The translations under genes and the position numbers were made by a program. This document shows, piece after piece, positions 1 through 64,000 of a stretch of DNA of 64,000 nucleotides. This DNA comes from Flavobacteriales bacterium (GTDB lineage Bacteria; Bacteroidota; Bacteroidia; Flavobacteriales_D; Crocinitomicaceae). Location: positions 1 through 64,000 of the forward strand of contig JADFAL010000061.1 of assembly GCA_015665275.1 (NCBI GenBank), given 5' to 3'. The first letter of the stretch is position 1; every line of letters begins with the position of its first letter. Below the pieces are notes generated by a model. It was not told the DNA's origin, made no database searches, and saw only the letters and a list, made by a program, of their open reading frames with translations.

Positions 1-105
1 CTTTTCTTTTTTGCCATCTCTGGTCGATTTAAAGGTTAAAATAAATATTAAACCTCTATCTTAAGTTTAAGCTCGTTCTAGTTCACTTTTTGCTGACGTC
101 ACACA

Positions 106-531
106 ATGACACCCACCTTCAACACTTCAAAAACATTAGAGCAACTAGAAAATGACTTTTGGGGCGCACCAACGTACGACTCACACCTAGTGCGCACCTG
201 TCATGATCTCCGAAAGAAGCCTTTACAAAATTTCGAAACAGAAGATTTAAGAATAATGATTGGTCAGAACATTGGGCTTTCCTTCTTAATTCCCTTAGCT
301 ATAAACGTTCTGTCTCAAAACATCCTAGCCGAAGGAGATCTGTATGAGGGGGGTCTGCTAACGAACGTCCTGAAATGTCAACGAGCATATTGGATCAACA
401 ATAAACCGGAATGGGAAGCAGTTATACTACTAATGAAGCAGGAGAGGTCTACTTTGGAAAACTTTGACACCGCAAATTCAATTAAAAAAGAGTGGTTCGA
501 GCTGTTCGGTGAATTCGAAGCTTACAATTGA
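106..531 (+). CDS. CdiI-type contact-dependent inhibition immunity protein
   Basis: A 141-residue cytosolic protein without signal peptide or membrane segment. The stretch around residues 11-85 (LEQLEND.W, YDSHLVRTCH.LR.KPL, EDLRIMIGQNIGL, PLA...L..N.LAEGDLYEGGLL) matches the CdiI_2-type immunity family (PF18593) as I know it. Such proteins bind and neutralise a toxin C-terminus delivered by a CdiA/Rhs/T6SS-type effector. The gene directly downstream is unrelated and the upstream partner, if any, lies outside the window, so toxin specificity cannot be read. It may be an orphan immunity gene. The ATG is the first in frame and the protein starts normally for the family. Confidence 0.75.
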   Translation: MTPTFNTSKTLEQLENDFWGAPTYDSHLVRTCHDLRKKPLQNFETEDLRIMIGQNIGLSFLIPLAINVLSQNILAEGDLYEGGLLTNVLKCQRAYWINNKPEWEAVILLMKQERSTLENFDTANSIKKEWFELFGEFEAYN

Positions 532-650
532 CTGACTGCCCCGAACTACATTCCCCGCCCAACCGCACGTTTTCCATTAAACCAATTTCAATTATCTTTA
601 AGCATGCTTCTCATTCGTCACAACGGCAAGCCTAAAGACTTTTTGAAAAA

Positions 651-2485
651 ATGAAATCTGGTAGAATTCTCCTAGTACTGCTGCTCGTTGCGAGTAACCT
701 ACAAGCGCAAACAGATCTTGATGTTGCTTTTGCTACCTGGAAGAATCCATCAAAGTCGAACGCACAAAGATCAGAAGCCTATTTGGATTATATCTGGGAT
801 GGGTACGTATATTCCAATCCAGATTCTGCCATTATACTCGCAGAAGACCTGCTTCTTTTTGCCAAGAAAACAAAAGATAGAAGAATCACCGAATTGGCCT
901 ACAATGTGCAAGGAGTAGCCTACTATGTGAAAGGGGATAATACTCGGGCATTGGAACGATGGAACCGCAGCTTGAAAATTGCCACAGAAATCAAGCACAA
1001 AAGCGGGATTTCTTCCTCCCTTACCAACATCGGGAATATCTATGCAGACGAAGCGCAACACGATAAGGCCTTGTCCTATTACAAACGAGGTTTGGTAATC
1101 AACAAAGAGCTCGACAATAAGAACGGAATGGCGCAAAGCCTCTCCAATATTGGTTCGGTTTATTTTGCGAAAAAAGATTACCCAAAAGCCCGAGAGTATT
1201 TCCTGGAAGGTTCTGCAATTGAAGAAAAATCCAAGTATGGGGTATCGAATATCTCACTATCCAACTTGGGCGGGGTGTATTCGGCTCAAGGCGATTTCCC
1301 AGTTGCACTCGACTATTTTGAACGTGCGCTTGCCGCAGCAAAAGTAGAAGGAGATGTACAGGGAGAAGCTCTGGCTTTTGTAGGGGTTGGGATTGTCAAG
1401 TACCGCCAAGAAGCCTACACGGAAGCCATTGCACAATTTGAAGTTGGGTACGATATTCTGAAAGAAATAAATGCGCTGGGAGATCAAAAGGAGGCATGTG
1501 ATTTTTTGTATAAATCGCACAGAGCTCTAGGGAACAATGAGGTAGCACTGGAATATCTGGAATCTTTCCAGAAGATAGATCAGGAATTAAATAGAGAAGA
1601 AACGGCGCAGCAAATTCAACGCATGGAGTTTGCAGAGCAAACGATTCGTGATAGTATCTATCAAGTGGATAAAGATCGAGCCATTGCCGAAGATCACCGC
1701 GAAGAGGTCCGTAAGAAGGATCGAACTAGAAATTGGCTCATGGCCGGAGGACTTTTTGTGTTGTTGCTTGCCGGAAGTTTATTCCCACGAGTGCGCTATA
1801 TCAGAAGATCGAAAGCCACGCTGCAAGTGGAAAAGGATCGCTCTGAAAACTTGCTTCTGAATATCCTCCCTGCCGATATTGCGGCTGAATTAAAGGAAAA
1901 AGGAAGTGCCGAAGCCAAAGATTTTGAGCAAATCTCCATTCTATTTACCGATTTTAAAGGATTCACCGCTGCCAGTGAAAAGCTAAGTGCACAAGATTTA
2001 GTGGCAGAATTGAATGTTTGCTTCGGAGCATTTGACAACATTATGGAGAAGTACGGCATTGAAAAAATTAAAACCATTGGTGACGCTTATATGGCTGCGG
2101 GTGGATTGACATCAAGTGCAGATTCGGCAAAAATACGGCGCTAGCCGCTCTGGAAATGCAGTCGTTTATAACCAGGCGAGAGCTTGAAAATAAGGCTACA
2201 AATAAACCTGCCTTCCAAATGCGAGTGGGCATCCATACCGGACCTATTGTGGCAGGAATTGTTGGCATCAAGAAGTTCGCTTACGAAGTTTGGGGAGATA
2301 CTGTCAATACAGCTTCCAGAATGGAAAGTTCGGGTGCCGTTGGAGAGGTGAATATTAGCCAGTCCAGTTACGAATTGCTAAAGGATGATTCAGACTTTGT
2401 TTTTGAAGATCGCGGTGAAATACAAGCCAAAGGCAAAGGAGAATTGAAAATGTTCTTTGTTCGATTGGCGACCACCGATTTATAA
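651..2485 (+). pseudogene. TPR-containing class III adenylate/guanylate cyclase, frameshifted
   Basis: A signal peptide (residues 1-20), about six TPR repeats (roughly 65-300), a coiled coil, one membrane segment (about 362-380, NWLMAGGLFVLLLAGS) and a C-terminal class III cyclase domain. The first metal-binding loop (LFTDFKGFT) and the KTIGDAYM segment lie in the first frame, which stops at 2142-2144. The rest of the domain (GIHTGPIVAGIVG, YEVWGDTVNTASRMES) continues to 2485 in the frame one base back. The shift sits in an AAAAA run at 2129-2133; six A would restore one open frame. Lys in KTIGD favours ATP as substrate, though the second specificity position is Glu. Either a real null allele, a homopolymer sequencing error, or less likely slippage. 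In Bacteroidota such TPR-cyclases are taken to be membrane-anchored signalling proteins. Confidence 0.85.
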
Positions 2486-2517
2486 ATAGAACAAAACTAG
2501 GATAACACATCTTCCTG

Positions 2518-2781
2518 TCCTCCCCCCAGCCCCCTCCAGAGGGGGAGTGAATTTACCCGTTATTCAGAAAATGACCTGAAAGAAGATAGTGTATCAAATC
2601 TCTAGAATTAATTGAACTTGATCTGTCTGAACTACTCCCCCTCTAAAGGGCGACCAAGGGGAAGTGAATTTACTAGTTATTCAGAAAATGACTTAAAAGA
2701 AGATAGTATATCAAATCTCTAGAATTTTTTGAGCTTGATCTGTCTGAACTACTCCCCCTTTGGAGGGGGCCGGGGGGAGGA
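2518..2781. repeat. Composite palindromic repeat: 117-bp tandem duplication between inverted G/C-rich termini
   Basis: The gap between the cyclase gene and the kinase gene holds no gene. Two copies of a roughly 100-bp A/T-rich unit start at 2546 and 2663 (period 117 bp, only a few differences). The outer ends, 2518-2547 and 2752-2781, are inverted copies of a 30-bp motif built from CTCCCCC/GGGGGAG blocks followed by a G-rich tail ending in GGAGGA. A decayed third copy of this end motif lies in the middle (about 2635-2662). This is the layout of a non-autonomous MITE/REP-like element that was duplicated in tandem. No open frame is supported inside. Confidence 0.8.
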
Positions 2782-2852
2782 CTAGAAATTAAAAAGCCAC
2801 CCCATCCATCATTTCACAGTCTACCGAATAGAAATGACTACTTTGTGACTAC

Positions 2853-3740
2853 ATGATTCGGGTCGGTTTTATCGTAAACGGTGCAAAGAAACAGAGCGAA
2901 AAAGCTTTGACCACCATTGCTATGGCTCAAAAATCTCCCAGACTCGATGTTGAAGTGGCCACAAGCAAGTATCCCAAACATGCCATCGAGTTGGCAAAAG
3001 ACTGGGCCCAATCCAAGCAAATATTGATTGCTGTAGGTGGCGATGGAACCTGCAATGAAGTCCTGAACGGCTGGCATCAAACACAACCCGATTGCTGTGC
3101 GATTGGAGTCCTTCCAGACGGAACCGGAAATGATTTTCAGCGCATGTTGCATCCGTTTGACCCCAAAGTATTCGTTTACAACTTGGAGGCTCTGAATGTG
3201 AAACATGTAGACTACGGATTGGTGGAATTGGATGCAGGCGAACGCGCTTTTCTCAACATCGCAGATTTGGGATTTGGAGCGAAAGTGGTGCAAATTCTAG
3301 ACCGACAACGGAAGAAAGGATTGCGCGGCAGATTGTCGTATTCCATGGCGATTGTTCGGGCGTTCTTGAGTTACAGAAAGCGGAAAGTTCAACTGCTGAT
3401 GAATGGAGAACTTTGGAAAGGAAAAGCGCTTCTGATTGCGTTCTGTAACGGCCGCGATTTTGGTTACGGACTAACGATTCATCCGGAAGCATCCTTGAGC
3501 AGTGGCGATCTGGGAATTACCATTGTTGGTGACGTTTCACTACTCACGTACGCCTCGAAATTGGGCGATTTGAAAAATGGACGACACATTCAGCACAAGC
3601 AATTGACCTACGCTTCGGCGTCTGAAATCGAATTTCAAGAATTGCATCCAACGATTCAAATGGAAGTAGATGGAGAATTGGTTTCAGATCGCGTGAAAAG
3701 CCTCCGCGTTATTTCCGACAGGCTTCCGCTTATTTACTGA
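2853..3740 (+). CDS. Diacylglycerol/sphingosine kinase-like lipid kinase (DagK/YegS family)
   Basis: A 295-residue soluble protein with the ATP-binding signature GGDGT at residues 62-66 and the GTGNDF motif at about 92-97, both diagnostic of the DAGK_cat superfamily. Length fits bacterial DgkB/YegS-type enzymes (about 290-310). The reaction would be ATP-dependent phosphorylation of a lipid alcohol such as diacylglycerol; the actual substrate is not readable. No operon partner: the gene stands alone behind the repeat region, and its last 11 bases overlap the 3' end of the convergent TonB receptor gene. ATG start with the conserved first strand (RVGFIVNGA) immediately after it. Confidence 0.85.
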   Translation: MIRVGFIVNGAKKQSEKALTTIAMAQKSPRLDVEVATSKYPKHAIELAKDWAQSKQILIAVGGDGTCNEVLNGWHQTQPDCCAIGVLPDGTGNDFQRMLHPFDPKVFVYNLEALNVKHVDYGLVELDAGERAFLNIADLGFGAKVVQILDRQRKKGLRGRLSYSMAIVRAFLSYRKRKVQLLMNGELWKGKALLIAFCNGRDFGYGLTIHPEASLSSGDLGITIVGDVSLLTYASKLGDLKNGRHIQHKQLTYASASEIEFQELHPTIQMEVDGELVSDRVKSLRVISDRLPLIY

Positions 3741-6123
3741 TCTGGAATTGAACGGTCACGTAGGCTGTGATTCCATCTGACGGCAAAATTCCGGGCCCCG
3801 GATATCCCGTTGCTCTTCGTGTAAAATACGATTGATTCGTGAAGTTGTTTACTCCAAATTCAACCTGAAAATATTTCGGAAAGGCATAGCGTCCAGACAT
3901 GTCAAAAACGTAATACGCAGGCACTTCTCCAATTACGGCATCTCCCGATGGGATTACAGAATTCGACGCATCAGCAAACTGCTTTGCGTTGTAACTTCCC
4001 TGAACTTGGAAACTCCAACTTTTATAACGATAACGCAGTCCTGATTTCACAATAATCGGACTTACATATTCCACTTGCTTGTCTACGAAATTGGGTTCTT
4101 TCGATCGGATGTATTTCGCATTGATATACGCGGCATTCACGAACAAAGACAACGAATGATCGGAGGAATCTGTCAAGGCTTTTACGAAATCAAACTCGCT
4201 AAAAATTTCCAATCCGAAGTTGCGGGCATCACCGATGTTAGTGCGCTCTTTTAACACTGTTCCGGGTTTTGGCGCCAATCCAATTTTATCGCCGTAGAAA
4301 ACGTAGAATCCTGCAATATCGTAAATCCAGAAATCATCTTTCATGCCGCGCAGTCCCAATTCAGCAGTGTATCCATATTCATCACGCATCATACTGTCTA
4401 CTACAACATTTGGATTGTTCACGCGAATATCTGTGAAGTTGATGGCACGGTAATTTTGCGTGAAATTCGCATACATTTTGGTGCGCTTGGAAACCTTGTA
4501 AGAAAGTCCTCCACCGAACAAAGGCACCTGTCTGGAAACCAAATTGGAATCCGTTCGCGTGTAAATGTTGAGCGTATCGAAGTTGACCGGGTGGATGAGG
4601 TATTGTTTGTAATACCCTCCCGATCCGCTGTTGATGTGTTCCAATCGAAGTCCGGCATTCAGCGTTAATTTTTTACCTAGAAACAAGATGTTTTCTGCAA
4701 ATAAGGAAGCGTTTTGCGATGGATACGTAAAGGAAGAACCCTCCAAATCATCTGGATTTTGATAGGTGAAATCGGCATCCGTCCAGTCTGTTGCAACGCC
4801 TTGATTTGCCGTTGTTTTTCCTTGATAATAGCGCCCACCGATCAATACGGCACCGCGAATATCTTTTCCTTGATTGGGAATATAGCGACGCAAGAAACGC
4901 GCTTCTACTCCGGCATTTCGAAAATCTCCAGATAACATTTCTCGAGGACCAGCAGGATCTTGCTGTGTGATTTTCCCAAGAAACCCCAACGTCTTTCGAC
5001 TGGAGTGCATTCCGAAGGCGCGAACGTTCAAATAAGCTTTTTCCGAAAACTCATGATCGAAATGGACTGAAAGCGTATTCCAATCCACATTGAACCAGTT
5101 GCGATTACGAAGACTTTGTTGCGGGTTTTCATTGAATTGTAAATCGGAAAGTCCACCAGCTTGACGCGCTAGGTAATTCATATGCGTGTACTCCAAACGG
5201 ATCTTTGTTTTATCAGTTAGATGATAGCCAATTTGACCAAACAATTGATGTTGATCAAACGCGCTGTTTTCGCGATAACCGTCGCCACGTTTGTATTGAT
5301 GATAGACTTGGTAGAATACTCTATTTTTTGACCCTGCAATGCGATTGAAGGTTCCGAAATATCCGTAGGTTCCCACTGTATTTCTTGAAGTGAACTCGAA
5401 TGGAGTTGTAGACGGTGGCGCCTTGATAATGAAGTTCAACAATCCTCCGAATTGTGTTCCGAATTGCAAAGCTGCGGAACCACGGATTATCTCTACGGAT
5501 TCCAATGCTTCAAACGGCGGTGTGTAATAACTTTCTGGATATCCCAATGCATCTGCGCTGATGTCGTGACCGTTTTGGCGCGTATTGAAATTGGCCGTTC
5601 TATTCGGGCTCAATCCACGTCCACCGATACCAATTTGAATGCCTGCGCCGTCGCTTTCCCAGATATTTAATCCCGGGATTTTCGCAAACATCTCTCTTGG
5701 ATTGGCCGCCGATTTCGCACCATTGAGACGATCCAATTTTATAATCTGTCCCGTTCCCGTGTAAATCTGAACTCCTTTGATGGGAGGTAAGTATCCGACA
5801 TCGAAATCCGCCAATCGCTTGCGCGTAACATTGATGTCTTCCATTTGTTGAATGCCACGTACCGTAACTGTTTGCTCCTGTTTGTCAAAAACAACCGTCA
5901 AGGTGTCGAACCCCAAACTGGTGAAGCGAAGGGTGTCGTTTACCTTTCCATTTATTCTGAAGAACCCGTTTGCGTTCGTACGGCACAAAGCGGCGTTGTT
6001 CAGGTTCTTAACTAAAACTCCAGGAACGGAACCGCCTTTCACGTCCAAAACGGTACCCGACAATTCCTGACTCCAGCCAGAGAATGCGGTCAATAAAAAC
6101 GCTATGTGAACCAAAAATTTCAT
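3730..6123 (-). CDS. TonB-dependent receptor (FecA-like, iron-complex type)
   Basis: A 797-residue outer-membrane receptor. Signal peptide (MKFLVHIAFLLTAFSGWSQ), a carboxypeptidase-regulatory-like beta domain (about 20-95), plug domain (about 110-235, containing IGGRG, and SVEIIRGSAALQFG), then a beta barrel ending in an aromatic/Gln-rich strand (VTVQFQISK). I start it at the ATG that overlaps the upstream gene's TGA as ATGA (6120-6123); a start seven codons earlier is possible but lacks that coupling. It is the last gene of a four-gene minus-strand operon with HTTM, imelysin and DUF4856 genes. The FecA-like plug and the imelysin neighbour suggest import of ferric siderophore or citrate (inference). 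Confidence 0.9.
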   Translation of the reverse strand: MKFLVHIAFLLTAFSGWSQELSGTVLDVKGGSVPGVLVKNLNNAALCRTNANGFFRINGKVNDTLRFTSLGFDTLTVVFDKQEQTVTVRGIQQMEDINVTRKRLADFDVGYLPPIKGVQIYTGTGQIIKLDRLNGAKSAANPREMFAKIPGLNIWESDGAGIQIGIGGRGLSPNRTANFNTRQNGHDISADALGYPESYYTPPFEALESVEIIRGSAALQFGTQFGGLLNFIIKAPPSTTPFEFTSRNTVGTYGYFGTFNRIAGSKNRVFYQVYHQYKRGDGYRENSAFDQHQLFGQIGYHLTDKTKIRLEYTHMNYLARQAGGLSDLQFNENPQQSLRNRNWFNVDWNTLSVHFDHEFSEKAYLNVRAFGMHSSRKTLGFLGKITQQDPAGPREMLSGDFRNAGVEARFLRRYIPNQGKDIRGAVLIGGRYYQGKTTANQGVATDWTDADFTYQNPDDLEGSSFTYPSQNASLFAENILFLGKKLTLNAGLRLEHINSGSGGYYKQYLIHPVNFDTLNIYTRTDSNLVSRQVPLFGGGLSYKVSKRTKMYANFTQNYRAINFTDIRVNNPNVVVDSMMRDEYGYTAELGLRGMKDDFWIYDIAGFYVFYGDKIGLAPKPGTVLKERTNIGDARNFGLEIFSEFDFVKALTDSSDHSLSLFVNAAYINAKYIRSKEPNFVDKQVEYVSPIIVKSGLRYRYKSWSFQVQGSYNAKQFADASNSVIPSGDAVIGEVPAYYVFDMSGRYAFPKYFQVEFGVNNFTNQSYFTRRATGYPGPGILPSDGITAYVTVQFQISK

Positions 6124-7496
6124 GGCTGAAAGGGCTCCACCCAATCTCGATGTTTCAAATTATACGGCAAAGATGCCAAATCCTGTTTCTTATCGACAAA
6201 CAATTGCGAAGGACGTCCGTTCAATGACACATAAATGCGCGCATAAATCGCCGGATCTTCAATTTTGAATTTGTAGTCGCCATAATGCAGTGTTTTTCCG
6301 TCGTAATGTTCTTTCAAGATGCGTGCGTATTGCAGAATCATATCTGGCTGTGTGGCCATTTGATCTTCTTGCGTTTGCGTCAAAAACTTGGCGTTGTTTA
6401 TTTCCGATTCGCGCCCGGTTGCTTTGTCGTGGAGATAGAACGTTGCATATCCTTCCTTGTGTATCAACATCACGCGCCAAGAAAAACGAAAACCTTCCTC
6501 ATTCCAGAATAAATCCCCAGGATAAAGAACATAGCGAAAGGGAATCAACAATTGTGCTGCGATGAAAACAATGAGGAAATAGCGCATGGCTGCTGAAGTA
6601 GAACGTGGCTTGGTAATTAAGGTTTTCGCAGGTCGCTCTTTGTTGAACAATCTTTCCAACCAATGCAGAAATTTTTGATGTTTTTCTTCGTGAAAGAAGA
6701 TTAAGGTAGAGAATATCATCACCCAAGGGAACACGCCAATGGGGAATAGGTACCAAGTGACCAGATGGAAAAAGATGACGAAGAAGTAAGCATAGGGTCT
6801 GAAGCGATTGCTAAGGAGGAAAAAGACGATAAACAAATCGTAGATGCAGCCCGTCCAGCTGAATGCAAAGGCGAGCCATTTCTCTTGCATCAATCCACCT
6901 ACGATAGGAATATTGTGATGTGCCTGAAGCCAAGTTCCTAGCGGTTGCGCCTCAAACAACCAATCGGAATTCAACTTTGCAATTCCTGCAAAAATGTATA
7001 CTACAGCCAACTGGAATTTTAGGATGCCTATGTGCCATTGTTCCGTGGTTTTTTGGCGGATGTTTGGATTGATCCAACTGTCGATAGAGAAGCGGCGATG
7101 CGCTGGGACAAGAATCATGAGGAAGTTCATCAAACTCACAAAATAATAATGATTCAAGTAATTGGATTTGTCCAACAACTCTACGTAAGTAAAGCAGATG
7201 AAAAACAGGAAGGCTGAGAAACGATAAAAAGCCCCAAGAAGAATTCCAAGGGCAGCAATAACCATCAATATGAAGGGCAAATACATGAAGTTTCCGTCCA
7301 GCGGTTTCACCCATTCGAAGCCCAGATATCCGAAGAAATATTCAGGTTCGATGTACAACTGATACACCCAGCCTTTGCTGATGAAGCGCAAAACTCCAAA
7401 AAGCATCAAAGCCCCAAAAATTATTCGGAAAATAATTAGTGGGGCAATGGAAACCTCTTTGTAAAAGGAAAGTCTATCTCTCAGCGCATTAATCAC
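6120..7496 (-). CDS. HTTM-domain (vitamin K gamma-carboxylase-like) membrane protein
   Basis: 458 residues with several N-terminal and central membrane segments and a soluble C-terminal third (about 335-458). The N-terminal half has features of the HTTM domain (PF05090, related to vitamin K-dependent gamma-glutamyl carboxylase): YRFSAFLFFICFTYVELLDKSNYLNHYY, followed by VYIFAGIAKLNSDWL. Bacterial members have mostly unknown chemistry. Start ATG overlaps the end of the imelysin gene by 8 bp and the stop overlaps the TonB receptor start, so translation is probably coupled. The fixed place between imelysin and receptor suggests a role in the same uptake process, such as inner-membrane redox or modification of a partner (inference). 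Confidence 0.85.
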   Translation of the reverse strand: MINALRDRLSFYKEVSIAPLIIFRIIFGALMLFGVLRFISKGWVYQLYIEPEYFFGYLGFEWVKPLDGNFMYLPFILMVIAALGILLGAFYRFSAFLFFICFTYVELLDKSNYLNHYYFVSLMNFLMILVPAHRRFSIDSWINPNIRQKTTEQWHIGILKFQLAVVYIFAGIAKLNSDWLFEAQPLGTWLQAHHNIPIVGGLMQEKWLAFAFSWTGCIYDLFIVFFLLSNRFRPYAYFFVIFFHLVTWYLFPIGVFPWVMIFSTLIFFHEEKHQKFLHWLERLFNKERPAKTLITKPRSTSAAMRYFLIVFIAAQLLIPFRYVLYPGDLFWNEEGFRFSWRVMLIHKEGYATFYLHDKATGRESEINNAKFLTQTQEDQMATQPDMILQYARILKEHYDGKTLHYGDYKFKIEDPAIYARIYVSLNGRPSQLFVDKKQDLASLPYNLKHRDWVEPFQP

Positions 7497-8550
7497 CGTC
7501 GTTGTCTTGATATGTTATTAATACTCCGAATGCGGAAGTCATATCCGTTTTCAAATACACTACTTGTCCTTGCAGCAGCGTGTACAAATCGTTCAACTCA
7601 GACCAATTGTTTTGAATTTCTTCCTCCAGCGTTCCGTTGAAGGTTCCAATTTTGGCTAAAATCCCGTCAAAGTTCGCAATGATGGAATTGTTTAAATCGC
7701 TGCGTTCGAGGTGCAATAAATAGTCATCAAAACCAACTCCGGTTCCTCCGGTATAAGCATTTTTCAATCCAACGACACTCGCTTCCAGAAGATCTAATGA
7801 GATTCCTGAATAACGCGCTTCAATATATTCAGGCAATGCGATGTCCAAACTTTGCTTACCGATTGGAATTCCCACCTTGGCATTTTTTGCCAATTCGTAA
7901 TCACGGTTGAATTCATTCACGAACTCAGAGAAGGACGATGTTGTTTCCGTTCCGGTAGATGCAATGAACGTTCCGCGATAAGAAGTCCACTGTGAGTTTA
8001 CTGAAGCGATTTCTGTTTTCATTTTCTGAATCACGTCCAAACCATATTGCATGGCGTTGGAACTATTCATTAAGGTGCTCAAAGCGTCGTTGCGGTAGAA
8101 TAAGTAATCCAACGAAGGCAATCCGACAGCATCAACATTGGCCGCAGTTCCAAGTGTATAAGAACCTGAAGCAATGTTGTTATTGATCTTTGTTGTATCT
8201 GTTGGGAAGGTTCCCGTTGCGCCTTTCAATGCATAATCTCGGATAGGGCCGAAATCATAAATCTTTACCGTTTGCCACGAAATGTAAGCATCCTTCCAGC
8301 TGTTTCGTGCCGTTTCGAAAGTTGTTGCGTTCGGATTGGCTTGAAATACCAGATAGTCTGTTTCTAACGTTCCAATCTTTGCGTCAAAATCATCTAGTGC
8401 CGGCATAATTTGATTGTCGGCAATATTCACCAATAGAGATGCTTTGTCAAACTCCGGTATTGGATCTGGGGCCGGTTTACAGCTAACAGCCGTTCCCAAA
8501 ATGAGAACAGCCAGTAAGCCGATGATTGAAAGTCGATTGAACGTTGTCAT
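7489..8550 (-). CDS. Imelysin family lipoprotein
   Basis: 353 residues with a lipoprotein signal peptide (lipobox Cys at about residue 24, GTAVSC), then an all-helical imelysin/EfeO-type domain. GLPSLDYLFY near residue 145 sits where the family has its GxHxxE-type motif, here without the His. Members such as ICMP/IrpA and the EfeO M75 domain act at the cell surface or periplasm in iron uptake. Four bases separate it from the upstream DUF4856 gene and it overlaps the HTTM gene, so it is the second gene of the operon. A role in iron capture for the co-encoded receptor is inferred from family and context. Confidence 0.85.
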   Translation of the reverse strand: MTTFNRLSIIGLLAVLILGTAVSCKPAPDPIPEFDKASLLVNIADNQIMPALDDFDAKIGTLETDYLVFQANPNATTFETARNSWKDAYISWQTVKIYDFGPIRDYALKGATGTFPTDTTKINNNIASGSYTLGTAANVDAVGLPSLDYLFYRNDALSTLMNSSNAMQYGLDVIQKMKTEIASVNSQWTSYRGTFIASTGTETTSSFSEFVNEFNRDYELAKNAKVGIPIGKQSLDIALPEYIEARYSGISLDLLEASVVGLKNAYTGGTGVGFDDYLLHLERSDLNNSIIANFDGILAKIGTFNGTLEEEIQNNWSELNDLYTLLQGQVVYLKTDMTSAFGVLITYQDNDGD

Positions 8551-8554
8551 ACTC

Positions 8555-9706
8555 TTAGTATTTTGCCTGAATTGCGTTCTTAATGTTGTTTAGGTCGGTA
8601 ATTGTGATGTTCCAGAAGTTCGTTGGGAACAAAGTCATCAATGCATCGTGCTCAGCAATCGTAATACGACGTGTTTCTGTAGGTGCGTATCGTAAGTTCC
8701 AAGCGAAGGCATAAGCTTCAGACACTGCATGTAAAAATTTCGCTTGATCAGAACCAAAGTACCCAAGACAATCATCAATATAAGTGATGGCCTGGAACGC
8801 TGAAATTTCTTCCCACTCTGTTCGAATTGCGGCAATTGCAGCATCACGATCCGTTAATACATTTCCTGTAATTGCAGCACGTCCAGTCAAGAACTGAGTC
8901 ATCATATCTGCGTTAGAGTTCAATGTGGCATCTTGCTTGTCGCAGTATTTCCCCCAAAAACTGCTTGGAATGATTGTTGGGAAATCGGTATCCACTCCGA
9001 AATATCCGAATGCTTCATCCCAATGATGTTCCATCGCGGTGTAGTAATCTCCGTTTGTTGGGTCTTCCGCAGTCGTATTGTCCACATCCATTTTTCCAGC
9101 TCCGAAGTATACATTCAGTGCCTGATTCAAGAATACAGCACCCATCAACCCTTTCTCGATCAATTGCTTGTGCTCAATTCCGTTGGCATCAACTAAATAT
9201 GTGTCTGTTCCATTGGTAACTGTCCCTGCTTGTCCGGAAGCCGCTGTTTGAGCAAAGTCTTGACTTGCAGCTGCAAAATCATCCATCCATCCTTCAAACA
9301 TTGCTTGATCCGCTGCGAAGGTTTTGTTCTTCAATTGTTTGGTAGAAGTGAAAGAGAATAAACCGTTCCCGTTGTCTCCAACGTTGGCGTACATGTCCTT
9401 CAAGTCTTGCGCATTAACCGAAGTTGAGGTTCCCGTTCCCATCAAAGCGGTCATCTCGCTCAATTGATTCAAACGATCCGTTTGACCTTGATAACTCACA
9501 GTACTATTTCCATTTGCGTCTGTGAAAGTAAATGTTGTAGGAATTGAATAAATCGGACCTAGATCTTCCTCACAAGAACCATCATCTTTTTCAGCGTTAG
9601 CATCATAATTCAACGCTGTTGGATCGGTACATCCTTTCTTTTTACACGAGGTAAATGTCAAGGCACCAGCTACAAGAAATAAAGATAAATAGGTAAGCTT
9701 CATCAT
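8555..9706 (-). CDS. DUF4856 lipoprotein
   Basis: About 383 residues from the MMKLTYL start; an upstream GTG at 9766 would add 20 non-signal residues and is less likely because the lipoprotein signal (lipobox TFTSC) begins at the Met pair. After the Cys comes KKKGCTDPTALNYDANAEK, an acidic Cys-pair motif common at the N-terminus of Bacteroidota surface proteins, then a helical domain recognised as DUF4856. DUF4856 genes commonly sit with imelysin and TonB receptor genes, as here. First gene of the operon; two related palindromes lie upstream (9768-9785, 9895-9912). Confidence 0.8.
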   Translation of the reverse strand: MMKLTYLSLFLVAGALTFTSCKKKGCTDPTALNYDANAEKDDGSCEEDLGPIYSIPTTFTFTDANGNSTVSYQGQTDRLNQLSEMTALMGTGTSTSVNAQDLKDMYANVGDNGNGLFSFTSTKQLKNKTFAADQAMFEGWMDDFAAASQDFAQTAASGQAGTVTNGTDTYLVDANGIEHKQLIEKGLMGAVFLNQALNVYFGAGKMDVDNTTAEDPTNGDYYTAMEHHWDEAFGYFGVDTDFPTIIPSSFWGKYCDKQDATLNSNADMMTQFLTGRAAITGNVLTDRDAAIAAIRTEWEEISAFQAITYIDDCLGYFGSDQAKFLHAVSEAYAFAWNLRYAPTETRRITIAEHDALMTLFPTNFWNITITDLNNIKNAIQAKY

Positions 9707-9767
9707 TTTCAATTTTTGTGTTGCAGAAATACGATCACAAAGAAATGAATGCGGCTGTGTTCTCACA

Positions 9768-9785
9768 ATACCATAAATGTGGTAT
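9768..9785. promoter_or_regulatory. Candidate operator palindrome 1 (ATACCA-N6-TGGTAT)
   Basis: Perfect 6-bp inverted repeat ATACCA...TGGTAT about 60 bp before the DUF4856 start, in the likely promoter zone of the minus-strand operon. A closely related palindrome lies 127 bp further upstream. Positions could be off by one base. Confidence 0.4.
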
Positions 9786-9894
9786 TTAAAATTGTTCTAA
9801 ATAAGAGTGTTAAGTTAATTAGCAGTTAATCAAGTGTATAGAGTGATTTCATCAAAGATGAGTTCATTAAAGGCTCGCCAAGAATTAATAAAGA

Positions 9895-9912
9895 ATACCA
9901 CAAAAGTGGTAT
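9895..9912. promoter_or_regulatory. Candidate operator palindrome 2 (ATACCAC-AAAA-GTGGTAT)
   Basis: Perfect 7-bp inverted repeat with a 4-base spacer, sharing the ATACCA/TGGTAT half-site with the palindrome at 9768-9785. It lies just past the stop of the frameshifted gene ending at 9922 and has no T-run, so a terminator is less likely than a dimeric regulator site. Confidence 0.4.
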
Positions 9913-9921
9913 GGTAAAATA

Positions 9922-10360
9922 TTATATCTCGGAATCGAGGACATCTTTCTCAAGTGCTTCACGCATTTTCTGTCTTTTCTTTTCATTCTGCTCTCGAATT
10001 CCGCGAACCAATGATATAATTCCAATAACTAGTAGAACTGGAGGATAGAAGAATATGGTATCCATGTAAATCCAGGCACCGAAGAACCACACCAGTGAAA
10101 CTATTATAGCAAGTGAACCAACGATAATTCGCGCCGTTTAAAATGCCTACCTCAATTTCAGCTCCAACATAATCTCCTTTTGCGGCGTCACGTCGTTGTT
10201 TATCCAGATTGGTTTGTTCTTGCTCATCCAATTCGAAATCAGAACATGTTTCTTCAAAAGCTGCTTTTTCGTCCGTTAGTTTGCACAAAAGTCCTTGTAA
10301 GGAAGGCTTTCGGTTTGTACATTTTTCACAGAAAGCGACTTGTTCTTCTCTAATCAGCAT
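9922..10360 (-). pseudogene. Cys-rich (zinc-ribbon-like) single-pass membrane protein, frameshifted
   Basis: The first frame reads MLIREEQVAFCEKCTNRK, then LLCKLTDEKAAFEETCSDF, with four Cys spaced like a small zinc-binding domain; this is a small family I associate with Flavobacteriia. After about residue 74 the first frame turns into unlikely sequence (ends at 9983). A second frame continues with a clear membrane helix (IIVGSLAIIVSLVWFFGAW), a second hydrophobic stretch and a charged tail ending at 9922. Dropping one G/C base near 10131-10138 joins the two frames. Function unknown. The gene is divergent from the hemerythrin-like gene. Confidence 0.65.
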
Positions 10361-10408
10361 GGTTTTTTTTTTGGAAAAATATCAAAAAATTATACCCGAA
10401 ACAAGGTA

Positions 10409-10439
10409 TTGCATCCAAGGGCAAATCCACCTATTTTTG
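10409..10439 (+). promoter_or_regulatory. Bacteroidota-type promoter of the hemerythrin-like gene
   Basis: TTG at 10409-10411, 20-bp spacer, TATTTTTG at 10432-10439. This fits the Bacteroidota -33/-7 pattern (TTTG, N19-21, TAnnTTTG). The start codon follows 24 bp later. Confidence 0.6.
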
Positions 10440-10463
10440 GGAAACACGCTTAATCTGTTATCC

Positions 10464-10940
10464 ATGTCTTACGCTTCCTCGAGAAATCCAGTTCAATTTA
10501 TTGATGTTCCTGTTCATTTATTAGATGGGTCTAACAAAGAAATAGTTGATTACCTCAGAGCGTCTCACGTTCGATACCTTGACTGTGATATACCTAAGAT
10601 TGAGCAACAGTTCCTAGGTCTGATTAAATTATACCCTAATTCACCTGCTTTAACCGTAGTATTCAATCTATTTCAAAAATTCAGTTTGGAAATGCAGTGG
10701 CACATGAAGCATGAGGAACAGGTGTTGTATCCACATGTGCTTACCGGAAATTTAGATGAAAACACACACGTTATTTCTCACGAGGATCAAGAACCTTTTT
10801 TAACCGAAGTTATTCAGTTGCTAAGAAGCGGTCGTTATGCTAAGAATCCATTCGGAAGTTTGTTAATTGGCTCTCTGGAGCGTTTCGAAGAAGAACTACG
10901 ATTGCATGCCTGGGTGGAAGAGCATTTGTTGGGTTTGTGA
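10464..10940 (+). CDS. Hemerythrin-like (RIC/ScdA-type) di-iron protein
   Basis: A 158-residue soluble protein. An N-terminal helix with HVRYLDCDIPKIE, then MQWHMKHEEQVLYPHV, HEDQEPFL and a terminal HAWVEEHLL give the spaced His/Glu ligands of a hemerythrin-like four-helix domain. RIC/YtfE/ScdA proteins repair iron-sulfur clusters after nitric oxide or oxidative damage. This one lacks the ScdA N-terminal domain, so that role is inferred. I start it at the ATG at 10464, because the upstream in-frame extension to 10209 is the reverse strand of the neighbouring gene and because a good promoter lies at 10409-10439. Confidence 0.75.
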   Translation: MSYASSRNPVQFIDVPVHLLDGSNKEIVDYLRASHVRYLDCDIPKIEQQFLGLIKLYPNSPALTVVFNLFQKFSLEMQWHMKHEEQVLYPHVLTGNLDENTHVISHEDQEPFLTEVIQLLRSGRYAKNPFGSLLIGSLERFEEELRLHAWVEEHLLGL

Positions 10941-11026
10941 AGTTTCCAAAAAATCTTAAAATTATCGGCTTGACATAATTGTAAGCTGTTCCGCTCGTTT
11001 TCAGCCTGAACCAATTATTGAATATC

Positions 11027-11701
11027 ATGCTACAACTATGGAGAACGAATGCGCGTGTCCGAGAGGGAGGATACCTGTTTTTACTAACATTATGTTGCTT
11101 TGGATTGAGTCTTTTTAGAATCGGTTATTCCGGTTCAAACAAATACCTCTTTCTGAATTGGAACTTGTTTCTGGCTTTTATGCCTTGGTTTTTCACGAGT
11201 CTTTTACATGTGTTTCCCAAATGGAAAGAGAGAAAATTGATCCTTTGGATGATAGGATTGAGTTGGTTGGCCTTCTTTCCAAATGCTCCTTACATTCTCA
11301 CCGACCTTTTTCATTTGAATGTGAGTTCAAGCATGCCCGTTTGGTTTGATTTAGTGTTGATTCTCGCTTTCGCATGGACTGGACTTTTATTCGGGTTCCT
11401 CAGTCTATGGGACTTGGAAAAGCTCATGGCTACAAAAGTTCAAAAGCGATGGGTTCCGTTTATTTCTGTGGGACTGTTGTTTCTGAGCAGCTTTGGAATT
11501 TATTTGGGGAGATATCTGCGCTGGAACAGCTGGGATTTGCTCAATAGACCGGGCTCCATTATACAAGATGTCGGAGAAAGGGTTATTTATCCGCTGGAAC
11601 ATACAAGAACTTGGGGTGTCACCTTTTTTATGGGGATTCTCCTCGTACTGATGTATATCTCTTTTCGATTGGTGTATTCAAGGAATACCTTTCCGAGGTA
11701 A
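11027..11701 (+). CDS. DUF1361 integral membrane protein
   Basis: 224 residues with six or seven membrane helices. WLAFFPNAPYILTDLFHL (about residue 82), YLGRYLRWNSWD and the FDLVLILAFAWTGLLFG segment are typical of the DUF1361 family, which has no assigned reaction. ATG at 11027 preferred over the TTG three codons earlier. The 3' end overlaps the convergent four-helix-bundle gene by 24 bp. Alone on its strand. Confidence 0.8.
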   Translation: MLQLWRTNARVREGGYLFLLTLCCFGLSLFRIGYSGSNKYLFLNWNLFLAFMPWFFTSLLHVFPKWKERKLILWMIGLSWLAFFPNAPYILTDLFHLNVSSSMPVWFDLVLILAFAWTGLLFGFLSLWDLEKLMATKVQKRWVPFISVGLLFLSSFGIYLGRYLRWNSWDLLNRPGSIIQDVGERVIYPLEHTRTWGVTFFMGILLVLMYISFRLVYSRNTFPR

Positions 11702-12043
11702 TTGAAATCTATTAATCATTGCAAATAGGATTTTTGAAATTTCTTCAGCGTTAGCATAGAATTTTTGAAATGCATTTTGACTGATAACGCCTTCATCGTG
11801 TAAAACATCCAGAATGGCAACACATTCGAATGCAGAACTTCTTGAGATTACAAAAAAGTTTCGCCGATCGGGTTTTGAAAAACGACCAGAACCTTCTGCA
11901 ATATTCAGTACAATACTTAAAGAGGCCCGCCTTAGTTGGTCTTTGGTTGTACGATTTAATTGAGTGGAATGAATAAATGATCGGATTTCCGAATTAAATG
12001 TTTTTGCTTTATCGTAAATGATAAGCTTTTCAAAATCAAACAT
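11678..12043 (-). CDS. Four-helix bundle protein (S23 / 23S rRNA intervening-sequence type)
   Basis: 121 residues that fit the S23/IVS protein family (TIGR02436): FEKLIIYDKAKTF near the N-terminus, then TTKDQLRRASLSIVLNIAEGSGR and ECVAILDVLHDEG. Such proteins were first seen encoded in intervening sequences of 23S rRNA and are scattered in Bacteroidota genomes as free-standing, horizontally spread genes. Function is unknown. It lies right beside the GIY-YIG/tRNA duplication, so this 0.9-kb stretch looks like an accessory nest. Confidence 0.85.
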   Translation of the reverse strand: MFDFEKLIIYDKAKTFNSEIRSFIHSTQLNRTTKDQLRRASLSIVLNIAEGSGRFSKPDRRNFFVISRSSAFECVAILDVLHDEGVISQNAFQKFYANAEEISKILFAMINRFQLPRKGIP

Positions 12044-12111
12044 AGTAGGTAGGTTTTCTACTTAAGCTAACTAAAATTTTGAATTGAAAAGTGTGAGTCG
12101 GACTGTCAGAG

Positions 12112-12168
12112 CGAAAAAAAACCAGAGTCGTAATCGCGCCTCGCGCTCTCACTCACTCTGGTTTTTGT
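12112..12168 (-). terminator. Rho-independent terminator after the tRNA-Leu remnant
   Basis: Stem ACCAGAGT (12121-12128) with ACTCTGGT (12155-12162). On the minus strand it is followed by eight T. It sits just past the duplicated tRNA 3' part, mirroring the terminator that follows the intact tRNA. Confidence 0.6.
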
Positions 12169-12239
12169 ACCTGGGGAGGGAATCGAACCCTCACGCCCGA
12201 AGGCATCCCGATTCTGATCGGGACGCGTCTATGAGTTCC
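12160..12239 (-). repeat. Duplicated 3' part of tRNA-Leu (tRNA remnant)
   Basis: Positions 12160-12205 are identical over 46 bp to 12512-12557, covering the tRNA-Leu variable arm, T arm, 3' acceptor strand and a short tail. Weaker similarity continues through a D-arm-like CGCGTCTA..AGTTCC block to 12239. The anticodon arm is replaced by a palindrome of two 7-bp arms (TCCCGAT/ATCGGGA) and the 5' acceptor strand is missing, so it cannot be a working tRNA. The last codons of the GIY-YIG gene are read through this remnant. Confidence 0.8.
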
Positions 12240-12463
12240 TGAATCTTAATCTTCGACTTCCATGATTTGATCTGCGTTTCTCTGCTCATAGCCAACCTTC
12301 TGTCATCAAAAGTTTCACGATATACTAGTTCCCACGGTCGATACGCTTTTGTTGATCTAACATATCCTTTATTGTGTCGTTCTAACCTGTTTTCCAGATT
12401 ATTGGTCTGACCGATATAATATCTGTCATTGACTGCGCTATGAAGTAGGTAAACGTAAAACAT
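12191..12463 (-). CDS. GIY-YIG nuclease (URI family)
   Basis: A 90-residue single-domain nuclease: YVYLL near the N-terminus, YYIGQTNNLENRLERHN, then SRETQIKSWKSKIKIQELI. The catalytic Tyr, Arg and Glu positions of GIY-YIG enzymes are present. I start it at the ATG at 12463; the frame stays open upstream through tRNA-Leu, but that extension is translated tRNA, not protein. The last 15 or so residues come from the duplicated tRNA piece. The gene lies exactly between intact tRNA-Leu and its 3' copy, as in an integrated element, yet there is no integrase. Confidence 0.85.
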   Translation of the reverse strand: MFYVYLLHSAVNDRYYIGQTNNLENRLERHNKGYVRSTKAYRPWELVYRETFDDRRLAMSRETQIKSWKSKIKIQELIDASRSESGCLRA

Positions 12464-12488
12464 GGTTCGTGTATCGGTTGTAAACAAA

Positions 12489-12518
12489 AAAACCTCTCCG
12501 AATTTCGAAGAGGTTTTT
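12489..12518. terminator. Rho-independent terminator of tRNA-Leu
   Basis: AACCTCT stem with AGAGGTT around a short loop, with T-runs on both strands, immediately 3' of the tRNA. It separates the tRNA from the GIY-YIG gene. Confidence 0.7.
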
Positions 12519-12519
12519 G

Positions 12520-12601
12520 TACCTGGGGAGGGAATCGAACCCTCACGCCCGAAGGCACTGGATTTTGAATCCAGCGCGTCTACCAGTTCCGCCACCCAGG
12601 C
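12520..12601 (-). tRNA. tRNA-Leu (anticodon CAA)
   Basis: 82 nt. Acceptor stem GCCTGGG pairs with CCCAGGT (one G-T pair), a D arm with GGAACTGGTAGAC, an anticodon stem CTGGA/TCCAG with loop TTCAAAA giving anticodon CAA, a long variable arm (TGCCTTCGGGCG) and T arm GAGGG-TTCGATT-CCCTC. The CCA end is not encoded. The long variable arm confirms a class II tRNA. Its 3' 46 bp are duplicated at 12160-12205. Confidence 0.93.
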
Positions 12602-12700
12602 ATTTTTTCTCTGATAGAGCGAGGGCAAAGATATTCAATTTATTCAAAACGCAAAGCAGCCGCATAAATATTTCCACAAATACGATCCGAGTTTTTTCAT

Positions 12701-12708
12701 TAACATTG
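12701..12708 (+). promoter_or_regulatory. Candidate -7 box 4 nt before hutI
   Basis: TAACATTG, one mismatch from TAnnTTTG, then CTTC and the ATG. No good -33 box is seen. One of six boxes at this spacing. Confidence 0.35.
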
Positions 12709-12712
12709 CTTC

Positions 12713-13945
12713 ATGGCAAAAACACTCATCAAAAACATCAAAGGATTGGTGCAATGCGGAGATGATCTACCGCAAGTTCGCAAAGGCGCAGACATGAAAA
12801 ATCTGCCAATCATTGAAGATGCTTTTTTGGCACTAGAAGACGGTGAAATCATCGCGTACGGCCCCATGTCGGAATGGGGTGGGATTACCGATTGGCGCGA
12901 TCTAGAAGTTATCGACGCAGAAGGGAAGTTTGTACTACCAGCGTTTTGCGATTCGCATACCCATACCGTTTTTGCCAAATCGCGCGAAGATGAATTCGTA
13001 GACCGCATCAATGGCCTCTCGTACGAAGAAATTGCCCTTAAGGGTGGCGGAATCTTAAATTCAGCCAGACGATTGGCAGAAATGTCCGAAGACGATTTGT
13101 TTGAAGCATCCAAAGTACGCGTAGAACGATTGATGTCTTATGGAACCGGCGCTCTGGAAATTAAGTCTGGTTATGGACTTACGGTTGATACCGAATTGAA
13201 AATGCTTCGCGTCATCAAGCGATTGAAAGAAACGTGTCCTATTGCTATCAAAGCGACATTTTTGGGAGCGCACGCCTTCCCAACGGAATACAAAGAAAAT
13301 CACCGAGGATATATCGATCTTATAATCAACGAAATGCTTCCAAAAATTGCAGAGGAAAAATTGGCCGATTACATCGATGTATTCTGCGAACGCAACTATT
13401 TCTCAGTAGCCGAAATGGCGGAAATACTGGAAGCAGGAATCAAAATTGGATTGAAGCCCAAGGTGCATGTGAACCAGTTTTCAGCACTGGGAGGAATCGC
13501 AAAAGCAGTTGAATTGGGCGCTTTGTCTGTTGATCATTTGGAAGAATTGGAAGAGGCCGATATTAAGGCGTTGCAGTCCGGGAATACCATGCCCACCATT
13601 CTACCAAGCTGCTCCCATTTTCTATCCATTCCGTTTGGCGATGCTAGAAGACTAATGGAGAACGACTTGCCCGTAGCTTTGGCAAGTGATTTCAATCCAG
13701 GGTCAACACCAAGTGGAAATTTAAGTTTCGTTTGGTCCCTAGCGTGTGTGAAGATGAAAATGAATCCCGAAGAAGCTTTGAATGCACTTACCATTAACGC
13801 GGCGTATGCCATGGATTTATCCGAAACGCACGGCTCAATTTCACTTGGCAAAAAAACTCCCGTGATTCTTACCAAAGAAATCCCAAATTTGGCGTATATT
13901 CCCTATGCGTTTGGAGATCAGTTGATAGAGCGGCTCATTTTTTGA
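12713..13945 (+). CDS. hutI: Imidazolonepropionase
   Basis: A 410-residue amidohydrolase that opens the imidazolone ring of 4-imidazolone-5-propanoate to N-formimino-glutamate in histidine degradation. Metal ligands DSHTHTVF (His 82 and 84), the LGAHAFPTE and KVHVNQFSALGG segments and ASDFNPGSTPS near the C-terminus are all intact; length is typical (400-420). No other hut genes are adjacent, so the pathway is dispersed. The downstream TraB-like gene starts 15 bp after the stop and may be cotranscribed. A -7-like box ends 4 nt before the ATG. Confidence 0.93.
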   Translation: MAKTLIKNIKGLVQCGDDLPQVRKGADMKNLPIIEDAFLALEDGEIIAYGPMSEWGGITDWRDLEVIDAEGKFVLPAFCDSHTHTVFAKSREDEFVDRINGLSYEEIALKGGGILNSARRLAEMSEDDLFEASKVRVERLMSYGTGALEIKSGYGLTVDTELKMLRVIKRLKETCPIAIKATFLGAHAFPTEYKENHRGYIDLIINEMLPKIAEEKLADYIDVFCERNYFSVAEMAEILEAGIKIGLKPKVHVNQFSALGGIAKAVELGALSVDHLEELEEADIKALQSGNTMPTILPSCSHFLSIPFGDARRLMENDLPVALASDFNPGSTPSGNLSFVWSLACVKMKMNPEEALNALTINAAYAMDLSETHGSISLGKKTPVILTKEIPNLAYIPYAFGDQLIERLIF

Positions 13946-13960
13946 TGCAAATGATGTGCT

Positions 13961-15187
13961 ATGAGAAACAATTTGATCCTTCTACTGTTCACTTTAGCCA
14001 CCGGATTTTCATTCGGACAGCAAGAGCATTACGCACTTTTATGGGAGGTGACAGCAAAAAACGGCACCCAATCGTATCTTTTCGGAAGTTTTCATTCCAA
14101 TGATAAACGCTTGTTCCAACTACCGGATAGTGTTTATTATGCGTTGGATCGGGCGGAGGTGATTTCATTGGAAACGGACATCTTCTCCATTTTCGAATCT
14201 TTCGATGCAAGACAAGGAAATGTCAAATTGAAGTTTGATAGCGACGGGAAACCATATACAAGCAACGCAAGAGCGGGGAAATCTGCATATGGCGATGAAG
14301 ATGGAATGCCGCAATTTCTCGATGCATATTTCCAGCAATACTGTTTCAATGCAGGAAAGGAGTTCTTTCCATTAGAAACAATCGAATTTCAAATGAGTGT
14401 GGGGCCTGATATGTCTGATTACTCATCGTATGATTTTAAAGGGGGGAGATTTGGTGCCTTGTTATCGGGTAAGGACGAATTGGTCGACCTCTATTTGGAA
14501 GGAGACATTTACGGACTTAACGATTTCATTAAATCTTCTTTATCCATTATGCCGAAGTATTACAAAGAGCTGATCACGGATAGAAACTATGGAATGGTTG
14601 ATAGTCTCGAATTAGTTCTTTCTGAGAAACCTGTTTTTTGTGCAGTTGGCGCTGGACATCTTGGTGGAGATCAAGGAATAGTCAGTTTGCTTGGGAAAAG
14701 AGGGTACAAGCTAAGAAAGGTAGAAGCAACCTACGCTGAGCACAAAGCACCCGCTGAAAAAGCGGTGAAGTCGCTGCGCTCGTATCCTTATTCGGTTGAT
14801 TCACTCGGATTGACCATTTCATTTCCCGGTAAACCGCAGGAAATAGGCCTGTATGAATCACAACATCTGAACAGCATTTATCGTGAATTTGGTCAAGGGA
14901 ATTCCTATTCGGTAGAAGTCTACGATCGCTTGAGTATTGAATCTTGGGAAGACGCCGCGGCCGAGTATTTACCAAGTCCAGAAGAAAGCCCTTACGAGAA
15001 AATTGAACTGGCAAATGGAGGGGAAGCCATCCAAGGGTTAGGACAAGAATACTGGGACAATACCATGACTTGGATGCGTGTTTTACTCACGGAGGAATAT
15101 GTTATCGTTTTAAAAGCCGTCGGAGGAAATAAGTTCATGAATTCACCCCGCGCGTTTCGCTTTTTTGATACGCTTAAAATGGAATAG
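13961..15187 (+). CDS. TraB/GumN family secreted protein
   Basis: 408 residues with a signal peptide (MRNNLILLLFTLATGFSFGQ). The N-terminal two thirds carry TraB/GumN marks: LLWEVTAKNGTQSYLFGSFHSND and, near residue 225, VFCAVGAGHLGGDQGIVSLLGKRGY. The GxHxND and GAGHL motifs are the putative metal-dependent active site of this family, related to erythromycin-esterase and Tiki-type proteases. An extra C-terminal domain (about 265-408) is of unknown type. Likely exported to periplasm or outer membrane; substrate unknown. Confidence 0.8.
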   Translation: MRNNLILLLFTLATGFSFGQQEHYALLWEVTAKNGTQSYLFGSFHSNDKRLFQLPDSVYYALDRAEVISLETDIFSIFESFDARQGNVKLKFDSDGKPYTSNARAGKSAYGDEDGMPQFLDAYFQQYCFNAGKEFFPLETIEFQMSVGPDMSDYSSYDFKGGRFGALLSGKDELVDLYLEGDIYGLNDFIKSSLSIMPKYYKELITDRNYGMVDSLELVLSEKPVFCAVGAGHLGGDQGIVSLLGKRGYKLRKVEATYAEHKAPAEKAVKSLRSYPYSVDSLGLTISFPGKPQEIGLYESQHLNSIYREFGQGNSYSVEVYDRLSIESWEDAAAEYLPSPEESPYEKIELANGGEAIQGLGQEYWDNTMTWMRVLLTEEYVIVLKAVGGNKFMNSPRAFRFFDTLKME

Positions 15188-15213
15188 GGAATTGAATTCC
15201 AAAGCAAGGTATT

Positions 15214-15708
15214 TCTCCTCCTTTGAGGGAGGTGCCGAAGGCGGAGGGTGACAATTGTTAGTTTATTTCAGTTTTCAGACATTGAATCGTGTAAGAAATC
15301 CTCATTTGCACTTCATCCAAATTATTCAATACGATTCCCTCGGAAAAACGCAGAATCTTGTAGCCAAGTTCTTCCAAGTCAATTTGTCTTTGTTTATCGT
15401 ATTGACCAGAAAGTAAATGTGAAGTTCCATCAACCTCAATGATTAACCCAAGATCAGGCGCGAAAAAATCAACGATATATGTATCAATTGGGCGTTGTCG
15501 TAAAAAACGCTCGCCGGTTTGTTTTCTACTCAGGATTCGCTTCCATAGTCGTTTTTCTGCTTTTGAAACCGATTCCGTTCGAAGTTTTCTAGCTTTTAAT
15601 TGTAGTTTTTTGTTGTAGTGGTTATTATGGTAGGTCATATCTAAAAGATACAAAAAAAGTGTAGCCAATCACCCTCCGCCTTTGGCACCTCCCTCTAGGG
15701 AGGAGTCA
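15214..15708. mobile_element. Putative mini-element: DUF559 nuclease gene between inverted palindromic repeats
   Basis: The DUF559 gene is framed by inverted copies of a roughly 38-bp sequence: left about 15214-15251, right about 15669-15706 on the other strand, 33 of 38 positions the same. Each copy has a hairpin core (CCTCCCTAGAGGGAGG on the right) followed inward by a TGCCRAAGGCGGAGGGTGA tail. Between the repeats there is only the nuclease gene. No target-site duplication is obvious. This resembles REP/RAYT-like units, with a VSR-like nuclease in place of a transposase (inference). Confidence 0.6.
15258..15638 (-). CDS. DUF559 (VSR-like) endonuclease-fold protein
   Basis: 126 residues. 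After a basic N-terminus (KLQLKARKLRTE) come the DUF559 marks: SKAEKRLWKRILSRKQTG, FLRQRPIDTYIVDFFAPDLGL, IIEVDGTSHL, then DKQRQIDLEELGYKILRF. The Asp, Glu-x-Asp-Gly and His of the VSR/PD-(D/E)XK-like fold are present, so it is probably an active DNA nuclease, but targets of this family are unknown. ATG at 15638 preferred over the one ten codons upstream because the conserved part begins after it. It lies inside an inverted-repeat frame. Confidence 0.8.
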   Translation of the reverse strand: MTYHNNHYNKKLQLKARKLRTESVSKAEKRLWKRILSRKQTGERFLRQRPIDTYIVDFFAPDLGLIIEVDGTSHLLSGQYDKQRQIDLEELGYKILRFSEGIVLNNLDEVQMRISYTIQCLKTEIN

Positions 15709-15759
15709 CAGAAATACGCAAAATTCAACAGTAAAACGCGGGAATCACTTCAAAAAAGC

Positions 15760-15767
15760 TATCTTCG
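15760..15767 (+). promoter_or_regulatory. -7-like box before the ATPase/nuclease operon
   Basis: TATCTTCG, one base off TAnnTTTG, 15 nt before the start codon. Confidence 0.3.
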
Positions 15768-15782
15768 ACGGAAAACAACAAC

Positions 15783-16922
15783 ATGATCGAACGCGGAATT
15801 CACGGGGCCGTTTCCGAAGCTATTTCTAAAAGCAAACTGGTGCTTATTGAAGGCCCGAAAGGAGCAGGGAAGCAGACTTTGATAGCGCAAATTTTATCCG
15901 AGAAAACGCAATCATTTTCTCTCATCGATTTGTCGCAAAAACAAGTTCGAAAATCACTCGAAGAAACCCCCGAACAACTTTCTGACTATGCCGATCCCAT
16001 CTTGATTTTAAGACAGGCGCAATTCCTTCCGAATCTTCAATCAATTTTAGAGATGACACTCACTGGAGAATTGAATGCGACGTTAATCGTAACATGTTCG
16101 TATCCGCCAATGATGGACCCAGAACTTCGCGAAGCATTAAAAATTGAAGGGATGTTGTTTTCCCTCTACGCGCCTTCGTTTAGTGAGGCAGCGAAACATT
16201 TCGGATTGACGCACGAAGTTGAATTGTTGGAGGAACGATTGATCTTCGGAAATTACCCGAATGTTCTCAGCGATTTGGAAAACGCATCCAAGCATCTTTC
16301 CGACATGATTGATGATGTTTTGCACACACAATTGGGAGCGAAAGATCGAGTGAACAAAGGCAACAAGCTGATGAAAATGCTCAATATTCTTGCCTTTCAG
16401 TGCGGTGAACCAATTTCCTACAATGACATTGCTCAACGTTGCGGGGTTGACAACGAAACCATCGAACGTTACATCGATCTCTTCGAAAAGGCATTTTTAC
16501 TAATTCGACTTCCATCTTTTCACAACGGACACCGATATGAGCTCAAGAAAACGCATTGTATTTACTTCCAAGATAATGGAATTCGCAATGCTTTGATTCA
16601 GAATTTTCAAGAGCCAGAATTCCGTAATGACCTGGATGCATTGTGGCGCAATTACATGATTTCGGAACGCGTGAAGTGGATTCGAACACAGGGCATGAAC
16701 AAGGAATTGTATTTCTGGAGAACGCATACGCGTCAACAAATGGATTTCATCGAAAAAGGAGCAGAGACCCTCATGGCCTATAAAGCCGATCCTTCAATGT
16801 TTAGCTATGCGACTCGAAAAATGGTGAAGATCCCAAAATCGTTTGAAGAGAGTTATCCAGAGGCGAAAACTTCGGTATTGAATAAATCTTCGTATTGGAA
16901 TTTCTTGACTCGAAAAGTATAA
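15783..16922 (+). CDS. AAA-type ATPase with DUF4143-like C-terminal domain
   Basis: 379 residues. Walker A is GPKGAGKQT (25-33) and the Walker-B-like strand is DPILILRQAQ (about 70). SLYAPSFSEAAKHFGL and the helical DNA-binding-like segment ISYNDIAQRCGVDNETIERYIDLFEKAFLLIRLP match the AAA_14/DUF4143 family. The C-terminal part (KELYFWRTHTRQQMDFIE) keeps the PD-(D/E)XK-like remnant usual there. Cellular role of the family is unknown. It abuts the AddB-like nuclease gene (stop and start touch at 16922/16923), so the two are cotranscribed. Confidence 0.8.
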   Translation: MIERGIHGAVSEAISKSKLVLIEGPKGAGKQTLIAQILSEKTQSFSLIDLSQKQVRKSLEETPEQLSDYADPILILRQAQFLPNLQSILEMTLTGELNATLIVTCSYPPMMDPELREALKIEGMLFSLYAPSFSEAAKHFGLTHEVELLEERLIFGNYPNVLSDLENASKHLSDMIDDVLHTQLGAKDRVNKGNKLMKMLNILAFQCGEPISYNDIAQRCGVDNETIERYIDLFEKAFLLIRLPSFHNGHRYELKKTHCIYFQDNGIRNALIQNFQEPEFRNDLDALWRNYMISERVKWIRTQGMNKELYFWRTHTRQQMDFIEKGAETLMAYKADPSMFSYATRKMVKIPKSFEESYPEAKTSVLNKSSYWNFLTRKV

Positions 16923-19706
16923 ATGACATTCGCGCAATACATAGCAGAATATATAAATGAACAAGAGTTAGATCTTGCGCACGTAACCTTGGTGTTGCCT
17001 TCCGAGCGTATGCGAAAGTTCGTCTCGAAAGCATTGGTGGAATCTGCAGGTAAACCTATTTTGGCTCCTGAAATGATCACCATGGATCGCTGGGTGAGAA
17101 GCTTATCGAATCGAACAGTAATTGATTCAACACGCGCATTACTAGCACTTTTCGAAATCCAATTAGAACAGGCCAAAACCGAGGAAGATCGATCGTTTGA
17201 AGAATTCCTCAACTGGGGCAATATCTTACTCTCGGATTTCAATGAGATTGATAGATATCTACTCGATGCAAAACAAGTGTTTCGGAATTTGGCCGACATC
17301 AAAGAGATCGAAAATTGGAGTTTTGGCGAGCAGGAATTAACGCCGAGTCAAAAACGGTTCATGGAGTTCTGGGATCGATTGCCAGAATACTATTATGCAC
17401 TAAACAAGAAACTAGACGCAAGCAGTCAATGTTACATGGGAAGTGCATACAAAGCATTGTCTGAGGACATTCAACCGGTGTTTGCAGACGATAAGGAACG
17501 TCATTTTGTCTTCGCCGGGTTCAATGCCTTGTCCAAAGCAGAGATGAGTATTGTAAGACAAATTATTCGCTACGGTCGAGGTCATTACTTGTTAGACGCA
17601 GATCGTTTTTACTTGGAGAAGAAAACGCATGAAGCCGGTTCTTTTTTGCGGGATATTTCGGAATTTTTAGAAGAACCAAAACTGCCGAGAGTTCAAGACG
17701 TACTCACCACCAAGACTATGGATGTGAATATTGTTGAGTCGGTGCAAAAAACCGGACAGGTCAAGGTGGCTGCTACGGCATTGTCTACCTTATCCAAAGA
17801 AGAACTCAACGATACTGTTTTGCTTCTGGCGGACGAATCCTTGATAGCTCCTATGGTGAAAAACTTGCCGAAGTCCATTGGAAAGGCGAACATATCCTTG
17901 GGATTGCCCATTCGGAATACGTCCATCAAAACTTGGGTGGATTTGGTATTTGGAATTCAAGAAAACAAAGCGCGATTCAAAACTCAGGCTATTTACTTTC
18001 AGGATTTGCAAGCATTTTGGAATCACCCATTGGTGCAAGCTGTTTGCAGTGATGAAGAAAAAGCAGCGCAGCTCAAACTGGAACATGAAATAATCGAGCG
18101 CAATCGGATTTTCTTGAATGTATCTTCAATCGCACTAGAGGGAGTAGCGAAAGAGTTACTCGCGCTCATTACTACTGACTGGCAAGAAAACTGGAGCAGT
18201 GCCATGAGTTTGTTCCGCGAGATGAACCAACGATTGTATGGTAACTTAATGGATACCATGGCTTTCGAGAGAGCGATGTTGCAATGTTTCGATAGTGCGT
18301 TGTTGGAGATGGAAAATCTCGTCAATGAAGGGTTACCGAAAATGCAATTGAGTAGCTTCCGGTTGTTGTATCAGCAGCATTGGTCTAAAAAAAGCATTGC
18401 GTATCACGGAAATCCAATTGACGGATTACAAATAATGGGAATGCTCGAAACCCGTGGCTTGGATTTCAAAAGGATTATCTGTTTGGGAATGAATGAAGGG
18501 ATGCTTCCACCAACGAATCCTATTCAGACCTTAATTCCAATGGATTTAAGACGTTACTTGGAACTTCCAACCCCAAGAGAGAAACAAGGAATTTTCGCCC
18601 ATCACTTTTACCGATTGTTGCACCATTGTGAAGAATTGTTGGTGACCTATACCAGCGCCGATGAATCCATCGGAAGCAACGAACCGAGTCGATATTTGAT
18701 GCAATTGGAACTTGAATTGGCCCGATTGAATCCGAATATAAATCTGAACAAACGGATCTATTCACTGAAGTCTGAAAAGGAAGAATTGCACCGAGAAATT
18801 GCAAAAACGCCCGAGTTAATAGCGCGTTTGGATGAACTCTTTGCCGGATCAACTTCCGCTTCCATGTTGAAGAAGTATTTGACCTGTCCGCTGGATTTCT
18901 ACTTCCGCTATGTCATGTATTTTGGTGAGGCTACTACCGTAGAAGAAGAGGTAGAGCATAGCACCTTTGGTACGTTCATCCATAATACACTAGAGAAGTT
19001 GTATCAACCTTTTGCTGGTTCCGATAGAAATATCACCTCTTTCGACATTGAAAAAATGCTCAAGGAATATCCGATTACATTGCATCAGGAATTCATGATT
19101 CATTTCAATCAACAGGAGTCGGCATTCATGAAGGGGAAGAACCTGCTGTCGTATAAAATGGCCATGGAGTTAACAGAACGCTTTTTGAAATCTGAAGTTA
19201 CCTTCCTTTCCAAACAAACAGAATTGGTATACATCGAAGCATTAGAGAAGGAATATGAATCTACCATTCCTGTTACTGTAAACGGCGAAGTAAAACAGGT
19301 TCGATTGCGTGGAATTATTGATCGAATTGACAGAATTGGAGATCGTGTTCGAATCGTAGATTACAAAACAGGTCGGGTAGATAAAAAGGATGTAGAAACA
19401 CGCAAATCGGATATTGATGCCGATCAGTTTGTTGAAACCATGGCGAATAAGAAACACGTACTTCAGTTATTGCAATATGCATTCCTATATCAGCAAAACG
19501 AGGGAAAATTGGCCGATCCTACTATCATTTCATTGGTCTCAGGAAAAAGCGAACCATTCTATTTAGATACGAAATCTGTCGAATTGAATGACGCCGTGGC
19601 TGCCTTTCCCAAGTATCTGCAAAACATTCTGGAGCAAGTATATGATACCACTACGCCCTTCCATCACACCGATTCAGGATTCTTTTCCTATTGTAAGTAT
19701 TGCTAG
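16923..19706 (+). CDS. PD-(D/E)XK nuclease family protein, AddB-like
   Basis: 927 residues. A degenerate UvrD-like N-terminal helicase region, GLQIMGMLETRGLDFKRI (about 500-520) and LGMNEGMLPP as in RecC/AddB, then a RecB-type nuclease domain: MLKKYLTCPLDFYFRY (about 650), GIIDRIDRIGDRVRIVDYKTG (about 795-818) and QLLQYAFLYQQ. The likely partner is an AddA-type helicase for double-strand-break processing, not present here. The protein ends FSYCKYC, so only three cysteines of an AddB-style 4Fe-4S site (TCP plus CxxC) are visible and the usual fourth after CxxC is missing. ATG directly follows the upstream stop. Confidence 0.82.
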   Translation: MTFAQYIAEYINEQELDLAHVTLVLPSERMRKFVSKALVESAGKPILAPEMITMDRWVRSLSNRTVIDSTRALLALFEIQLEQAKTEEDRSFEEFLNWGNILLSDFNEIDRYLLDAKQVFRNLADIKEIENWSFGEQELTPSQKRFMEFWDRLPEYYYALNKKLDASSQCYMGSAYKALSEDIQPVFADDKERHFVFAGFNALSKAEMSIVRQIIRYGRGHYLLDADRFYLEKKTHEAGSFLRDISEFLEEPKLPRVQDVLTTKTMDVNIVESVQKTGQVKVAATALSTLSKEELNDTVLLLADESLIAPMVKNLPKSIGKANISLGLPIRNTSIKTWVDLVFGIQENKARFKTQAIYFQDLQAFWNHPLVQAVCSDEEKAAQLKLEHEIIERNRIFLNVSSIALEGVAKELLALITTDWQENWSSAMSLFREMNQRLYGNLMDTMAFERAMLQCFDSALLEMENLVNEGLPKMQLSSFRLLYQQHWSKKSIAYHGNPIDGLQIMGMLETRGLDFKRIICLGMNEGMLPPTNPIQTLIPMDLRRYLELPTPREKQGIFAHHFYRLLHHCEELLVTYTSADESIGSNEPSRYLMQLELELARLNPNINLNKRIYSLKSEKEELHREIAKTPELIARLDELFAGSTSASMLKKYLTCPLDFYFRYVMYFGEATTVEEEVEHSTFGTFIHNTLEKLYQPFAGSDRNITSFDIEKMLKEYPITLHQEFMIHFNQQESAFMKGKNLLSYKMAMELTERFLKSEVTFLSKQTELVYIEALEKEYESTIPVTVNGEVKQVRLRGIIDRIDRIGDRVRIVDYKTGRVDKKDVETRKSDIDADQFVETMANKKHVLQLLQYAFLYQQNEGKLADPTIISLVSGKSEPFYLDTKSVELNDAVAAFPKYLQNILEQVYDTTTPFHHTDSGFFSYCKYC

Positions 19707-19824
19707 TTAGACGTGTCTAAATGAGTACAATTCATTTACCCGGGTAATTTTTTAACACATATTTTGTTTAACAAATTTCATTAATCGTTAAACATTTTAT
19801 ACCTTGGCTTTGAAAACAACGGAA

Positions 19825-20241
19825 ATGACGTACAAGACAGCCATCATTCGAAAGGAACATTTTAATGCAGCACATCGCTTGCACAATCCCCATTGGAGTG
19901 ATGAAAAGAACCAAGAAATCTTCGGTAAATGCAACAATCCAAACTACCACGGACATAATTACGATCTAGAGGTAAAAGTGGTTGGATACATTGATGAGGA
20001 TTCGGGGTACGTTATTGACGCTAAGATTTTAAAGAACTTGATTCGGGAACACGTAGTGGAGAAGTATGATCACAAAAACTTGAATTTGGATACTGAGGAT
20101 TTTGAAAACCTCAATCCAACGGCAGAGAATATTGCCAAGGTGATCTTTGAAACGTTGAGAAGAGAATTGCCCGATGAACTTGAATTAAAAATTAAATTGT
20201 ATGAAACTGAACGAAACATTGTTGAATATCCCGCAAGTTAA
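19825..20241 (+). CDS. 6-pyruvoyl-tetrahydropterin synthase (PTPS type)
   Basis: 138 residues. Zinc ligands are in FNAAHRL and HGHNY. The catalytic Cys motif is CNNPNYHGH, with five residues between Cys and HGH as in biopterin-type PTPS, rather than the CxxxHGH of QueD; DHKNLN and ETERNIVEYP are also typical. It probably converts dihydroneopterin triphosphate to 6-pyruvoyl-tetrahydropterin. The folE-like gene starts inside its last 41 bp, which fits one pterin operon. I use the ATG at 19825; a TTG at 19804 would add seven residues. If it is a QueD instead, queuosine genes should be nearby, and none are. Confidence 0.85.
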   Translation: MTYKTAIIRKEHFNAAHRLHNPHWSDEKNQEIFGKCNNPNYHGHNYDLEVKVVGYIDEDSGYVIDAKILKNLIREHVVEKYDHKNLNLDTEDFENLNPTAENIAKVIFETLRRELPDELELKIKLYETERNIVEYPAS

Positions 20242-20917
20242 TGGCACAAGTGCTTTGAGCGAGAGTGGGTTTACGATTGAGGAGATAGGAGATCAACATG
20301 TTGGGACGTCTTTGGAAACCCCCATGCGAGAAGATGCTTTCTTGCTTTCTAATGAGGAAAAGAAAGCTATCATTGCGCGTAAATTCCGCGATATAATGGA
20401 AACATTAGGATTGGATCTCACCGACGATTCACTGCAAGGTACTCCAGATCGTGTGGCGAAAATGTATGTGGAAGAAATCTTCTCAGGTCTAGACGATAGA
20501 AACAAGCCGAAAGTGGCGCTGTTTGAAAACAAATACAAGTACAATGAAATGCTGGTGGAGAAGGATATCACCCTGTACTCCAACTGTGAGCACCACTTTG
20601 TTCCCATTATCGGAAGAGCGCACGTAGCTTACATTTCGAACGGAAAAGTGATTGGACTTTCCAAATTGAATCGCATTGTTCGTCATTTCGCTAAACGCCC
20701 TCAAGTACAGGAGCGATTGACGAATCAGATTGCAAATGAGCTCAAAGAAATTTTGGAAACAGAAGACATTGCTGTAGTGATCAACGCTGAGCATTTGTGC
20801 GTAGCTTCCCGTGGAATTGAAGACACGAATTCCACAACAGTTACGGCATTCTACGGGGGTAAATTCAAAGAAAATGCCACAAAAAGAGAGTTTTTGGATT
20901 ACATCCGGATGGAATGA
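20201..20917 (+). CDS. folE: GTP cyclohydrolase I
   Basis: 238 residues. GTPDRVAKMYVEEIFSGL, the zinc/active-site segment NCEHHFVPIIGRAHVAYI (Cys129, His131, His132), GLSKLNRIVRHFAKRPQVQERLTNQIA and AEHLCVASRGI are the FolE hallmarks. It makes dihydroneopterin triphosphate from GTP, the substrate of the upstream PTPS-type enzyme and of folate synthesis. The N-terminal 35 residues extend beyond E. coli FolE, but GFTIEEIGDQHV.TS resembles other flavobacterial FolE proteins, which supports the start inside the upstream gene. Confidence 0.93.
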   Translation: MKLNETLLNIPQVNGTSALSESGFTIEEIGDQHVGTSLETPMREDAFLLSNEEKKAIIARKFRDIMETLGLDLTDDSLQGTPDRVAKMYVEEIFSGLDDRNKPKVALFENKYKYNEMLVEKDITLYSNCEHHFVPIIGRAHVAYISNGKVIGLSKLNRIVRHFAKRPQVQERLTNQIANELKEILETEDIAVVINAEHLCVASRGIEDTNSTTVTAFYGGKFKENATKREFLDYIRME

Positions 20918-20966
20918 GGCCAGTCCTATTAAGGACAATCATTCGCTGGAACTAAAGAATAAAGTT

Positions 20967-21146
20967 ATGGTGTATCGTTTCAAATTTAAAAGCCGGATAG
21001 ATGAGTTATCCGATCGTTATGAAGCATTGGTTCGAGATGCGCAGTTGTTACGAATCCAGAACCCTCCCGCCTCTAAGACGAAATTGTTAAAGGCAAAGCA
21101 TCTGCAGGAACAGATTGAAGAGTTGAAAGTCGCTTATTTAAACTAG
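20967..21146 (+). CDS. Lacal_2735 family small protein
   Basis: A 59-residue helical protein (YRFKFKSRIDELSDRYEALVRD, then KLLKAKHLQEQIEELK). The length and the Lys-rich start followed by SxIDxLxxxYxxL fit the Lacal_2735 family of Flavobacteriia, function unknown. ATG at 20967 chosen; the longer open frame upstream overlaps folE out of frame. It lies between folE and the flavin reductase gene, six bases before the latter. Confidence 0.65.
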   Translation: MVYRFKFKSRIDELSDRYEALVRDAQLLRIQNPPASKTKLLKAKHLQEQIEELKVAYLN

Positions 21147-21151
21147 GGTTT

Positions 21152-21787
21152 ATGAGAGTTAGCAGAAAGTCCATTGAGGAGATGCATCGGGTTCGAAGAT
21201 TGAATCTGATCAACGGAATTACGGGAATTAAACCGGCAAATTTGATCGGGACGTACTCCAAACAATACGGAAGCAACGTCAGTATCTTTAGTTCGGTCGT
21301 GCATTTGGGGAGCAATCCACCACTATTGGGGTTCATTCTCCGTCCTACGGGCGAAATAAATCGCAATACGTACGATAATATCAGGGAAACTGGTTACTAT
21401 ACCATCAATCACGTACACGAAACCATTGCTGAGAAGTCGCATTATACTTCAGCGAAATTCGATCACGGTGAATCTGAATTCGAACGTTGCGGGTTAACAG
21501 AAGAATATTTATATGATTTCTCTGCGCCGTTTGTGCAGGAAAGCTACGTAAAAATTGGGATGAAATTCAAAGAAGAAGTCCTAATTGAAGCCAATGATAC
21601 GCGCATGATTATTGGAGAAATCCAAGAGATCATTTTGCCCGAGGAAAGCATGGATGATAAAGGATACGTTCGATTGGACAAGATCTTCGATGTCGGTATT
21701 GGCGGTTTGAACAACTATTACAGTCTCAAACGGATTGCATCATATCCTTATGCACGAGTAGAAGAAGTTCCGCCATTCAGAAACTAA
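21152..21787 (+). CDS. Flavin reductase family (FMN-binding split-barrel) protein
   Basis: 211 residues. NLINGITGIKPANLIGT, NVSIFSSVVHLGSNPPLLGFILRP and RNTYDNIRETGYYTINHVHE are characteristic of the flavin_reduct domain (PF01613), which binds FMN. Likely an NAD(P)H:flavin oxidoreductase or an FMN-dependent protein of unknown substrate. Closely follows the Lacal_2735 gene and precedes a small secreted protein by 13 bp, so it is part of the pterin-to-secreted-protein run of co-directional genes. Confidence 0.85.
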   Translation: MRVSRKSIEEMHRVRRLNLINGITGIKPANLIGTYSKQYGSNVSIFSSVVHLGSNPPLLGFILRPTGEINRNTYDNIRETGYYTINHVHETIAEKSHYTSAKFDHGESEFERCGLTEEYLYDFSAPFVQESYVKIGMKFKEEVLIEANDTRMIIGEIQEIILPEESMDDKGYVRLDKIFDVGIGGLNNYYSLKRIASYPYARVEEVPPFRN

Positions 21788-21800
21788 AAGCGAAAGAATT

Positions 21801-22193
21801 ATGAAAGCGAGATTTTATGCAATCGTGATATTGAGTGGCGTATTTTTCGCACTGCCTTCCCTTACTTGGGTTCTGCCGAATTCAAACAATGCCAACGTGA
21901 CTATTCCGGCTCAACAGGAATTTGTTCTGGGAGAATATCAAAAATCGTCTTTTAAAGCGAAGTTGAATAATACGAGCAACAAGCAGATGGAAGTGCGTGT
22001 ATTGGATAAAGAAACCAACGAACAAATGCAAAGTTTTGGATTGGAAGGAAAAGGTGAAGCAATGGTGTATATCAGCAAGGGGGAGAAAGTTCTATTGAAG
22101 AATCCAAATGAAGAAGAGGTAACGGTGAGAGTGAAGTTGAGCAAGACTGTTGGAGGAATGCGTTATCAGCAGATTGGCGCCTTTGAGGAATAA
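21801..22193 (+). CDS. Small secreted protein of unknown function
   Basis: 130 residues with a signal peptide (MKARFYAIVILSGVFFALPSLTW). The mature part is beta-rich and charged (FKAKLNNTSNKQMEVRVLDKETNEQMQSFGLEGKG, then KVLLKNPNEEEVTVRVKLSK), like a small beta-sandwich. I do not recognise the family. Probably periplasmic or surface. Last gene of the run; a 14-bp-stem hairpin follows at 22201-22230. Confidence 0.6.
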   Translation: MKARFYAIVILSGVFFALPSLTWVLPNSNNANVTIPAQQEFVLGEYQKSSFKAKLNNTSNKQMEVRVLDKETNEQMQSFGLEGKGEAMVYISKGEKVLLKNPNEEEVTVRVKLSKTVGGMRYQQIGAFEE

Positions 22194-22200
22194 CGGTTTA

Positions 22201-22230
22201 TAGCAATATCGAACTTGTTCGGTATTGCTA
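22201..22230. terminator. Strong hairpin between convergent genes
   Basis: TAGCAATATCGAAC pairs with GTTCGGTATTGCTA around two bases (one G-T pair), a 14-bp stem. No T-run follows, so a transcription barrier or mRNA 3' stabiliser is possible; a classical terminator is less certain. Confidence 0.45.
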
Positions 22231-22260
22231 TAATCGCATCTAGGCATCGTGATAATGGAA

Positions 22261-22283
22261 TATCGGAATATTCCGATTTAAAA
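22261..22283. repeat. Dispersed palindromic repeat, copy 1
   Basis: A 23-bp sequence containing CGGAATATTCCG, 22 of 23 bases identical to 52892-52914. Both copies are intergenic, near gene 3' ends. Confidence 0.5.
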
Positions 22284-22380
22284 GTACCTGAATACTTAGG
22301 TTTTCCATAATATTATCCCGAACTGAAGTAGAAAAGGAGCGTTGTTTGTCGCCTCTTTGTAGACAACTCACTACCAACAA

Positions 22381-24675
22381 CTAATAATTACTCTGTTCCT
22401 TTAGAATTTTGAACGCATCAACATAAACTTGCAACTGATCCACTACTGCAAGCAACTCAGAAGGCGTGGCATCCGGGAACAAATTATGTAATTGTGCAAT
22501 AGCACTTTCTAGAGAAGCTTTTGCTGCCTCGTTATTACCTGATTCAAATGAATTCGACATCTGTTTTAACGACTGATTGGCGATAGCTACCGCAAGTACT
22601 TTCTTATGTTCCTTATCAATTGCCATGTCCAATTCACCCGTTGCGTCTGTCCACTCTGGGTGAATTTTCTTTTCAAGGGTCACTAACTTATGCGTAACAG
22701 GATCTTTGTACTCCAACGTCACCACTACCTTTTCTTTAACGATTGCTTTCGTAGGATTGATAAGATCAAATTTGACCAAAGCCATTTGACTCAAACCGGG
22801 AAATAAGTGAGGGATTTCCACATTCATTTTTCCCGAAGTCACCTTTTCGTTGGCATAGCCGTACAGTTGACGGTACACTATTTGGTCGTTGTAGCGAACC
22901 GTTAATTGTGCCTCTTTCGCCATTGGATAAAGAATGCTCTCAAGTTCACGTTGAAACACCTCTTCAATACCTTCCGATGTTGAGGCCAAGTGGAGCAACC
23001 CGCCTCCTGCCGATGCCATTAGCGACAGCAATTCTTGGTTGTAATCAATTCCCACTCCTACACACGAAAGTTCAATTCCGCTTGCAATGTGTTTTTTAGC
23101 TTCTGCAATCACTTCCTCAGGCGGTGTGCTTCCGTATCCATCCGTCAGTAGAATCACGCGATCAATAGAGTTGGCCGTTTTTAGTTTTTTTACTTCTTCA
23201 AATCCCATCACCATGCCAGAGTAAATGTTTGTCCCTCCACCCGCTTGAATAGCGTGAATAATGTCAATAACAGCATTCTTGTTTCTTAATTTGGAGGCCG
23301 GAACAGCAAGGGTAGCTCCGTCATTAAAGACCACGATGGACACCATATCATCCGTATCTAGTTGCTCAATGAACTTGATGAGGGATTTCTTCAATTGACC
23401 GATCCGATCTTCCCCAGACATCGAACCGCTTTGGTCAATTACTAAGCAAACATTCAAGGGATCAGGCGATTTTCGAGTCATTTTCGATTTCACACGCATT
23501 CCAATTTCAAGCAATGCTTCCTTGGAATTCTCATTGAATTTATTGCCCCATTTCAATTGAAAATCAACATCGTTTTCGGTTGGTTCAGGAAATTGGGCAT
23601 TCACGAAACTATGCATATTGTATTCTACCAATTCGTCTACCCCAGGAATGAATTCTTCAATGTTGGCCAATCTAGGATCTACGATGTAGTTAACCCCCTT
23701 ATTCTGAAAAGCAATTCCCTTAACCTTACTCAAATCAATAAATTCGGCACCACGTTGGTATTTGAAATCCACTGCGTATTGAGCACGAATTGGAAGCATA
23801 AATGTCACTTCGCCTTGATCGTTCGTTTTGGCTTTATATACTTTGTTCGATTGGAGCATTCGAACATACACGTCTTCGTTAATAGCCGAATCGAAGCCTT
23901 TGTTTACGCTCAGTTTTACACGGGCATGCGAGGAACTTGGTTTTGTGCCACTCGGAACATTTTGAACGATAAATCGATCGTCTTTTTGCTCAGTAAAGGT
24001 GCGTGGTTGGTACATGATATGCATGGATTGGGTCATAGCACGCGATCCAAGGTCCATATATTTCAAGGACTCAACACCATCAACATCAATTTCATAATTC
24101 TGATTGATCGGAAGTTTAAATGTTGCTTTTCCAGTACCGTCCGTTTTCGAAATATACTTGGTTGCAGTTTCAAAACATACCAGGGCCACAGCTACTTTGG
24201 AATAACTTCTTCTGTTTTGATCTTGAAGAACAAGATTCAATACGGTTTCTGTTGTTGTCGGTTTTTCTCGCGAAGTGAGTTGGGTTTGATTTACTTCTGT
24301 GAATGCGATAGATCTGCGGTCAGGAAGTACTTGATTCTCACGTTCCCAAGCAACCGGATCGTATGTCATGGTTCGATTTCCACGCCCTCCGAAAGAGACA
24401 TCAAATTCGATGCAATTGCGCATTTCACCAACAGATCCTAACCATATTTCACCATGATCAAAGGTTAATGATAATTGGCCGCTCGAGTTGGTTTTAAAGG
24501 TGAGGCGTTCAAAAGTGCTTGTTTCAACAAAAACGACTTCCCTTCCTGAATCGGGTTGCCCTTTGGTGTTAGTCACGTTTAGTTCGTAAGAAAATACGGG
24601 TTGGCCTTGAGCGGTTTTTACAAAGGGGAATAGCAGGAGAGCCCCTGAAAGGAGTGAATAAAATAATGCTTGCAT
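22381..24675 (-). CDS. Secreted VWA-domain protein
   Basis: 764 residues. A signal peptide (MQALFYSLLSGALLLFPFVKTAQG), three or four carboxypeptidase-like/Ig-like beta segments (about 28-330, each with TxxxGxAxFxLP-type strands), then a von Willebrand A domain (about 405-590) with an intact MIDAS motif DQSGSMSG and VILLTDGYGS. A C-terminal region resembles the YfbK/DUF3520-type tail (LVKFDLINP; DMAIDKEHKKVLAVAIANQSLKQ). Probably a surface metal-dependent adhesion or complex-forming protein; partner unknown. Monocistronic, with no T9SS domain at its end. Confidence 0.82.
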   Translation of the reverse strand: MQALFYSLLSGALLLFPFVKTAQGQPVFSYELNVTNTKGQPDSGREVVFVETSTFERLTFKTNSSGQLSLTFDHGEIWLGSVGEMRNCIEFDVSFGGRGNRTMTYDPVAWERENQVLPDRRSIAFTEVNQTQLTSREKPTTTETVLNLVLQDQNRRSYSKVAVALVCFETATKYISKTDGTGKATFKLPINQNYEIDVDGVESLKYMDLGSRAMTQSMHIMYQPRTFTEQKDDRFIVQNVPSGTKPSSSHARVKLSVNKGFDSAINEDVYVRMLQSNKVYKAKTNDQGEVTFMLPIRAQYAVDFKYQRGAEFIDLSKVKGIAFQNKGVNYIVDPRLANIEEFIPGVDELVEYNMHSFVNAQFPEPTENDVDFQLKWGNKFNENSKEALLEIGMRVKSKMTRKSPDPLNVCLVIDQSGSMSGEDRIGQLKKSLIKFIEQLDTDDMVSIVVFNDGATLAVPASKLRNKNAVIDIIHAIQAGGGTNIYSGMVMGFEEVKKLKTANSIDRVILLTDGYGSTPPEEVIAEAKKHIASGIELSCVGVGIDYNQELLSLMASAGGGLLHLASTSEGIEEVFQRELESILYPMAKEAQLTVRYNDQIVYRQLYGYANEKVTSGKMNVEIPHLFPGLSQMALVKFDLINPTKAIVKEKVVVTLEYKDPVTHKLVTLEKKIHPEWTDATGELDMAIDKEHKKVLAVAIANQSLKQMSNSFESGNNEAAKASLESAIAQLHNLFPDATPSELLAVVDQLQVYVDAFKILKEQSNY

Positions 24676-24854
24676 AACAATTTCTGGTTTGTTACATAAT
24701 GTAATCGAAGAACATCGGTTACAGGGAAGTCAGAATAATAATTGACAAAGTGCGTATTAGTCTTATACCAAAATCGATTGGTGAAGCTTGAGATGTTAAA
24801 GAAGGTCTTCGTATCGAGTAATAAAGGGTCAATATCTTAAGCTTGGATTGATGG

Positions 24855-24935
24855 TTGTGCAGAAATACAATCGCACAAAAAAAACCTGAAAAGAACTCAA
24901 GGACTTCAGTCCGAGGTAGGAGCTCTTTTCAGGTA
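24855..24935. ncRNA. Structured intergenic element, possible small RNA or element end
   Basis: Within the 557-bp gap 24676-25232 I find no gene, but a compact structure: TTGTGC/GCACAA (about 24855-24878), then an outer stem of 14/15 bp (ACCTGAAAAGAACTC 24884-24898 with 24920-24934) enclosing GGAC-TTCA-GTCC. On either strand this gives a Y-shaped fold. The rest of the gap (24676-24854, 24936-25169) is A/T-rich with no open frame I trust. Confidence 0.4.
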
Positions 24936-25169
24936 CCTGCAAGGAAAATAAAACCAAATATTGAAAAAACCAGAATTTCAATATTCACTACTAAGACGTC
25001 CCTGTTTAATAAATGGTTGGTAGGAATTGAAAAAAAAATTAGAACTATTCTAATTTACAAATACTAAAACACTGATAGACAGCAAGTTTTAATATTTCTA
25101 AAAAGTAAAAATTTTCTTCTGAAATGGAATAGTCCTGGCTGGAAAATCAAGAAATGAAAGACGTGAAAA

Positions 25170-25210
25170 TAAAAAAACCGGTCGCTGAGTTTCTCGAAGC
25201 GCCGGTTTTT
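25170..25210. terminator. Rho-independent terminator
   Basis: AAAACCGG(T)CGCT pairs with AGCG(C)CGGTTTT, flanked by A/T runs on both strands. It ends the minus-strand gene at 25233. Confidence 0.75.
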
Positions 25211-25232
25211 CAAATATTCTGAGTTAGATTTC

Positions 25233-25592
25233 CTAGTACAACTCCAATTTCAAGGCCGTACGGTAATCTTTAATTTCTTCTCTGTTGATTTTATGATCTG
25301 CTTTTTTCAGCAAGTTCATCAGGTAAAGGAAGTTTTCAGTATCCTCAATTTCAATCGGATATTCATTCTCTTCTTCATCCTCTTCGTATTGCGCTTGAAT
25401 ATCGAAAGCACTGTTCTCTCCAAGATATTCATAGCACAGTCGAAGTACTTTAGTTACCAACGGGTCTTGCTCCTTCAAAGCATACTCACGAAGTTCCTTT
25501 AAATCTTCGATCAAGTTGTCGGTGGAAAGTCCATTCTTTTCCACGCTTGCAATGATCGCTTCGAGTTTTTTATTAGCTGCTTCGAGTTTCAT
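25233..25592 (-). CDS. Acidic helical protein of unknown function
   Basis: 119 residues without signal or membrane segment. Helical throughout, with an acidic patch (AQYEEDEEENEYPIEIEDTE) near the centre and charged helices at both ends (ANKKLEAIIASVEKNG; KADHKINREEIKDYRTALKLELY). I do not recognise the family. Coding is supported by the clean start, the terminator 25 bp downstream and normal codon use. Divergent from the LysE gene. Confidence 0.65.
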   Translation of the reverse strand: MKLEAANKKLEAIIASVEKNGLSTDNLIEDLKELREYALKEQDPLVTKVLRLCYEYLGENSAFDIQAQYEEDEEENEYPIEIEDTENFLYLMNLLKKADHKINREEIKDYRTALKLELY

Positions 25593-25727
25593 AATTTATT
25601 TAATGCCGATGATACGATTTCTCCTCTTCGCAGACAAAAGTAATTAACTTACTGCAATTACGACGAAACGGTAGAAAACATTTTATAAAAAGCGAATTGT
25701 GGATGGGGAGAAAGTTAAATGAAATCG

Positions 25728-25735
25728 TACTTTTG
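25728..25735 (+). promoter_or_regulatory. -7 box of the lysE-family gene
   Basis: TACTTTTG, an exact TAnnTTTG match, 23 nt before the start codon. No clear -33 box. Confidence 0.45.
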
Positions 25736-25758
25736 TTAAGAAGATCAGCCCTAGACAA

Positions 25759-26403
25759 ATGGATCTATTATTGAAAGGCGTTGCCACCGGACTTTTGCTC
25801 AGCATCATGATTGGCCCCGTTTTCTTTGTACTCCTCGAAACCAGCATCCGTAGAGGTGTGAAGGCCGCATTGGCAGTAGACTTAGGGGTATTCCTTTCTG
25901 ATGTCGTTTATATCATTATTGCTTTCGTTTTCTTTCAACAAGTGGCGGAACTGGCCGAAGGAAATGACAATTCCGTTCTTCGATTGGTAGGCGGAACGCT
26001 TTTCGTGGTATACGGCATTTATAACTTTTTCAAAAAAGTGAAGCAAACGGAAGCAACGAAAGAATTTGAGGTCGTTCCGAATGCTACAGGCTACATAATT
26101 CTTGCACTCAAAGGATTTTTACTGAATCTAATGAATCCGTTGGTTGTGTTTTACTGGTTCTCTGTAATGACCCTTGGCGCTGAGGATGGAGAACAACGGG
26201 ATTCATCCATGATTTTATATTTGACCTATATATTGGTGACCTTCTTTTCCATAGATTTTCTAAAAATCATTGGTGCGAAACGCCTTCGTACTTTGGTAAC
26301 ACATAGATTGCTGATGGGACTCAATCGATTAGTCGGCATTGTTTTTGTCGGGTTTGGCTTGGTGTTAATCACGCAAGGTGTAATTGGATTGGTAACCAAG
26401 TAA
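25759..26403 (+). CDS. LysE/RhtB family transporter
   Basis: 214 residues, six membrane helices. The N-terminal GVATGLLLSIMIGPVFFVLLETSIRRGVKAALAVDLGVFLSDV holds the conserved GP.....L....GxxxGxxxxxGxxxxD pattern of the LysE family, exporters of amino acids or related metabolites across the inner membrane. LNPLVVFYW-type sequence (LMNPLVVFYWF) is also present. Substrate cannot be read. The MORN-repeat gene starts 34 bp downstream on the same strand. Confidence 0.85.
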   Translation: MDLLLKGVATGLLLSIMIGPVFFVLLETSIRRGVKAALAVDLGVFLSDVVYIIIAFVFFQQVAELAEGNDNSVLRLVGGTLFVVYGIYNFFKKVKQTEATKEFEVVPNATGYIILALKGFLLNLMNPLVVFYWFSVMTLGAEDGEQRDSSMILYLTYILVTFFSIDFLKIIGAKRLRTLVTHRLLMGLNRLVGIVFVGFGLVLITQGVIGLVTK

Positions 26404-26437
26404 TGGCATCGAAGTTATAGTTAGTAAACAAACTCCT

Positions 26438-28171
26438 TTGAAAAAAATACTCTTCATATTCTCCCTTTTGTTGACTTTCGGAAGTCAGGCGCAAGAAGTT
26501 GAAATCAGTCGATACAACCTCACGAAGTCCAAACGTACCTTCTGGGATTACGACAAAAAACAGGTGCTTTCGCGTGGTAAATACTACAAGGATAGCACGT
26601 GCAATGATGAATCGTGCGAAACGACTGACGAGCACGGGAAATGGGAGTACTACACACGCCTTGGAGATATTGAAGAGGTTCGAAATTATTACAAAGGTCT
26701 TTTATTTGGAAACGTAACGCAATACTACGATAACGGAGCGAAAAAAACAGAAGGATTCTTTCGATGGAATCGTCAGGATAGCGTTTATACCGAATGGTAT
26801 GAGAACGGCAACATCAAAGTAAAAGGTGAATATGATATGAACAATCCTGTCGGAAGATGGGAATATTATTACCGTGATGGTCACTTAAAATCTGTAGAAG
26901 AAGTAAAAGGGGAAGACAATTACCTCTGGGAATACTATTACCCCGATTCACTGCACACCCAAGCCGTGAAAGATGGCAACGGAGAAATGGCCGATTACTA
27001 TACCACAGGAGCCACCAAAGAATGGTACAATTATCAAGACGGGCTCAAGCACGGGGAATTCATCGAGTACAGCATTTACGGATATCCAACGCTAAAAGGA
27101 GATTTCAATAACGGCAACAAGCACGGAAAATGGGAATTCTTCTACTATACCGGAGATTTGGAAAAGGTTAGTAATTATGAAGATGGGGTTCTAAACGGCG
27201 ACTACGAATATTATTACGACAACGGTCAGGTGAATGTCGAAGGGCAATACTCGAACGGAGTAAAAGACGGAAAGTGGACCTGGTACACTAACAAAGGCGA
27301 CCGAGATATGGAAGGATCTTTCATAGAAGACGAGCAGCACGGGAAATGGGTGTATTGGTATCCAACCGGTGAAGTATCGTATTACGCGAACTATGACATG
27401 GGAGACCGTGTAGGAGAGTGGACATATTATTACAAGAATGGTGGCGAATTCAAGAAAGGAACCTTCGCCGAAGACGAAAAAAACGGAACCTGGAGAACTT
27501 GGTACGAAGACGGAACCCTGCTCATGGAAGGCGATTACATGGACGGTGTCGAAAACGGCGAGTGGTCCAATTACTGGGATACCGGCGATTTGAAAAACAA
27601 GGCGACGTTCTCTAGTGGAGAGCTAGAAGGCGATTGGAATTCATACTATACAAGTGGAAAACCACTGGTAGAAGGAGAATACAAAGACAATTTGAAAGTC
27701 GGTGAATGGCGTGAATACTTCGAAAACGGCCGTTTGAAAAATGTGACTACTTACAAGCTATTCAAAAAGAAGAACAAGTTCAACGACAAGATTATGAAGG
27801 ATCGTGAGCACATGGAAAGCAAAGAGCACGGTCCGGCGGAAAGTTATTCTCAGGAAGACAATAAACTCACGGAGGCAGGAGAATACAAAGAAGGAGAAAA
27901 GCACGGCGAGTGGATTGCTTACCACCCAGGAGGACGTCTTCCAGCAGTAGTGTCAAACTATAAGGAAGGGAAGTTGCACGGAAAAATGAAGCAATACAGC
28001 AAGCGTGGAAAACTCCTTCAGGAAATGGATTACAAAGACGGCTTGAAGCACGGCAAATTCATTATCTACGACAAACGTGGACGTGTACTCGAGGAACGCG
28101 ATTACGCCTATGGAATGCGCATCATCGAAGGGCAAGAGAACGGTCCGGGATCATTTTCCCCAGGACGATAG
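26438..28171 (+). CDS. Secreted MORN_2-repeat protein (YwqK-like)
   Basis: 577 residues. A signal peptide (MKKILFIFSLLLTFGSQAQ) precedes about 16-18 repeats of roughly 22-25 residues with the core YYxxGxxxxEGxYxxGxxxGxWxxY (for example YYDNGAKKTEGFF, WYENGNIKVKGEY, GKWVYWYPTGEVSYYANY). These are MORN_2/YwqK-type repeats, thought to form extended beta hairpins. The start is TTG, because no ATG lies in frame before the signal peptide. Probably surface-exposed; in spite of the family label antitoxin used in databases, nothing here suggests a toxin-antitoxin role. Stop is followed by intergenic repeats. Confidence 0.8.
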   Translation: MKKILFIFSLLLTFGSQAQEVEISRYNLTKSKRTFWDYDKKQVLSRGKYYKDSTCNDESCETTDEHGKWEYYTRLGDIEEVRNYYKGLLFGNVTQYYDNGAKKTEGFFRWNRQDSVYTEWYENGNIKVKGEYDMNNPVGRWEYYYRDGHLKSVEEVKGEDNYLWEYYYPDSLHTQAVKDGNGEMADYYTTGATKEWYNYQDGLKHGEFIEYSIYGYPTLKGDFNNGNKHGKWEFFYYTGDLEKVSNYEDGVLNGDYEYYYDNGQVNVEGQYSNGVKDGKWTWYTNKGDRDMEGSFIEDEQHGKWVYWYPTGEVSYYANYDMGDRVGEWTYYYKNGGEFKKGTFAEDEKNGTWRTWYEDGTLLMEGDYMDGVENGEWSNYWDTGDLKNKATFSSGELEGDWNSYYTSGKPLVEGEYKDNLKVGEWREYFENGRLKNVTTYKLFKKKNKFNDKIMKDREHMESKEHGPAESYSQEDNKLTEAGEYKEGEKHGEWIAYHPGGRLPAVVSNYKEGKLHGKMKQYSKRGKLLQEMDYKDGLKHGKFIIYDKRGRVLEERDYAYGMRIIEGQENGPGSFSPGR

Positions 28172-28684
28172 ACAGTTTCCTCACCGAATTTGAGTTAAGA
28201 ATCCCGCACACTGAGGCTCTCGAAATGTGAGGTTCTGACGGATTGAGCTTGCCGAAATCTTGAAGTGTGAGCCCTTATAAAGCAAGCAAAAAGCCCTATT
28301 CAACGATAATATTCATGAGCGATCATCTTTTAAGCATCCACTCTAAAAATCAGAAAGTCATTCTGTCAGCAGGAGGATATTATATGCTCATTGTTGGAGG
28401 ATTTACCATTGAAGAGAACATCTTTTCTGTATCAATTATCAATGTTTCCAGTCAGAAGAAAATCAATTTCGGAAGATCAAAGCGATCCTGGAATACAACG
28501 ATCGGTTGGCGGACGAAGGCAAAGTACTTCGAGCAGCCCTTCGCGGTCCACCCAATACCACGGCCGCCCGATCTTACACTTTGTTAGAAACATATTTTAT
28601 CTCAATAAATCAACTTCATTTTTGTAGTCAAGAATCTTTACTCTAACTTTAACTCGTCGAGAGATGAATTGAAAAGAAAGTGAT
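28172..28684. other. 513-bp intergenic region with degenerate repeats, no supported gene
   Basis: At 28195-28270 are two imperfect copies of a TGAG..T..CGAA..TGTGAG motif, like the degenerate intergenic words common in Bacteroidota. Short open frames at 28267-28587 and 28413-28646 (no ATG in the latter) lack any known family and disagree on frame; they may be a decayed gene. The block CTTCGCGGTCCA ... CCGATCTT near 28540-28580 recurs after the DUF2071 gene near 29510-29560 in the same orientation. Confidence 0.4.
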
Positions 28685-29416
28685 TTGAGGAGAAGGAAAG
28701 ACAAAAAGATATTCTTAGAGACGGATTGGGGACGAATGATCTCAGCAAATTATGTAGTTGATCCTGAATTCATAAAAAAATACATTCCCAAAGGGACAGA
28801 ATTGGAACTCTTTGAAGGTAAGTGTTACGTCAGCTTGGTCGCTTTTCTGTATTCGAATACTAAATTGATGAAAGTGCCTGTCCCATTTCATCGAACGTTT
28901 GAAGAGATCAATTTGCGTTTATATGTGAAGCGGAAAATCGGTGAAAATGAATGGAGATCAGAAGTCGCCTTCCCGAAATTGTTCTTTCCAAAACGTGCGG
29001 TTAGCATTGTAGCGAATACAATCTACAAGGAAAAATACGAAACTCGAAGAATGAATCATTCGTGGTCAGAAGACTCAGAGTATCTGCACACACGTTACGG
29101 AATAAAAAAAGGAGACTGGCATAACATCAATGTTGTAACCAATAAACAAGCGGAACCGATAGCACCCAACACGCCGGAACATCTTTTCTCGAAACACTAT
29201 TGGGGTACAGCTCAAATCAATAACGAAAAATGTACGGTGTACGAAGTCGATCGTTCTCAGTGGAATATTTACAAAACCGTTGATAGCGATATCTCATTTG
29301 ATTTTGCATCCGTTTTTGGGTCAGACTTCCATGCACTTACGTACCTCGAACCCGAATCGGTGCAGTTATTTGACGGCTCACCCGTAACAGTATACAAGAA
29401 ATCCATTCTTCGCTAA
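28685..29416 (+). CDS. DUF2071 family protein
   Basis: 243 residues. FLETDWGRMISANYVVDPEFIKKYIPKGTELELFEGKCYVSLVAFLY and FEEINLRLYVK fit DUF2071, a family related to acetoacetate decarboxylase-like folds with no assigned reaction. The start appears to be TTG at 28685, as the frame has a stop shortly upstream and the conserved part begins about ten residues in. Weakly similar repeat words flank the gene, which may mean it moved as a unit. Alone on its strand. Confidence 0.8.
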   Translation: MRRRKDKKIFLETDWGRMISANYVVDPEFIKKYIPKGTELELFEGKCYVSLVAFLYSNTKLMKVPVPFHRTFEEINLRLYVKRKIGENEWRSEVAFPKLFFPKRAVSIVANTIYKEKYETRRMNHSWSEDSEYLHTRYGIKKGDWHNINVVTNKQAEPIAPNTPEHLFSKHYWGTAQINNEKCTVYEVDRSQWNIYKTVDSDISFDFASVFGSDFHALTYLEPESVQLFDGSPVTVYKKSILR

Positions 29417-29628
29417 CAGGTTAGAAAAAGACTTCAGAACGCTTCGCTTAAAGACAAAAGACCCCAGACTTAGTTAATCTACCAGATCGAACTTGTTCGA
29501 TTACTACTTTGCGTCCTTCGCGGTCCAGAACCTACTCCGGGCGTCCGATCTTTTGTTCAGTATTCTCGATTCGAGCGTCAAATGTCTTTCTTTCCACCGT
29601 CCACTTTTCACCTAAACACGGGTTTCCT

Positions 29629-30219
29629 TTAGAATAACGTCGTTACGTTGGAACTAAACAGCTTAATCGCAATCGACAACAAGATAATCCCGAATACTTT
29701 CTTCAGAATCGCAATCCCTCCAGGTCCTAGCAATCGTTCGATATGCTTCGTCAATCGCAAGACCAAATACACCAAAGCAATATTGATAATGATTGCCAAA
29801 ATAATATTAATGCTCTCGTATTCAGCGCGCAATGAAATGATAGACGTCATAGAGCCTGCCCCCGCAATGATAGGGAATGCCAGCGGAACAATACTCGCAG
29901 TTTTCCCGGAAGGCTCATCTCGAAAGAGTTGTACCCCAAGAATCATCTCCATAGACATAAAGAACAAAATCAAGGAGCCGGCTACGGCAAACGACCCAAC
30001 ATCTACTCCGAATAATTTCAAAATGCTTTCCCCTAGAATTAGGAAGGCGATCATGATAAACATAGATACCAAACTGGTGCGACCTGCATGAATTTCACCC
30101 GATTGTTCTTTCAAACGAATGATGATCGGAACCGAGCCAACAATGTCGATTACCGCAAAAAGTACCATGGTCGCCTTAAACAACTCGACCAAATCGAATC
30201 CTCCAAAAAATGCTGTCAT
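29629..30219 (-). CDS. MarC family membrane protein
   Basis: 196 residues, six membrane helices. ATMVLFAVIDIVGSVPIIIRL at the N-terminus, then ILKLFGVDVGSFAVAGSLILFFMSMEMILG and SIVPLAFPIIAGAGSMTSI are MarC signatures. Despite the name, MarC-family proteins have no proven drug-resistance role; they are small integral inner-membrane proteins. Seven bases downstream of purN on the same strand, so probably cotranscribed with it. Confidence 0.88.
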   Translation of the reverse strand: MTAFFGGFDLVELFKATMVLFAVIDIVGSVPIIIRLKEQSGEIHAGRTSLVSMFIMIAFLILGESILKLFGVDVGSFAVAGSLILFFMSMEMILGVQLFRDEPSGKTASIVPLAFPIIAGAGSMTSIISLRAEYESINIILAIIINIALVYLVLRLTKHIERLLGPGGIAILKKVFGIILLSIAIKLFSSNVTTLF

Positions 30220-30226
30220 GACGTGT

Positions 30227-30802
30227 TTATTGATTTAAGATTGCCCCGCGAACAACGGTTGGCAAATAGGTTTGCTCTAAATATCGAATCTTGCCCTCTA
30301 ACGATTCCACTGTATCGTCCGGTGTTAGTTTGCAATGGAATTGTGCAATGATTTCGCCCTTATCGAACTCTTCGTTCACAAAATGAATCGAAATTCCAGA
30401 TTTCGCCTCTCCATTGGCAATCACCGCTTCGTGCACATTTCTTCCGTGCATTCCTTTCCCTCCATAATTGGGTAAAAGTGAAGGATGTAGATTGATCATT
30501 TTACGATCAAATGCTTGAATTAATTTTGCTGGAATCAAACGAAGGTATCCTGCCAAAACCACCCAATCAACTCGGTGTTCTTTGCAAAGATCTACCAGAA
30601 ATTGTCCATCTGCTACTTGCTGGTTACTGAAATGCAAGGCATCTACCCCCAATTCTTTGGCTGAGGTCAATACTTTCGCTTCCGCTTTGTTACTTAATAC
30701 AAAAGCGATTTCAACCTGATCATCTCCTTGAAAGAAATGAATCAAATTGACTGCGTTACTACCTGTACCTGAGGCGAATATGGCAATTCGTTTCTTTTGC
30801 AT
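30227..30802 (-). CDS. purN: Phosphoribosylglycinamide formyltransferase
   Basis: 191 residues. KKRIAIFASGTGSNAVNLI, the catalytic LHPSLLPNYGGKGMHGRNVHEAVIANG (with the conserved His-Pro-Ser) and SGISIHFVNEEFDKGEIIAQ give the GART formyltransferase fold. It transfers a formyl group from 10-formyl-THF to GAR in purine synthesis. Its promoter (30807-30839) is a perfect Bacteroidota match placed so that the start codon should be at or next to the first transcribed base. Followed closely by marC. Confidence 0.94.
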   Translation of the reverse strand: MQKKRIAIFASGTGSNAVNLIHFFQGDDQVEIAFVLSNKAEAKVLTSAKELGVDALHFSNQQVADGQFLVDLCKEHRVDWVVLAGYLRLIPAKLIQAFDRKMINLHPSLLPNYGGKGMHGRNVHEAVIANGEAKSGISIHFVNEEFDKGEIIAQFHCKLTPDDTVESLEGKIRYLEQTYLPTVVRGAILNQ

Positions 30803-30806
30803 GCCG

Positions 30807-30839
30807 CAAAGGTAATTATTCGATCATTCTGCACCCAAA
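30807..30839 (-). promoter_or_regulatory. Perfect Bacteroidota promoter 4 nt before purN (leaderless candidate)
   Basis: On the minus strand: TTTG (30836-30839), 21-bp spacer, TACCTTTG (30807-30814), CGGC, ATG. Both boxes match TTTG-N19-21-TAnnTTTG. The usual start point 3-6 nt after the -7 box falls on the start codon. Confidence 0.65.
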
Positions 30840-30993
30840 AAATGGAAAAGAATGCGCCAATAGATGTTAAACTTCCGAAAGTGAATAGAAAACATCCAAT
30901 TCTTAGATACAATCAAGTCTCGTGTCTATTATCTAATCGTCAAGCGTCTTTTCTCCAACTAAACCGTTTTAAAGCTGTGACGGGCATTTCCGA

Positions 30994-31025
30994 TTGGGAG
31001 ACTATCTAAAAATGGGGTATTTTTG
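30994..31025 (+). promoter_or_regulatory. Bacteroidota promoter 4 nt before the nuclease/T9SS gene
   Basis: TTG (30994-30996), 21-bp spacer, TATTTTTG (31018-31025), TAGT, then ATG at 31030. Same 4-nt spacing as at purN. Confidence 0.55.
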
Positions 31026-31029
31026 TAGT

Positions 31030-32745
31030 ATGAAATGCTTTCTCTCCATCGCGTTTGTGCTGCTTACATTTGCTTCAATTTCTCAAACAGAAAATGTAAA
31101 AATTGTTGTTTACAACGTTCTCAACTTCCCAGATGGACGAGACGATTGCGGAACAAATACTGTTCTTCCAAATCGGGCGGATACTTTGAGAAAGGTACTG
31201 AGTTATTTGCAACCGGACATCTTTATGGCGTGCGAAATTCAAACCGAAGCGGGAGCTGATAGCATTCTAACGCGTTCATTAAATGTAAATGGCGTTACAA
31301 ATTATCAATCGGCACAGTGGCATGCCAATGGAAACGGAGGGAATCTGAACAATCAGATGTACTACAATTCGGATAAGTTGATCTTTTACAGTCAGGATGT
31401 AATTGCAACGAGTTCTAGAGATATCGATCATTACGTATTGTATCTGAACGATCCGAATCTTACCACCTTCTACGATACCACGTTCATTGACGTTTATATG
31501 AGCCATTTGAAGTCGGGGAATAGCAGCTCTAATGCAAGCATCCGTGCCGCTCAAACACAAGCATTGATGGACTACCTCGCTACGCAACCAACAGATCACA
31601 ATGTCTTTTTTGGTGGTGACTTGAACGTTTATAGTTCCAACGAATCCGGCTATCAGAACCTCATTACGGGCCCATTGGCATTGCAAGATCCGATTAACAC
31701 ACCGGGAAGTTGGAACAACAACAGTTCATATGCGGCCATCCATACGCAATCAACACGAACTAGTTTGAACTTTGACTGCGGAAGTAAGGGAGGAAGCGAT
31801 GATCGGTTCGATCAAATTTTGGTGTCTTCCAATGTCATGCTAGGGAATGATAATGTGCAATACATTTCAAATTCTTACGATGCCGTTGGGAACGATGGAA
31901 ATCATTTCAATACGAACCTTTTGAACGGACCCAACAGCATGTATCCAGATTCTATGGTTAAGGCTTTGTATTATATGTCAGATCACCTTCCGGTAGCATT
32001 GGAAGTATTGGTGACATATCCAACAAGCAATGGATTAGCTCTGTACCCAACGGTACAAGCGCCAACGTGTGCGGGGGCTTCAGACGGTGTGGCAACCATC
32101 AATGCGAATCAGGGACAAGCACCGTACATGTATCAATGGGACGCTGCTGCTGGCAATGCTACAACGGCTACTGTAACCGGATTATCTGGCGGCACTTACT
32201 GTGTTCAGGTGACCGACGATTTAGGTCAAATAGATAACCATTGCGTTTTTGTTCCAGAGCCGCAAACCATGACTTATAGCACTTTTCTAGTGCCGGAAAT
32301 AAATAACTGTGATGGGATCATTTATCTTTCTGTAAGCGGAGGCGTGCAGCCGTATTCCTACCAATGGAACGATCCACAATCTCAAACTACTGCAAATGCG
32401 ATTGATCTTTGTGCAGGGAATTATCAAGTAACAGTGACGGATGCAGCAGGATGTGAGTTGATCGCGGATATTACGGTTCAGACAGTCAGTTTGGAAGAAA
32501 TTTGGATGGAAAATATCAAGGTAGCTCCAAATCCAACGAGTGCAATTTTGAATGTTTCTAGCGAAGAGACATTTACAAGGGTTCAAATTGTAGACCTTTC
32601 CGGAAGATTGGTTCAATTGCAAGATGTATCAAGTTCTGAGTTGAGCCTAAACGTTACCAACCTCAATGCTGGAAGCTATTTCCTTTTGCTAGAAGCTGAG
32701 AATTACCTGGGTCACGCGGCAAGGATTCGTTTTGTGAAACAGTAA
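31030..32745 (+). CDS. Secreted endonuclease/exonuclease/phosphatase-fold protein with SprB-like repeats and T9SS tail
   Basis: 571 residues. Signal peptide, then an EEP domain (about 18-340) with the usual motifs: VVYNVLNFPDG, MACEIQTEAG, GGDLNVYSS and SDHLPVALEV, so the metal-dependent phosphoesterase site is intact. Two SprB-like repeats follow (about 350-490: APTCAGASDGVATINANQG; GGTYCVQVTDDLG) and then a type A T9SS sorting domain (VAPNPTSAILNVSS to the end). It is likely an extracellular nuclease or phosphodiesterase attached to the surface. I start it at the ATG before the signal peptide; the promoter overlaps the upstream open extension. Confidence 0.85.
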   Translation: MKCFLSIAFVLLTFASISQTENVKIVVYNVLNFPDGRDDCGTNTVLPNRADTLRKVLSYLQPDIFMACEIQTEAGADSILTRSLNVNGVTNYQSAQWHANGNGGNLNNQMYYNSDKLIFYSQDVIATSSRDIDHYVLYLNDPNLTTFYDTTFIDVYMSHLKSGNSSSNASIRAAQTQALMDYLATQPTDHNVFFGGDLNVYSSNESGYQNLITGPLALQDPINTPGSWNNNSSYAAIHTQSTRTSLNFDCGSKGGSDDRFDQILVSSNVMLGNDNVQYISNSYDAVGNDGNHFNTNLLNGPNSMYPDSMVKALYYMSDHLPVALEVLVTYPTSNGLALYPTVQAPTCAGASDGVATINANQGQAPYMYQWDAAAGNATTATVTGLSGGTYCVQVTDDLGQIDNHCVFVPEPQTMTYSTFLVPEINNCDGIIYLSVSGGVQPYSYQWNDPQSQTTANAIDLCAGNYQVTVTDAAGCELIADITVQTVSLEEIWMENIKVAPNPTSAILNVSSEETFTRVQIVDLSGRLVQLQDVSSSELSLNVTNLNAGSYFLLLEAENYLGHAARIRFVKQ

Positions 32746-32746
32746 G

Positions 32747-33150
32747 CTATTGTATAATAATGGGCTTGGATTGTACGCTTTGGTCTTCGAAATGAAGGTT
32801 CAGAAAGTAAGCTCCAGATTCTACAGAAGATAGATCTATTTTCTCTGATGAACTAACGTTGTTTCTTTCCCAAACAGTTCTACCATTTAAGTCGATAAGA
32901 ACTGCACTAAACGTAGCATTTTCTGGCGATTTTATCGAAATGTAATCGGTTGCCGGATTTGGATATACGGAGAATGCATTATGCTGCTGATCATCAATCG
33001 AAGCAAAATAATCGCGAACAAAAGGCGGCTCGTAATTCGTTCCAGAAAGCACGCATAAGTACAGTCCTACACAAACACTGTGCGTTGAATATGTAGTAAA
33101 GTATCCTGAATTCCACATGGCCCAAGCGGCGGTTTCCCACTCGGATCGTT
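32747..33150 (-). pseudogene. C-terminal fragment of a T9SS-secreted protein
   Basis: An open frame of about 123 residues from the ATG at 33118, with plausible coding sequence reaching slightly upstream to about 33150 (ETAAWAMWNSGYFTTYS). It ends with a type A T9SS sorting domain (SVYPNPATDYISIKSP ... GRTVWERN ... GAYFLNLHFEDQ). There is no signal peptide, so the product could not be exported: this is the 3' remnant of a larger secreted protein. Immediately upstream and in another frame lies the 5' part of a uracil-DNA glycosylase, which marks a deletion or assembly junction near 33120-33150. Confidence 0.7.
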
Positions 33151-33306
33151 CCAGGGAATCCCGCTTTCGTGCACCAACCTTCCCGGAGCTTGTCCTACCA
33201 CAAGTATTTTGCTGTTTGCGCTGGCACCCACCACAGGAAGCGGATCGTTAGGTAAATGATCTTTACAAATAGTGCATTTTTGGATATCGTGAAGTAAGGA
33301 TTCCAT
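33067..33306 (-). pseudogene. N-terminal fragment of a uracil-DNA glycosylase family gene
   Basis: Starts MESLLHDIQKCTICKDHLP and reads VVGASANSKILVVGQAPG then HESGIPWNDPSGK, the first third of a family 4/5-type uracil-DNA glycosylase with its CxxC pair and GQAPG motif. After about residue 60 the similarity ends and the frame runs into the T9SS remnant in the wrong phase, stopping at 33067. The catalytic C-terminal part (about 130 residues) is gone, so no active enzyme is expected. Confidence 0.7.
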
Positions 33307-33358
33307 GAACTGACAAATTAGTGAATTAGACGTTGCAATGGGAAAACCTGACAATGTG

Positions 33359-33366
33359 TATATTCG
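33359..33366 (+). promoter_or_regulatory. -7-like box of the nitroreductase gene
   Basis: TATATTCG, one base off TAnnTTTG, 17 nt before the start. Confidence 0.3.
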
Positions 33367-33383
33367 TGATAACGCAATAAATC

Positions 33384-34061
33384 ATGGAAATAGATAAAGA
33401 CAAACCATTTGTTCCCTACACACGGGACCAGTATAATGCAGAAGAAATGTTAGAGCGCTCAAAATCGTTCTACGAATGGGCGAATACCAGAAGATCTGTT
33501 CGTGATTTCTCCGACAAGCCCGTTTCGAAAGAAGTAATGGAACACCTCATCATGACAGGCTCTACGGCGCCTTCAGGAGCGCACAAACAACCATGGACTT
33601 TCTGTCTTATATCCAATACAGAATTAAAATCGAAGTTGCGTGAATTGGCCGAAGAGGAAGAACGTAAATCCTACGGAGGACGCATGAGCGAAGAATGGTT
33701 GAAAGATTTGGAACCGCTTGGAACGGATGCCGTAAAGGAATTTATTGATATCGCTCCTTGGATTGTTATCGTTTTGAAACGTCCATACGAATTGGATGAA
33801 GATGGAGCAAAGCACCAGAATTATTATGTGAACGAATCGGTAGGTTTGGCCGCTGGTTTTTTCCTCATGGCAGTGCATAATGCCGGATTGGTAGCATTAA
33901 CGCACACTCCAACTCCAATGAATTTCATAGCAAAGGCATTAGAACGCCCAGATAATGAAAGACCGTTCCTCCTAATCCCTGTGGGATATCCTGCCGAGAA
34001 CGTTCAAGTGCCCGATTTAGAGCGTAAATCAAAGGATGCGGTAATTGAATATTACGAGTGA
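33384..34061 (+). CDS. Nitroreductase family FMN oxidoreductase
   Basis: 225 residues. RRSVRDFSDKPVSKEVMEHLI near residue 37, SGAHKQPWTFCLIS, a central GLAAGFFLMAVHNAGLVALTHTPTPM and the C-terminal IPVGYPAEN are the nitroreductase-fold FMN-binding segments. The N-terminal extension and overall pattern resemble the iodotyrosine-deiodinase/BluB-like branch more than NfsB, but the substrate is not certain. Monocistronic with a weak -7 box upstream. Confidence 0.88.
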   Translation: MEIDKDKPFVPYTRDQYNAEEMLERSKSFYEWANTRRSVRDFSDKPVSKEVMEHLIMTGSTAPSGAHKQPWTFCLISNTELKSKLRELAEEEERKSYGGRMSEEWLKDLEPLGTDAVKEFIDIAPWIVIVLKRPYELDEDGAKHQNYYVNESVGLAAGFFLMAVHNAGLVALTHTPTPMNFIAKALERPDNERPFLLIPVGYPAENVQVPDLERKSKDAVIEYYE

Positions 34062-34112
34062 TAAAAGTCACTGTGCTGTATCTTTTTCGATTCTTTATCA
34101 AACTTTAGAAAG

Positions 34113-35258
34113 ATGATCAGAATTGTAACCGTATTTTCGATGCTTCTTGTTTTCGGCAGTAATACTGTATTCGGTCAGGATTTTAAACTGATTGTTCGTT
34201 GTTCGGATGGATTGACAGGAACTTCAATATATCCAGATCGAATTACCGTAGGCGGGAAGGTTTTAACTTCTGATTATGCCTTCCGTGATCGGTATTTGCC
34301 CTTCGATCAATTGAAAGGAAAGGATACCGTTTTCATTAAGGATGAGTATTATGATTTCCCGAAATTAACGATCTCCCAATACGATTTCAGCCTTTATCGT
34401 AACACAATAATATTGAATGCGAAAGGCGCACCAAAGTTTCATCAGCGCATTGCCATAGAAGTGCCTATTGCCAAAAAGAGCGAGACCAAACCTTCAGAGG
34501 TACTTTTTCAAGTATATACGTATCATGATTTAGATTCCCCATCAATAGAATTACATACCCAAAGTGGAGTTATTCCATTGGAAACCGACTACAGGGGAGA
34601 AGGCATTTTTGAAGCCATAGTTTCAGAGAATGAAGTTGAAGGTGCTGAGTTGCTATTAGCTACGGAAGAAACCACGGTTAAATATATCTGCCGTGAAGAT
34701 GATTGGATGCGACACATTCCTATTGATATGTACGAGCAAATTCAATGGACCGATCGTGAAATCGATGTCTTGAACGAGCATTTTGAGCAATATGGAGCGC
34801 TTTTTCGACAAAGTGTTGATCAGTTCGAACGATTAGATGACAGAATAAAAGAACTGCAGAAAGAAAATGAGCGGCTTCAGGATAGCATTCGTGAACTTCA
34901 AGGGGTTGCATTGGAAGATCGTGTGGCGCACCCATTAAGAGTCAGTCGGCCTATTGCGGAAAAAATAATTGACTTTCCTGATTTTCCGGCAGCGCCATTT
35001 ATCGGAATGGAAGCGTTCAAAGTGAAATTGCGCAATGCGCTAATAGAATTGGAAACTACGTATTCAGGTCAACTTGTTCTACGTCTCGACATTAATTCGC
35101 TCGGTGACATAGACTATAGAATCCTCAATGAAACAGCTTTCGATGACGAAATCATATACAAACTGCAAAGTTTACTATATCATAATTGGAATCCAGCGGA
35201 ATCCGGTGGAAAGCGAATTGATTCAAGAGCACTTCTAATCATTCATATAACGGACTGA
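34113..35258 (+). CDS. Secreted protein with coiled coil and TonB-like C-terminal domain
   Basis: 381 residues. Signal peptide (MIRIVTVFSMLLVFGSNTVFGQ); N-terminal beta domain (about 22-200); coiled coil (about 235-265, RIKELQKENERLQDSIREL); C-terminal 80 residues GMEAFKVKLRNALIELETTYSGQLVLRLDINSLGDIDYR...LLYHNWNPAESGGKRIDSRALLIIHI match the beta-alpha-beta layout of TonB/TolA C-terminal domains, with a W-x-P segment and basic strand. I do not recognise the family; the TonB-like call is inference. Probably periplasmic or outer-membrane attached. Confidence 0.6.
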   Translation: MIRIVTVFSMLLVFGSNTVFGQDFKLIVRCSDGLTGTSIYPDRITVGGKVLTSDYAFRDRYLPFDQLKGKDTVFIKDEYYDFPKLTISQYDFSLYRNTIILNAKGAPKFHQRIAIEVPIAKKSETKPSEVLFQVYTYHDLDSPSIELHTQSGVIPLETDYRGEGIFEAIVSENEVEGAELLLATEETTVKYICREDDWMRHIPIDMYEQIQWTDREIDVLNEHFEQYGALFRQSVDQFERLDDRIKELQKENERLQDSIRELQGVALEDRVAHPLRVSRPIAEKIIDFPDFPAAPFIGMEAFKVKLRNALIELETTYSGQLVLRLDINSLGDIDYRILNETAFDDEIIYKLQSLLYHNWNPAESGGKRIDSRALLIIHITD

Positions 35259-35477
35259 AAACGATAGATTGTTCGATAACAGTTAGGCGGATGTTCGGAA
35301 TAATCAAATTAATGCGGCCTCATTTTCAGTTGAGTCACATAAAACTGCTATTTTTAGAAAGCATGGAGATAGTAAATCAAACGAGAGTGGCGAACAAGGG
35401 AATTATTCCCAATAATTTTGTCTTTTCACAATTTGTGGCTTTCTTTGCGGCTGAATTAACCCTTAAAAAAAGAAGAA

Positions 35478-35714
35478 ATGTCTGACGTTAAATCAAAAGT
35501 AGTATCTATCATCGTAGATAAATTGGGTGTGGAAGAAAGCGAAGTATCAAACGAGGCTAGCTTCACAAACGATCTAGGAGCAGATTCTTTGGATACAGTT
35601 GAGTTGATTATGGAATTCGAAAAAGAATTCAACATCGCTATTCCAGACGATCAAGCAGAAAACATCCAAACGGTTGGAGATGCGATTTCTTATATTGAAG
35701 AAAACGCTAACTAA
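35478..35714 (+). CDS. acpP: Acyl carrier protein
   Basis: A 78-residue acidic helical protein with [12 protein letters not shown]: Ser37 carries 4'-phosphopantetheine. It holds growing acyl chains in type II fatty-acid synthesis. Canonical length and order: fabF starts 46 bp downstream, then rnc. The 219 bp upstream (35259-35477) hold only a promoter-like AT-rich stretch and no convincing gene. Confidence 0.97.
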
Positions 35715-35760
35715 TCCCGTACTTACATAACAATACTTTGTTGAACTAACGATTCGTTTT

Positions 35761-37014
35761 ATGGAATTAAAGAGAGTTGTAGTCACTGGACTAGGGGCAC
35801 TTACCCCAATCGGAAATACAGTTTCTGAATACTGGGAAGGTCTAACTACCGGAAAGAGTGGTGCTGCTCCTATTACACATTTCGACGCGTCGAAGTTCAA
35901 AACACAATTTGCTTGCGAAGTCAAAGGATTCGATGTAAAAGAACACCTCGACAGAAAAGAAGCAAGAAAATTGGATCCATTTTCCCAATATGCCATGGTT
36001 TCTTCAACAGAAGCTATGGCAGACTCGGGGCTGATGGAATCAGATCCGGATACGGACCGAATTGGTGTTATCTGGGGGTCGGGAATTGGAGGTCTTCAAA
36101 CGTTCCAAGACGAGGCCAAAGATTTCTTTTCAGGTGACGGGACACCTCGATTGAATCCTTTCTTTATCCCGAAAATGATTGCGGATATCGCCGCAGGACA
36201 TATTTCCATTAAATACGGTTTGCGCGGACCGAACTATGTTACGGTTTCTGCCTGTGCATCCTCAACGAACGCTATTATCGATGCATACAACTATATCCGT
36301 TTGGGTAAATGTGATGCTATCGTAACTGGTGGATCTGAGGCTTGTGTAAATGAAATGGGAATGGGCGGATTTAACGCCTTGAAAGCATTGTCTACTCGAA
36401 ATGATTCTCCTGAAACAGCTTCACGTCCATTCGATTTGGATCGTGACGGTTTTGTTCTTGGAGAGGGTAGTGGCGCATTAATCTTAGAAGAATACGAGCA
36501 CGCTAAAGCGCGTGGAGCGAAAATATACGCGGAGGTTATCGGAGGTGGAATGTCTGGAGACGCTTACCACATGACGGCACCGCATCCTGAAGGTCTCGGA
36601 GCAAAGAATACGATGAAAGCGGCAATTGAAGACGCTGAAATTGATCCTTCTGAAGTAGATTACGTGAACGTTCACGGAACTTCTACGCCATTGGGCGACG
36701 TCGCTGAGGTGAAAGCCATTCAGCAAGTATTCGGAGAGCATGCCTACGACCTAAATATCAGTTCCACAAAGTCGATGACGGGGCACTTGTTAGGAGCAGC
36801 TGGAGCAATTGAAGCAATTGCTTGTGTTTTAGCTGTGAAAAACGATGTGATACCGCCAACTATAAATCACTTCACGGACGATCCGAACCTTGACCCTAAA
36901 ATGAACTTTACGTTCAATAAGGCTCAGAAACGAACAGTGAATATCGCGTTATCAAATACCTTCGGTTTCGGAGGACATAACACAACTGTGGTCGTTAAGA
37001 AGTACAACGGTTAA
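35761..37014 (+). CDS. fabF: 3-oxoacyl-[ACP] synthase II
   Basis: 417 residues with the KAS Cys-His-His triad: VSACASSTNAI (Cys about 165), VHGTSTPLGD (His about 304) and SMTGHLLGAAGAIEA (His about 342). It condenses malonyl-ACP with acyl-ACP in fatty-acid elongation. Follows acpP and precedes rnc by four bases, the common acpP-fabF-rnc operon. Confidence 0.97.
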   Translation: MELKRVVVTGLGALTPIGNTVSEYWEGLTTGKSGAAPITHFDASKFKTQFACEVKGFDVKEHLDRKEARKLDPFSQYAMVSSTEAMADSGLMESDPDTDRIGVIWGSGIGGLQTFQDEAKDFFSGDGTPRLNPFFIPKMIADIAAGHISIKYGLRGPNYVTVSACASSTNAIIDAYNYIRLGKCDAIVTGGSEACVNEMGMGGFNALKALSTRNDSPETASRPFDLDRDGFVLGEGSGALILEEYEHAKARGAKIYAEVIGGGMSGDAYHMTAPHPEGLGAKNTMKAAIEDAEIDPSEVDYVNVHGTSTPLGDVAEVKAIQQVFGEHAYDLNISSTKSMTGHLLGAAGAIEAIACVLAVKNDVIPPTINHFTDDPNLDPKMNFTFNKAQKRTVNIALSNTFGFGGHNTTVVVKKYNG

Positions 37015-37018
37015 TACA

Positions 37019-37738
37019 GTGCTCGCACTATTTCCATTTTTCTCAAAAAAATACAGCGAAGATGAATTACTCATCGTCAAGTTCGTGGAGAAAAGTTTCG
37101 GATACCGACCAAAACGACCGGAATTATTTCAAAGAGCATTAACGCACAAATCCATTGCGCACAACAACGACGAAATTTCCAACGAACGTTTGGAGTTTTT
37201 AGGTGACGCCATTCTGGATGCAGTAATCGCGGAAATGCTCTTCACCTTATATCCAGGCGAAGACGAAGGACACCTGACCAAAATCAAATCCAAAGTAGTA
37301 AGTCGTAGAACCTTGAGCATGATAGGGGAAGAGATGGAAATTGGTAAAGTGTTACGTTACAATCGTGGTAGATCGATTAAGATGTCAACGATCGAAGGAA
37401 ACGCGTTTGAAGCACTCGTAGGAGCTCTATATTTGGATGCTGGATATCTGCAGGTCAAGAAAAGTTTGAACGACCACATTCTTCGTAAATACATCGATTT
37501 GAATCAAATTCTGGAAGAAGAGATCGATTTTAAGTCGAAACTGTTCATTTGGAGCCAAAAGAATCGTTTGCCATTAGAATTTGAAGTTGTTTCTGAAGAA
37601 AATATGGGCTCGGCGTGGGATTATAAAGTTCGCGTGGTTATTAATGAGCAGGAATTCGGTCGCGGCTCAGGATCATCTAAGAAAAAAGCGGAACAGGCAG
37701 CATCTAAAGAAACATTACAGCTTCTCGGGGAGTTGTAA
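37019..37738 (+). CDS. rnc: Ribonuclease III
   Basis: 239 residues, GTG start four bases after fabF. The RNase III signature NERLEFLGDAILDAVIAEMLF (about 57-77), second acidic site EGNAFEALVGALYLD (about 127), and a C-terminal double-stranded-RNA-binding domain (FKSKLFIWSQKNRLPLEFEVV ... GSSKKKAEQAASKETLQLL) are complete. Cleaves double-stranded RNA in rRNA and mRNA maturation. Confidence 0.97.
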   Translation: MLALFPFFSKKYSEDELLIVKFVEKSFGYRPKRPELFQRALTHKSIAHNNDEISNERLEFLGDAILDAVIAEMLFTLYPGEDEGHLTKIKSKVVSRRTLSMIGEEMEIGKVLRYNRGRSIKMSTIEGNAFEALVGALYLDAGYLQVKKSLNDHILRKYIDLNQILEEEIDFKSKLFIWSQKNRLPLEFEVVSEENMGSAWDYKVRVVINEQEFGRGSGSSKKKAEQAASKETLQLLGEL

Positions 37739-37763
37739 ATATGTCTACAAGTTTAAAGCCTAA

Positions 37764-38606
37764 TCACACCGCAACTAATGCGAATGATGCCAAATTGATT
37801 AAACTTAAAAATAGAATTGATAAAACAAGTAAAATTTTCAGTCTACGTTTTTGTTTGCGACTAATTTCTTGACGTCTTCGTAAGAACCCCATAACGATCA
37901 TCATAACTGACCATAATAATGCTACGAGAGGGAGTAAAACTACTCCTTCATATGCAGTTAGTGCCACCATTAAGATACTTACGACCAAATAAAAGAAGCC
38001 TAGAATTATTAGGGCAGTGGCTATTTTGTTGGGTTCATTCGTACGTTTCTTTTTCTGCAACTTTTTGTCTTTTTTATCGATAGATAGAAAGTACGCTACC
38101 GATAAGATTAATCCGATAACAATAAGAAGAATACCAGCTGTAATGACAAATACATTAGAGCCGCCGATCAAAGAGACCGCTATTCCAACACTAATGATGG
38201 CTAGCGACGTAAAAAGAAGTTTATTGCTTTGTTGGCTGTCTTGATTGACAGATTCTCCCAGTTTGATTTGTACTTCTTGAACGTTTTCGTCCAGCAAATT
38301 TTTGTCCGTGCAGTGTCTAGATTCAGCTTGTTTGTTTGGAGACTCTCTGATGCTAGAATCATCGAATTTATCTAGGTCTTGACTTTCTTTTATGTAAAGG
38401 TCGCTCTCCTTCATGTTCTCTTTTTCTGGAGTTTCTTCGTTCAAGATATCTGCATTATTACTAATTAATTCCTCCGATGACTGTTGATGGAACCGAATTT
38501 TAGGTATTCCTCGATGCTTTACTTTATGGAAACTTGAAGCACAAGAGCTAAGTATTAAGAATAACGTTGCACATGCGACTATGGTAAATAAGTATTTAGA
38601 TTTCAT
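37764..38606 (-). CDS. Putative lipoprotein/membrane protein of unknown function
   Basis: 280 residues. A lipoprotein-like N-terminus (FLILSSC) is followed by a hydrophilic, Glu/Asn/Ser-rich linker (about 25-125) and then five or six membrane helices with short Lys-rich loops (KKDKKLQKKKR; RRRQEISRKQKRR). The combination of lipobox and polytopic C-terminal half is unusual. I do not recognise the family. Convergent with rnc. Confidence 0.6.
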   Translation of the reverse strand: MKSKYLFTIVACATLFLILSSCASSFHKVKHRGIPKIRFHQQSSEELISNNADILNEETPEKENMKESDLYIKESQDLDKFDDSSIRESPNKQAESRHCTDKNLLDENVQEVQIKLGESVNQDSQQSNKLLFTSLAIISVGIAVSLIGGSNVFVITAGILLIVIGLILSVAYFLSIDKKDKKLQKKKRTNEPNKIATALIILGFFYLVVSILMVALTAYEGVVLLPLVALLWSVMMIVMGFLRRRQEISRKQKRRLKILLVLSILFLSLINLASFALVAV

Positions 38607-38611
38607 ATTTA

Positions 38612-38734
38612 TTAGACAATAATTGAAATACCTTTAATAAATAACCCTACTAGCCCAACTGCAGCCACTCCCCCGATTACGGGCAAGACCCACCTATTAT
38701 TTCTGTTGGATTTTGATGTGTCAAACAGTGTATA
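38612..38734 (-). other. Open stretch in frame with the upstream gene beyond its TGA, encoding a membrane helix
   Basis: Directly after the TGA of the 139-residue gene, the same frame stays open for 40 codons to a TAA at 38612-38614 and encodes NNRWVLPVIGGVAAVGLVGLF plus a short tail. No ATG is present in it. Either a nonsense mutation removed a C-terminal membrane anchor or it is chance; treat as tentative. Confidence 0.35.
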
Positions 38735-39154
38735 TCAAATTACCGAATCTAACACTACCGTTACAAAACCATTCTCACTTTCAAAGTTTTTGACACTAAT
38801 ATGCGCTTGGTTTGAAAGCAGTTTTTCTTCTGGGCTTAGTTTTTTACCTTTTTTATCAACCTTTAGTTTTTGGTAAACCTGTATCATTTCATTATTGGTC
38901 TCTACTGTCCAACCTCGAAGAATAACGTGGTCATTCTCTTCGCTTAAAGTAACATTGAACAATTGATGGATGCTGTCTTCGTTATGCACAAAATAGGTGA
39001 GTCTGGTTACTTTCTTGTTGTGCCTCATTGCTTTTTTAGCTTTCCTAACTCCAACAGAGTTAGTTGAATCTTGGGCGTAGGTGTATATGGAATTAAAACT
39101 AGAAATAATAATGGCAAGAATAAATGCCTTGTTGACGGTCCTTATTGATTTCAT
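38735..39154 (-). CDS. Small secreted protein of unknown function
   Basis: 139 residues with an N-terminal signal-like segment (FILAIIISSFNSIYTYAQ) and a basic, beta-rich mature part (KAMRHNKKVTRLTYFVHNED ... VILRGWTVETNNEMIQVYQKLKVDKKGKKLSPEEK). No family recognised. In frame beyond the TGA there is a potential membrane helix (38612-38734). Same strand as the neighbouring lipoprotein gene but 128 bp apart. Confidence 0.55.
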   Translation of the reverse strand: MKSIRTVNKAFILAIIISSFNSIYTYAQDSTNSVGVRKAKKAMRHNKKVTRLTYFVHNEDSIHQLFNVTLSEENDHVILRGWTVETNNEMIQVYQKLKVDKKGKKLSPEEKLLSNQAHISVKNFESENGFVTVVLDSVI

Positions 39155-39328
39155 CTTGGTTGATCATTTGTAATGATGTAAATATAAATTGAATCTACAC
39201 TTCAAGATAATTGGTCGTCGCAAGTAATGCTATTAACTTGCGGAATTCGCAAGAAGGAGGGGTCAACTCATAACTTAATGAAATACTAAACGATCTCAAA
39301 TGGTAGAGGACACCAACGTGATCATAAT

Positions 39329-39949
39329 CTATCGATAATCCACCTCTCCCCTCAAAAATCGATACACGCGCTCAAAGATGGCATCGGTATTTTCATCGCG
39401 TATATCGCAATAGAAACGCGAATAACCTGTATCAATGACGATTCTACCGTTTCCATGATGTCCGGAGAGAATTAAAGGTTGATCTGCCACCCAAGCCTCT
39501 ACTTTCAATCTATAATCCATTGGAAATGCAGATGTTGTTTTTCCGGCGGGGATGGTATCCAAATCTTCCAAATCCAAATTTCCAGCCTCTCCCGATTTCG
39601 CAATGGTTTCCTCGTAGTTCCCAAAACTCTCTTTCCGATACATTTTCTGCGTCATCTGATTGGCCTCGGCTTGTAAGGGCCAATTGTCTGACCCATTGTA
39701 CAATCCTCCGCCTTTTACCACGAACGAGTCAATTTTAGTCACATCCTCAGCGGATAAAAAGCTAGTAGAATTCGAAAAGAGGAAAATGCTATTGAAGGAA
39801 TCTAAAGAATTGGGCAAGGTATCGAGAATGACGAGTTGGGAATCCGGTAAGCACAGGCGTTCTACATTTCCCATTACCAATGCCTGATTTCCCATTTGAG
39901 CAAATGAATGAAGGGTGATAAATGAGAGAATCAGAACGATGTATTTCAT
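39329..39949 (-). CDS. Secreted protein, possible GATase/ThuA-like fold
   Basis: 206 residues with a signal peptide (MKYIVLILSFITLHSFAQ). Hydrophobic strands alternate with helices: QLVILDTLP, SIFLFSNSTSFLS, DSFVVKGGGLYNGSDNW, then PLILSGHHGNGRIVIDTGYSRFYCD. The GGGLYNGSDNW and GHHGNGRIVIDTGYSRF segments are reminiscent of glutamine-amidotransferase-like (ThuA/DUF4350) proteins, but no catalytic Cys is obvious. Call is tentative. Divergent from the YqaA-like gene. Confidence 0.5.
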   Translation of the reverse strand: MKYIVLILSFITLHSFAQMGNQALVMGNVERLCLPDSQLVILDTLPNSLDSFNSIFLFSNSTSFLSAEDVTKIDSFVVKGGGLYNGSDNWPLQAEANQMTQKMYRKESFGNYEETIAKSGEAGNLDLEDLDTIPAGKTTSAFPMDYRLKVEAWVADQPLILSGHHGNGRIVIDTGYSRFYCDIRDENTDAIFERVYRFLRGEVDYR

Positions 39950-40011
39950 GAGGCTCCGTACAGATTAATCTTCCATTAGTTCAATCCAACGTCGTATCTT
40001 TTTTTGATTGG

Positions 40012-40019
40012 TACCTTTG
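40012..40019 (+). promoter_or_regulatory. -7 box 4 nt before the YqaA-like gene
   Basis: TACCTTTG (exact TAnnTTTG), TCGC, ATG at 40024. No clear -33 box at the usual distance. Confidence 0.45.
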
Positions 40020-40023
40020 TCGC

Positions 40024-40473
40024 ATGTCAGCCGATTGGATGGAATATGGGTATGTAGGATTGTTTTTCGGGTCTTTTTTGGCGGCGACCTTGATTCCATT
40101 TCCGTCAGAGGCTTTCTTGGCTTCAGCACTCGGATTGGGTATGGATCCGGTTTTGGCCATCGCCGTGGCAACCCTTGGAAACTTTCTAGGAGGTATGACT
40201 AATTATGGATTGGGATATCTGGCAAATAGCGAACGAATGTTAACACGATTTCGCATTAATACAGACCGAATTCATAGTTGGGAAAAACGTTCGAATCGCT
40301 GGGGCTACTGGCTGGGATTCATTGCCTGGGTTCCTATCATTGGAGATCCGATGTTGGTCATCCTCGGGTTCCTCAAGTCTCGGTTCTGGCCTTTGTGCTT
40401 GACGGTGTTCATCGGGAAGTTGGTGCGGTATATTGTCATTGCGTGGATGTATTTTGTGGTAATGGAAGGCTAA
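40024..40473 (+). CDS. YqaA/DedA-like (VTT domain) membrane protein
   Basis: 149 residues with four membrane helices. GLFFGSFLAATLIPFPSEAFLASAL, LGNFLGGMTNYGLGYLA and WVPIIGDPMLVILGFL match the YqaA branch of the DedA/VTT superfamily: a Pro-Ser-Glu re-entrant loop and GD-P near the C-terminus. These proteins have been linked to lipid scrambling and membrane homeostasis; the exact role here is unknown. A -7 box ends four bases before its ATG. Monocistronic. Confidence 0.85.
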   Translation: MSADWMEYGYVGLFFGSFLAATLIPFPSEAFLASALGLGMDPVLAIAVATLGNFLGGMTNYGLGYLANSERMLTRFRINTDRIHSWEKRSNRWGYWLGFIAWVPIIGDPMLVILGFLKSRFWPLCLTVFIGKLVRYIVIAWMYFVVMEG

Positions 40474-40599
40474 AAGTAGATGCTATAGGCTAATGGCAAA
40501 AGGTAGAAAGCAGAAGGATGGGGTCAAATGAATTAAAATTATTCTTCCACCTTATGTCTTTCACCTTTTACCAACATAGTTTTTCCGAATCTCTTCCAA

Positions 40600-40633
40600 C
40601 AAAAAAAGGCCGGTCATTACGACCAGCCCTTTC
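40600..40633 (-). terminator. Terminator of the giant SprB-repeat gene
   Basis: AAAGG(G)C(T)GGTC pairs with GACC(G)G(C)CCTTT over a five-base loop, with a seven-T tail on the minus strand, 18 bp past the stop. Confidence 0.75.
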
Positions 40634-40650
40634 CATTTATCTGATAGTGA

Positions 40651-43600
40651 TTAACGTTTCACAATTAATCTTTCTACATGAATCGTGCGTGTAGCAGATT
40701 CAATTTGTAGGAAGTACATACCTGTTTGGTAATTGCTCAGATCCAATTGTAAGGATCCTTCATCACCTTCAAGTTTTCCGAGGTCACGGACAATACGTCC
40801 AGTAGCATCGGTCACTTTCAAATGCAGATCATTGGTTCCTGCATGCGTAAACTGAACCTGGAAGATTCCTTGTGACGGGTTCGGGAATACCAACAATTCA
40901 AATGCCGATAAATCATCTAACCCGGTCACATCTTTCACCTCGTACGTTTCAGTTGTTGTACAACCCCAAGTGTTCGTGATTGTTACTGTGTATGTTCCAG
41001 GTAATAAGAATGAGAGGTCCTGAGACGTTGCTCCCGTGTTCCATGAATACGTATATGGATCGCCCACAGATGGTAATGTCAAGTCGATGTACCCATCATT
41101 ACATGTTGGACAACTTGCATTTCCAATCAAAGTATCTGTCACGTCAATAGGTGTCCCGATTGTATTCACAGTGAAGTTTTGTGTGAAGATACATCCTGCA
41201 TCATCCGTCACTGTTACGTCGTATGTTCCGGCTCCAACTCCCGTCAAATCCTCTGTCGTCGCACTAGTGTTCCATAAGTACGTGTAAGGCGATGTTCCGC
41301 CCGCTACCGTGATATCGATGATTCCATCTTGATTATCACAAGCTTCATCAGTAATTACGAATGAGGTAATTCCAAGTCCGTTCGTATTGTTAATCAAGTT
41401 GAAGGTATCCGTTACCGAACATCCGGAAGCATCCGTTACCACTACGATGTATTGTCCGGCAGTCAAGCCAGTAACATCTTCCGTAGTTGCTCCGTTGTCC
41501 CATGCGAATGTGTATGGTAAGTTACCACCAGAAATTGTGATATCAACTTCTCCACCTGCGTTTCCACATTGCTCATCCGTAATCACTCCATTGTTAAATG
41601 TGATTCCACTGTTTACATCGTTCACTACGAATGAGTCAACAATCTGACATCCTCCGTTGTCGACAATTGTAATCGTATACTGACCAGCAGACAATCCGGA
41701 GAGATCTTCAGTAGTTGCTCCGTTATCCCAAGTGAATCCGTAAGGTGTTTGACCACCCACTACCGTGAGGTCAATAGCTCCTGCACCGTCTGTACAAAGT
41801 TCATCTGTAACAACTGCGTTATCAATTTGGAATCCACCAGTGCTGTCCATTACTTGATACGTTTCAACGAACATACATCCAGCGTCATCTGTTACCGTTA
41901 CTGAGTAGGTTCCAGCGGACAATCCTGTAAGATCTTCCGTTGTCGCTCCGTTGTTCCATGCGTACGTATAAGGTGTTACACCACCACTTACCGTCACATC
42001 GATTTCTCCTTGTCCGTCTTGACAGTATTCGCTTGTGATGTTTGCCGTAGCGACAAATCCACTAGTGTTGTTTCCAACAACAATGGTATCTACGATCTGA
42101 CATCCTACTTCGTCTGTGATTGTAACTGGATATGACCCAGCATTCAATCCCGTTTGGATGTTTGAATTTGGAAGCGTACAAGTTGCTGTTGTTGTAAATG
42201 CCACTCCATTGAATGGATTTGGTCCATCAGTAAAAATGATGTTTCCGCCTGCATCCAATACTTCGTAAACATTGTTTTGGTTTTGCGCTGCTTCTACGTA
42301 TTCGAACTCTACAAGATCTCCTGTACAGATTGGAATTTCAGCAGTTGCGAAGTCGTTTCCGTTTCCTGTTGGGATAGTGAAGTTTCCGAACAACGATCCG
42401 TTAATGTACACTAGAACTTCCGGAATTGGATTTCCTCCCCATCCGTTGTTGTTCAGATCGTACATGTTCAATGTGTATGAACAACATGGATTCGATGGGT
42501 TCCAACTGTAATCTAGAACTCCCGTTCCTCCTGTTGGATTCACTTCAATAGATCCTGTTGTGTCACCACACACTTCGTCTACCACAATTGGCGTGTTCAA
42601 TACGAAGTTCTCACTGAACGAAACCACTGATTCTGATAAGTCGATCACACATCCGTTTGCATCTGTCACAGTTACAGTAAATGTACCAGCGTCTAAACCA
42701 GAGATGTCTTCGGTAGTTGCTCCGTTATCCCAACTGTATGTCAATGGAGTTACACCACCAAGCACTGTCAAATCAACAGCACCGTTAGAATCTCCACACG
42801 TTTCGTCGGTTACCACCGCAGATGCGATGAATCCGTTTGTATTGTTTCCTACCGTGTATGTTGCTGTAACGATACATCCACCGTTATCTGTAACAGTAAC
42901 TGTGTAGGTTCCTGCAGTCAATCCAGTTACGTCTTCCGTTGTTGGACCGTTAGACCAAGCGTACGCATATGGTGCAGAACCTCCTGACACAGTAATGTCG
43001 ATTTCTCCTTGTCCATCGCCACAGTTTTCATCGGTAATCAGATTTCCTGAGATACCGAATCCGAAGGTGTTATTGTTCAACGTTACCGAAGCCGATGTGA
43101 TACATCCTGCTGCGTCCGTTACAGTTAATGTATATGTTCCTGCAGTCAATCCAGAGATATCTTCGGTAGTCGCACCGTTATCCCAAGCGTAGGTATAAGG
43201 CAGAGTTCCTCCAGAAATGAAAGCATCCACCGAGCCGTTTGCCAATCCACAGTTTTCATCGATCGCAATCAATGAGTCGACTACCAATGTTCCCGCAGTT
43301 GTTCCAACGAAGAAGGAATCAGTTACGATACATCCGCCACCACCGCCAGCAGTTTCTAGAGTTACAGAGTACCATCCTGAAGAAAGCCCTGCAATATCCT
43401 GAGTTGTTGCTCCGGTACTCCAAGTGTAATCTTGCGGATTCGGGAAGCCTTGAATCGTAATGTCAATAGCTCCGTTTCCATTCGAACACGTTTCGTCTGT
43501 TACGGCTGCTGTGTAATTGAATCCATCGTTAGCCACAACGTAAGTCTCAGTGAAGGTACATCCGTTTGCGTCTGTTACTGTAACTGTGTACGATCCGCTG

Positions 43601-46600
43601 GACAAGTTGTCAATTAGATCTGTAATCGCACCGTTACTCCAAGCATATGTGTAAGGAGCAGTTCCGCCGTTTGCATTCAAATCAATCTCTCCATCACCAC
43701 TACTACAGTCTTCATCTGTGATGTTCGCAGTAACGTTGATTCCACCGTTGGAATTTCCAACAGTTTCAGAGATGTTATAAATACATCCGTTGTCATCTGT
43801 AACGATACACGTGTATGTTCCGGCTGTCAATCCTGAGATATCCTCAGTGGTGAATCCATTACTCCACAAATAGGTCAATGGAGCAACTCCACCGCCCATT
43901 GATATGTCGATAGATCCGCTTGCATTTCCACACGCTTCGTCTATTACTGTAGCAGTGTGTACCATACCAGCAGCATTATTGATCACAGTTACTGTTGTAT
44001 CCGCGGTACAGATAGATCCGTCTGAAACGGTAACTGTGTATGTTCCGGCAGATAGATTTACCAGATCTTCAGATGAAGAACCGTTGCTCCAAGTGTAGGA
44101 AAGCGGTCCACTACCACCTACGGTAGTAATATCGATTGCACCATTTTGATCACCACAAACTTCGTCCGTAATGGTCGCAGCTGTAATATCCAATCCGTTG
44201 TCGAAGTTGGTAATGTTATACGTTTGAACGAATGAACATGCACCACCATCAGAGATTGTCACGGTGTAAGGTCCAGCGGCAAGATCCGTAAGATCTTCTG
44301 TTGTTGCTCCGTTGTCCCAAGAATATGTAATTGGTGCTGTACCTGTTACTGTAAGATCAATTGAGCCGTTGGCATCAGAACACGTTTCTCCAATTACATT
44401 CGCATTGGTTACTTGAAGTGTACCTGAAGTGTTGTTCACTACAACTGTTGTGCTGTCCTGACATCCATTTGCATCTGTAATAACAACCGAATAGGTTCCT
44501 GCCGTCAATCCTGTAAGGCTTGGTCCACTCAATACTTGAGGTGCACATGTTGCATTACCAGTGTAGAGACTTCCTGCTGTTGGAGAGGCACCTTGTGAGA
44601 ATACGATGGTACCTGTTGCATCCAATAGATCGAATGATACTTCGTTATCGAATGCACCTGAATTCCAAATCAATTCAATAGATTCGCCATTACACACAGA
44701 GAAGGTTTCTGTGTTGGCACCTCCACCGAATACAGTGAAGTTTCCAATGTTCACACCGCCAACGAGTACATCAATTGATGCACCGTTCCAGCTGTTTCCT
44801 TGATCTTGCATGTCCAAGGTGTACGTACAACATGGAGTTGTTTGACTGGTTGTCCAGTTGTATGTATAAGGTGCTGTTCCTCCATTTACATTCACGGTAA
44901 TGGCTCCATCAGCGCCACCACAGTTTTCGTCTGTAACGGTAACTCCAGTAACGCTAGGTGAACCTGAAGTATTTACTACTGTTGTGTATGAAGTAGCACA
45001 TCCTGAGTTATCAGTGATGTTTACTGTATAGGTTCCAGCATTCAACGCTGAGATATCTTCAGTTGTTGCTCCGTTTGACCATAAGTACGTCGTTGGAGGG
45101 TTATTTCCTGTTACTGTAATGTCGATTGCCCCGTTGGCGCCGCTACAAGTTGCATCGGTACTCATACCAGTTACGGCAAGACTTCCAGCATTGTTAGTTA
45201 CCGTTGCCGAGAAAGTGATTGTACATCCGTTGGCATCTGTTGCTGTACCTGTGTAAGAACCAGCGTTCAATCCGGAGATAGAACTGTTGTTTCCTCCGTT
45301 GGACCATGCCCAAGTAATTGGTTGCACTCCGCCAGAGTTAAGTATTTCCACACTTCCTGTTCCGTCGCCACATGATTCATCGTTCACTAAAATTCCATCC
45401 AATGTGAAGTTTCCAGAAGTATTTGAAACTGCAATGTTGCCAGAATTCACTTGACATCCTGCTGCATCCGTTACTGTTACGTTGAATGTTCCTGCAGATA
45501 GTCCTGTGATGTCTTCTGAGGAAGGTCCGTTTGACCATGAGTAGTTGTAACCCGGTGTACCACCTGTTACAGTGATGTCAATTGCTCCCGAACCGTTTCC
45601 ACATGTTTCGTCTGTTACAGAGAAACCTGAGATTGCAAGCGTTCCTGGATCGTTTACGATGGTTACTGTTACATCATCAGAACATCCTGAAGCGTCTGTT
45701 ACTGTCAACGTGTATGTTCCGGCAGTCAAACCTGAAATGTCTTCGGTAGTTTGTCCTGAGTTCCACAAGTAGGTATAAGGTGTGGTTCCACCTGTTACAT
45801 CGATATCAATCGAACCTCCGTTGTTGGAACACGTTTCATCCGTGCTACTGTTCAAAGTTGCAGACAATGTTCCAGAAGAGTTGTTGACTGAATAAGGTCC
45901 GGCAGTAATAGAACATCCACCGTTATCTGTAATTGTCAATGTGTAGGTTCCTGATGTCAGTCCAGAAAGATCTTCTGTGTTCTGTCCTGAATCCCATGAA
46001 TATGTTAATGGCGCAACTCCACCGGCTACTTCTACATCGATGGCACCGTTTGCACCGCCACAGATTTCATTTGAAACCTGTCCAGAAACCAATTGAAGCG
46101 TTCCACTGTTATTGTTTACAACCGCAGAAGCACTTGCAGTACATCCGTTGTTGTCTGTTACAGTTAACATATACGTTCCTGCGTTTAACGCTGTCAAATC
46201 CTGCGTCGATTGACCTGAATCCCAAGCGTAAGAAGTTGGATTGGTGTTACCGGAAATGATTGCATCCAATGCTCCGTCTCCTGCGCCACAAGTTTCATCT
46301 GTTACAATAATGTTGTCGATGGACAAGATTCCTGGATCGTTTTGAACTGTTCCACTTGCAAATACGGTACATCCGTTCGCATCTGTGATAACACAGTTGT
46401 AGTTTCCAGCTGGCACGTTCACAAGATCTTCTGAAGTTGATCCGTTATCCCACTGATAAGACAGCGGAGCAGCTCCACCCGAAACTGTAATGTTCACGCT
46501 ACCCGTTCCATTTCCACACAATTCGTTGTATGTCGTTACATCTACCAAGGCTAAGTTTCCTGATTCGTTGATTACGATCAAGTTCCCTGTTGTCATTGAA

Positions 46601-49600
46601 CATCCGTTAGCATCTGTAACAGTGGCCGAGTATGTTCCAGCAGATAGGTTCGAGATTTGCTCCGTTGTAGCACCCGTGTTCCAAAGGATAGTATAAGGTG
46701 CAACACCTCCACTAATAAATAGCTCGATGTCTCCCAATCCATTGGTACAAACTTCGTTGTCAACGTCAATGTTATCAAACTGCAATGTTCCTGATTGGTT
46801 GTTTATTGTGTACGTCGGAGTCGAGATTGAACATCCTCCTGCATCTGTAATAACACATGAGTACGTTCCTGCTGGAATTCCGATCAAGTCTTCCGTTGAT
46901 GATCCGTTAGACCATGCGTATGTGTACGGTTGCTGACCACCTGCAATAATGATGTCAATTGATCCTTGACTGTTATTACAAATCTCATCAACTGCGTTTC
47001 CATATGTTTGTGCCAAGTTTCCGGCATCGTTAGTGATCGTTTCTGTTACTGATACAATACATCCGTTATCGTCTGTTACGGTTAGTGTATATGTTCCAGC
47101 AGAAACACCCGATAGATCTTCTGTCGTTGCTCCGTTACTCCATGCGAAAGAATAAGGTTGTGCACCCCCGGTAACAGTTACATCCAATGCTCCTTGTCCG
47201 TTACCACAATATTCGTTGGTGTTGTTTACTCCCGAAATTGCTAGAGATCCTGTTTGGTTCAAAATTGTATACGGCTGTACTACTTGACATCCTTCGTTAT
47301 CTGTCAACGTAACTGTATATGTTCCAGCTGAAAGGTTAAAGATGTCTTGTGTCGTTGCTCCGTTGTCCCAGCTAGCTGAGATAGGTCCAAAAGAAGTAAA
47401 TGTTGTTAGATCGATTGACCCCAGTCCATTCCCACAAGCCTCATCGCCGATAAGTGAATTTGTAATGGCAAGGTCACAGTTCGGTACACAGTTACCAACC
47501 AAGTTTATGATTGAGAAAGTGTCTACTGCAGTACATCCGTTTCCGTCAACGATTTGTACGTCGTATGTACCTTGAATCAATTCGTCGATGTCTTCTGTAA
47601 TTTCTCCATTGCTCCACAAGTATGAGATTGGGTTTACTGCTCCAATCACTGTTATGTCTACAATTCCTTCTGCATCTCCACAGTTTTCATCCGTAAGGTT
47701 CGCGGAAATGTTGATTTGAGGTGCTGCGTTTACTGCAAATGAAGCAACACCTTGACAAGCGGCTCCGTCTGTAACGTTTACCGTATACGTACCTGGCACT
47801 AATCCCGAGATATCTTCTGTGGTTGCTCCTGAATCCCAAGCATACGTGATTGGGTTGGCAGCTCCTGAAACAGAAAGGTCGATAGCTCCATTTGCTTCTC
47901 CGAAACAAACTTCATCTGTAACTATGCCATTTACTTGTAATGTACCGTTGTTTGATAAGTTGACTTGATATGTGTGCACACATCCGTCGTTGTCTGTAAC
48001 ATCAACAGAGTACGCTCCTGCGGAAAGGCCTGTGATGTCTTCTGTGGTCGCTCCAGTATTCCAAAGGAATGTATAAGGTGCTTCTCCATTTGTTACAGTA
48101 AGGTCGATAGAACCGTTGCTCAATCCACAATCTGGGTCTACTGATGTATGAGAGATTGTTGGTTGAGGTGGTTGTTCAATTGTAAATACGGAATCCGGAA
48201 TGTCTGCTGCCAAACTGATACTCCAATCGAAGATGTATCCGTTGTCTAGGTTATAGTTATCCGTTACAATCAAAGTCCATGTTCCGTTCAGTGGTGCTCC
48301 AAGCAATCCAGCTAAACTTTGCGCTGGCGTGTATGATCCAGCTGGAAGGTAGTAATCGGTATATGTGTTACCCACTTGCGTAGTGTACGTGTACTGAGGC
48401 GGTGGTCCCGGAGGTGTTGGCGAGATGATCGCACTCATGGTTGCAAAATTTGGATTTGCATTCCAACAGTATTCGTAACCAATACCCGGTGTAATATCTG
48501 TGTTGTTCCAGTTATCTACTGGTCCAGATGCTACAGGTTCTCCAAGGTTACATGCGTTAATAGCGCCTCCTGTTGGTCCGTTATTTTTCAATTGTACCTG
48601 AGCTCCATTCGGTGCTTGTATAACAATATCCAAGTCATTGGCGTAAGAGTGCTCCATGGTAGCACAGATGGAAACAATTTGGTTAATATCTGTAATGGTT
48701 TGTCCAACTGTGAATCCTGATATAGTAAGATCACTAGTATATGATACACCATTTCCATCTGGAAGGAATGTTTGACCAGCATCGAAGAAGTTACCTGCAA
48801 CCAGATCTTCTGCTGAACAACCATATCCGTCAATCACTTCTACGTAGTACGTTCCGATGTCCAACCCCGTTACTGGGAAGTTTGTATACTGTGTCTGTGT
48901 CCCAGTAGCTGAATCGGTAAGTGTTAAGGTATAAGGCGCTAATCCACCAGTGACGGATAGATCGACCATTCCATCAACTGCGCCAAAACAAGTGACGTCA
49001 GTGGGTGTAATTTGATATTCAAGAGGTGTATAGTCATCTATGAATAGGAAGATAGTATCCTGAGGTTGACACGGTGATGGCGTATAGTATAACTCAATTA
49101 CTTCCTGTCCTTCCGTAATTCCATCGGCAATTGCATCGATAATTATGGTGGCCGAGGTCTGCCCGGCGGGTATGGTGATCAGCGTATCAATTTGTGAGTA
49201 ATCGACTCCGTTGGTTGCAGTACCTCCAATTCCTATTGGAATGTTTACGTCCGATGTTAATGCACTGTCCAATTGGAATGTGAAACTAGCATCGATACAT
49301 CCTTCCAATGCTGTGTTGTTCCCGCTGAAAGTTGCACTTGTCGCCGAAATGTTGGATTGTACTAATGAGTTTTCCTGAAGTAATACGGCAGAATCGTATG
49401 CGCTGTCGCTTCCATCCGCAATTCTTAAGGAAAGTGTATAGATTCCACACGGAATCAAACTATCTCTTGCGGCGGTCATCAAAGTGGTGAAACCATCAAA
49501 CTCAACATCAACAAGGTTTCCTGTGTTATCCGTATAATATTGGAAGAACGAACCGTTGTTAATCGTGTTGATAGTAACTGGTGTTGTTGTTCCGGGAACT

Positions 49601-50109
49601 ACAGCAAGGTTTTGTTGACCGACAATTCCAGGTCCAGAAATATAGAATGCGAAGATGTCGTTAAAGTTTGATCCAACAAATTCGTTGTATTCCTCAGACA
49701 TGAAAACAAAGTTGAATTCGATCTCATCTCCCTGAACTTCAAATTCAAATTCGAAAACTACAGCATCGTTGGTGTTGAATCCTGCTAGCGCAGAAAGATC
49801 AGCGTCTCCGCCACCTCCCATATTGGAAGAGGTACTACCAGAACTGTTTGGTCCGATTGCATCCGCAATATCTCCGGTACTCAAGATCACTCCTGAGTTT
49901 AATCCCAATCCACTCCCGGTAAAGTCGAATTGACCATATTGATCGGGATCGCCAGTGATGGTCGCATTGAATACGTTAACATTGTTTCCAGCAAGGTTGT
50001 TACCAAGTTGCTGTGCGGTGAACCCATTGTTGACCGTGAGTTGGGCGTTGGCTGTAAATAGAAAGCACAAGGCGCACATGGTCAGCAGGTAGGACCAGAT
50101 AGTTTTCAT
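40651..50109 (-). CDS. Giant SprB-repeat surface protein, T9SS secreted
   Basis: 3152 residues. Signal peptide (1-22); choice-of-anchor L domain (about 30-240); a Calx-beta-like domain (about 250-350); one SprB-like repeat (about 362-440); a P/Homo-B domain (about 450-640); then about 29 more SprB repeats of 70-75 residues, each with D.(N/T)CG...G.IDITV.GG..PYTY.W.NGATTEDISGL.AGTYTVTVTD..GC; finally a type A T9SS sorting domain (about 3075-3152). Repeats 16 and 25 are interrupted by a related insertion of about 100 residues starting with CC.YTL.M.D. SprB itself is a gliding adhesin; this is a likely surface adhesin of the same class. The gene is monocistronic. Confidence 0.93.
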   Translation of the reverse strand: MKTIWSYLLTMCALCFLFTANAQLTVNNGFTAQQLGNNLAGNNVNVFNATITGDPDQYGQFDFTGSGLGLNSGVILSTGDIADAIGPNSSGSTSSNMGGGGDADLSALAGFNTNDAVVFEFEFEVQGDEIEFNFVFMSEEYNEFVGSNFNDIFAFYISGPGIVGQQNLAVVPGTTTPVTINTINNGSFFQYYTDNTGNLVDVEFDGFTTLMTAARDSLIPCGIYTLSLRIADGSDSAYDSAVLLQENSLVQSNISATSATFSGNNTALEGCIDASFTFQLDSALTSDVNIPIGIGGTATNGVDYSQIDTLITIPAGQTSATIIIDAIADGITEGQEVIELYYTPSPCQPQDTIFLFIDDYTPLEYQITPTDVTCFGAVDGMVDLSVTGGLAPYTLTLTDSATGTQTQYTNFPVTGLDIGTYYVEVIDGYGCSAEDLVAGNFFDAGQTFLPDGNGVSYTSDLTISGFTVGQTITDINQIVSICATMEHSYANDLDIVIQAPNGAQVQLKNNGPTGGAINACNLGEPVASGPVDNWNNTDITPGIGYEYCWNANPNFATMSAIISPTPPGPPPQYTYTTQVGNTYTDYYLPAGSYTPAQSLAGLLGAPLNGTWTLIVTDNYNLDNGYIFDWSISLAADIPDSVFTIEQPPQPTISHTSVDPDCGLSNGSIDLTVTNGEAPYTFLWNTGATTEDITGLSAGAYSVDVTDNDGCVHTYQVNLSNNGTLQVNGIVTDEVCFGEANGAIDLSVSGAANPITYAWDSGATTEDISGLVPGTYTVNVTDGAACQGVASFAVNAAPQINISANLTDENCGDAEGIVDITVIGAVNPISYLWSNGEITEDIDELIQGTYDVQIVDGNGCTAVDTFSIINLVGNCVPNCDLAITNSLIGDEACGNGLGSIDLTTFTSFGPISASWDNGATTQDIFNLSAGTYTVTLTDNEGCQVVQPYTILNQTGSLAISGVNNTNEYCGNGQGALDVTVTGGAQPYSFAWSNGATTEDLSGVSAGTYTLTVTDDNGCIVSVTETITNDAGNLAQTYGNAVDEICNNSQGSIDIIIAGGQQPYTYAWSNGSSTEDLIGIPAGTYSCVITDAGGCSISTPTYTINNQSGTLQFDNIDVDNEVCTNGLGDIELFISGGVAPYTILWNTGATTEQISNLSAGTYSATVTDANGCSMTTGNLIVINESGNLALVDVTTYNELCGNGTGSVNITVSGGAAPLSYQWDNGSTSEDLVNVPAGNYNCVITDANGCTVFASGTVQNDPGILSIDNIIVTDETCGAGDGALDAIISGNTNPTSYAWDSGQSTQDLTALNAGTYMLTVTDNNGCTASASAVVNNNSGTLQLVSGQVSNEICGGANGAIDVEVAGGVAPLTYSWDSGQNTEDLSGLTSGTYTLTITDNGGCSITAGPYSVNNSSGTLSATLNSSTDETCSNNGGSIDIDVTGGTTPYTYLWNSGQTTEDISGLTAGTYTLTVTDASGCSDDVTVTIVNDPGTLAISGFSVTDETCGNGSGAIDITVTGGTPGYNYSWSNGPSSEDITGLSAGTFNVTVTDAAGCQVNSGNIAVSNTSGNFTLDGILVNDESCGDGTGSVEILNSGGVQPITWAWSNGGNNSSISGLNAGSYTGTATDANGCTITFSATVTNNAGSLAVTGMSTDATCSGANGAIDITVTGNNPPTTYLWSNGATTEDISALNAGTYTVNITDNSGCATSYTTVVNTSGSPSVTGVTVTDENCGGADGAITVNVNGGTAPYTYNWTTSQTTPCCTYTLDMQDQGNSWNGASIDVLVGGVNIGNFTVFGGGANTETFSVCNGESIELIWNSGAFDNEVSFDLLDATGTIVFSQGASPTAGSLYTGNATCAPQVLSGPSLTGLTAGTYSVVITDANGCQDSTTVVVNNTSGTLQVTNANVIGETCSDANGSIDLTVTGTAPITYSWDNGATTEDLTDLAAGPYTVTISDGGACSFVQTYNITNFDNGLDITAATITDEVCGDQNGAIDITTVGGSGPLSYTWSNGSSSEDLVNLSAGTYTVTVSDGSICTADTTVTVINNAAGMVHTATVIDEACGNASGSIDISMGGGVAPLTYLWSNGFTTEDISGLTAGTYTCIVTDDNGCIYNISETVGNSNGGINVTANITDEDCSSGDGEIDLNANGGTAPYTYAWSNGAITDLIDNLSSGSYTVTVTDANGCTFTETYVVANDGFNYTAAVTDETCSNGNGAIDITIQGFPNPQDYTWSTGATTQDIAGLSSGWYSVTLETAGGGGGCIVTDSFFVGTTAGTLVVDSLIAIDENCGLANGSVDAFISGGTLPYTYAWDNGATTEDISGLTAGTYTLTVTDAAGCITSASVTLNNNTFGFGISGNLITDENCGDGQGEIDITVSGGSAPYAYAWSNGPTTEDVTGLTAGTYTVTVTDNGGCIVTATYTVGNNTNGFIASAVVTDETCGDSNGAVDLTVLGGVTPLTYSWDNGATTEDISGLDAGTFTVTVTDANGCVIDLSESVVSFSENFVLNTPIVVDEVCGDTTGSIEVNPTGGTGVLDYSWNPSNPCCSYTLNMYDLNNNGWGGNPIPEVLVYINGSLFGNFTIPTGNGNDFATAEIPICTGDLVEFEYVEAAQNQNNVYEVLDAGGNIIFTDGPNPFNGVAFTTTATCTLPNSNIQTGLNAGSYPVTITDEVGCQIVDTIVVGNNTSGFVATANITSEYCQDGQGEIDVTVSGGVTPYTYAWNNGATTEDLTGLSAGTYSVTVTDDAGCMFVETYQVMDSTGGFQIDNAVVTDELCTDGAGAIDLTVVGGQTPYGFTWDNGATTEDLSGLSAGQYTITIVDNGGCQIVDSFVVNDVNSGITFNNGVITDEQCGNAGGEVDITISGGNLPYTFAWDNGATTEDVTGLTAGQYIVVVTDASGCSVTDTFNLINNTNGLGITSFVITDEACDNQDGIIDITVAGGTSPYTYLWNTSATTEDLTGVGAGTYDVTVTDDAGCIFTQNFTVNTIGTPIDVTDTLIGNASCPTCNDGYIDLTLPSVGDPYTYSWNTGATSQDLSFLLPGTYTVTITNTWGCTTTETYEVKDVTGLDDLSAFELLVFPNPSQGIFQVQFTHAGTNDLHLKVTDATGRIVRDLGKLEGDEGSLQLDLSNYQTGMYFLQIESATRTIHVERLIVKR

Positions 50110-50247
50110 AGCATTTTTGTTTTAGCAGTGCGTGCAAATTACGTCGAATTCCTTAATTATGAAAGGCTTGCTATATTAATTAATTATTCCCCTAATGTAA
50201 ACTCTGACCAATTCTTACTAACTTATTATAACCACTAACCATATAAT

Positions 50248-50607
50248 ATGAATCACATTGAACTAGGGAAACGGGGAGAAGCAATTGCGAGACGATTTTT
50301 GAAAGATCTCGAATTGAGCGTCTTGGACTCCAACTATAGATGGAAAAAACAGGAAATTGACCTCATTGCGTGTGAAGGAAACGAGTTGGTCATTATTGAA
50401 GTGAAAACGAGAAAAAGTGAATCCTATGGCGCACCGGAGAATTCGATTACGAAGTCGAAACAGCGGAATTTAATTAAAGCGGCGAACGCCTATATTCAAG
50501 AGCGTCAATTGGATTTGGACGTCCGATTCGATGTTATATCAATTATTCATAACTCCTATGAAACGCGAATTGATCACATTCAAAATGCCTTCTATCCAAC
50601 GCTTTGA
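50248..50607 (+). CDS. yraN: YraN family (UPF0102) endonuclease-fold protein
   Basis: 119 residues. GKRGEAIARRFLKDLELSVLDSNYRW, KQEIDLIACEGNELVIIEVKTRKSESYGAPENSI and KSKQRNLIKAANAYI are the UPF0102 pattern, a small PD-(D/E)XK-like fold (Glu...Asp...Glu-x-Lys). Function unresolved, often suggested in DNA processing. ATG is the first in frame. Next gene is about 180 bp downstream with its own promoter. Confidence 0.92.
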   Translation: MNHIELGKRGEAIARRFLKDLELSVLDSNYRWKKQEIDLIACEGNELVIIEVKTRKSESYGAPENSITKSKQRNLIKAANAYIQERQLDLDVRFDVISIIHNSYETRIDHIQNAFYPTL

Positions 50608-50640
50608 AACCTTTTCAGTATGTTTTCGTTTGGAATAGAG

Positions 50641-50648
50641 TACCTTTG
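50641..50648 (+). promoter_or_regulatory. -7 box upstream of the pseudouridine synthase gene
   Basis: TACCTTTG, exact TAnnTTTG, giving a leader of about 140 nt that holds the repeat/hairpin region 50683-50794. Confidence 0.5.
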
Positions 50649-50682
50649 TACTCGCGCTCGATTATCGAGCCGTATTATATTT

Positions 50683-50794
50683 AAACTTAAGCTCGTGAAA
50701 AGAGGCTCGTTTGCCGAAAACGAGTTGAAGAGTGAGGGCAGGTGCTAGCACCGCAGCCCGAAGGAAAGAACAAAACAAAACTTAAGCTCGTGAA
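50683..50794 (+). promoter_or_regulatory. Repeated and structured leader of the pseudouridine synthase gene
   Basis: ACTTAAGCTCGTGAA occurs at 50683-50697 and again at 50780-50794, where GTG is the probable start codon of the synthase. Between them is a hairpin (CTCGTTT/AAAACGAG) and a short frame starting at the first GTG and ending in TAG after 17 codons. Could be a duplicated start region or a translational leader. Confidence 0.35.
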
Positions 50795-51689
50795 GAACTC
50801 AAGAAACACCGGAGGACGCAATTCCGGTAACAAATCCAGCAAGCGCCCGTTATCTAAGGGCAAAACGCGCACAGGGAAGCCTAACCTATCCAAAACGCAG
50901 AAAGGAAAACAGAGGTATATTGACTTCAAGGATAGCAAGAAAAAAGGCGATCCATTACCAAGTTTCAACGACAACGAAATTCGATTGAATAAGTTTTTGT
51001 CGAATGCTGGAGTTTGCTCTCGTAGAGAAGCAGATGTATTGATAAAAACTGGAGTAGTTACTGTCAACGGTGAGATCATCACTGAGATGGGACACAAAGT
51101 TAAGCCGGGAGATCAAATCCGATATGACGGAGAAACGATCAATGCGGAAACAAAGCGATATGTCCTTTTGAACAAGCCGAAAGGTTTCATTACTACAATG
51201 GACGATCCAATGGGACGTAAAACGGTAATGGGATTGGTAAAGAAGGCGTGCAAGGAGCGTATTTATCCTGTAGGTCGCTTGGATAAAGAAACGACAGGTC
51301 TGTTGCTTTTTACAAACGATGGTGATTTAGCGAAGAAGTTAACGCACCCTCGATTCAAAGCAGGAAAGATTTACGAGGTAGAGTTGGATAAAAATGTTTC
51401 TTCTGTGCATTTGAAACAGTTGACTGCCGGAATCAAATTGGAGGATGGCACAACGCGTTTTGATGCTGCAGAATTCCTCGATGATGAGGATGGAAGAAAG
51501 GTAGGAGTAGAGCTCCATTCAGGAAAGAACCAAATTGTGCGCCGAACTTTTGAATCGTTGGGGTATGTGGTTCGTAAACTGGATCGGGTAACTTTCTCAG
51601 GATTGACGAAAAAAGATCTTCCACGTGGAAGGTATCGCCATTTGACAGAGAGAGAGGTTGGATTTTTGAAAATGACACAAAATAATTAG
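50790..51689 (+). CDS. rRNA pseudouridine synthase (RsuA/RluB family)
   Basis: 299 residues from GTG at 50790 (an upstream ATG frame start is possible at 50742). A very basic N-terminal tail of about 55 residues is followed by an S4 RNA-binding domain (IRLNKFLSNAGVCSRREADVLIKTGVVTVNG) and the catalytic PSI synthase domain with GRLDKETTGLLLFTNDG (catalytic Asp) and KNQIVRRTFESLGY. Isomerises uridine to pseudouridine in 23S or 16S rRNA; RluB-like is my best guess. Three bases precede the next gene, so they are cotranscribed. Confidence 0.9.
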   Translation: MKNSRNTGGRNSGNKSSKRPLSKGKTRTGKPNLSKTQKGKQRYIDFKDSKKKGDPLPSFNDNEIRLNKFLSNAGVCSRREADVLIKTGVVTVNGEIITEMGHKVKPGDQIRYDGETINAETKRYVLLNKPKGFITTMDDPMGRKTVMGLVKKACKERIYPVGRLDKETTGLLLFTNDGDLAKKLTHPRFKAGKIYEVELDKNVSSVHLKQLTAGIKLEDGTTRFDAAEFLDDEDGRKVGVELHSGKNQIVRRTFESLGYVVRKLDRVTFSGLTKKDLPRGRYRHLTEREVGFLKMTQNN

Positions 51690-51692
51690 ACC

Positions 51693-52571
51693 ATGTTGCG
51701 TTGGACATTGATCGTATTATTACTCGTTGGCGGAAGCTATTCTGCGGAAGCACAAAGAAGAATGAAGAAGAAGGATGCGGATGCGCAGGGAACACTTTGG
51801 GGGTATTGGGGATATAACCGAACGCGTTATACCAATAGCGATATTCGATTTGTTGGTACGGGATATGATTTCACGCTGGCTAATGCGAAAGCACATGACG
51901 AGCAAGCGATATTGAGTTCGAACAACTACTTGCGTTTGTCCAATTTAACAGTGCCTCAATTCAACCTTCGTTTGGGCTACAACTTCAGAGATCATTGGGC
52001 AATTTCCCTTGGATATGACCATTTAAAATACATTTTCGCGGACGATAACGAAGTCTTTTTAAGTGGAGAGATAACTCCTGGAGTAGACGATGTTACCAAT
52101 TGGTCGGGCACATATGATGCAGAACCGATTTTAACAGACCGAAAGAAATTTCACTATGAGAATTCTGATGGGATGAACTTCATTCGTTTGGAGTTGCACC
52201 GTGTGGATACATGGCTTCGTTTCGGAAGTAAAGATCAGTTCAAAATTTCTACCGATTTCGGTTTTAGCTTAGGAGGGATTTTATCGTATAACGATTTTAG
52301 ATTTGCCGGCCAAGAAAGCAAGCGCACCATTAGTATGTCTGGAATAGGGACAGCAGTTCACATTGCACCACGTTTCGAATTCTTTCGACATGTATTTGTG
52401 CAGCCCACACTGTCTGGTGGACTGATTCGTCAGGGGAAAGTGAGAACCAGAGCAAACAATGCGTCGTCTTATGCACAGCAAAGTTTCGGTTATGGCGAAT
52501 TTAATACGGTAGTTGGTTTCTTTGCATATATCCGCCCAACGAATGGTTGTCAGAGTTGTCCGGTGTGGTAA
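51693..52571 (+). CDS. Outer-membrane beta-barrel protein of unknown function
   Basis: 292 residues. Signal peptide (MLRWTLIVLLLVGGSYSAEAQ), then alternating aromatic strands of a barrel (LWGYWGYNRTRYTNSD; FNLRLGYNFRDHWAISLGYDHLKYIF; FIRLELHRVDTWLRFGS; FGYGEFNTVVGFFAYIRP) and a terminal CQSCPVW that could form a disulfide. Eight to ten strands are plausible. Not a TonB receptor, and no known family recognised. Three bases downstream of the pseudouridine synthase gene. Confidence 0.7.
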   Translation: MLRWTLIVLLLVGGSYSAEAQRRMKKKDADAQGTLWGYWGYNRTRYTNSDIRFVGTGYDFTLANAKAHDEQAILSSNNYLRLSNLTVPQFNLRLGYNFRDHWAISLGYDHLKYIFADDNEVFLSGEITPGVDDVTNWSGTYDAEPILTDRKKFHYENSDGMNFIRLELHRVDTWLRFGSKDQFKISTDFGFSLGGILSYNDFRFAGQESKRTISMSGIGTAVHIAPRFEFFRHVFVQPTLSGGLIRQGKVRTRANNASSYAQQSFGYGEFNTVVGFFAYIRPTNGCQSCPVW

Positions 52572-52596
52572 ACGCTAACGGTACACTCAATAATAA

Positions 52597-52797
52597 CTAC
52601 GCATGAGTTGTTGATCTAGAGTTCTGCATGGAACATCTGATTGATAATGCTTCTGTCAGTCCTTTTGAGATTTCAGCAATCGCCGATTTCGTTTTTGCAT
52701 TATTGAAGAAGGCTTCCCAGCCAGCAGGAATGTTTCCGTCCTTATATAAATAATCGTTAAGCGTGGTCTTTTGCCACGTAGGAGTTGTGTTGCTCAT
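52597..52797 (-). CDS. Short protein, possibly a truncated gene
   Basis: 66 residues, no signal. TWQKTTLNDYLYKDGNIPAGWEAFFNNAKTKSAIAEISKGLTEAL reads like the folded start of a larger protein; the last 15 residues (SIRCSMQNSRSTTHA) are of low quality, which suggests an early stop or frameshift. I do not recognise the family. It lies after the terminator of the second TonB receptor gene, so it has its own transcription or none. Confidence 0.4.
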   Translation of the reverse strand: MSNTTPTWQKTTLNDYLYKDGNIPAGWEAFFNNAKTKSAIAEISKGLTEALSIRCSMQNSRSTTHA

Positions 52798-52840
52798 ATT
52801 CAGTAAATAAATGGTTGACTAATAATAGTCATTCTGAATC

Positions 52841-52870
52841 AAAAAAGCCAACCCATAAAGAGTTGGCTTT
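52841..52870. terminator. Terminator downstream of the second TonB receptor
   Basis: AAAGCCAAC pairs with GTTGGCTTT around a nine-base loop, with a six-T tail on the minus strand and a shorter one on the plus strand. Confidence 0.75.
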
Positions 52871-52891
52871 GCGAATATGCGAATATTGGCA

Positions 52892-52914
52892 TATCGGAAT
52901 ATGCCGATTTAAAA
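52892..52914. repeat. Dispersed palindromic repeat, copy 2
   Basis: 22 of 23 bases identical to 22261-22283; includes CGGAATATGCCG. Further AATAT palindromic words (GAATATGCGAATATTGG) precede it. Confidence 0.5.
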
Positions 52915-52971
52915 AGCTATTTTTCTCTCGGATTTTTCATTTAAAATCACGATCCTAAAAGGTTATTTTCT

Positions 52972-55464
52972 TTATTTCTTCGACTTCTTCCCGCGAACCT
53001 TAAACTCTGCCTTATAATAAAACAGCGGCAAGAATCCGAGTTGATAGCGCTCTGCTGTTGGTTCAGCAGTGGAATCAAACAAATCTGGTGCATACGCCAA
53101 TCCTAGAATGTTTTGTCGACCCGTAATGTTCAATAAATCCAATCCGATTTCGTGCATTACCTTGTTGGCATTGAACCTCCAGTTAATTTTTGCATCCAAA
53201 CGGAAGTAATCTGCGAACTGACGACTATTGAACCCCTCGTCTAGGAAAACAATTTCCTGTAACTGATTCGTTGTAGCCGTATCTACAAAGCCATATAATT
53301 GACCTCCAGCGTACGTTGCTTTGAATCCAAGTGAGATTGTATGCTTTGGAGCCACCTGAAATTCTTTTCCTCCCAATAAGTTGAAGATGTAGTTTCCGTT
53401 GTAAGAAGTTGAACGTTCAATTCCGTCGCTTCCAGTATATAAAGAGTTGAATACAGTTCCAGAGAACATGAAGAAGAACGATTTATCGAAGAATTTCTGA
53501 AGCGTAATCTCAGCTCCGTAGTTTTGGCCAGATCCTGTGTTCTCCAAATCTTCCGGGAAGAAACGTTGGAAACCACTTCCCATATTGATCAATGAGAATG
53601 CAGACGGAGCTACCGTTACTGGCACATTATACAGGTGTTGGTAGTAGGCTTCCAATTTCAGGTTCAAACTTTTCTTGAACGCTTTCTCATATCCAACGCC
53701 CGAGTGAAGGCTGCGTGAGAAATCCATGTCGATGTTCTCGTACTCCTTGTTTCCTTGAGGGTCCAATTGATGATAGAAGTACGTGTACATCGGTTGCGTC
53801 ATACTGTGCATTCCACCACCAGCAGAAATAGATTGTCCGTTTCTCATGTTCAACTTCCAACCAACGCGCGGCTCAGCAATGCTAAAGCTGTTACTCAATG
53901 TAAAGTATTGATTGTGTAATCCTGCAGTGAATTGCATGTTCTCTGTCATGCGCCATTTCCACTGAACAAAGGGTTGAATTAATGCTGCTGCACCAACGTA
54001 ATCCCATCGGTTCACCCAATTATGGCTGGCTGGATCTGCTGTATGCCCTGCTTGGAGCACAGAATCTTGCATGTTGTAGAAAAAAGCATCCACATTCACT
54101 CCGTATTTTATCAAATGACGACGGTTGAATTTATGGTTTATTGAGAAGAAACCTGACGCTTTCTGAATCTGGAAAGTATAGGCCATCAACTCATAGATGC
54201 TGTCTCCAACCGGTGCGAAAAGGTCTACTACAGAGTCGCCTTCTGCTGTAATTGACGCGCGACGAGAAAGAAAATTGTGGTTCGATCGTTGCCGCTCGAT
54301 AGAGTACGCCCCTGTCGCAGTTAAGTATGTTTTTTCGTTGATTGGCTTTTTAAAAGTCACGCCAGTAACGGCCATGAGTGTCCCGAAATATTGATCGCGA
54401 TCTCCCTCACCGTACAATTCCTCCGATTGAGAACTCTGGGAAAGGTTCAATGGGTATTGATCAGAGATTTCAATTGAAATATCGCTGGCTCCACCCATTC
54501 CCCAAAAGGAAAGTGCACCTCCATTTTTCAAACGCCAGTTGAATTTGAAAGCAGCATCACCATACGTAGGAACGGCATCAGTTCCAATTTGAATACCTAT
54601 CGTTTCGAACAAGCGTAGGGTAGAGTAGCGCCCCATAACTAGGTAACTAGCACTTCCATCTTTGTTCAAAGGTCCTTCAGCAAGTAATTCCGTTCCAAGG
54701 AATCCGAATTGGCCCGTCATCTCATGGATGTTGTTATTACCGTTCCGCAATTTCAAATCAAATACACCGGAAGTAGAATTCCCATATTCGGCAGGAAAGG
54801 CGCTCATGAAGAAATCGGAATTCGCTAAAATTTTATTGTTCAGAATGGTCACCGGCCCACCTGTACTACCTGCAATGGCAAAGTGTGATGGATTTGGAAT
54901 ATCAACACCCTCTACGCGCCAAACAACACCCAATGGTGAGTTACCGCGAATTACGATATCGTTTCGGGAATCGTCAGCACCACCAACACCAGCAAAATTG
55001 GATGCCATACGCGCAGGATCGGAACGTGATCCAGGGTAGCGATCGGATTCTGATACGCTAAACTGACGTGCAGACATCAATGCCAATTCATTTCGAACCT
55101 GTCCGGTTTTCCTTGCTTCTACAACAACTTCTTCCTGCTCAACGAAGCTTTCTTGCATGGGAACCTGAACGATAACCTCCTTACCCGAAGTTACTTCAAT
55201 AGTAACTGTTTTCGCATCATAGGTAAGATATGTAGATACCAATTCGTGTTTACCCACAGGGACATCGGCAATGGAAAAAGCCCCATCAAAGTCTGTAAGC
55301 GCTCGAAGTTTTAGCGTTGAATCGCTAGTGAAAATTTGAATTTTTGCTCCGTAAATAGGGAAATTGGTTTCGGAATCAAAAACTTTTCCGCGAACCGATT
55401 GAGTAGGAGACTGACCGTATGCCACGATACTGCAGAGCATACACAGGAGTATTGCTACTTTCAT
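52972..55464 (-). CDS. TonB-dependent receptor with carboxypeptidase-like N-terminal domain
   Basis: 830 residues. Signal peptide (MKVAILLCMLCSIVAYGQ), a carboxypeptidase-regulatory-like domain (about 24-100: SVRGKVFDSETNFPIYGAKIQIFTSD, VPVGKHELVSTYLTYD), a plug (about 130-235, DDSRNDIVIRGNSPLGVVWRVEG, FPAEYGNSTSGVFDLKLRNG) and an outer-membrane barrel. Unlike the first receptor it is a DUF4974-free, CarboxypepD_reg type with no recognisable substrate clue. A -7 box TATGTTTG lies about 30 nt upstream. It is followed by a terminator and may be transcribed alone. Confidence 0.92.
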   Translation of the reverse strand: MKVAILLCMLCSIVAYGQSPTQSVRGKVFDSETNFPIYGAKIQIFTSDSTLKLRALTDFDGAFSIADVPVGKHELVSTYLTYDAKTVTIEVTSGKEVIVQVPMQESFVEQEEVVVEARKTGQVRNELALMSARQFSVSESDRYPGSRSDPARMASNFAGVGGADDSRNDIVIRGNSPLGVVWRVEGVDIPNPSHFAIAGSTGGPVTILNNKILANSDFFMSAFPAEYGNSTSGVFDLKLRNGNNNIHEMTGQFGFLGTELLAEGPLNKDGSASYLVMGRYSTLRLFETIGIQIGTDAVPTYGDAAFKFNWRLKNGGALSFWGMGGASDISIEISDQYPLNLSQSSQSEELYGEGDRDQYFGTLMAVTGVTFKKPINEKTYLTATGAYSIERQRSNHNFLSRRASITAEGDSVVDLFAPVGDSIYELMAYTFQIQKASGFFSINHKFNRRHLIKYGVNVDAFFYNMQDSVLQAGHTADPASHNWVNRWDYVGAAALIQPFVQWKWRMTENMQFTAGLHNQYFTLSNSFSIAEPRVGWKLNMRNGQSISAGGGMHSMTQPMYTYFYHQLDPQGNKEYENIDMDFSRSLHSGVGYEKAFKKSLNLKLEAYYQHLYNVPVTVAPSAFSLINMGSGFQRFFPEDLENTGSGQNYGAEITLQKFFDKSFFFMFSGTVFNSLYTGSDGIERSTSYNGNYIFNLLGGKEFQVAPKHTISLGFKATYAGGQLYGFVDTATTNQLQEIVFLDEGFNSRQFADYFRLDAKINWRFNANKVMHEIGLDLLNITGRQNILGLAYAPDLFDSTAEPTAERYQLGFLPLFYYKAEFKVRGKKSKK

Positions 55465-55491
55465 AAATATAGTTTAATAGTTTTGGTGCGT

Positions 55492-55499
55492 CAAACATA
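55492..55499 (-). promoter_or_regulatory. -7 box of the second TonB receptor gene
   Basis: TATGTTTG on the minus strand, exact TAnnTTTG, with TTG 18 bp upstream. Leader about 25 nt. Confidence 0.5.
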
Positions 55500-55579
55500 C
55501 TTTTAAATTGGACAAGCCAATTCATGAATTACGCAATGCAAAGATAACAACTTGCGTTTATCGCAATTTGCCAACTTGA

Positions 55580-57328
55580 CTACTTGTCTCCTACATGTTT
55601 TTTAAGGAATTCCTCCTTCGTCCACTTTTTCTTGAACACATAAGTGAAGTCAAGGTATTTCAGCGAATTAAAATGGAAGTTACGGACATCTGAATAGATG
55701 ATCGCATAATCACCGCTGTACCAGAGAGGAATTAGAGGCGGATCGCCAAGAAGCACCTTTTCAGCTTTCGCGAAGAACTTCAATTGATCCGTTTGTTTTT
55801 TCGTACCCGCAGCTCTTTCGTAGAACTCATCAAATACTGGATTTTTATACCTTGATTTGTTCACTTTGGAAGGTTCGCTTAAATCGTCTGGTACGTTTTT
55901 TCCATAGAAATTCACAAGGAATGACTCCGGGCTTGGGTAATCTGCTGACCATCCCAATCGAAAAATATCACCATTGCCTGTTTCTGCATCTGATATAAGT
56001 TGCTCGAAGGTGGAACCGTCTATGTTAACATTAATATTTAGCACGGATCGGATTTGCTTTGAGAACTCATCTGCTACAGCCGAATGAATGTCGTTGATGT
56101 TGTAACGCAATTGAACCGTTCCGAACCCTTCTCCATTAGGATATCCCGCTTCTGCTAAAAGGCGTCGGGACTTCTCTGGATCATAGGAGAAGCCAGATTC
56201 TCCAATTCCGTTAAAATCATATCCCTTCAAAGTGCGTCGCACAGGAGGAGTGATTCCATACAGACCTACTTCGTTTATTTGATTGCGAAGAATGTCACTA
56301 CCAATAATGTCCTTATTAATAGCGTAGTTGAATGCCATACGAACTTTCGGATCTTTGAATCGCTCGTCCTGCATATTGAACAGGTAGTAGTTACTTTCCA
56401 AAAGTGGGTTGTCGTCCAAAATGAGTTTTGGTGGTTTCCTGTTGAAGTCTTTCAGACGCCCCTGCATCATTTTTGTAATCTGACTGGTCGGAATTCCTTT
56501 AATCAAGTCAATCTTTCGATTTTCGAACATTTCCAATTGCGCCATCTTACGGCTTTGGAAGAGAAATTCGAGTTCGTCTAAATAAGGAAGTGCATTACCA
56601 TCATCATCTTTTAGGTAATAATCCATATTTCGAACCAACAGCAAACTTTTATAATCCTGATTAGATTTTTCCTTTTTATACTGGAACGGTCCTGTTCCTA
56701 TAATATCACCTGCATAACCACCGTCAACTACTTTCTTAGAGATAATGTGAGAGTTCACCTGAGCCAACTTATATAAGAAGTTGTGATCACTGTGTTCTAG
56801 TTGGAAAGTTACCTTATCCCCATTGCCAACGATGCCTGCTATATTTTTTGCATTGCCCTCATGGAAATCATCGGCTCCCTTCACCAAAGATTTACAAACC
56901 ATGCTGTAGGTTGCTAAAGGCTCTCCTTTTTTATCCTTGGTGCATCCAATCTCAAAACTTCGAATAACATCTGCTGCGGTTAAAACACGATCTTTTTCAG
57001 ATTTAAATGCTTTGTGCTTATGAAATTTGACGTTTTTCCTCAGATAAAAGGTATAAGTCTTACCATCTGAGCTTTGTGTCCAACGACTTGAAATGCGCGG
57101 AACGATCTTTAAAGACTTAGAATCAATGCCTACCAAACCTTCCGTTATTTGGCTTAAAACAGTAGCGGAATAGAAGTCTCCAACTTGCTGAGGGATATAT
57201 GTAGTAGGCTGATTGTCAAGGGCCATCGTTATTTTGCCACCTGCGTGCTCAAATTCCTGGCGCTCCTCCTCGCTGCACGAAAAGAGTACAAAGAACAAAA
57301 TCAGGATGAGCGGTATTCTATTCAACAA
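55580..57328 (-). CDS. Oligopeptide-type ABC transporter substrate-binding lipoprotein
   Basis: 582 residues. Lipobox FSC at about residue 18; SBP_bac_5 family (DppA/OppA) segments QVGDFYSATVLSQITEGLVGID, GKTYTFYLRKNVKFHKHKAF, AADVIRSFE, GTGPFQYKK, RMAFNYAINKDIIGSDI and RLGWSADYPSPESFLVNFY. Binds short peptides or other solutes for an ABC importer; the permease and ATPase are not adjacent. The start is TTG before the lipoprotein signal. In gram-negative Bacteroidota this would be an inner-membrane or periplasmic lipoprotein. Confidence 0.87.
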   Translation of the reverse strand: MLNRIPLILILFFVLFSCSEEERQEFEHAGGKITMALDNQPTTYIPQQVGDFYSATVLSQITEGLVGIDSKSLKIVPRISSRWTQSSDGKTYTFYLRKNVKFHKHKAFKSEKDRVLTAADVIRSFEIGCTKDKKGEPLATYSMVCKSLVKGADDFHEGNAKNIAGIVGNGDKVTFQLEHSDHNFLYKLAQVNSHIISKKVVDGGYAGDIIGTGPFQYKKEKSNQDYKSLLLVRNMDYYLKDDDGNALPYLDELEFLFQSRKMAQLEMFENRKIDLIKGIPTSQITKMMQGRLKDFNRKPPKLILDDNPLLESNYYLFNMQDERFKDPKVRMAFNYAINKDIIGSDILRNQINEVGLYGITPPVRRTLKGYDFNGIGESGFSYDPEKSRRLLAEAGYPNGEGFGTVQLRYNINDIHSAVADEFSKQIRSVLNINVNIDGSTFEQLISDAETGNGDIFRLGWSADYPSPESFLVNFYGKNVPDDLSEPSKVNKSRYKNPVFDEFYERAAGTKKQTDQLKFFAKAEKVLLGDPPLIPLWYSGDYAIIYSDVRNFHFNSLKYLDFTYVFKKKWTKEEFLKKHVGDK

Positions 57329-57506
57329 GGGTACTTAATTGACTCAATTATAATATACAAGAATAACAAAAATCTATTAAAAACAGCAATCTATCGAAGG
57401 TGATTCGTAGTTCGTCGTTAGATTGCAAGAATTTTGTGTTGACAATAAATTAACGCGAAAGATTCCAAATAATTCCTTTTAAACCCAATTATAAAATAAA
57501 AAGGTA

Positions 57507-57514
57507 TTATATTT
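57507..57514 (+). promoter_or_regulatory. -7 box upstream of the 265-residue secreted protein gene
   Basis: TATATTTG, exact TAnnTTTG, about 90 nt before the preferred ATG at 57604. Confidence 0.4.
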
Positions 57515-57603
57515 GGTCGTTGAAATTACAGCCAATGTTTAGCGTAGTACGCTCAGAAGGCAAAAATGACGAGCAAGCGCGACTGACTTATTTCACTTTA
57601 GCA

Positions 57604-58401
57604 ATGAAGAACTTAACATTACTTATTGGCTTTCTCTTATTAAACGTAACAGTTTTCGCAGCGTTGTCTGTAGATGGAACTTACCAAGGAAAAAACTTAT
57701 ACGTTTCCAATCCAATGGACGATGAAGGATTCGGTTACTGTGCTACAAAAGTTACGGTAAACGGAGATATCATGCCTGGAGGAACGAGCATGGGGGCTTT
57801 TGAAATTGATTTCTCCATGTTCAATATTGAAATTGGAGAACCTGTGTTCATCGTAATTGAGCACAATGAAGGATGTAAACCAAAGATTTTAAATCCTGAG
57901 GTTTTGCGTCCGCGTTCTACATTTACTGTGAAAGAGATGAAAATCTCTGATGACGGTAAATTGATCTGGACAACGGAAGGGGAGCGAGGAAAGCTGCCAT
58001 TTACAATTGAACAATACCGTTGGAACAAGTGGGTAACTGTAGGTGAAGTTCAGGGTAAAGGTTCTGGTGAATCAAATTCATACGAATTCCAAGTTTCTCC
58101 GCACTCAGGAGTAAATACAGTTCGTGTGGTTCAAGTAGATCACTCAGGAACGAAACGTACTTCAGACGAAATCAAATTCACCTCTGATATTCCAACAGTA
58201 ACGAAAACACCAGCGCAGGTGCGCAATGAGATTAAGTTCCTTGCAGACGGAGTTGCGATCGAAACACGTTACGAGATTTACGATGCATATGGAAACATCG
58301 TGAAGAAGGGGGTAGGTTCTTCTGTAAACTGTTCGAACTTGCTTCGTGGAGTTTATTACATCAACTTTGACAACGTGAACGAAAAGTTCATCAAGAAATA
58401 G
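57604..58401 (+). CDS. Secreted protein with T9SS-like C-terminal sorting domain
   Basis: 265 residues from the ATG at 57604 (MKNLTLLIGFLLLNVTVFAAL signal peptide); an earlier in-frame ATG at 57520 would add 28 residues without signal features. Middle part: YVSNPMDDEGFGYCATKVTVNGD, PVFIVIEHNEGCKPKI and an Ig-like domain (FQVSPHSGVNTVRVVQVDHSGTKRTSDEI). Last 45 residues (ETRYEIYDAYGNIVKKGVGSSVN...LRGVYYINFDN) resemble a type A T9SS sorting domain. Likely a surface or secreted protein; family not recognised. Terminator at 58421. Confidence 0.75.
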   Translation: MKNLTLLIGFLLLNVTVFAALSVDGTYQGKNLYVSNPMDDEGFGYCATKVTVNGDIMPGGTSMGAFEIDFSMFNIEIGEPVFIVIEHNEGCKPKILNPEVLRPRSTFTVKEMKISDDGKLIWTTEGERGKLPFTIEQYRWNKWVTVGEVQGKGSGESNSYEFQVSPHSGVNTVRVVQVDHSGTKRTSDEIKFTSDIPTVTKTPAQVRNEIKFLADGVAIETRYEIYDAYGNIVKKGVGSSVNCSNLLRGVYYINFDNVNEKFIKK

Positions 58402-58420
58402 ATTGAATAACAAAAAATTG

Positions 58421-58455
58421 AAACCCTGATATCGCAAGATCATCAGGGTTTTTTT
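58421..58455 (+). terminator. Rho-independent terminator
   Basis: AACCCTGAT pairs with ATCAGGGTT around an 11-base loop, followed by seven T. The epimerase start codon lies only a few bases past it. Confidence 0.75.
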
Positions 58456-58460
58456 ATGCC

Positions 58461-58868
58461 ATGGTAAAACAAATTGAACATCTTGGAATCGCCGTTGAAA
58501 GCATTGATGCTACGGTAAAAACCTTTGAATCGCTTTTAGGCACAGAGTGCTACAAACAAGAAGAAGTAGAATCCGAAGGAGTTCGTACCGCCTTTTTGAT
58601 GGTTGGGAATTCGAAGATAGAATTGTTGGAAGCGACGAATGAAGATTCGGCTATCGCCAAGTACTTGCAAAAGAACCGTGGTGGGTTTCATCACGTGGCA
58701 TTTGAGGTAGATGATCTAGATGCTGAATTAGAGCGTTTGGCAGGCGAAGGGTTCCAGTTGATTCATACGACTCCGAAAGGCGGCGCAGACAACAAGCGAA
58801 TTGCCTTCTTACACCCGAAATCAACGCACGGCTTGTTGGTAGAGTTGTGTCAGGAAAGAATGGACTGA
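58461..58868 (+). CDS. mce: Methylmalonyl-CoA epimerase (VOC family)
   Basis: 135 residues, two VOC half-repeats. Metal ligands EHLGIAVE (His7), IELLEAT (Glu), GGFHHVAFEVDDLDAEL and LLVELCQ match methylmalonyl-CoA epimerase, which interconverts R and S methylmalonyl-CoA in propionate metabolism. The mutase genes are not in the window. The 3' end overlaps the convergent HAD gene by 19 bp. Confidence 0.9.
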   Translation: MVKQIEHLGIAVESIDATVKTFESLLGTECYKQEEVESEGVRTAFLMVGNSKIELLEATNEDSAIAKYLQKNRGGFHHVAFEVDDLDAELERLAGEGFQLIHTTPKGGADNKRIAFLHPKSTHGLLVELCQERMD

Positions 58869-59464
58869 ATCGATTCTTCGGGAAGTAAATGATGCGCTGT
58901 TAGTCCTGCTTCTCTTGCACCGTGAACGTGCTGAATTGAATCATCAATGAACAACGTTTTCGAAGGGGTTAGTTCTTGCTCATGGCAAACGCGTTTAAAA
59001 ATTTCCGCAGTTGGCTTCCGCATGCCCATTTCATGAGAAAGGTAAACTTTCTTAAAAACAGTGTTAATGTCTCTGTCCGATTTCGTATTCCATTCTCGCA
59101 GGGCCTTATCGATATGAACACTATTAGTATTGCTTAGTAAGAAGATGTTGTGCGTTTTCCCAAGTTCTATTAAGAATTCAATTCTATCCTTAGGGATGTC
59201 CAAAATCATGGCGTTCCAGGCATGCACCACTTGATTGGGTGAAACACCTGAAGGAAGCAAGTTCAGAATGCCATTGATAAAATGTTGCGGTGAAATGCGC
59301 CCCGTTTCAATCGCATCAAATAGATCTGATTGTTCTGCTTGAGAATATAAGGCTTCAAAATCTGCAATACCCAAACCTTTGAAGGCTGAAATGGTAGCTT
59401 CGTAATCGATATTAATGATAACGCCGCCAAAATCAAATATGATATTCTCGAAATCGGATTTCAT
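58850..59464 (-). CDS. HAD-superfamily hydrolase (YihX-like)
   Basis: 204 residues. NIIFDFGGVIINID (nucleophile Asp), FLLSNTNSVHI (motif II), MGMRKPTAEIF (Lys) and TLFIDDSIQHVHGAREAG (motif IV) show a complete HAD IA-type hydrolase, similar to YihX phosphatases for sugar phosphates. Substrate not predictable. ATG at 59462-59464; a TAACTTTG box ends 4 nt upstream. Convergent overlap with mce. Confidence 0.88.
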   Translation of the reverse strand: MKSDFENIIFDFGGVIINIDYEATISAFKGLGIADFEALYSQAEQSDLFDAIETGRISPQHFINGILNLLPSGVSPNQVVHAWNAMILDIPKDRIEFLIELGKTHNIFLLSNTNSVHIDKALREWNTKSDRDINTVFKKVYLSHEMGMRKPTAEIFKRVCHEQELTPSKTLFIDDSIQHVHGAREAGLTAHHLLPEESIQSILS

Positions 59465-59468
59465 ACGG

Positions 59469-59476
59469 CAAAGTTA
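59469..59476 (-). promoter_or_regulatory. -7 box 4 nt before the HAD hydrolase gene
   Basis: TAACTTTG on the minus strand, exact TAnnTTTG, then CCGT, ATG. No clear -33 box. Confidence 0.45.
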
Positions 59477-59510
59477 CGAAAGGAATCAGGTTGTTGAGTA
59501 GGGGAATTAA

Positions 59511-59541
59511 AAAAGGGGCTCATCGAAATGAACCCCCTTTA
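59511..59541 (-). terminator. Terminator of the YceI-like gene
   Basis: AAAGGGG...CAT pairs with ATG...CCCCTTT around a short loop; a T-run follows on the minus strand. Confidence 0.6.
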
Positions 59542-59562
59542 CTATTTAGACGAAACTTACTA

Positions 59563-60204
59563 CTATTTTGTAAGAACGGCGTTCAATGAGAATTCAACGT
59601 TAGGGTTGATTCCTTCGCCAGTCTCTGGGTCAGCCATAAATCCTGGGATTCCCATATCTGCAAAGCTGATAGAGAAATCTCCCATAATCATTGCTTTGTC
59701 ACCTTCTGTTTTAATTTTAGCCGGAACAGTTGATTTAACTTCTTTCCCGATGATGTTCAATGTCATTCCCAATTGTCCATCTTCGTATGAAGTCAACGTT
59801 ACGGTTGCCGCAGGGAAATCTGGAGTATTCCAGAACATGTTTTGTGGGTGATCTTCATCCGGAGCAGTTCCCATCAAGTGAGCTGCTAGGTATCCTTTCT
59901 TCATGTCATCCATTCCTTCATCCGTAACTGCGATTGAGTTCATGTCAACAGTAAAAGACCCCGACTCTAAGGCATCTCCCATCATTGTAACAGATCCTTC
60001 AGTAACGTTAATGGTTCCGTCATGACCGTATTCCGGACTCATTTCACCGTGCCATGTTAACGTTGTATTCGCTGCATCTAGCTTATACGTTACCGCTTCC
60101 ACTTTCTCTTCGTTTCCATTCTCATCTGCTGCTTCTTCGCTAGATGAACATGAGGCTACAAAAAGTGCTGTTGCGGCCATAAAAAATACGCTTGCTTTTT
60201 TCAT
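59563..60204 (-). CDS. YceI family lipoprotein
   Basis: 213 residues from the ATG at 60204. Lipobox VASC, an acidic linker, then a YceI domain: YKLDAANTTLTWHGEMSPEYGHDGTINVTEGSVTM, SFTVDMNSIAVTDEGMDD, HPQNMFWNTPDFPAATVTLTSYE. YceI proteins form a lipocalin-like barrel that binds isoprenoid-type lipids. The lipoprotein anchor is common in Bacteroidota. A TATATTTG box lies at 60224-60231 and a terminator follows. Confidence 0.9.
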   Translation of the reverse strand: MKKASVFFMAATALFVASCSSSEEAADENGNEEKVEAVTYKLDAANTTLTWHGEMSPEYGHDGTINVTEGSVTMMGDALESGSFTVDMNSIAVTDEGMDDMKKGYLAAHLMGTAPDEDHPQNMFWNTPDFPAATVTLTSYEDGQLGMTLNIIGKEVKSTVPAKIKTEGDKAMIMGDFSISFADMGIPGFMADPETGEGINPNVEFSLNAVLTK

Positions 60205-60223
60205 TTCTATCAATTTAGGTGCT

Positions 60224-60231
60224 CAAATATA
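60224..60231 (-). promoter_or_regulatory. -7 box of the YceI-like gene
   Basis: TATATTTG on the minus strand, exact TAnnTTTG, 19 nt before the preferred start. Confidence 0.45.
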
Positions 60232-60299
60232 TTAATTAAATGCCATGGTAATAAAAAACAGGGTAAATAATTGTAATTTTTTCATCTGTAGGAAATATA

Positions 60300-60307
60300 T
60301 ATCTTCG
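60300..60307 (+). promoter_or_regulatory. -7-like box 4 nt before the cyclase-family gene
   Basis: TATCTTCG (one base off TAnnTTTG), GAAA, ATG at 60312. Confidence 0.4.
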
Positions 60308-60311
60308 GAAA

Positions 60312-61061
60312 ATGAAGTTTTTCCTTGACGATCAGCGGTATATTGACACGAAGCACCCATTGGATATTTCTCTTGGATTGAGTGATGCCGTTAGCAATCC
60401 TAGAGCTTGGTATGTTGATGCACCCAAGTTTGAACCGGTGCGGACGGAACACTATACGGGATCGGTTACAGAGGGAGGTTCCGTTAATTTCCGAAATATT
60501 TACTTCAATCCACACGGACACGGAACGCATACAGAATGTTTAGGGCATATTACGGAAGAAGTGTTTTCGATTAATGACACCGTAGATGAGTACTTCTTCG
60601 AGGCGCAAGTAATTTCAATAGAGCCAGAGCTCCGAATGAATAATGGGGAAGAAGATCGCGTAATCACTTTGGATCAAATCAAGGCTATTGATATTCACAA
60701 AGAAGCGCTTGTACTGAGAACGCTGCCAAATGCGGATAACAAGAAGGTATTGAATTATTCGGATACTAATCCGGCGTATTTGGAGCGTGAAATTGCCACT
60801 TACTTGATTGAAAAGGGTGTGAAGCACCTCTTGCTTGACCTTCCTTCAGTAGATCGTGAATCAGATGGTGGAGTATTGGCTTTTCACCATGATTTCTGGG
60901 AAGTTCCGGAAAATCCGAATCACGAAAGAACAATTACTGAATTGATTTTCGTTGAGGATACTATTAAGGATGGCGATTACCTCTTAAATCTTCAGGTGGC
61001 GCCATTCGAGAACGATGCATCACCCAGTCGACCTGTGTTGTATGAAATTCAAATGAAGTAA
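60312..61061 (+). CDS. Cyclase family protein (kynurenine formamidase-like)
   Basis: 249 residues. The metal-binding signature HGHGTHTECLGHI (about residue 72) and LLLDLPSVDRESDGG fit the putative cyclase family (PF04199), metal-dependent hydrolases that include KynB kynurenine formamidases. The length is at the long end (KynB about 210), so the substrate is open. A TATCTTCG box ends four bases before the ATG. Followed by a good terminator. Confidence 0.85.
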   Translation: MKFFLDDQRYIDTKHPLDISLGLSDAVSNPRAWYVDAPKFEPVRTEHYTGSVTEGGSVNFRNIYFNPHGHGTHTECLGHITEEVFSINDTVDEYFFEAQVISIEPELRMNNGEEDRVITLDQIKAIDIHKEALVLRTLPNADNKKVLNYSDTNPAYLEREIATYLIEKGVKHLLLDLPSVDRESDGGVLAFHHDFWEVPENPNHERTITELIFVEDTIKDGDYLLNLQVAPFENDASPSRPVLYEIQMK

Positions 61062-61080
61062 CAGAAACTTTAGGGTACAA

Positions 61081-61110
61081 AAAAAGAGTTGATTAATGTC
61101 AACTCTTTTT
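61081..61110 (+). terminator. Rho-independent terminator
   Basis: AAAAGAGTTGA pairs with TCAACTCTTTT around TTAATG, with a T tail. 20 bp after the cyclase-family stop. Confidence 0.8.
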
Positions 61111-61473
61111 CTGTCAGTAGTAAGTTAATTTTTCTGTAGTAGTTGTAACAACAATCTTATTAGTAGTAGGTAGTTAAAACCTTAATTCAAACAAGAAATA
61201 AAAAAATCAGGTATTTTCTTTAAGCCTTGTTCCTTAGAACGTACTTTAAAACAGAGGCTAAGAACTGTTATACTCTTTAATCAAACTAGAAAGTGAAACT
61301 GCCTCTCCAAGCAGTAATCCTCTAATATTTCAAAGTGAAACTCAAAGAAAATTACCTGACATTTCTCCTTATTTCTTATCATAAGTATAGGAAGTTATTT
61401 CCGATTGCTTTAGGTGGAATGAATATTCAGTACCTGCGCATGAATATTTAAGGATTTAGAATGATTTTTCGAT
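61111..61473. other. 363-bp AT-rich intergenic region, no gene seen
   Basis: No open frame with coding character on either strand. AAAGTGAAACT occurs twice (about 61289 and 61330) without further structure. It lies between the terminator and the 3' end of the response regulator gene. Confidence 0.5.
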
Positions 61474-62217
61474 TTACAGATTCTCCAATCGAGTGAAGAA
61501 TGCATCTCTTTTTGCCGGGGACAGAGGTACTTCAGAGCCATCCTTCATTACTACCGCACCACCATTTTTCTTGTCGTAACGGTCTACGTAGTTAATGTTA
61601 ATGAGGTGTGATTGCTGAACGCGTAAGAAATTATGTCCGGAAAGAAGGGTTTCATATTCCTTCAATGTTTTCGATACCAAAATCTTCTTGTTGTCCTTTA
61701 AAAAGAAAGAAGTGTAGTTTCGGTCGGCTTCGCAGCGAATGATTTGATCCAACTCGACAACATGAACGCTTTCCTGAGTTTTCAACACCAATCTGCGTTT
61801 CTCGTTCGGTTGAATGTTCTTGTGTAATGCTTCGAATTGACTAACCTCCTTGCGATCATCAATTGTAGACAATGCTTTTTCCAAAGCCGCCCTAAGCTCG
61901 CTTGTATCAACTGGTTTGAGAAGGTAATCCAAGGCACTGAATTTAATCGCTTTAATGGCAAATTCTTCGTGCGCTGTAATAAAGATGACTTCGAATTGTT
62001 TGTCTTCTATTGAACGAATCACATCAAACCCGGTTCCGTCCGGCATCTGAATATCTATAAATACAATGTCAGGCTGGTGATTTTCGATGGCAGCGATTGC
62101 CGATTGCACGTTTTCTCCTTCCGGAATTGTTTCTACGTCGTATCCAAAAGAGTCGATCATTTTGGCGATCAATTCTCGCGTTCTGTTCTCATCATCGATA
62201 ATCAGTACCTTCTTCAT
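61474..62217 (-). CDS. LytT/AlgR-type response regulator
   Basis: 247 residues. Receiver domain (1-120) with the acidic pair IDDE, phospho-acceptor Asp55 in VFIDIQMPDG, Thr in FITAHEE and Lys in LLKPVD; then a LytTR DNA-binding domain (about 145-245: SVHVVELDQIIRCEADRNYTSFFLKDNKKILVSKTLKEYE, FLRVQQSHLININYVDRYDK). It acts as a transcription regulator downstream of the LytS-type kinase encoded 27 bp upstream in the operon. Confidence 0.95.
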   Translation of the reverse strand: MKKVLIIDDENRTRELIAKMIDSFGYDVETIPEGENVQSAIAAIENHQPDIVFIDIQMPDGTGFDVIRSIEDKQFEVIFITAHEEFAIKAIKFSALDYLLKPVDTSELRAALEKALSTIDDRKEVSQFEALHKNIQPNEKRRLVLKTQESVHVVELDQIIRCEADRNYTSFFLKDNKKILVSKTLKEYETLLSGHNFLRVQQSHLININYVDRYDKKNGGAVVMKDGSEVPLSPAKRDAFFTRLENL

Positions 62218-62244
62218 ATGCGTATTATTTGGTAATGTTTCGTA

Positions 62245-64000
62245 TCAGGCTTTGGAAGTGAAAGGTAATGAAATTAACACTTTTGTGCCCGTTTTTTCCT
62301 CTTTATTATAGTCTTCAATATGTAGATATCCATCTGTGCGGAATTTCTTGTTCAGTTTTTCCACACGTTCTGCGGTAATTTCCATGGCCATACTTCTATG
62401 AGCAGAACTTTTCTTTTTTGCTTTGGAGGCTTTACGACCAATACCATTGTCAATTATAGTGATGTGCAGCATCTTATCCACTTTGGTGAAAGAGACTTTG
62501 ATAAATCCACCTTCAATGGTGTGCAATTGACCATGTTCAATGGAATTTTCAATAAATGGCTGGGTAATCATAGGTGGGATGTGTGCTGCTTCGGCAATGA
62601 GTTCATCGTCAGCTTCGATTTCGTATTCAAAACGTTCCTGGAATCGTAGTTTTTGCATCGCGAGATACTTGCTTAGAATCTCCATTTCCGTTTCCATCGG
62701 GATATGCTCTTTTGGCGAGTTTTCCAGAATCAATCGCATCAAACGAGAGAAATTTACAAGGAACTTGGACGAGTTTTCGGTGTCGTTGTCATAGATGTAG
62801 CTTTGAATCACGGACATGGCATTGAAGACAAAATGCGGATTCATCTGCGTTCGTAAAAGTGTCTGTGACATTTCAGCTTCCCGCTGTCGTTGTTTTATGT
62901 TTGTTTGATTCCAGCGGTAGAACAAGATCAATCCGGCCATCACCATAATGATAATAAAGGCGATGATGATATACATCTGGAAATTGTTCCGGAGTTGACT
63001 GTATTCCAAACGTGCGGTGGTCATCTCGCGTTCCTGACGCTGTCGTTGAATGGAATCTGCCTGGTCATTAATCAATCGCTCGCGCTGTTCAGATCGATAG
63101 GATTCGCTCAATTCCGCAATTCGCGTTGCTGCTTGAACGGTAGTATTAATGTCGACGTAATCCAAATACTTTTCCATGTACTCAAGCGCAAGAGTGCTGT
63201 TGTTCAGTTCTTTGTAAACATCTGCAATCACGCGATAGGTCTGATAAATTTGGCTTTTCGCTTTGTATTGTTCCCGAATTTCAATAGAACGATTGAGGTG
63301 TTTCAGTGCATTTTGATAGCGCTTTTGTTCCTTAAAAACGGTTCCTACGTTATGGTATACTTCCGCAATTTCTTGCTTATTACTGGCAGATTCGTAAAAA
63401 ACTAGGGCTTGGTTAAAATTGATCGAAGCCTCGCTATAATTCTCCTGCTCTTTGTACACCATTCCAAGAACATTGTGGGTTAAACCCAATCCGTTCAAGT
63501 CGTTCAATGCCGTTAAATAAATGATGGAGCGATTGGCATTCTTGACGGCTTTATCGTATTGATCACGATCCAGTTGCACTGTTGCCAGGTACGTCAATGC
63601 AAGCGCCATTTGACGTTTGTCGTTAATGGCTTGCGAATATCCCAGAGATCGTCTGAAATAGTACTCAGCATCATCCAAATTGAGGATGTCACGTTGCGTA
63701 ACCCCCACCTCCCTGCAATATCTAGCTAATAATAAGGTATTCCCTGCTCCTTGAGCCAAATTAAGAGCCACAAGATTTTTTGCAACCCCTAATTCCGCTT
63801 GGCCGAAGAAGCTGTAGATCTCCGCAAAGGTATTAAAGGATTGTGCAAGTTCCGTTTTGTTTCCACTTCGGCGCCCTGAGTTAATGGCTTTGTTTGCATA
63901 AAATAGGGAGGAGTCCTTCTCATTGAAGCGCATGAAGTTCAAGGCAATGTGGCGATACGCTTCAGATTGTTTTGCGATATCTCTTAAGCGCTTGGCTTTT
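62245..64000 (-). CDS. TPR-containing LytS-type sensor histidine kinase, 5' end outside window
   Basis: At least 584 residues: the frame is open to the right edge, so the N-terminus (likely a signal peptide and more TPR repeats) is missing. At least five TPR repeats, a coiled coil, one membrane helix (about residue 328-345 of the visible part, MYIIIAFIIIMVMAGLILFY), then a HisKA_LytS domain (QMNPHFVFNAMSVIQSYI with the phospho-acceptor His) and an ATPase domain with NSIEHG and DNGIGRK. Partner of the LytTR regulator just downstream. Intracellular kinase, periplasmic TPR sensor inferred from the layout. Confidence 0.93.
   Translation of the reverse strand, partial: KAKRLRDIAKQSEAYRHIALNFMRFNEKDSSLFYANKAINSGRRSGNKTELAQSFNTFAEIYSFFGQAELGVAKNLVALNLAQGAGNTLLLARYCREVGVTQRDILNLDDAEYYFRRSLGYSQAINDKRQMALALTYLATVQLDRDQYDKAVKNANRSIIYLTALNDLNGLGLTHNVLGMVYKEQENYSEASINFNQALVFYESASNKQEIAEVYHNVGTVFKEQKRYQNALKHLNRSIEIREQYKAKSQIYQTYRVIADVYKELNNSTLALEYMEKYLDYVDINTTVQAATRIAELSESYRSEQRERLINDQADSIQRQRQEREMTTARLEYSQLRNNFQMYIIIAFIIIMVMAGLILFYRWNQTNIKQRQREAEMSQTLLRTQMNPHFVFNAMSVIQSYIYDNDTENSSKFLVNFSRLMRLILENSPKEHIPMETEMEILSKYLAMQKLRFQERFEYEIEADDELIAEAAHIPPMITQPFIENSIEHGQLHTIEGGFIKVSFTKVDKMLHITIIDNGIGRKASKAKKKSSAHRSMAMEITAERVEKLNKKFRTDGYLHIEDYNKEEKTGTKVLISLPFTSKA

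What the first reader, a model, noticed from the sequence alone, without database searches (positions are those of the whole stretch)
30800..31032. Six genes carry a -7 promoter box ending exactly 4 nt before the start codon: candidate leaderless mRNAs
TAnnTTTG-type boxes lie exactly 4 nt before ATG at purN (TACCTTTG), the nuclease/T9SS gene (TATTTTTG), the YqaA-like gene (TACCTTTG, 40012), the HAD gene (TAACTTTG, 59469), the cyclase-family gene (TATCTTCG, 60300) and hutI (TAACATTG, 12701). For purN and the nuclease gene the -33 box is also at canonical spacing (N21). In Bacteroidota transcription starts a few bases after the -7 box, so the first transcribed base would be at or next to the start codon. 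The constant 4-nt gap is not expected by chance. Other genes in the window have the box 15-90 nt upstream, so two classes may exist.
Basis: partly seen in the sequence, partly recalled or inferred. Interest (0 to 1): 0.72.

Follow-up and report, generated by a model that had tools for sequence, protein, structure and literature searches.

The report
Conserved start-codon promoters predict leaderless mRNAs
In this bacterial lineage some genes, including purN in this window, keep a promoter box about four bases before the start codon across many species, so their messenger RNA most likely begins at the start codon itself, with no leader for the ribosome to bind.

Summary
All six named boxes lie exactly 4 nt before an ATG; four match TAnnTTTG, two differ by one base. 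In 1.238 Mb of this genome (921 genes), TAHHTTTG-to-ATG gaps peak sharply at 4 (3:5, 4:15, 5:4), fall to 14 in the eight bins 6-13, and form a broad leadered hump at 14-23 (58 in ten bins); the reversed motif shows no peak. The gap-4 peak recurs in a congener (15 boxes, 322 genes) and, as gaps 4-5, in another family of the order (14 boxes, 275 genes). purN keeps a strict box at gap 4-5 in 30 of 30 loci (own plus 29 congeners) while flanks diverge; bshC (28 of 29) and trmD (24 of 30), taken from outside the window, behave alike. Published Flavobacterium data put the transcription start 4-5 nt after this box, so +1 falls on or beside the A of ATG. Leaderless mRNA is the best reading, unproven without 5'-end mapping. 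The six genes are unequal: purN is strong; hutI and the cyclase gene carry variant boxes at gaps 4-8; the yqaA-like box is confined to three close genomes. Leaderless mRNAs are already known in Bacteroidota as a minority.

The parts
30807..30814 (-). -7 box TACCTTTG of purN, 4 nt before ATG
   Evidence: site; strict box at gap 4 (29) or 5 (1) in 30 of 30 loci, own plus 29 congeners
30227..30802 (-). purN (Formyl_trans_N), predicted leaderless; ATG 30802-30800
   Evidence: Pfam PF00551 E 2.3e-43; next Met is residue 102
30836..30839 (-). -33-like TTTG of purN, N21 from the -7 box
   Evidence: read; not a class-wide feature
31018..31025 (+). -7 box TATTTTTG of nuclease/T9SS gene, 4 nt before ATG 31030
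   Evidence: strict box at gap 3-5 in 8 of 27 loci of this set, which includes distant homologs
31030..32745 (+). Exo_endo_phos nuclease with SprB repeats and T9SS sorting domain
   Evidence: Pfam; start supported by an in-frame TGA between the two ATGs in L212
40012..40019 (+). -7 box TACCTTTG of YqaA-like (VTT domain) gene, 4 nt before ATG 40024
   Evidence: strict at gap 4 in 3 of 27 loci: own and two closest genomes
59469..59476 (-). -7 box TAACTTTG of HAD hydrolase gene, 4 nt before ATG 59464
   Evidence: strict in 2 of 23, one-mismatch box (often TTTCTTTG) at gap 4 in 16 of 23 including those two
60300..60307 (+). variant box TATCTTCG of cyclase-family gene, 4 nt before ATG 60312
   Evidence: one-mismatch box at gap 3-8 in 26 of 30 loci, strict at gap 3-5 in 0 of 30
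12701..12708 (+). variant box TAACATTG of hutI, 4 nt before ATG 12713
   Evidence: one-mismatch box at gap 3-8 in 22 of 30 loci, strict at gap 3-5 in 0 of 30

Best explanation
These are promoters with the Bacteroidota housekeeping -7 box, placed so that RNA polymerase starts at, or within about one base of, the A of the ATG. The mRNA is then leaderless, and the ribosome must recognise a 5'-terminal AUG instead of the A-rich stretch that precedes start codons in general in this genome. Shown here: the spacing peak, its separation from the leadered spacings, and conservation of the spacing in orthologs. Taken from published work: the 4-5 nt distance from -7 box to transcription start in Flavobacterium. 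Inferred: the actual 5' ends, and initiation on a 5'-terminal AUG.
For: Gene-aware histogram with a sharp peak at 4, few boxes at 6-13, hump at 14-23; reversed and permuted motifs show no peak. All 24 boxes at gap 3-5 lie outside called genes. Replicated in 400 kb each of G015 and G054. Whole-genome gap-4 pattern 101 vs 31 control; 33 of 33 congeners exceed control (2798 vs 859 in sum), gap-9 comparison 1761 vs 1152. Strict box at gap 3-5: purN 30 of 30, bshC 28 of 29, trmD 24 of 30 loci, with flanks diverged. Pyrimidine at -1 in 71 of 86 listed sites. F. johnsoniae: many promoters have 4 or 5 nt between -7 element and start site, G at -5 (PMC6847099 section 14); F. psychrophilum box at -12 to -5 (PMC9723704 passages). 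Next Met of purN is residue 102.
Against: No RNA data. The distance from box to transcription start was not measured in this family, and base bias after 131 leadered boxes was too weak to calibrate it. An additional upstream promoter cannot be excluded. hutI and cyclase orthologs show gaps up to 8, and G054 has 7 boxes at gap 5, which would be leaders of 1-4 nt. bshC has gap 3 in 17 of 28, which needs a start one base earlier. The pyrimidine at -1 fails for the cyclase set (7 of 18) and the yqaA-like set (1 of 5). Up to about a third of raw gap-4 pattern sites may be chance (31 control vs 101), and the gap-9 pattern is also above control in 27 of 33 congeners.
Confidence: 0.85

Rival explanations
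1. The box is a real promoter element but most translated mRNA comes from a second promoter further upstream, so it has a leader.
For: A few purN loci carry a second strict box (37 nt in L263, 21 nt in L273).
Against: Within 60 nt the 30 purN loci have strict boxes at gaps 4 (29), 5 (1) and 37 (1) only, and trmD has none outside gaps 3-5. Promoters beyond 60 nt or with non-consensus boxes were not looked for.
Confidence: 0.07
2. TTTG-N4-ATG is a translation signal (Kozak-like) and not a promoter.
For: It overlaps the translation initiation region; in F. johnsoniae bases upstream of the start tune initiation (PMC6847099, passages).
Against: The general upstream signal here is A-rich around -14 to -9, not TTTG. 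The same box recurs at gaps 14-23, as expected of a promoter. The two variable positions avoid G (86 of 100 listed sites), as reported for F. johnsoniae promoters.
Confidence: 0.03
3. Start codons are misassigned; translation starts at a downstream codon and these mRNAs have short leaders.
For: Starts in the histogram were set by a first-ATG rule; downstream GTG/TTG codons were not examined.
Against: purN, bshC and trmD orthologs mostly align from residue 1 at this ATG; the next purN Met is residue 102. The peak is the same (15 at gap 4) with starts chosen by coding score.
Confidence: 0.03
4. Chance coincidence, at least for some of the six window genes.
For: The yqaA-like strict box is in 3 of 27 and the strict HAD box in 2 of 23 loci. 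The sites were noticed because several fall in one window.
Against: Not tenable for the class nor for purN.
Confidence: 0.02

Closest known systems
Leaderless mRNAs of Bacteroidota found by transcript mapping (F. psychrophilum 5.5% of 890 CDSs; B. thetaiotaomicron ~3.7% of 5' UTRs under 10 nt; F. johnsoniae 87% of leaders over 10 nt)
   Same: Same -7 box, a minority class of very short or absent leaders (PMC9723704 and PMC7366714 passages, PMC6847099 passages and section 14).
   Different: Here the class is seen from DNA as a spacing peak in an inferred Crocinitomicaceae lineage, with gene by gene conservation of the spacing. Gap 3-5 makes up 24 of 177 strict boxes within 130 nt in the own sample, 20 of 79 in G015 and 15 of 49 in G054. 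These shares rest on strict boxes only and are not directly comparable with mapped percentages.
TA-led leaderless genes of Actinobacteria and Deinococcus-Thermus (2011 survey, PMC3160421)
   Same: A promoter element about 12 bp before the start codon marks leaderless genes (passages read).
   Different: That survey looked for a Pribnow-like TANNNT and reported leaderless genes in 1 of 37 Bacteroidetes/Chlorobi genomes, noting possible underestimation there. The box here is TAHHTTTG.
Sigma-ABfr promoters (TTTG / TAnnTTTG)
   Same: The -7 box matches, and G is rare at the two variable positions of the listed gap-4 sites.
   Different: The -33 TTTG is not enriched in the gap 3-5 class; it was also much less evident in F. 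johnsoniae.

Membership tests
Leaderless mRNA | Transcript 5' end at or within a few nt of the start codon | not testable with these tools
   No RNA data; inferred from -7 box position and the published 4-5 nt box-to-start distance
Leaderless mRNA | Promoter core element at a fixed short distance before the start codon | tested here: met
   Peak at gap 4 (4-5 in G054) in samples of three genomes; conserved at gap 3-5 in purN, bshC, trmD
Leaderless mRNA | AUG start codon | tested here: inconclusive
   Patterns and histograms used ATG only; two purN loci outside the family (L245, L259) have the box 4 or 6 nt before a GTG
Sigma-ABfr promoter | -7 box TAHHTTTG | tested here: met
   purN, nuclease, YqaA-like and HAD strict; hutI and cyclase have one mismatch
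Sigma-ABfr promoter | -33 TTTG at N19-22 | tested here: not met
   1 of 24 gap 3-5 promoters and 5 of 140 leadered ones, neither above shuffles; TTG is enriched in the leadered ones (24 of 140, shuffle mean 10) and not in the 24 (3, shuffle mean 1.8). I therefore claim the -7 box only
Sigma-ABfr promoter | Recognition by the primary sigma factor | not tested
   The sigma factor of this genome was not examined

The most novel reading that the evidence does not exclude
In this family leader length is a two-state, gene-specific inherited trait: mRNAs have either essentially no leader or one of about 10 nt or more, and the leaderless state of particular genes is kept across a whole genus (purN, bshC, trmD), for purN and bshC also in other genera of the family, and switches between lineages; RNA-modification enzymes may be favoured.
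Probability: 0.35. Interest if true: 0.65.

Novelty: new member of a known kind. Interest (0 to 1): 0.5.

Why it matters
Bacteroidota lack Shine-Dalgarno sites, and in F. johnsoniae leaderless mRNAs were judged too few to explain how translation starts. A class that can be read from DNA alone, with spacing conserved gene by gene, gives named genes on which initiation from a 5'-terminal AUG can be tested in this phylum. It would also help start-codon annotation: a TAHHTTTG ending 3-5 nt before an ATG is a useful start marker.

Tried and rejected
Calibrating the transcription start from base bias after leadered boxes: too weak. A -33 TTTG as a mark of the class: rejected. A hairpin upstream of the yqaA-like gene in 13 relatives, at first taken for an RNA leader element: the ATG lies 47-83 nt after the stop of a co-directional open frame (473-484 codons in 12 loci, 324 in L108), so the hairpin is most simply that gene's terminator. 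A functional theme, by Pfam only: 4 of 15 gap-4 genes of the own sample are RNA-methyltransferase-type (PF01746, PF00588 twice, PF02390; searches cover the 12 outside the window, another the three inside), and 2 of the 10 G015 gap-4 genes scanned out of 15 are RNA-modification-type (PF01416, PF02590); no background rate was computed, so this is a lead. The 15 gap-4 genes of G015 gave no blastp match at E 1e-10 to the own gap 3-5 set (24 genes), but both are partial samples.

Full report
What was checked. The six sites are as described: in each the box ends exactly 4 nt before an ATG. Four are strict TAnnTTTG; hutI (TAACATTG) and the cyclase gene (TATCTTCG) differ by one base. The closest named relatives by purN are MAGs, most with titles naming Fluviicola, Crocinitomicaceae or Flavobacteriales; that the window's family is Crocinitomicaceae is inferred from those titles.

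Is it more than chance? In the whole genome TANNTTTG-N4-ATG occurs 116 times against 59 for the pattern read backwards, and TAHHTTTG-N4-ATG 101 against 31. The same box with N9 occurs 40 times against 35. In the 33 congeners searched, gap 4 gives 2798 against 859, with 33 of 33 above control; gap 9 gives 1761 against 1152, with 27 of 33 above control; gap 4 exceeds gap 9 in 31 of 33 (numbers). The gap-9 excess shows that part of the raw count is not specific to gap 4.

Gene-aware histogram. I called genes with a simple codon-score caller on the window plus 60 stretches (1.238 Mb, 931 genes) and took the first ATG of each. For the 921 genes usable, 177 strict boxes lie within 130 nt: gaps 3, 4, 5 have 5, 15, 4; gaps 6-13 have 14 in all; gaps 14-23 have 58; gaps 24-33 have 21; the reversed motif has 38 in all and the permuted motif 29, with no peak. 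Choosing the start by coding score also gives 15 at gap 4. All 24 boxes at gap 3-5 lie outside called genes. Against the mean of gaps 6-13 the Poisson probability of 15 or more is 7e-10, and against the mean of gaps 15-22 it is 0.002. The nuclease gene is not among the 15, because the first-ATG rule picks an in-frame ATG at 31012; an in-frame TGA between the two ATGs in L212 argues for 31030.

Replication. The same procedure on 400 kb of G015 (same genus, 322 genes) gives gaps 3:3, 4:15, 5:2, then 5 at gaps 6-13 and 16 at gaps 14-23. On 400 kb of G054 (another family of the order, 275 genes) it gives 3:1, 4:7, 5:7, then 5 and 12. I picked these two for having few contigs, before seeing their histograms, but after seeing that both exceed control in the gap-4 pattern (83 against 23, and 80 against 16).

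Breadth. In 296 genomes of the phylum I summed three groups: 70 same-class genomes 5572 against 3266, 66 of 70 above control; family f28 (65 genomes) 541 against 677, 16 of 65 above control, so no enrichment; family f35 (9 genomes) 215 against 48, 9 of 9. f35 was picked because its rows looked enriched. The remaining roughly 150 genomes were not summed; some families, such as f34, look close to control in the listing. The class is therefore not uniform across the phylum.

Conservation. For each of the six window genes, and for the first two genes of the own gap-4 list outside the window (bshC, trmD), I took up to 30 best loci, own included, among 60 genomes and read 60 nt before the start (strings; table). 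Loci without an ATG near the aligned start, or with less than 60 nt upstream, were dropped, hence the differing n. The purN, cyclase and trmD sets are all from the genus; the others include some loci from other genera of the family or order, and the nuclease set includes distant homologs and one off-target alignment (L239). Strict box at gap 3-5: purN 30 of 30; bshC 28 of 29 (gap 3 in 17, gap 4 in 11); trmD 24 of 30 (30 of 30 with at most one mismatch at gap 3-8); nuclease 8 of 27; yqaA-like 3 of 27; HAD 2 of 23 (17 of 23 with at most one mismatch at gap 3-8); cyclase 0 of 30 (26 of 30 with at most one mismatch, mainly gaps 4-6); hutI 0 of 30 (22 of 30 with at most one mismatch, mainly gaps 4 and 7). 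Shuffles of each upstream string give means of 1.2-2.2 and maxima of 4-7 for the at-most-one-mismatch count at gap 3-8; the yqaA-like set (6 of 27) does not exceed its shuffle maximum of 6.

Where the state changes. Two more congeners and two further genera of the family (G034, G035) have purN at gap 4; the third (G036) has gap 17. Of the other 15 order-level purN loci fetched, 1 has an ATG at gap 4, 8 have gaps 8-23, 2 have GTG starts with the box 4 or 6 nt before, and 4 have no strict box, no ATG or no hit. In the named collection 17 of 17 loci L261-L277 have gap 4, several probably the same genomes as above; of the other 12 (L278-L289) L283 has gap 5, L280, titled Crocinitomicaceae, has gap 8, L278 has gap 30 and the rest have no usable ATG or box. 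For trmD in 20 family- and order-level loci 4 have gap 4, 2 have gap 6, 3 have gaps 16-22 and 11 have no strict box or no ATG; none of the three other genera of the family (G034, G035, G036) has it at gap 4. So the state is stable within the genus, less so across the family, and varies beyond.

Mechanism. Published F. johnsoniae data place the start 4 or 5 nt after the -7 element, with G at -5 (PMC6847099, section 14 read); F. psychrophilum gives -12 to -5 for the box (PMC9723704, passages). With gap 4, +1 is the A of ATG. A pyrimidine precedes the A in 71 of 86 listed TAHHTTTG-N4-ATG sites, against 6 of 14 with G in the variable positions (the listing holds 100 of 116 sites). By gene, among loci with a box of at most one mismatch at gap 3-5, it is 28 of 30 for purN, 29 of 30 for trmD, 21 of 28 for bshC, 17 of 17 for HAD, 12 of 12 for hutI, 8 of 9 for the nuclease gene, but 7 of 18 for the cyclase gene and 1 of 5 for the yqaA-like gene. 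Start codons in general are preceded by an A-rich stretch at about -14 to -9; at gap 4 the box occupies this place.

What is known. Leaderless mRNAs in Bacteroidota are reported as 5.5% of 890 CDSs in F. psychrophilum, about 3.7% of 5' UTRs under 10 nt in B. thetaiotaomicron (PMC7366714, passages), and by implication 13% with leaders of 10 nt or less in F. johnsoniae. A 2011 survey found them in 1 of 37 Bacteroidetes/Chlorobi genomes with a Pribnow-like model and warned of underestimation (PMC3160421, passages). Seven paper searches listed no title on leaderless mRNAs in Crocinitomicaceae or on conserved leaderless purN, trmD or bshC in Bacteroidota; the listings were capped in four of the seven, trmD and bshC were not search terms, and most subscription papers are not held. 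So the phenomenon is known; its gene-level conservation and spacing in this lineage I did not find described in that limited search.

Verdict. purN is a strong candidate; the other five range from moderate to weak.

Noticed in passing
L096, L098, L101, L103-L105, L107-L109, L113, L115-L117 (upstream of the yqaA-like gene): In these 13 relatives a strong terminator-like hairpin with a T-run abuts (within a base) the ATG of the yqaA-like gene, 47-83 nt after the stop of a co-directional frame; how that start codon is reached is unclear (read-through or attenuation).
   Followed up: partly
60300-60307 and L151-L180: The cyclase-family gene often keeps a non-consensus TTCG-ending -7-like box across the genus, which may mean a weakened promoter or another sigma factor.
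   Followed up: partly
12701-12708 and L181-L204: hutI often keeps an ATTG-ending box (TAACATTG or TAAAATTG) instead of TTTG across the genus.
   Followed up: partly
among L125-L146 (HAD gene): In several relatives a terminator-like hairpin and T-tract run straight into TTTCTTTG-N4-ATG, leaving almost no room for a leader.
   Followed up: no
own gap-4 set (15 genes) and G015 gap-4 set (10 of 15 scanned): RNA-modification-type enzymes recur among gap-4 genes (4 of 15 own; 2 of 10 scanned in G015); no background rate was computed.
   Followed up: partly
own-genome sample: Start codons show a strong A preference at -11 (55% A with first-ATG starts) in an A-rich stretch from -14 to -9.
   Followed up: no
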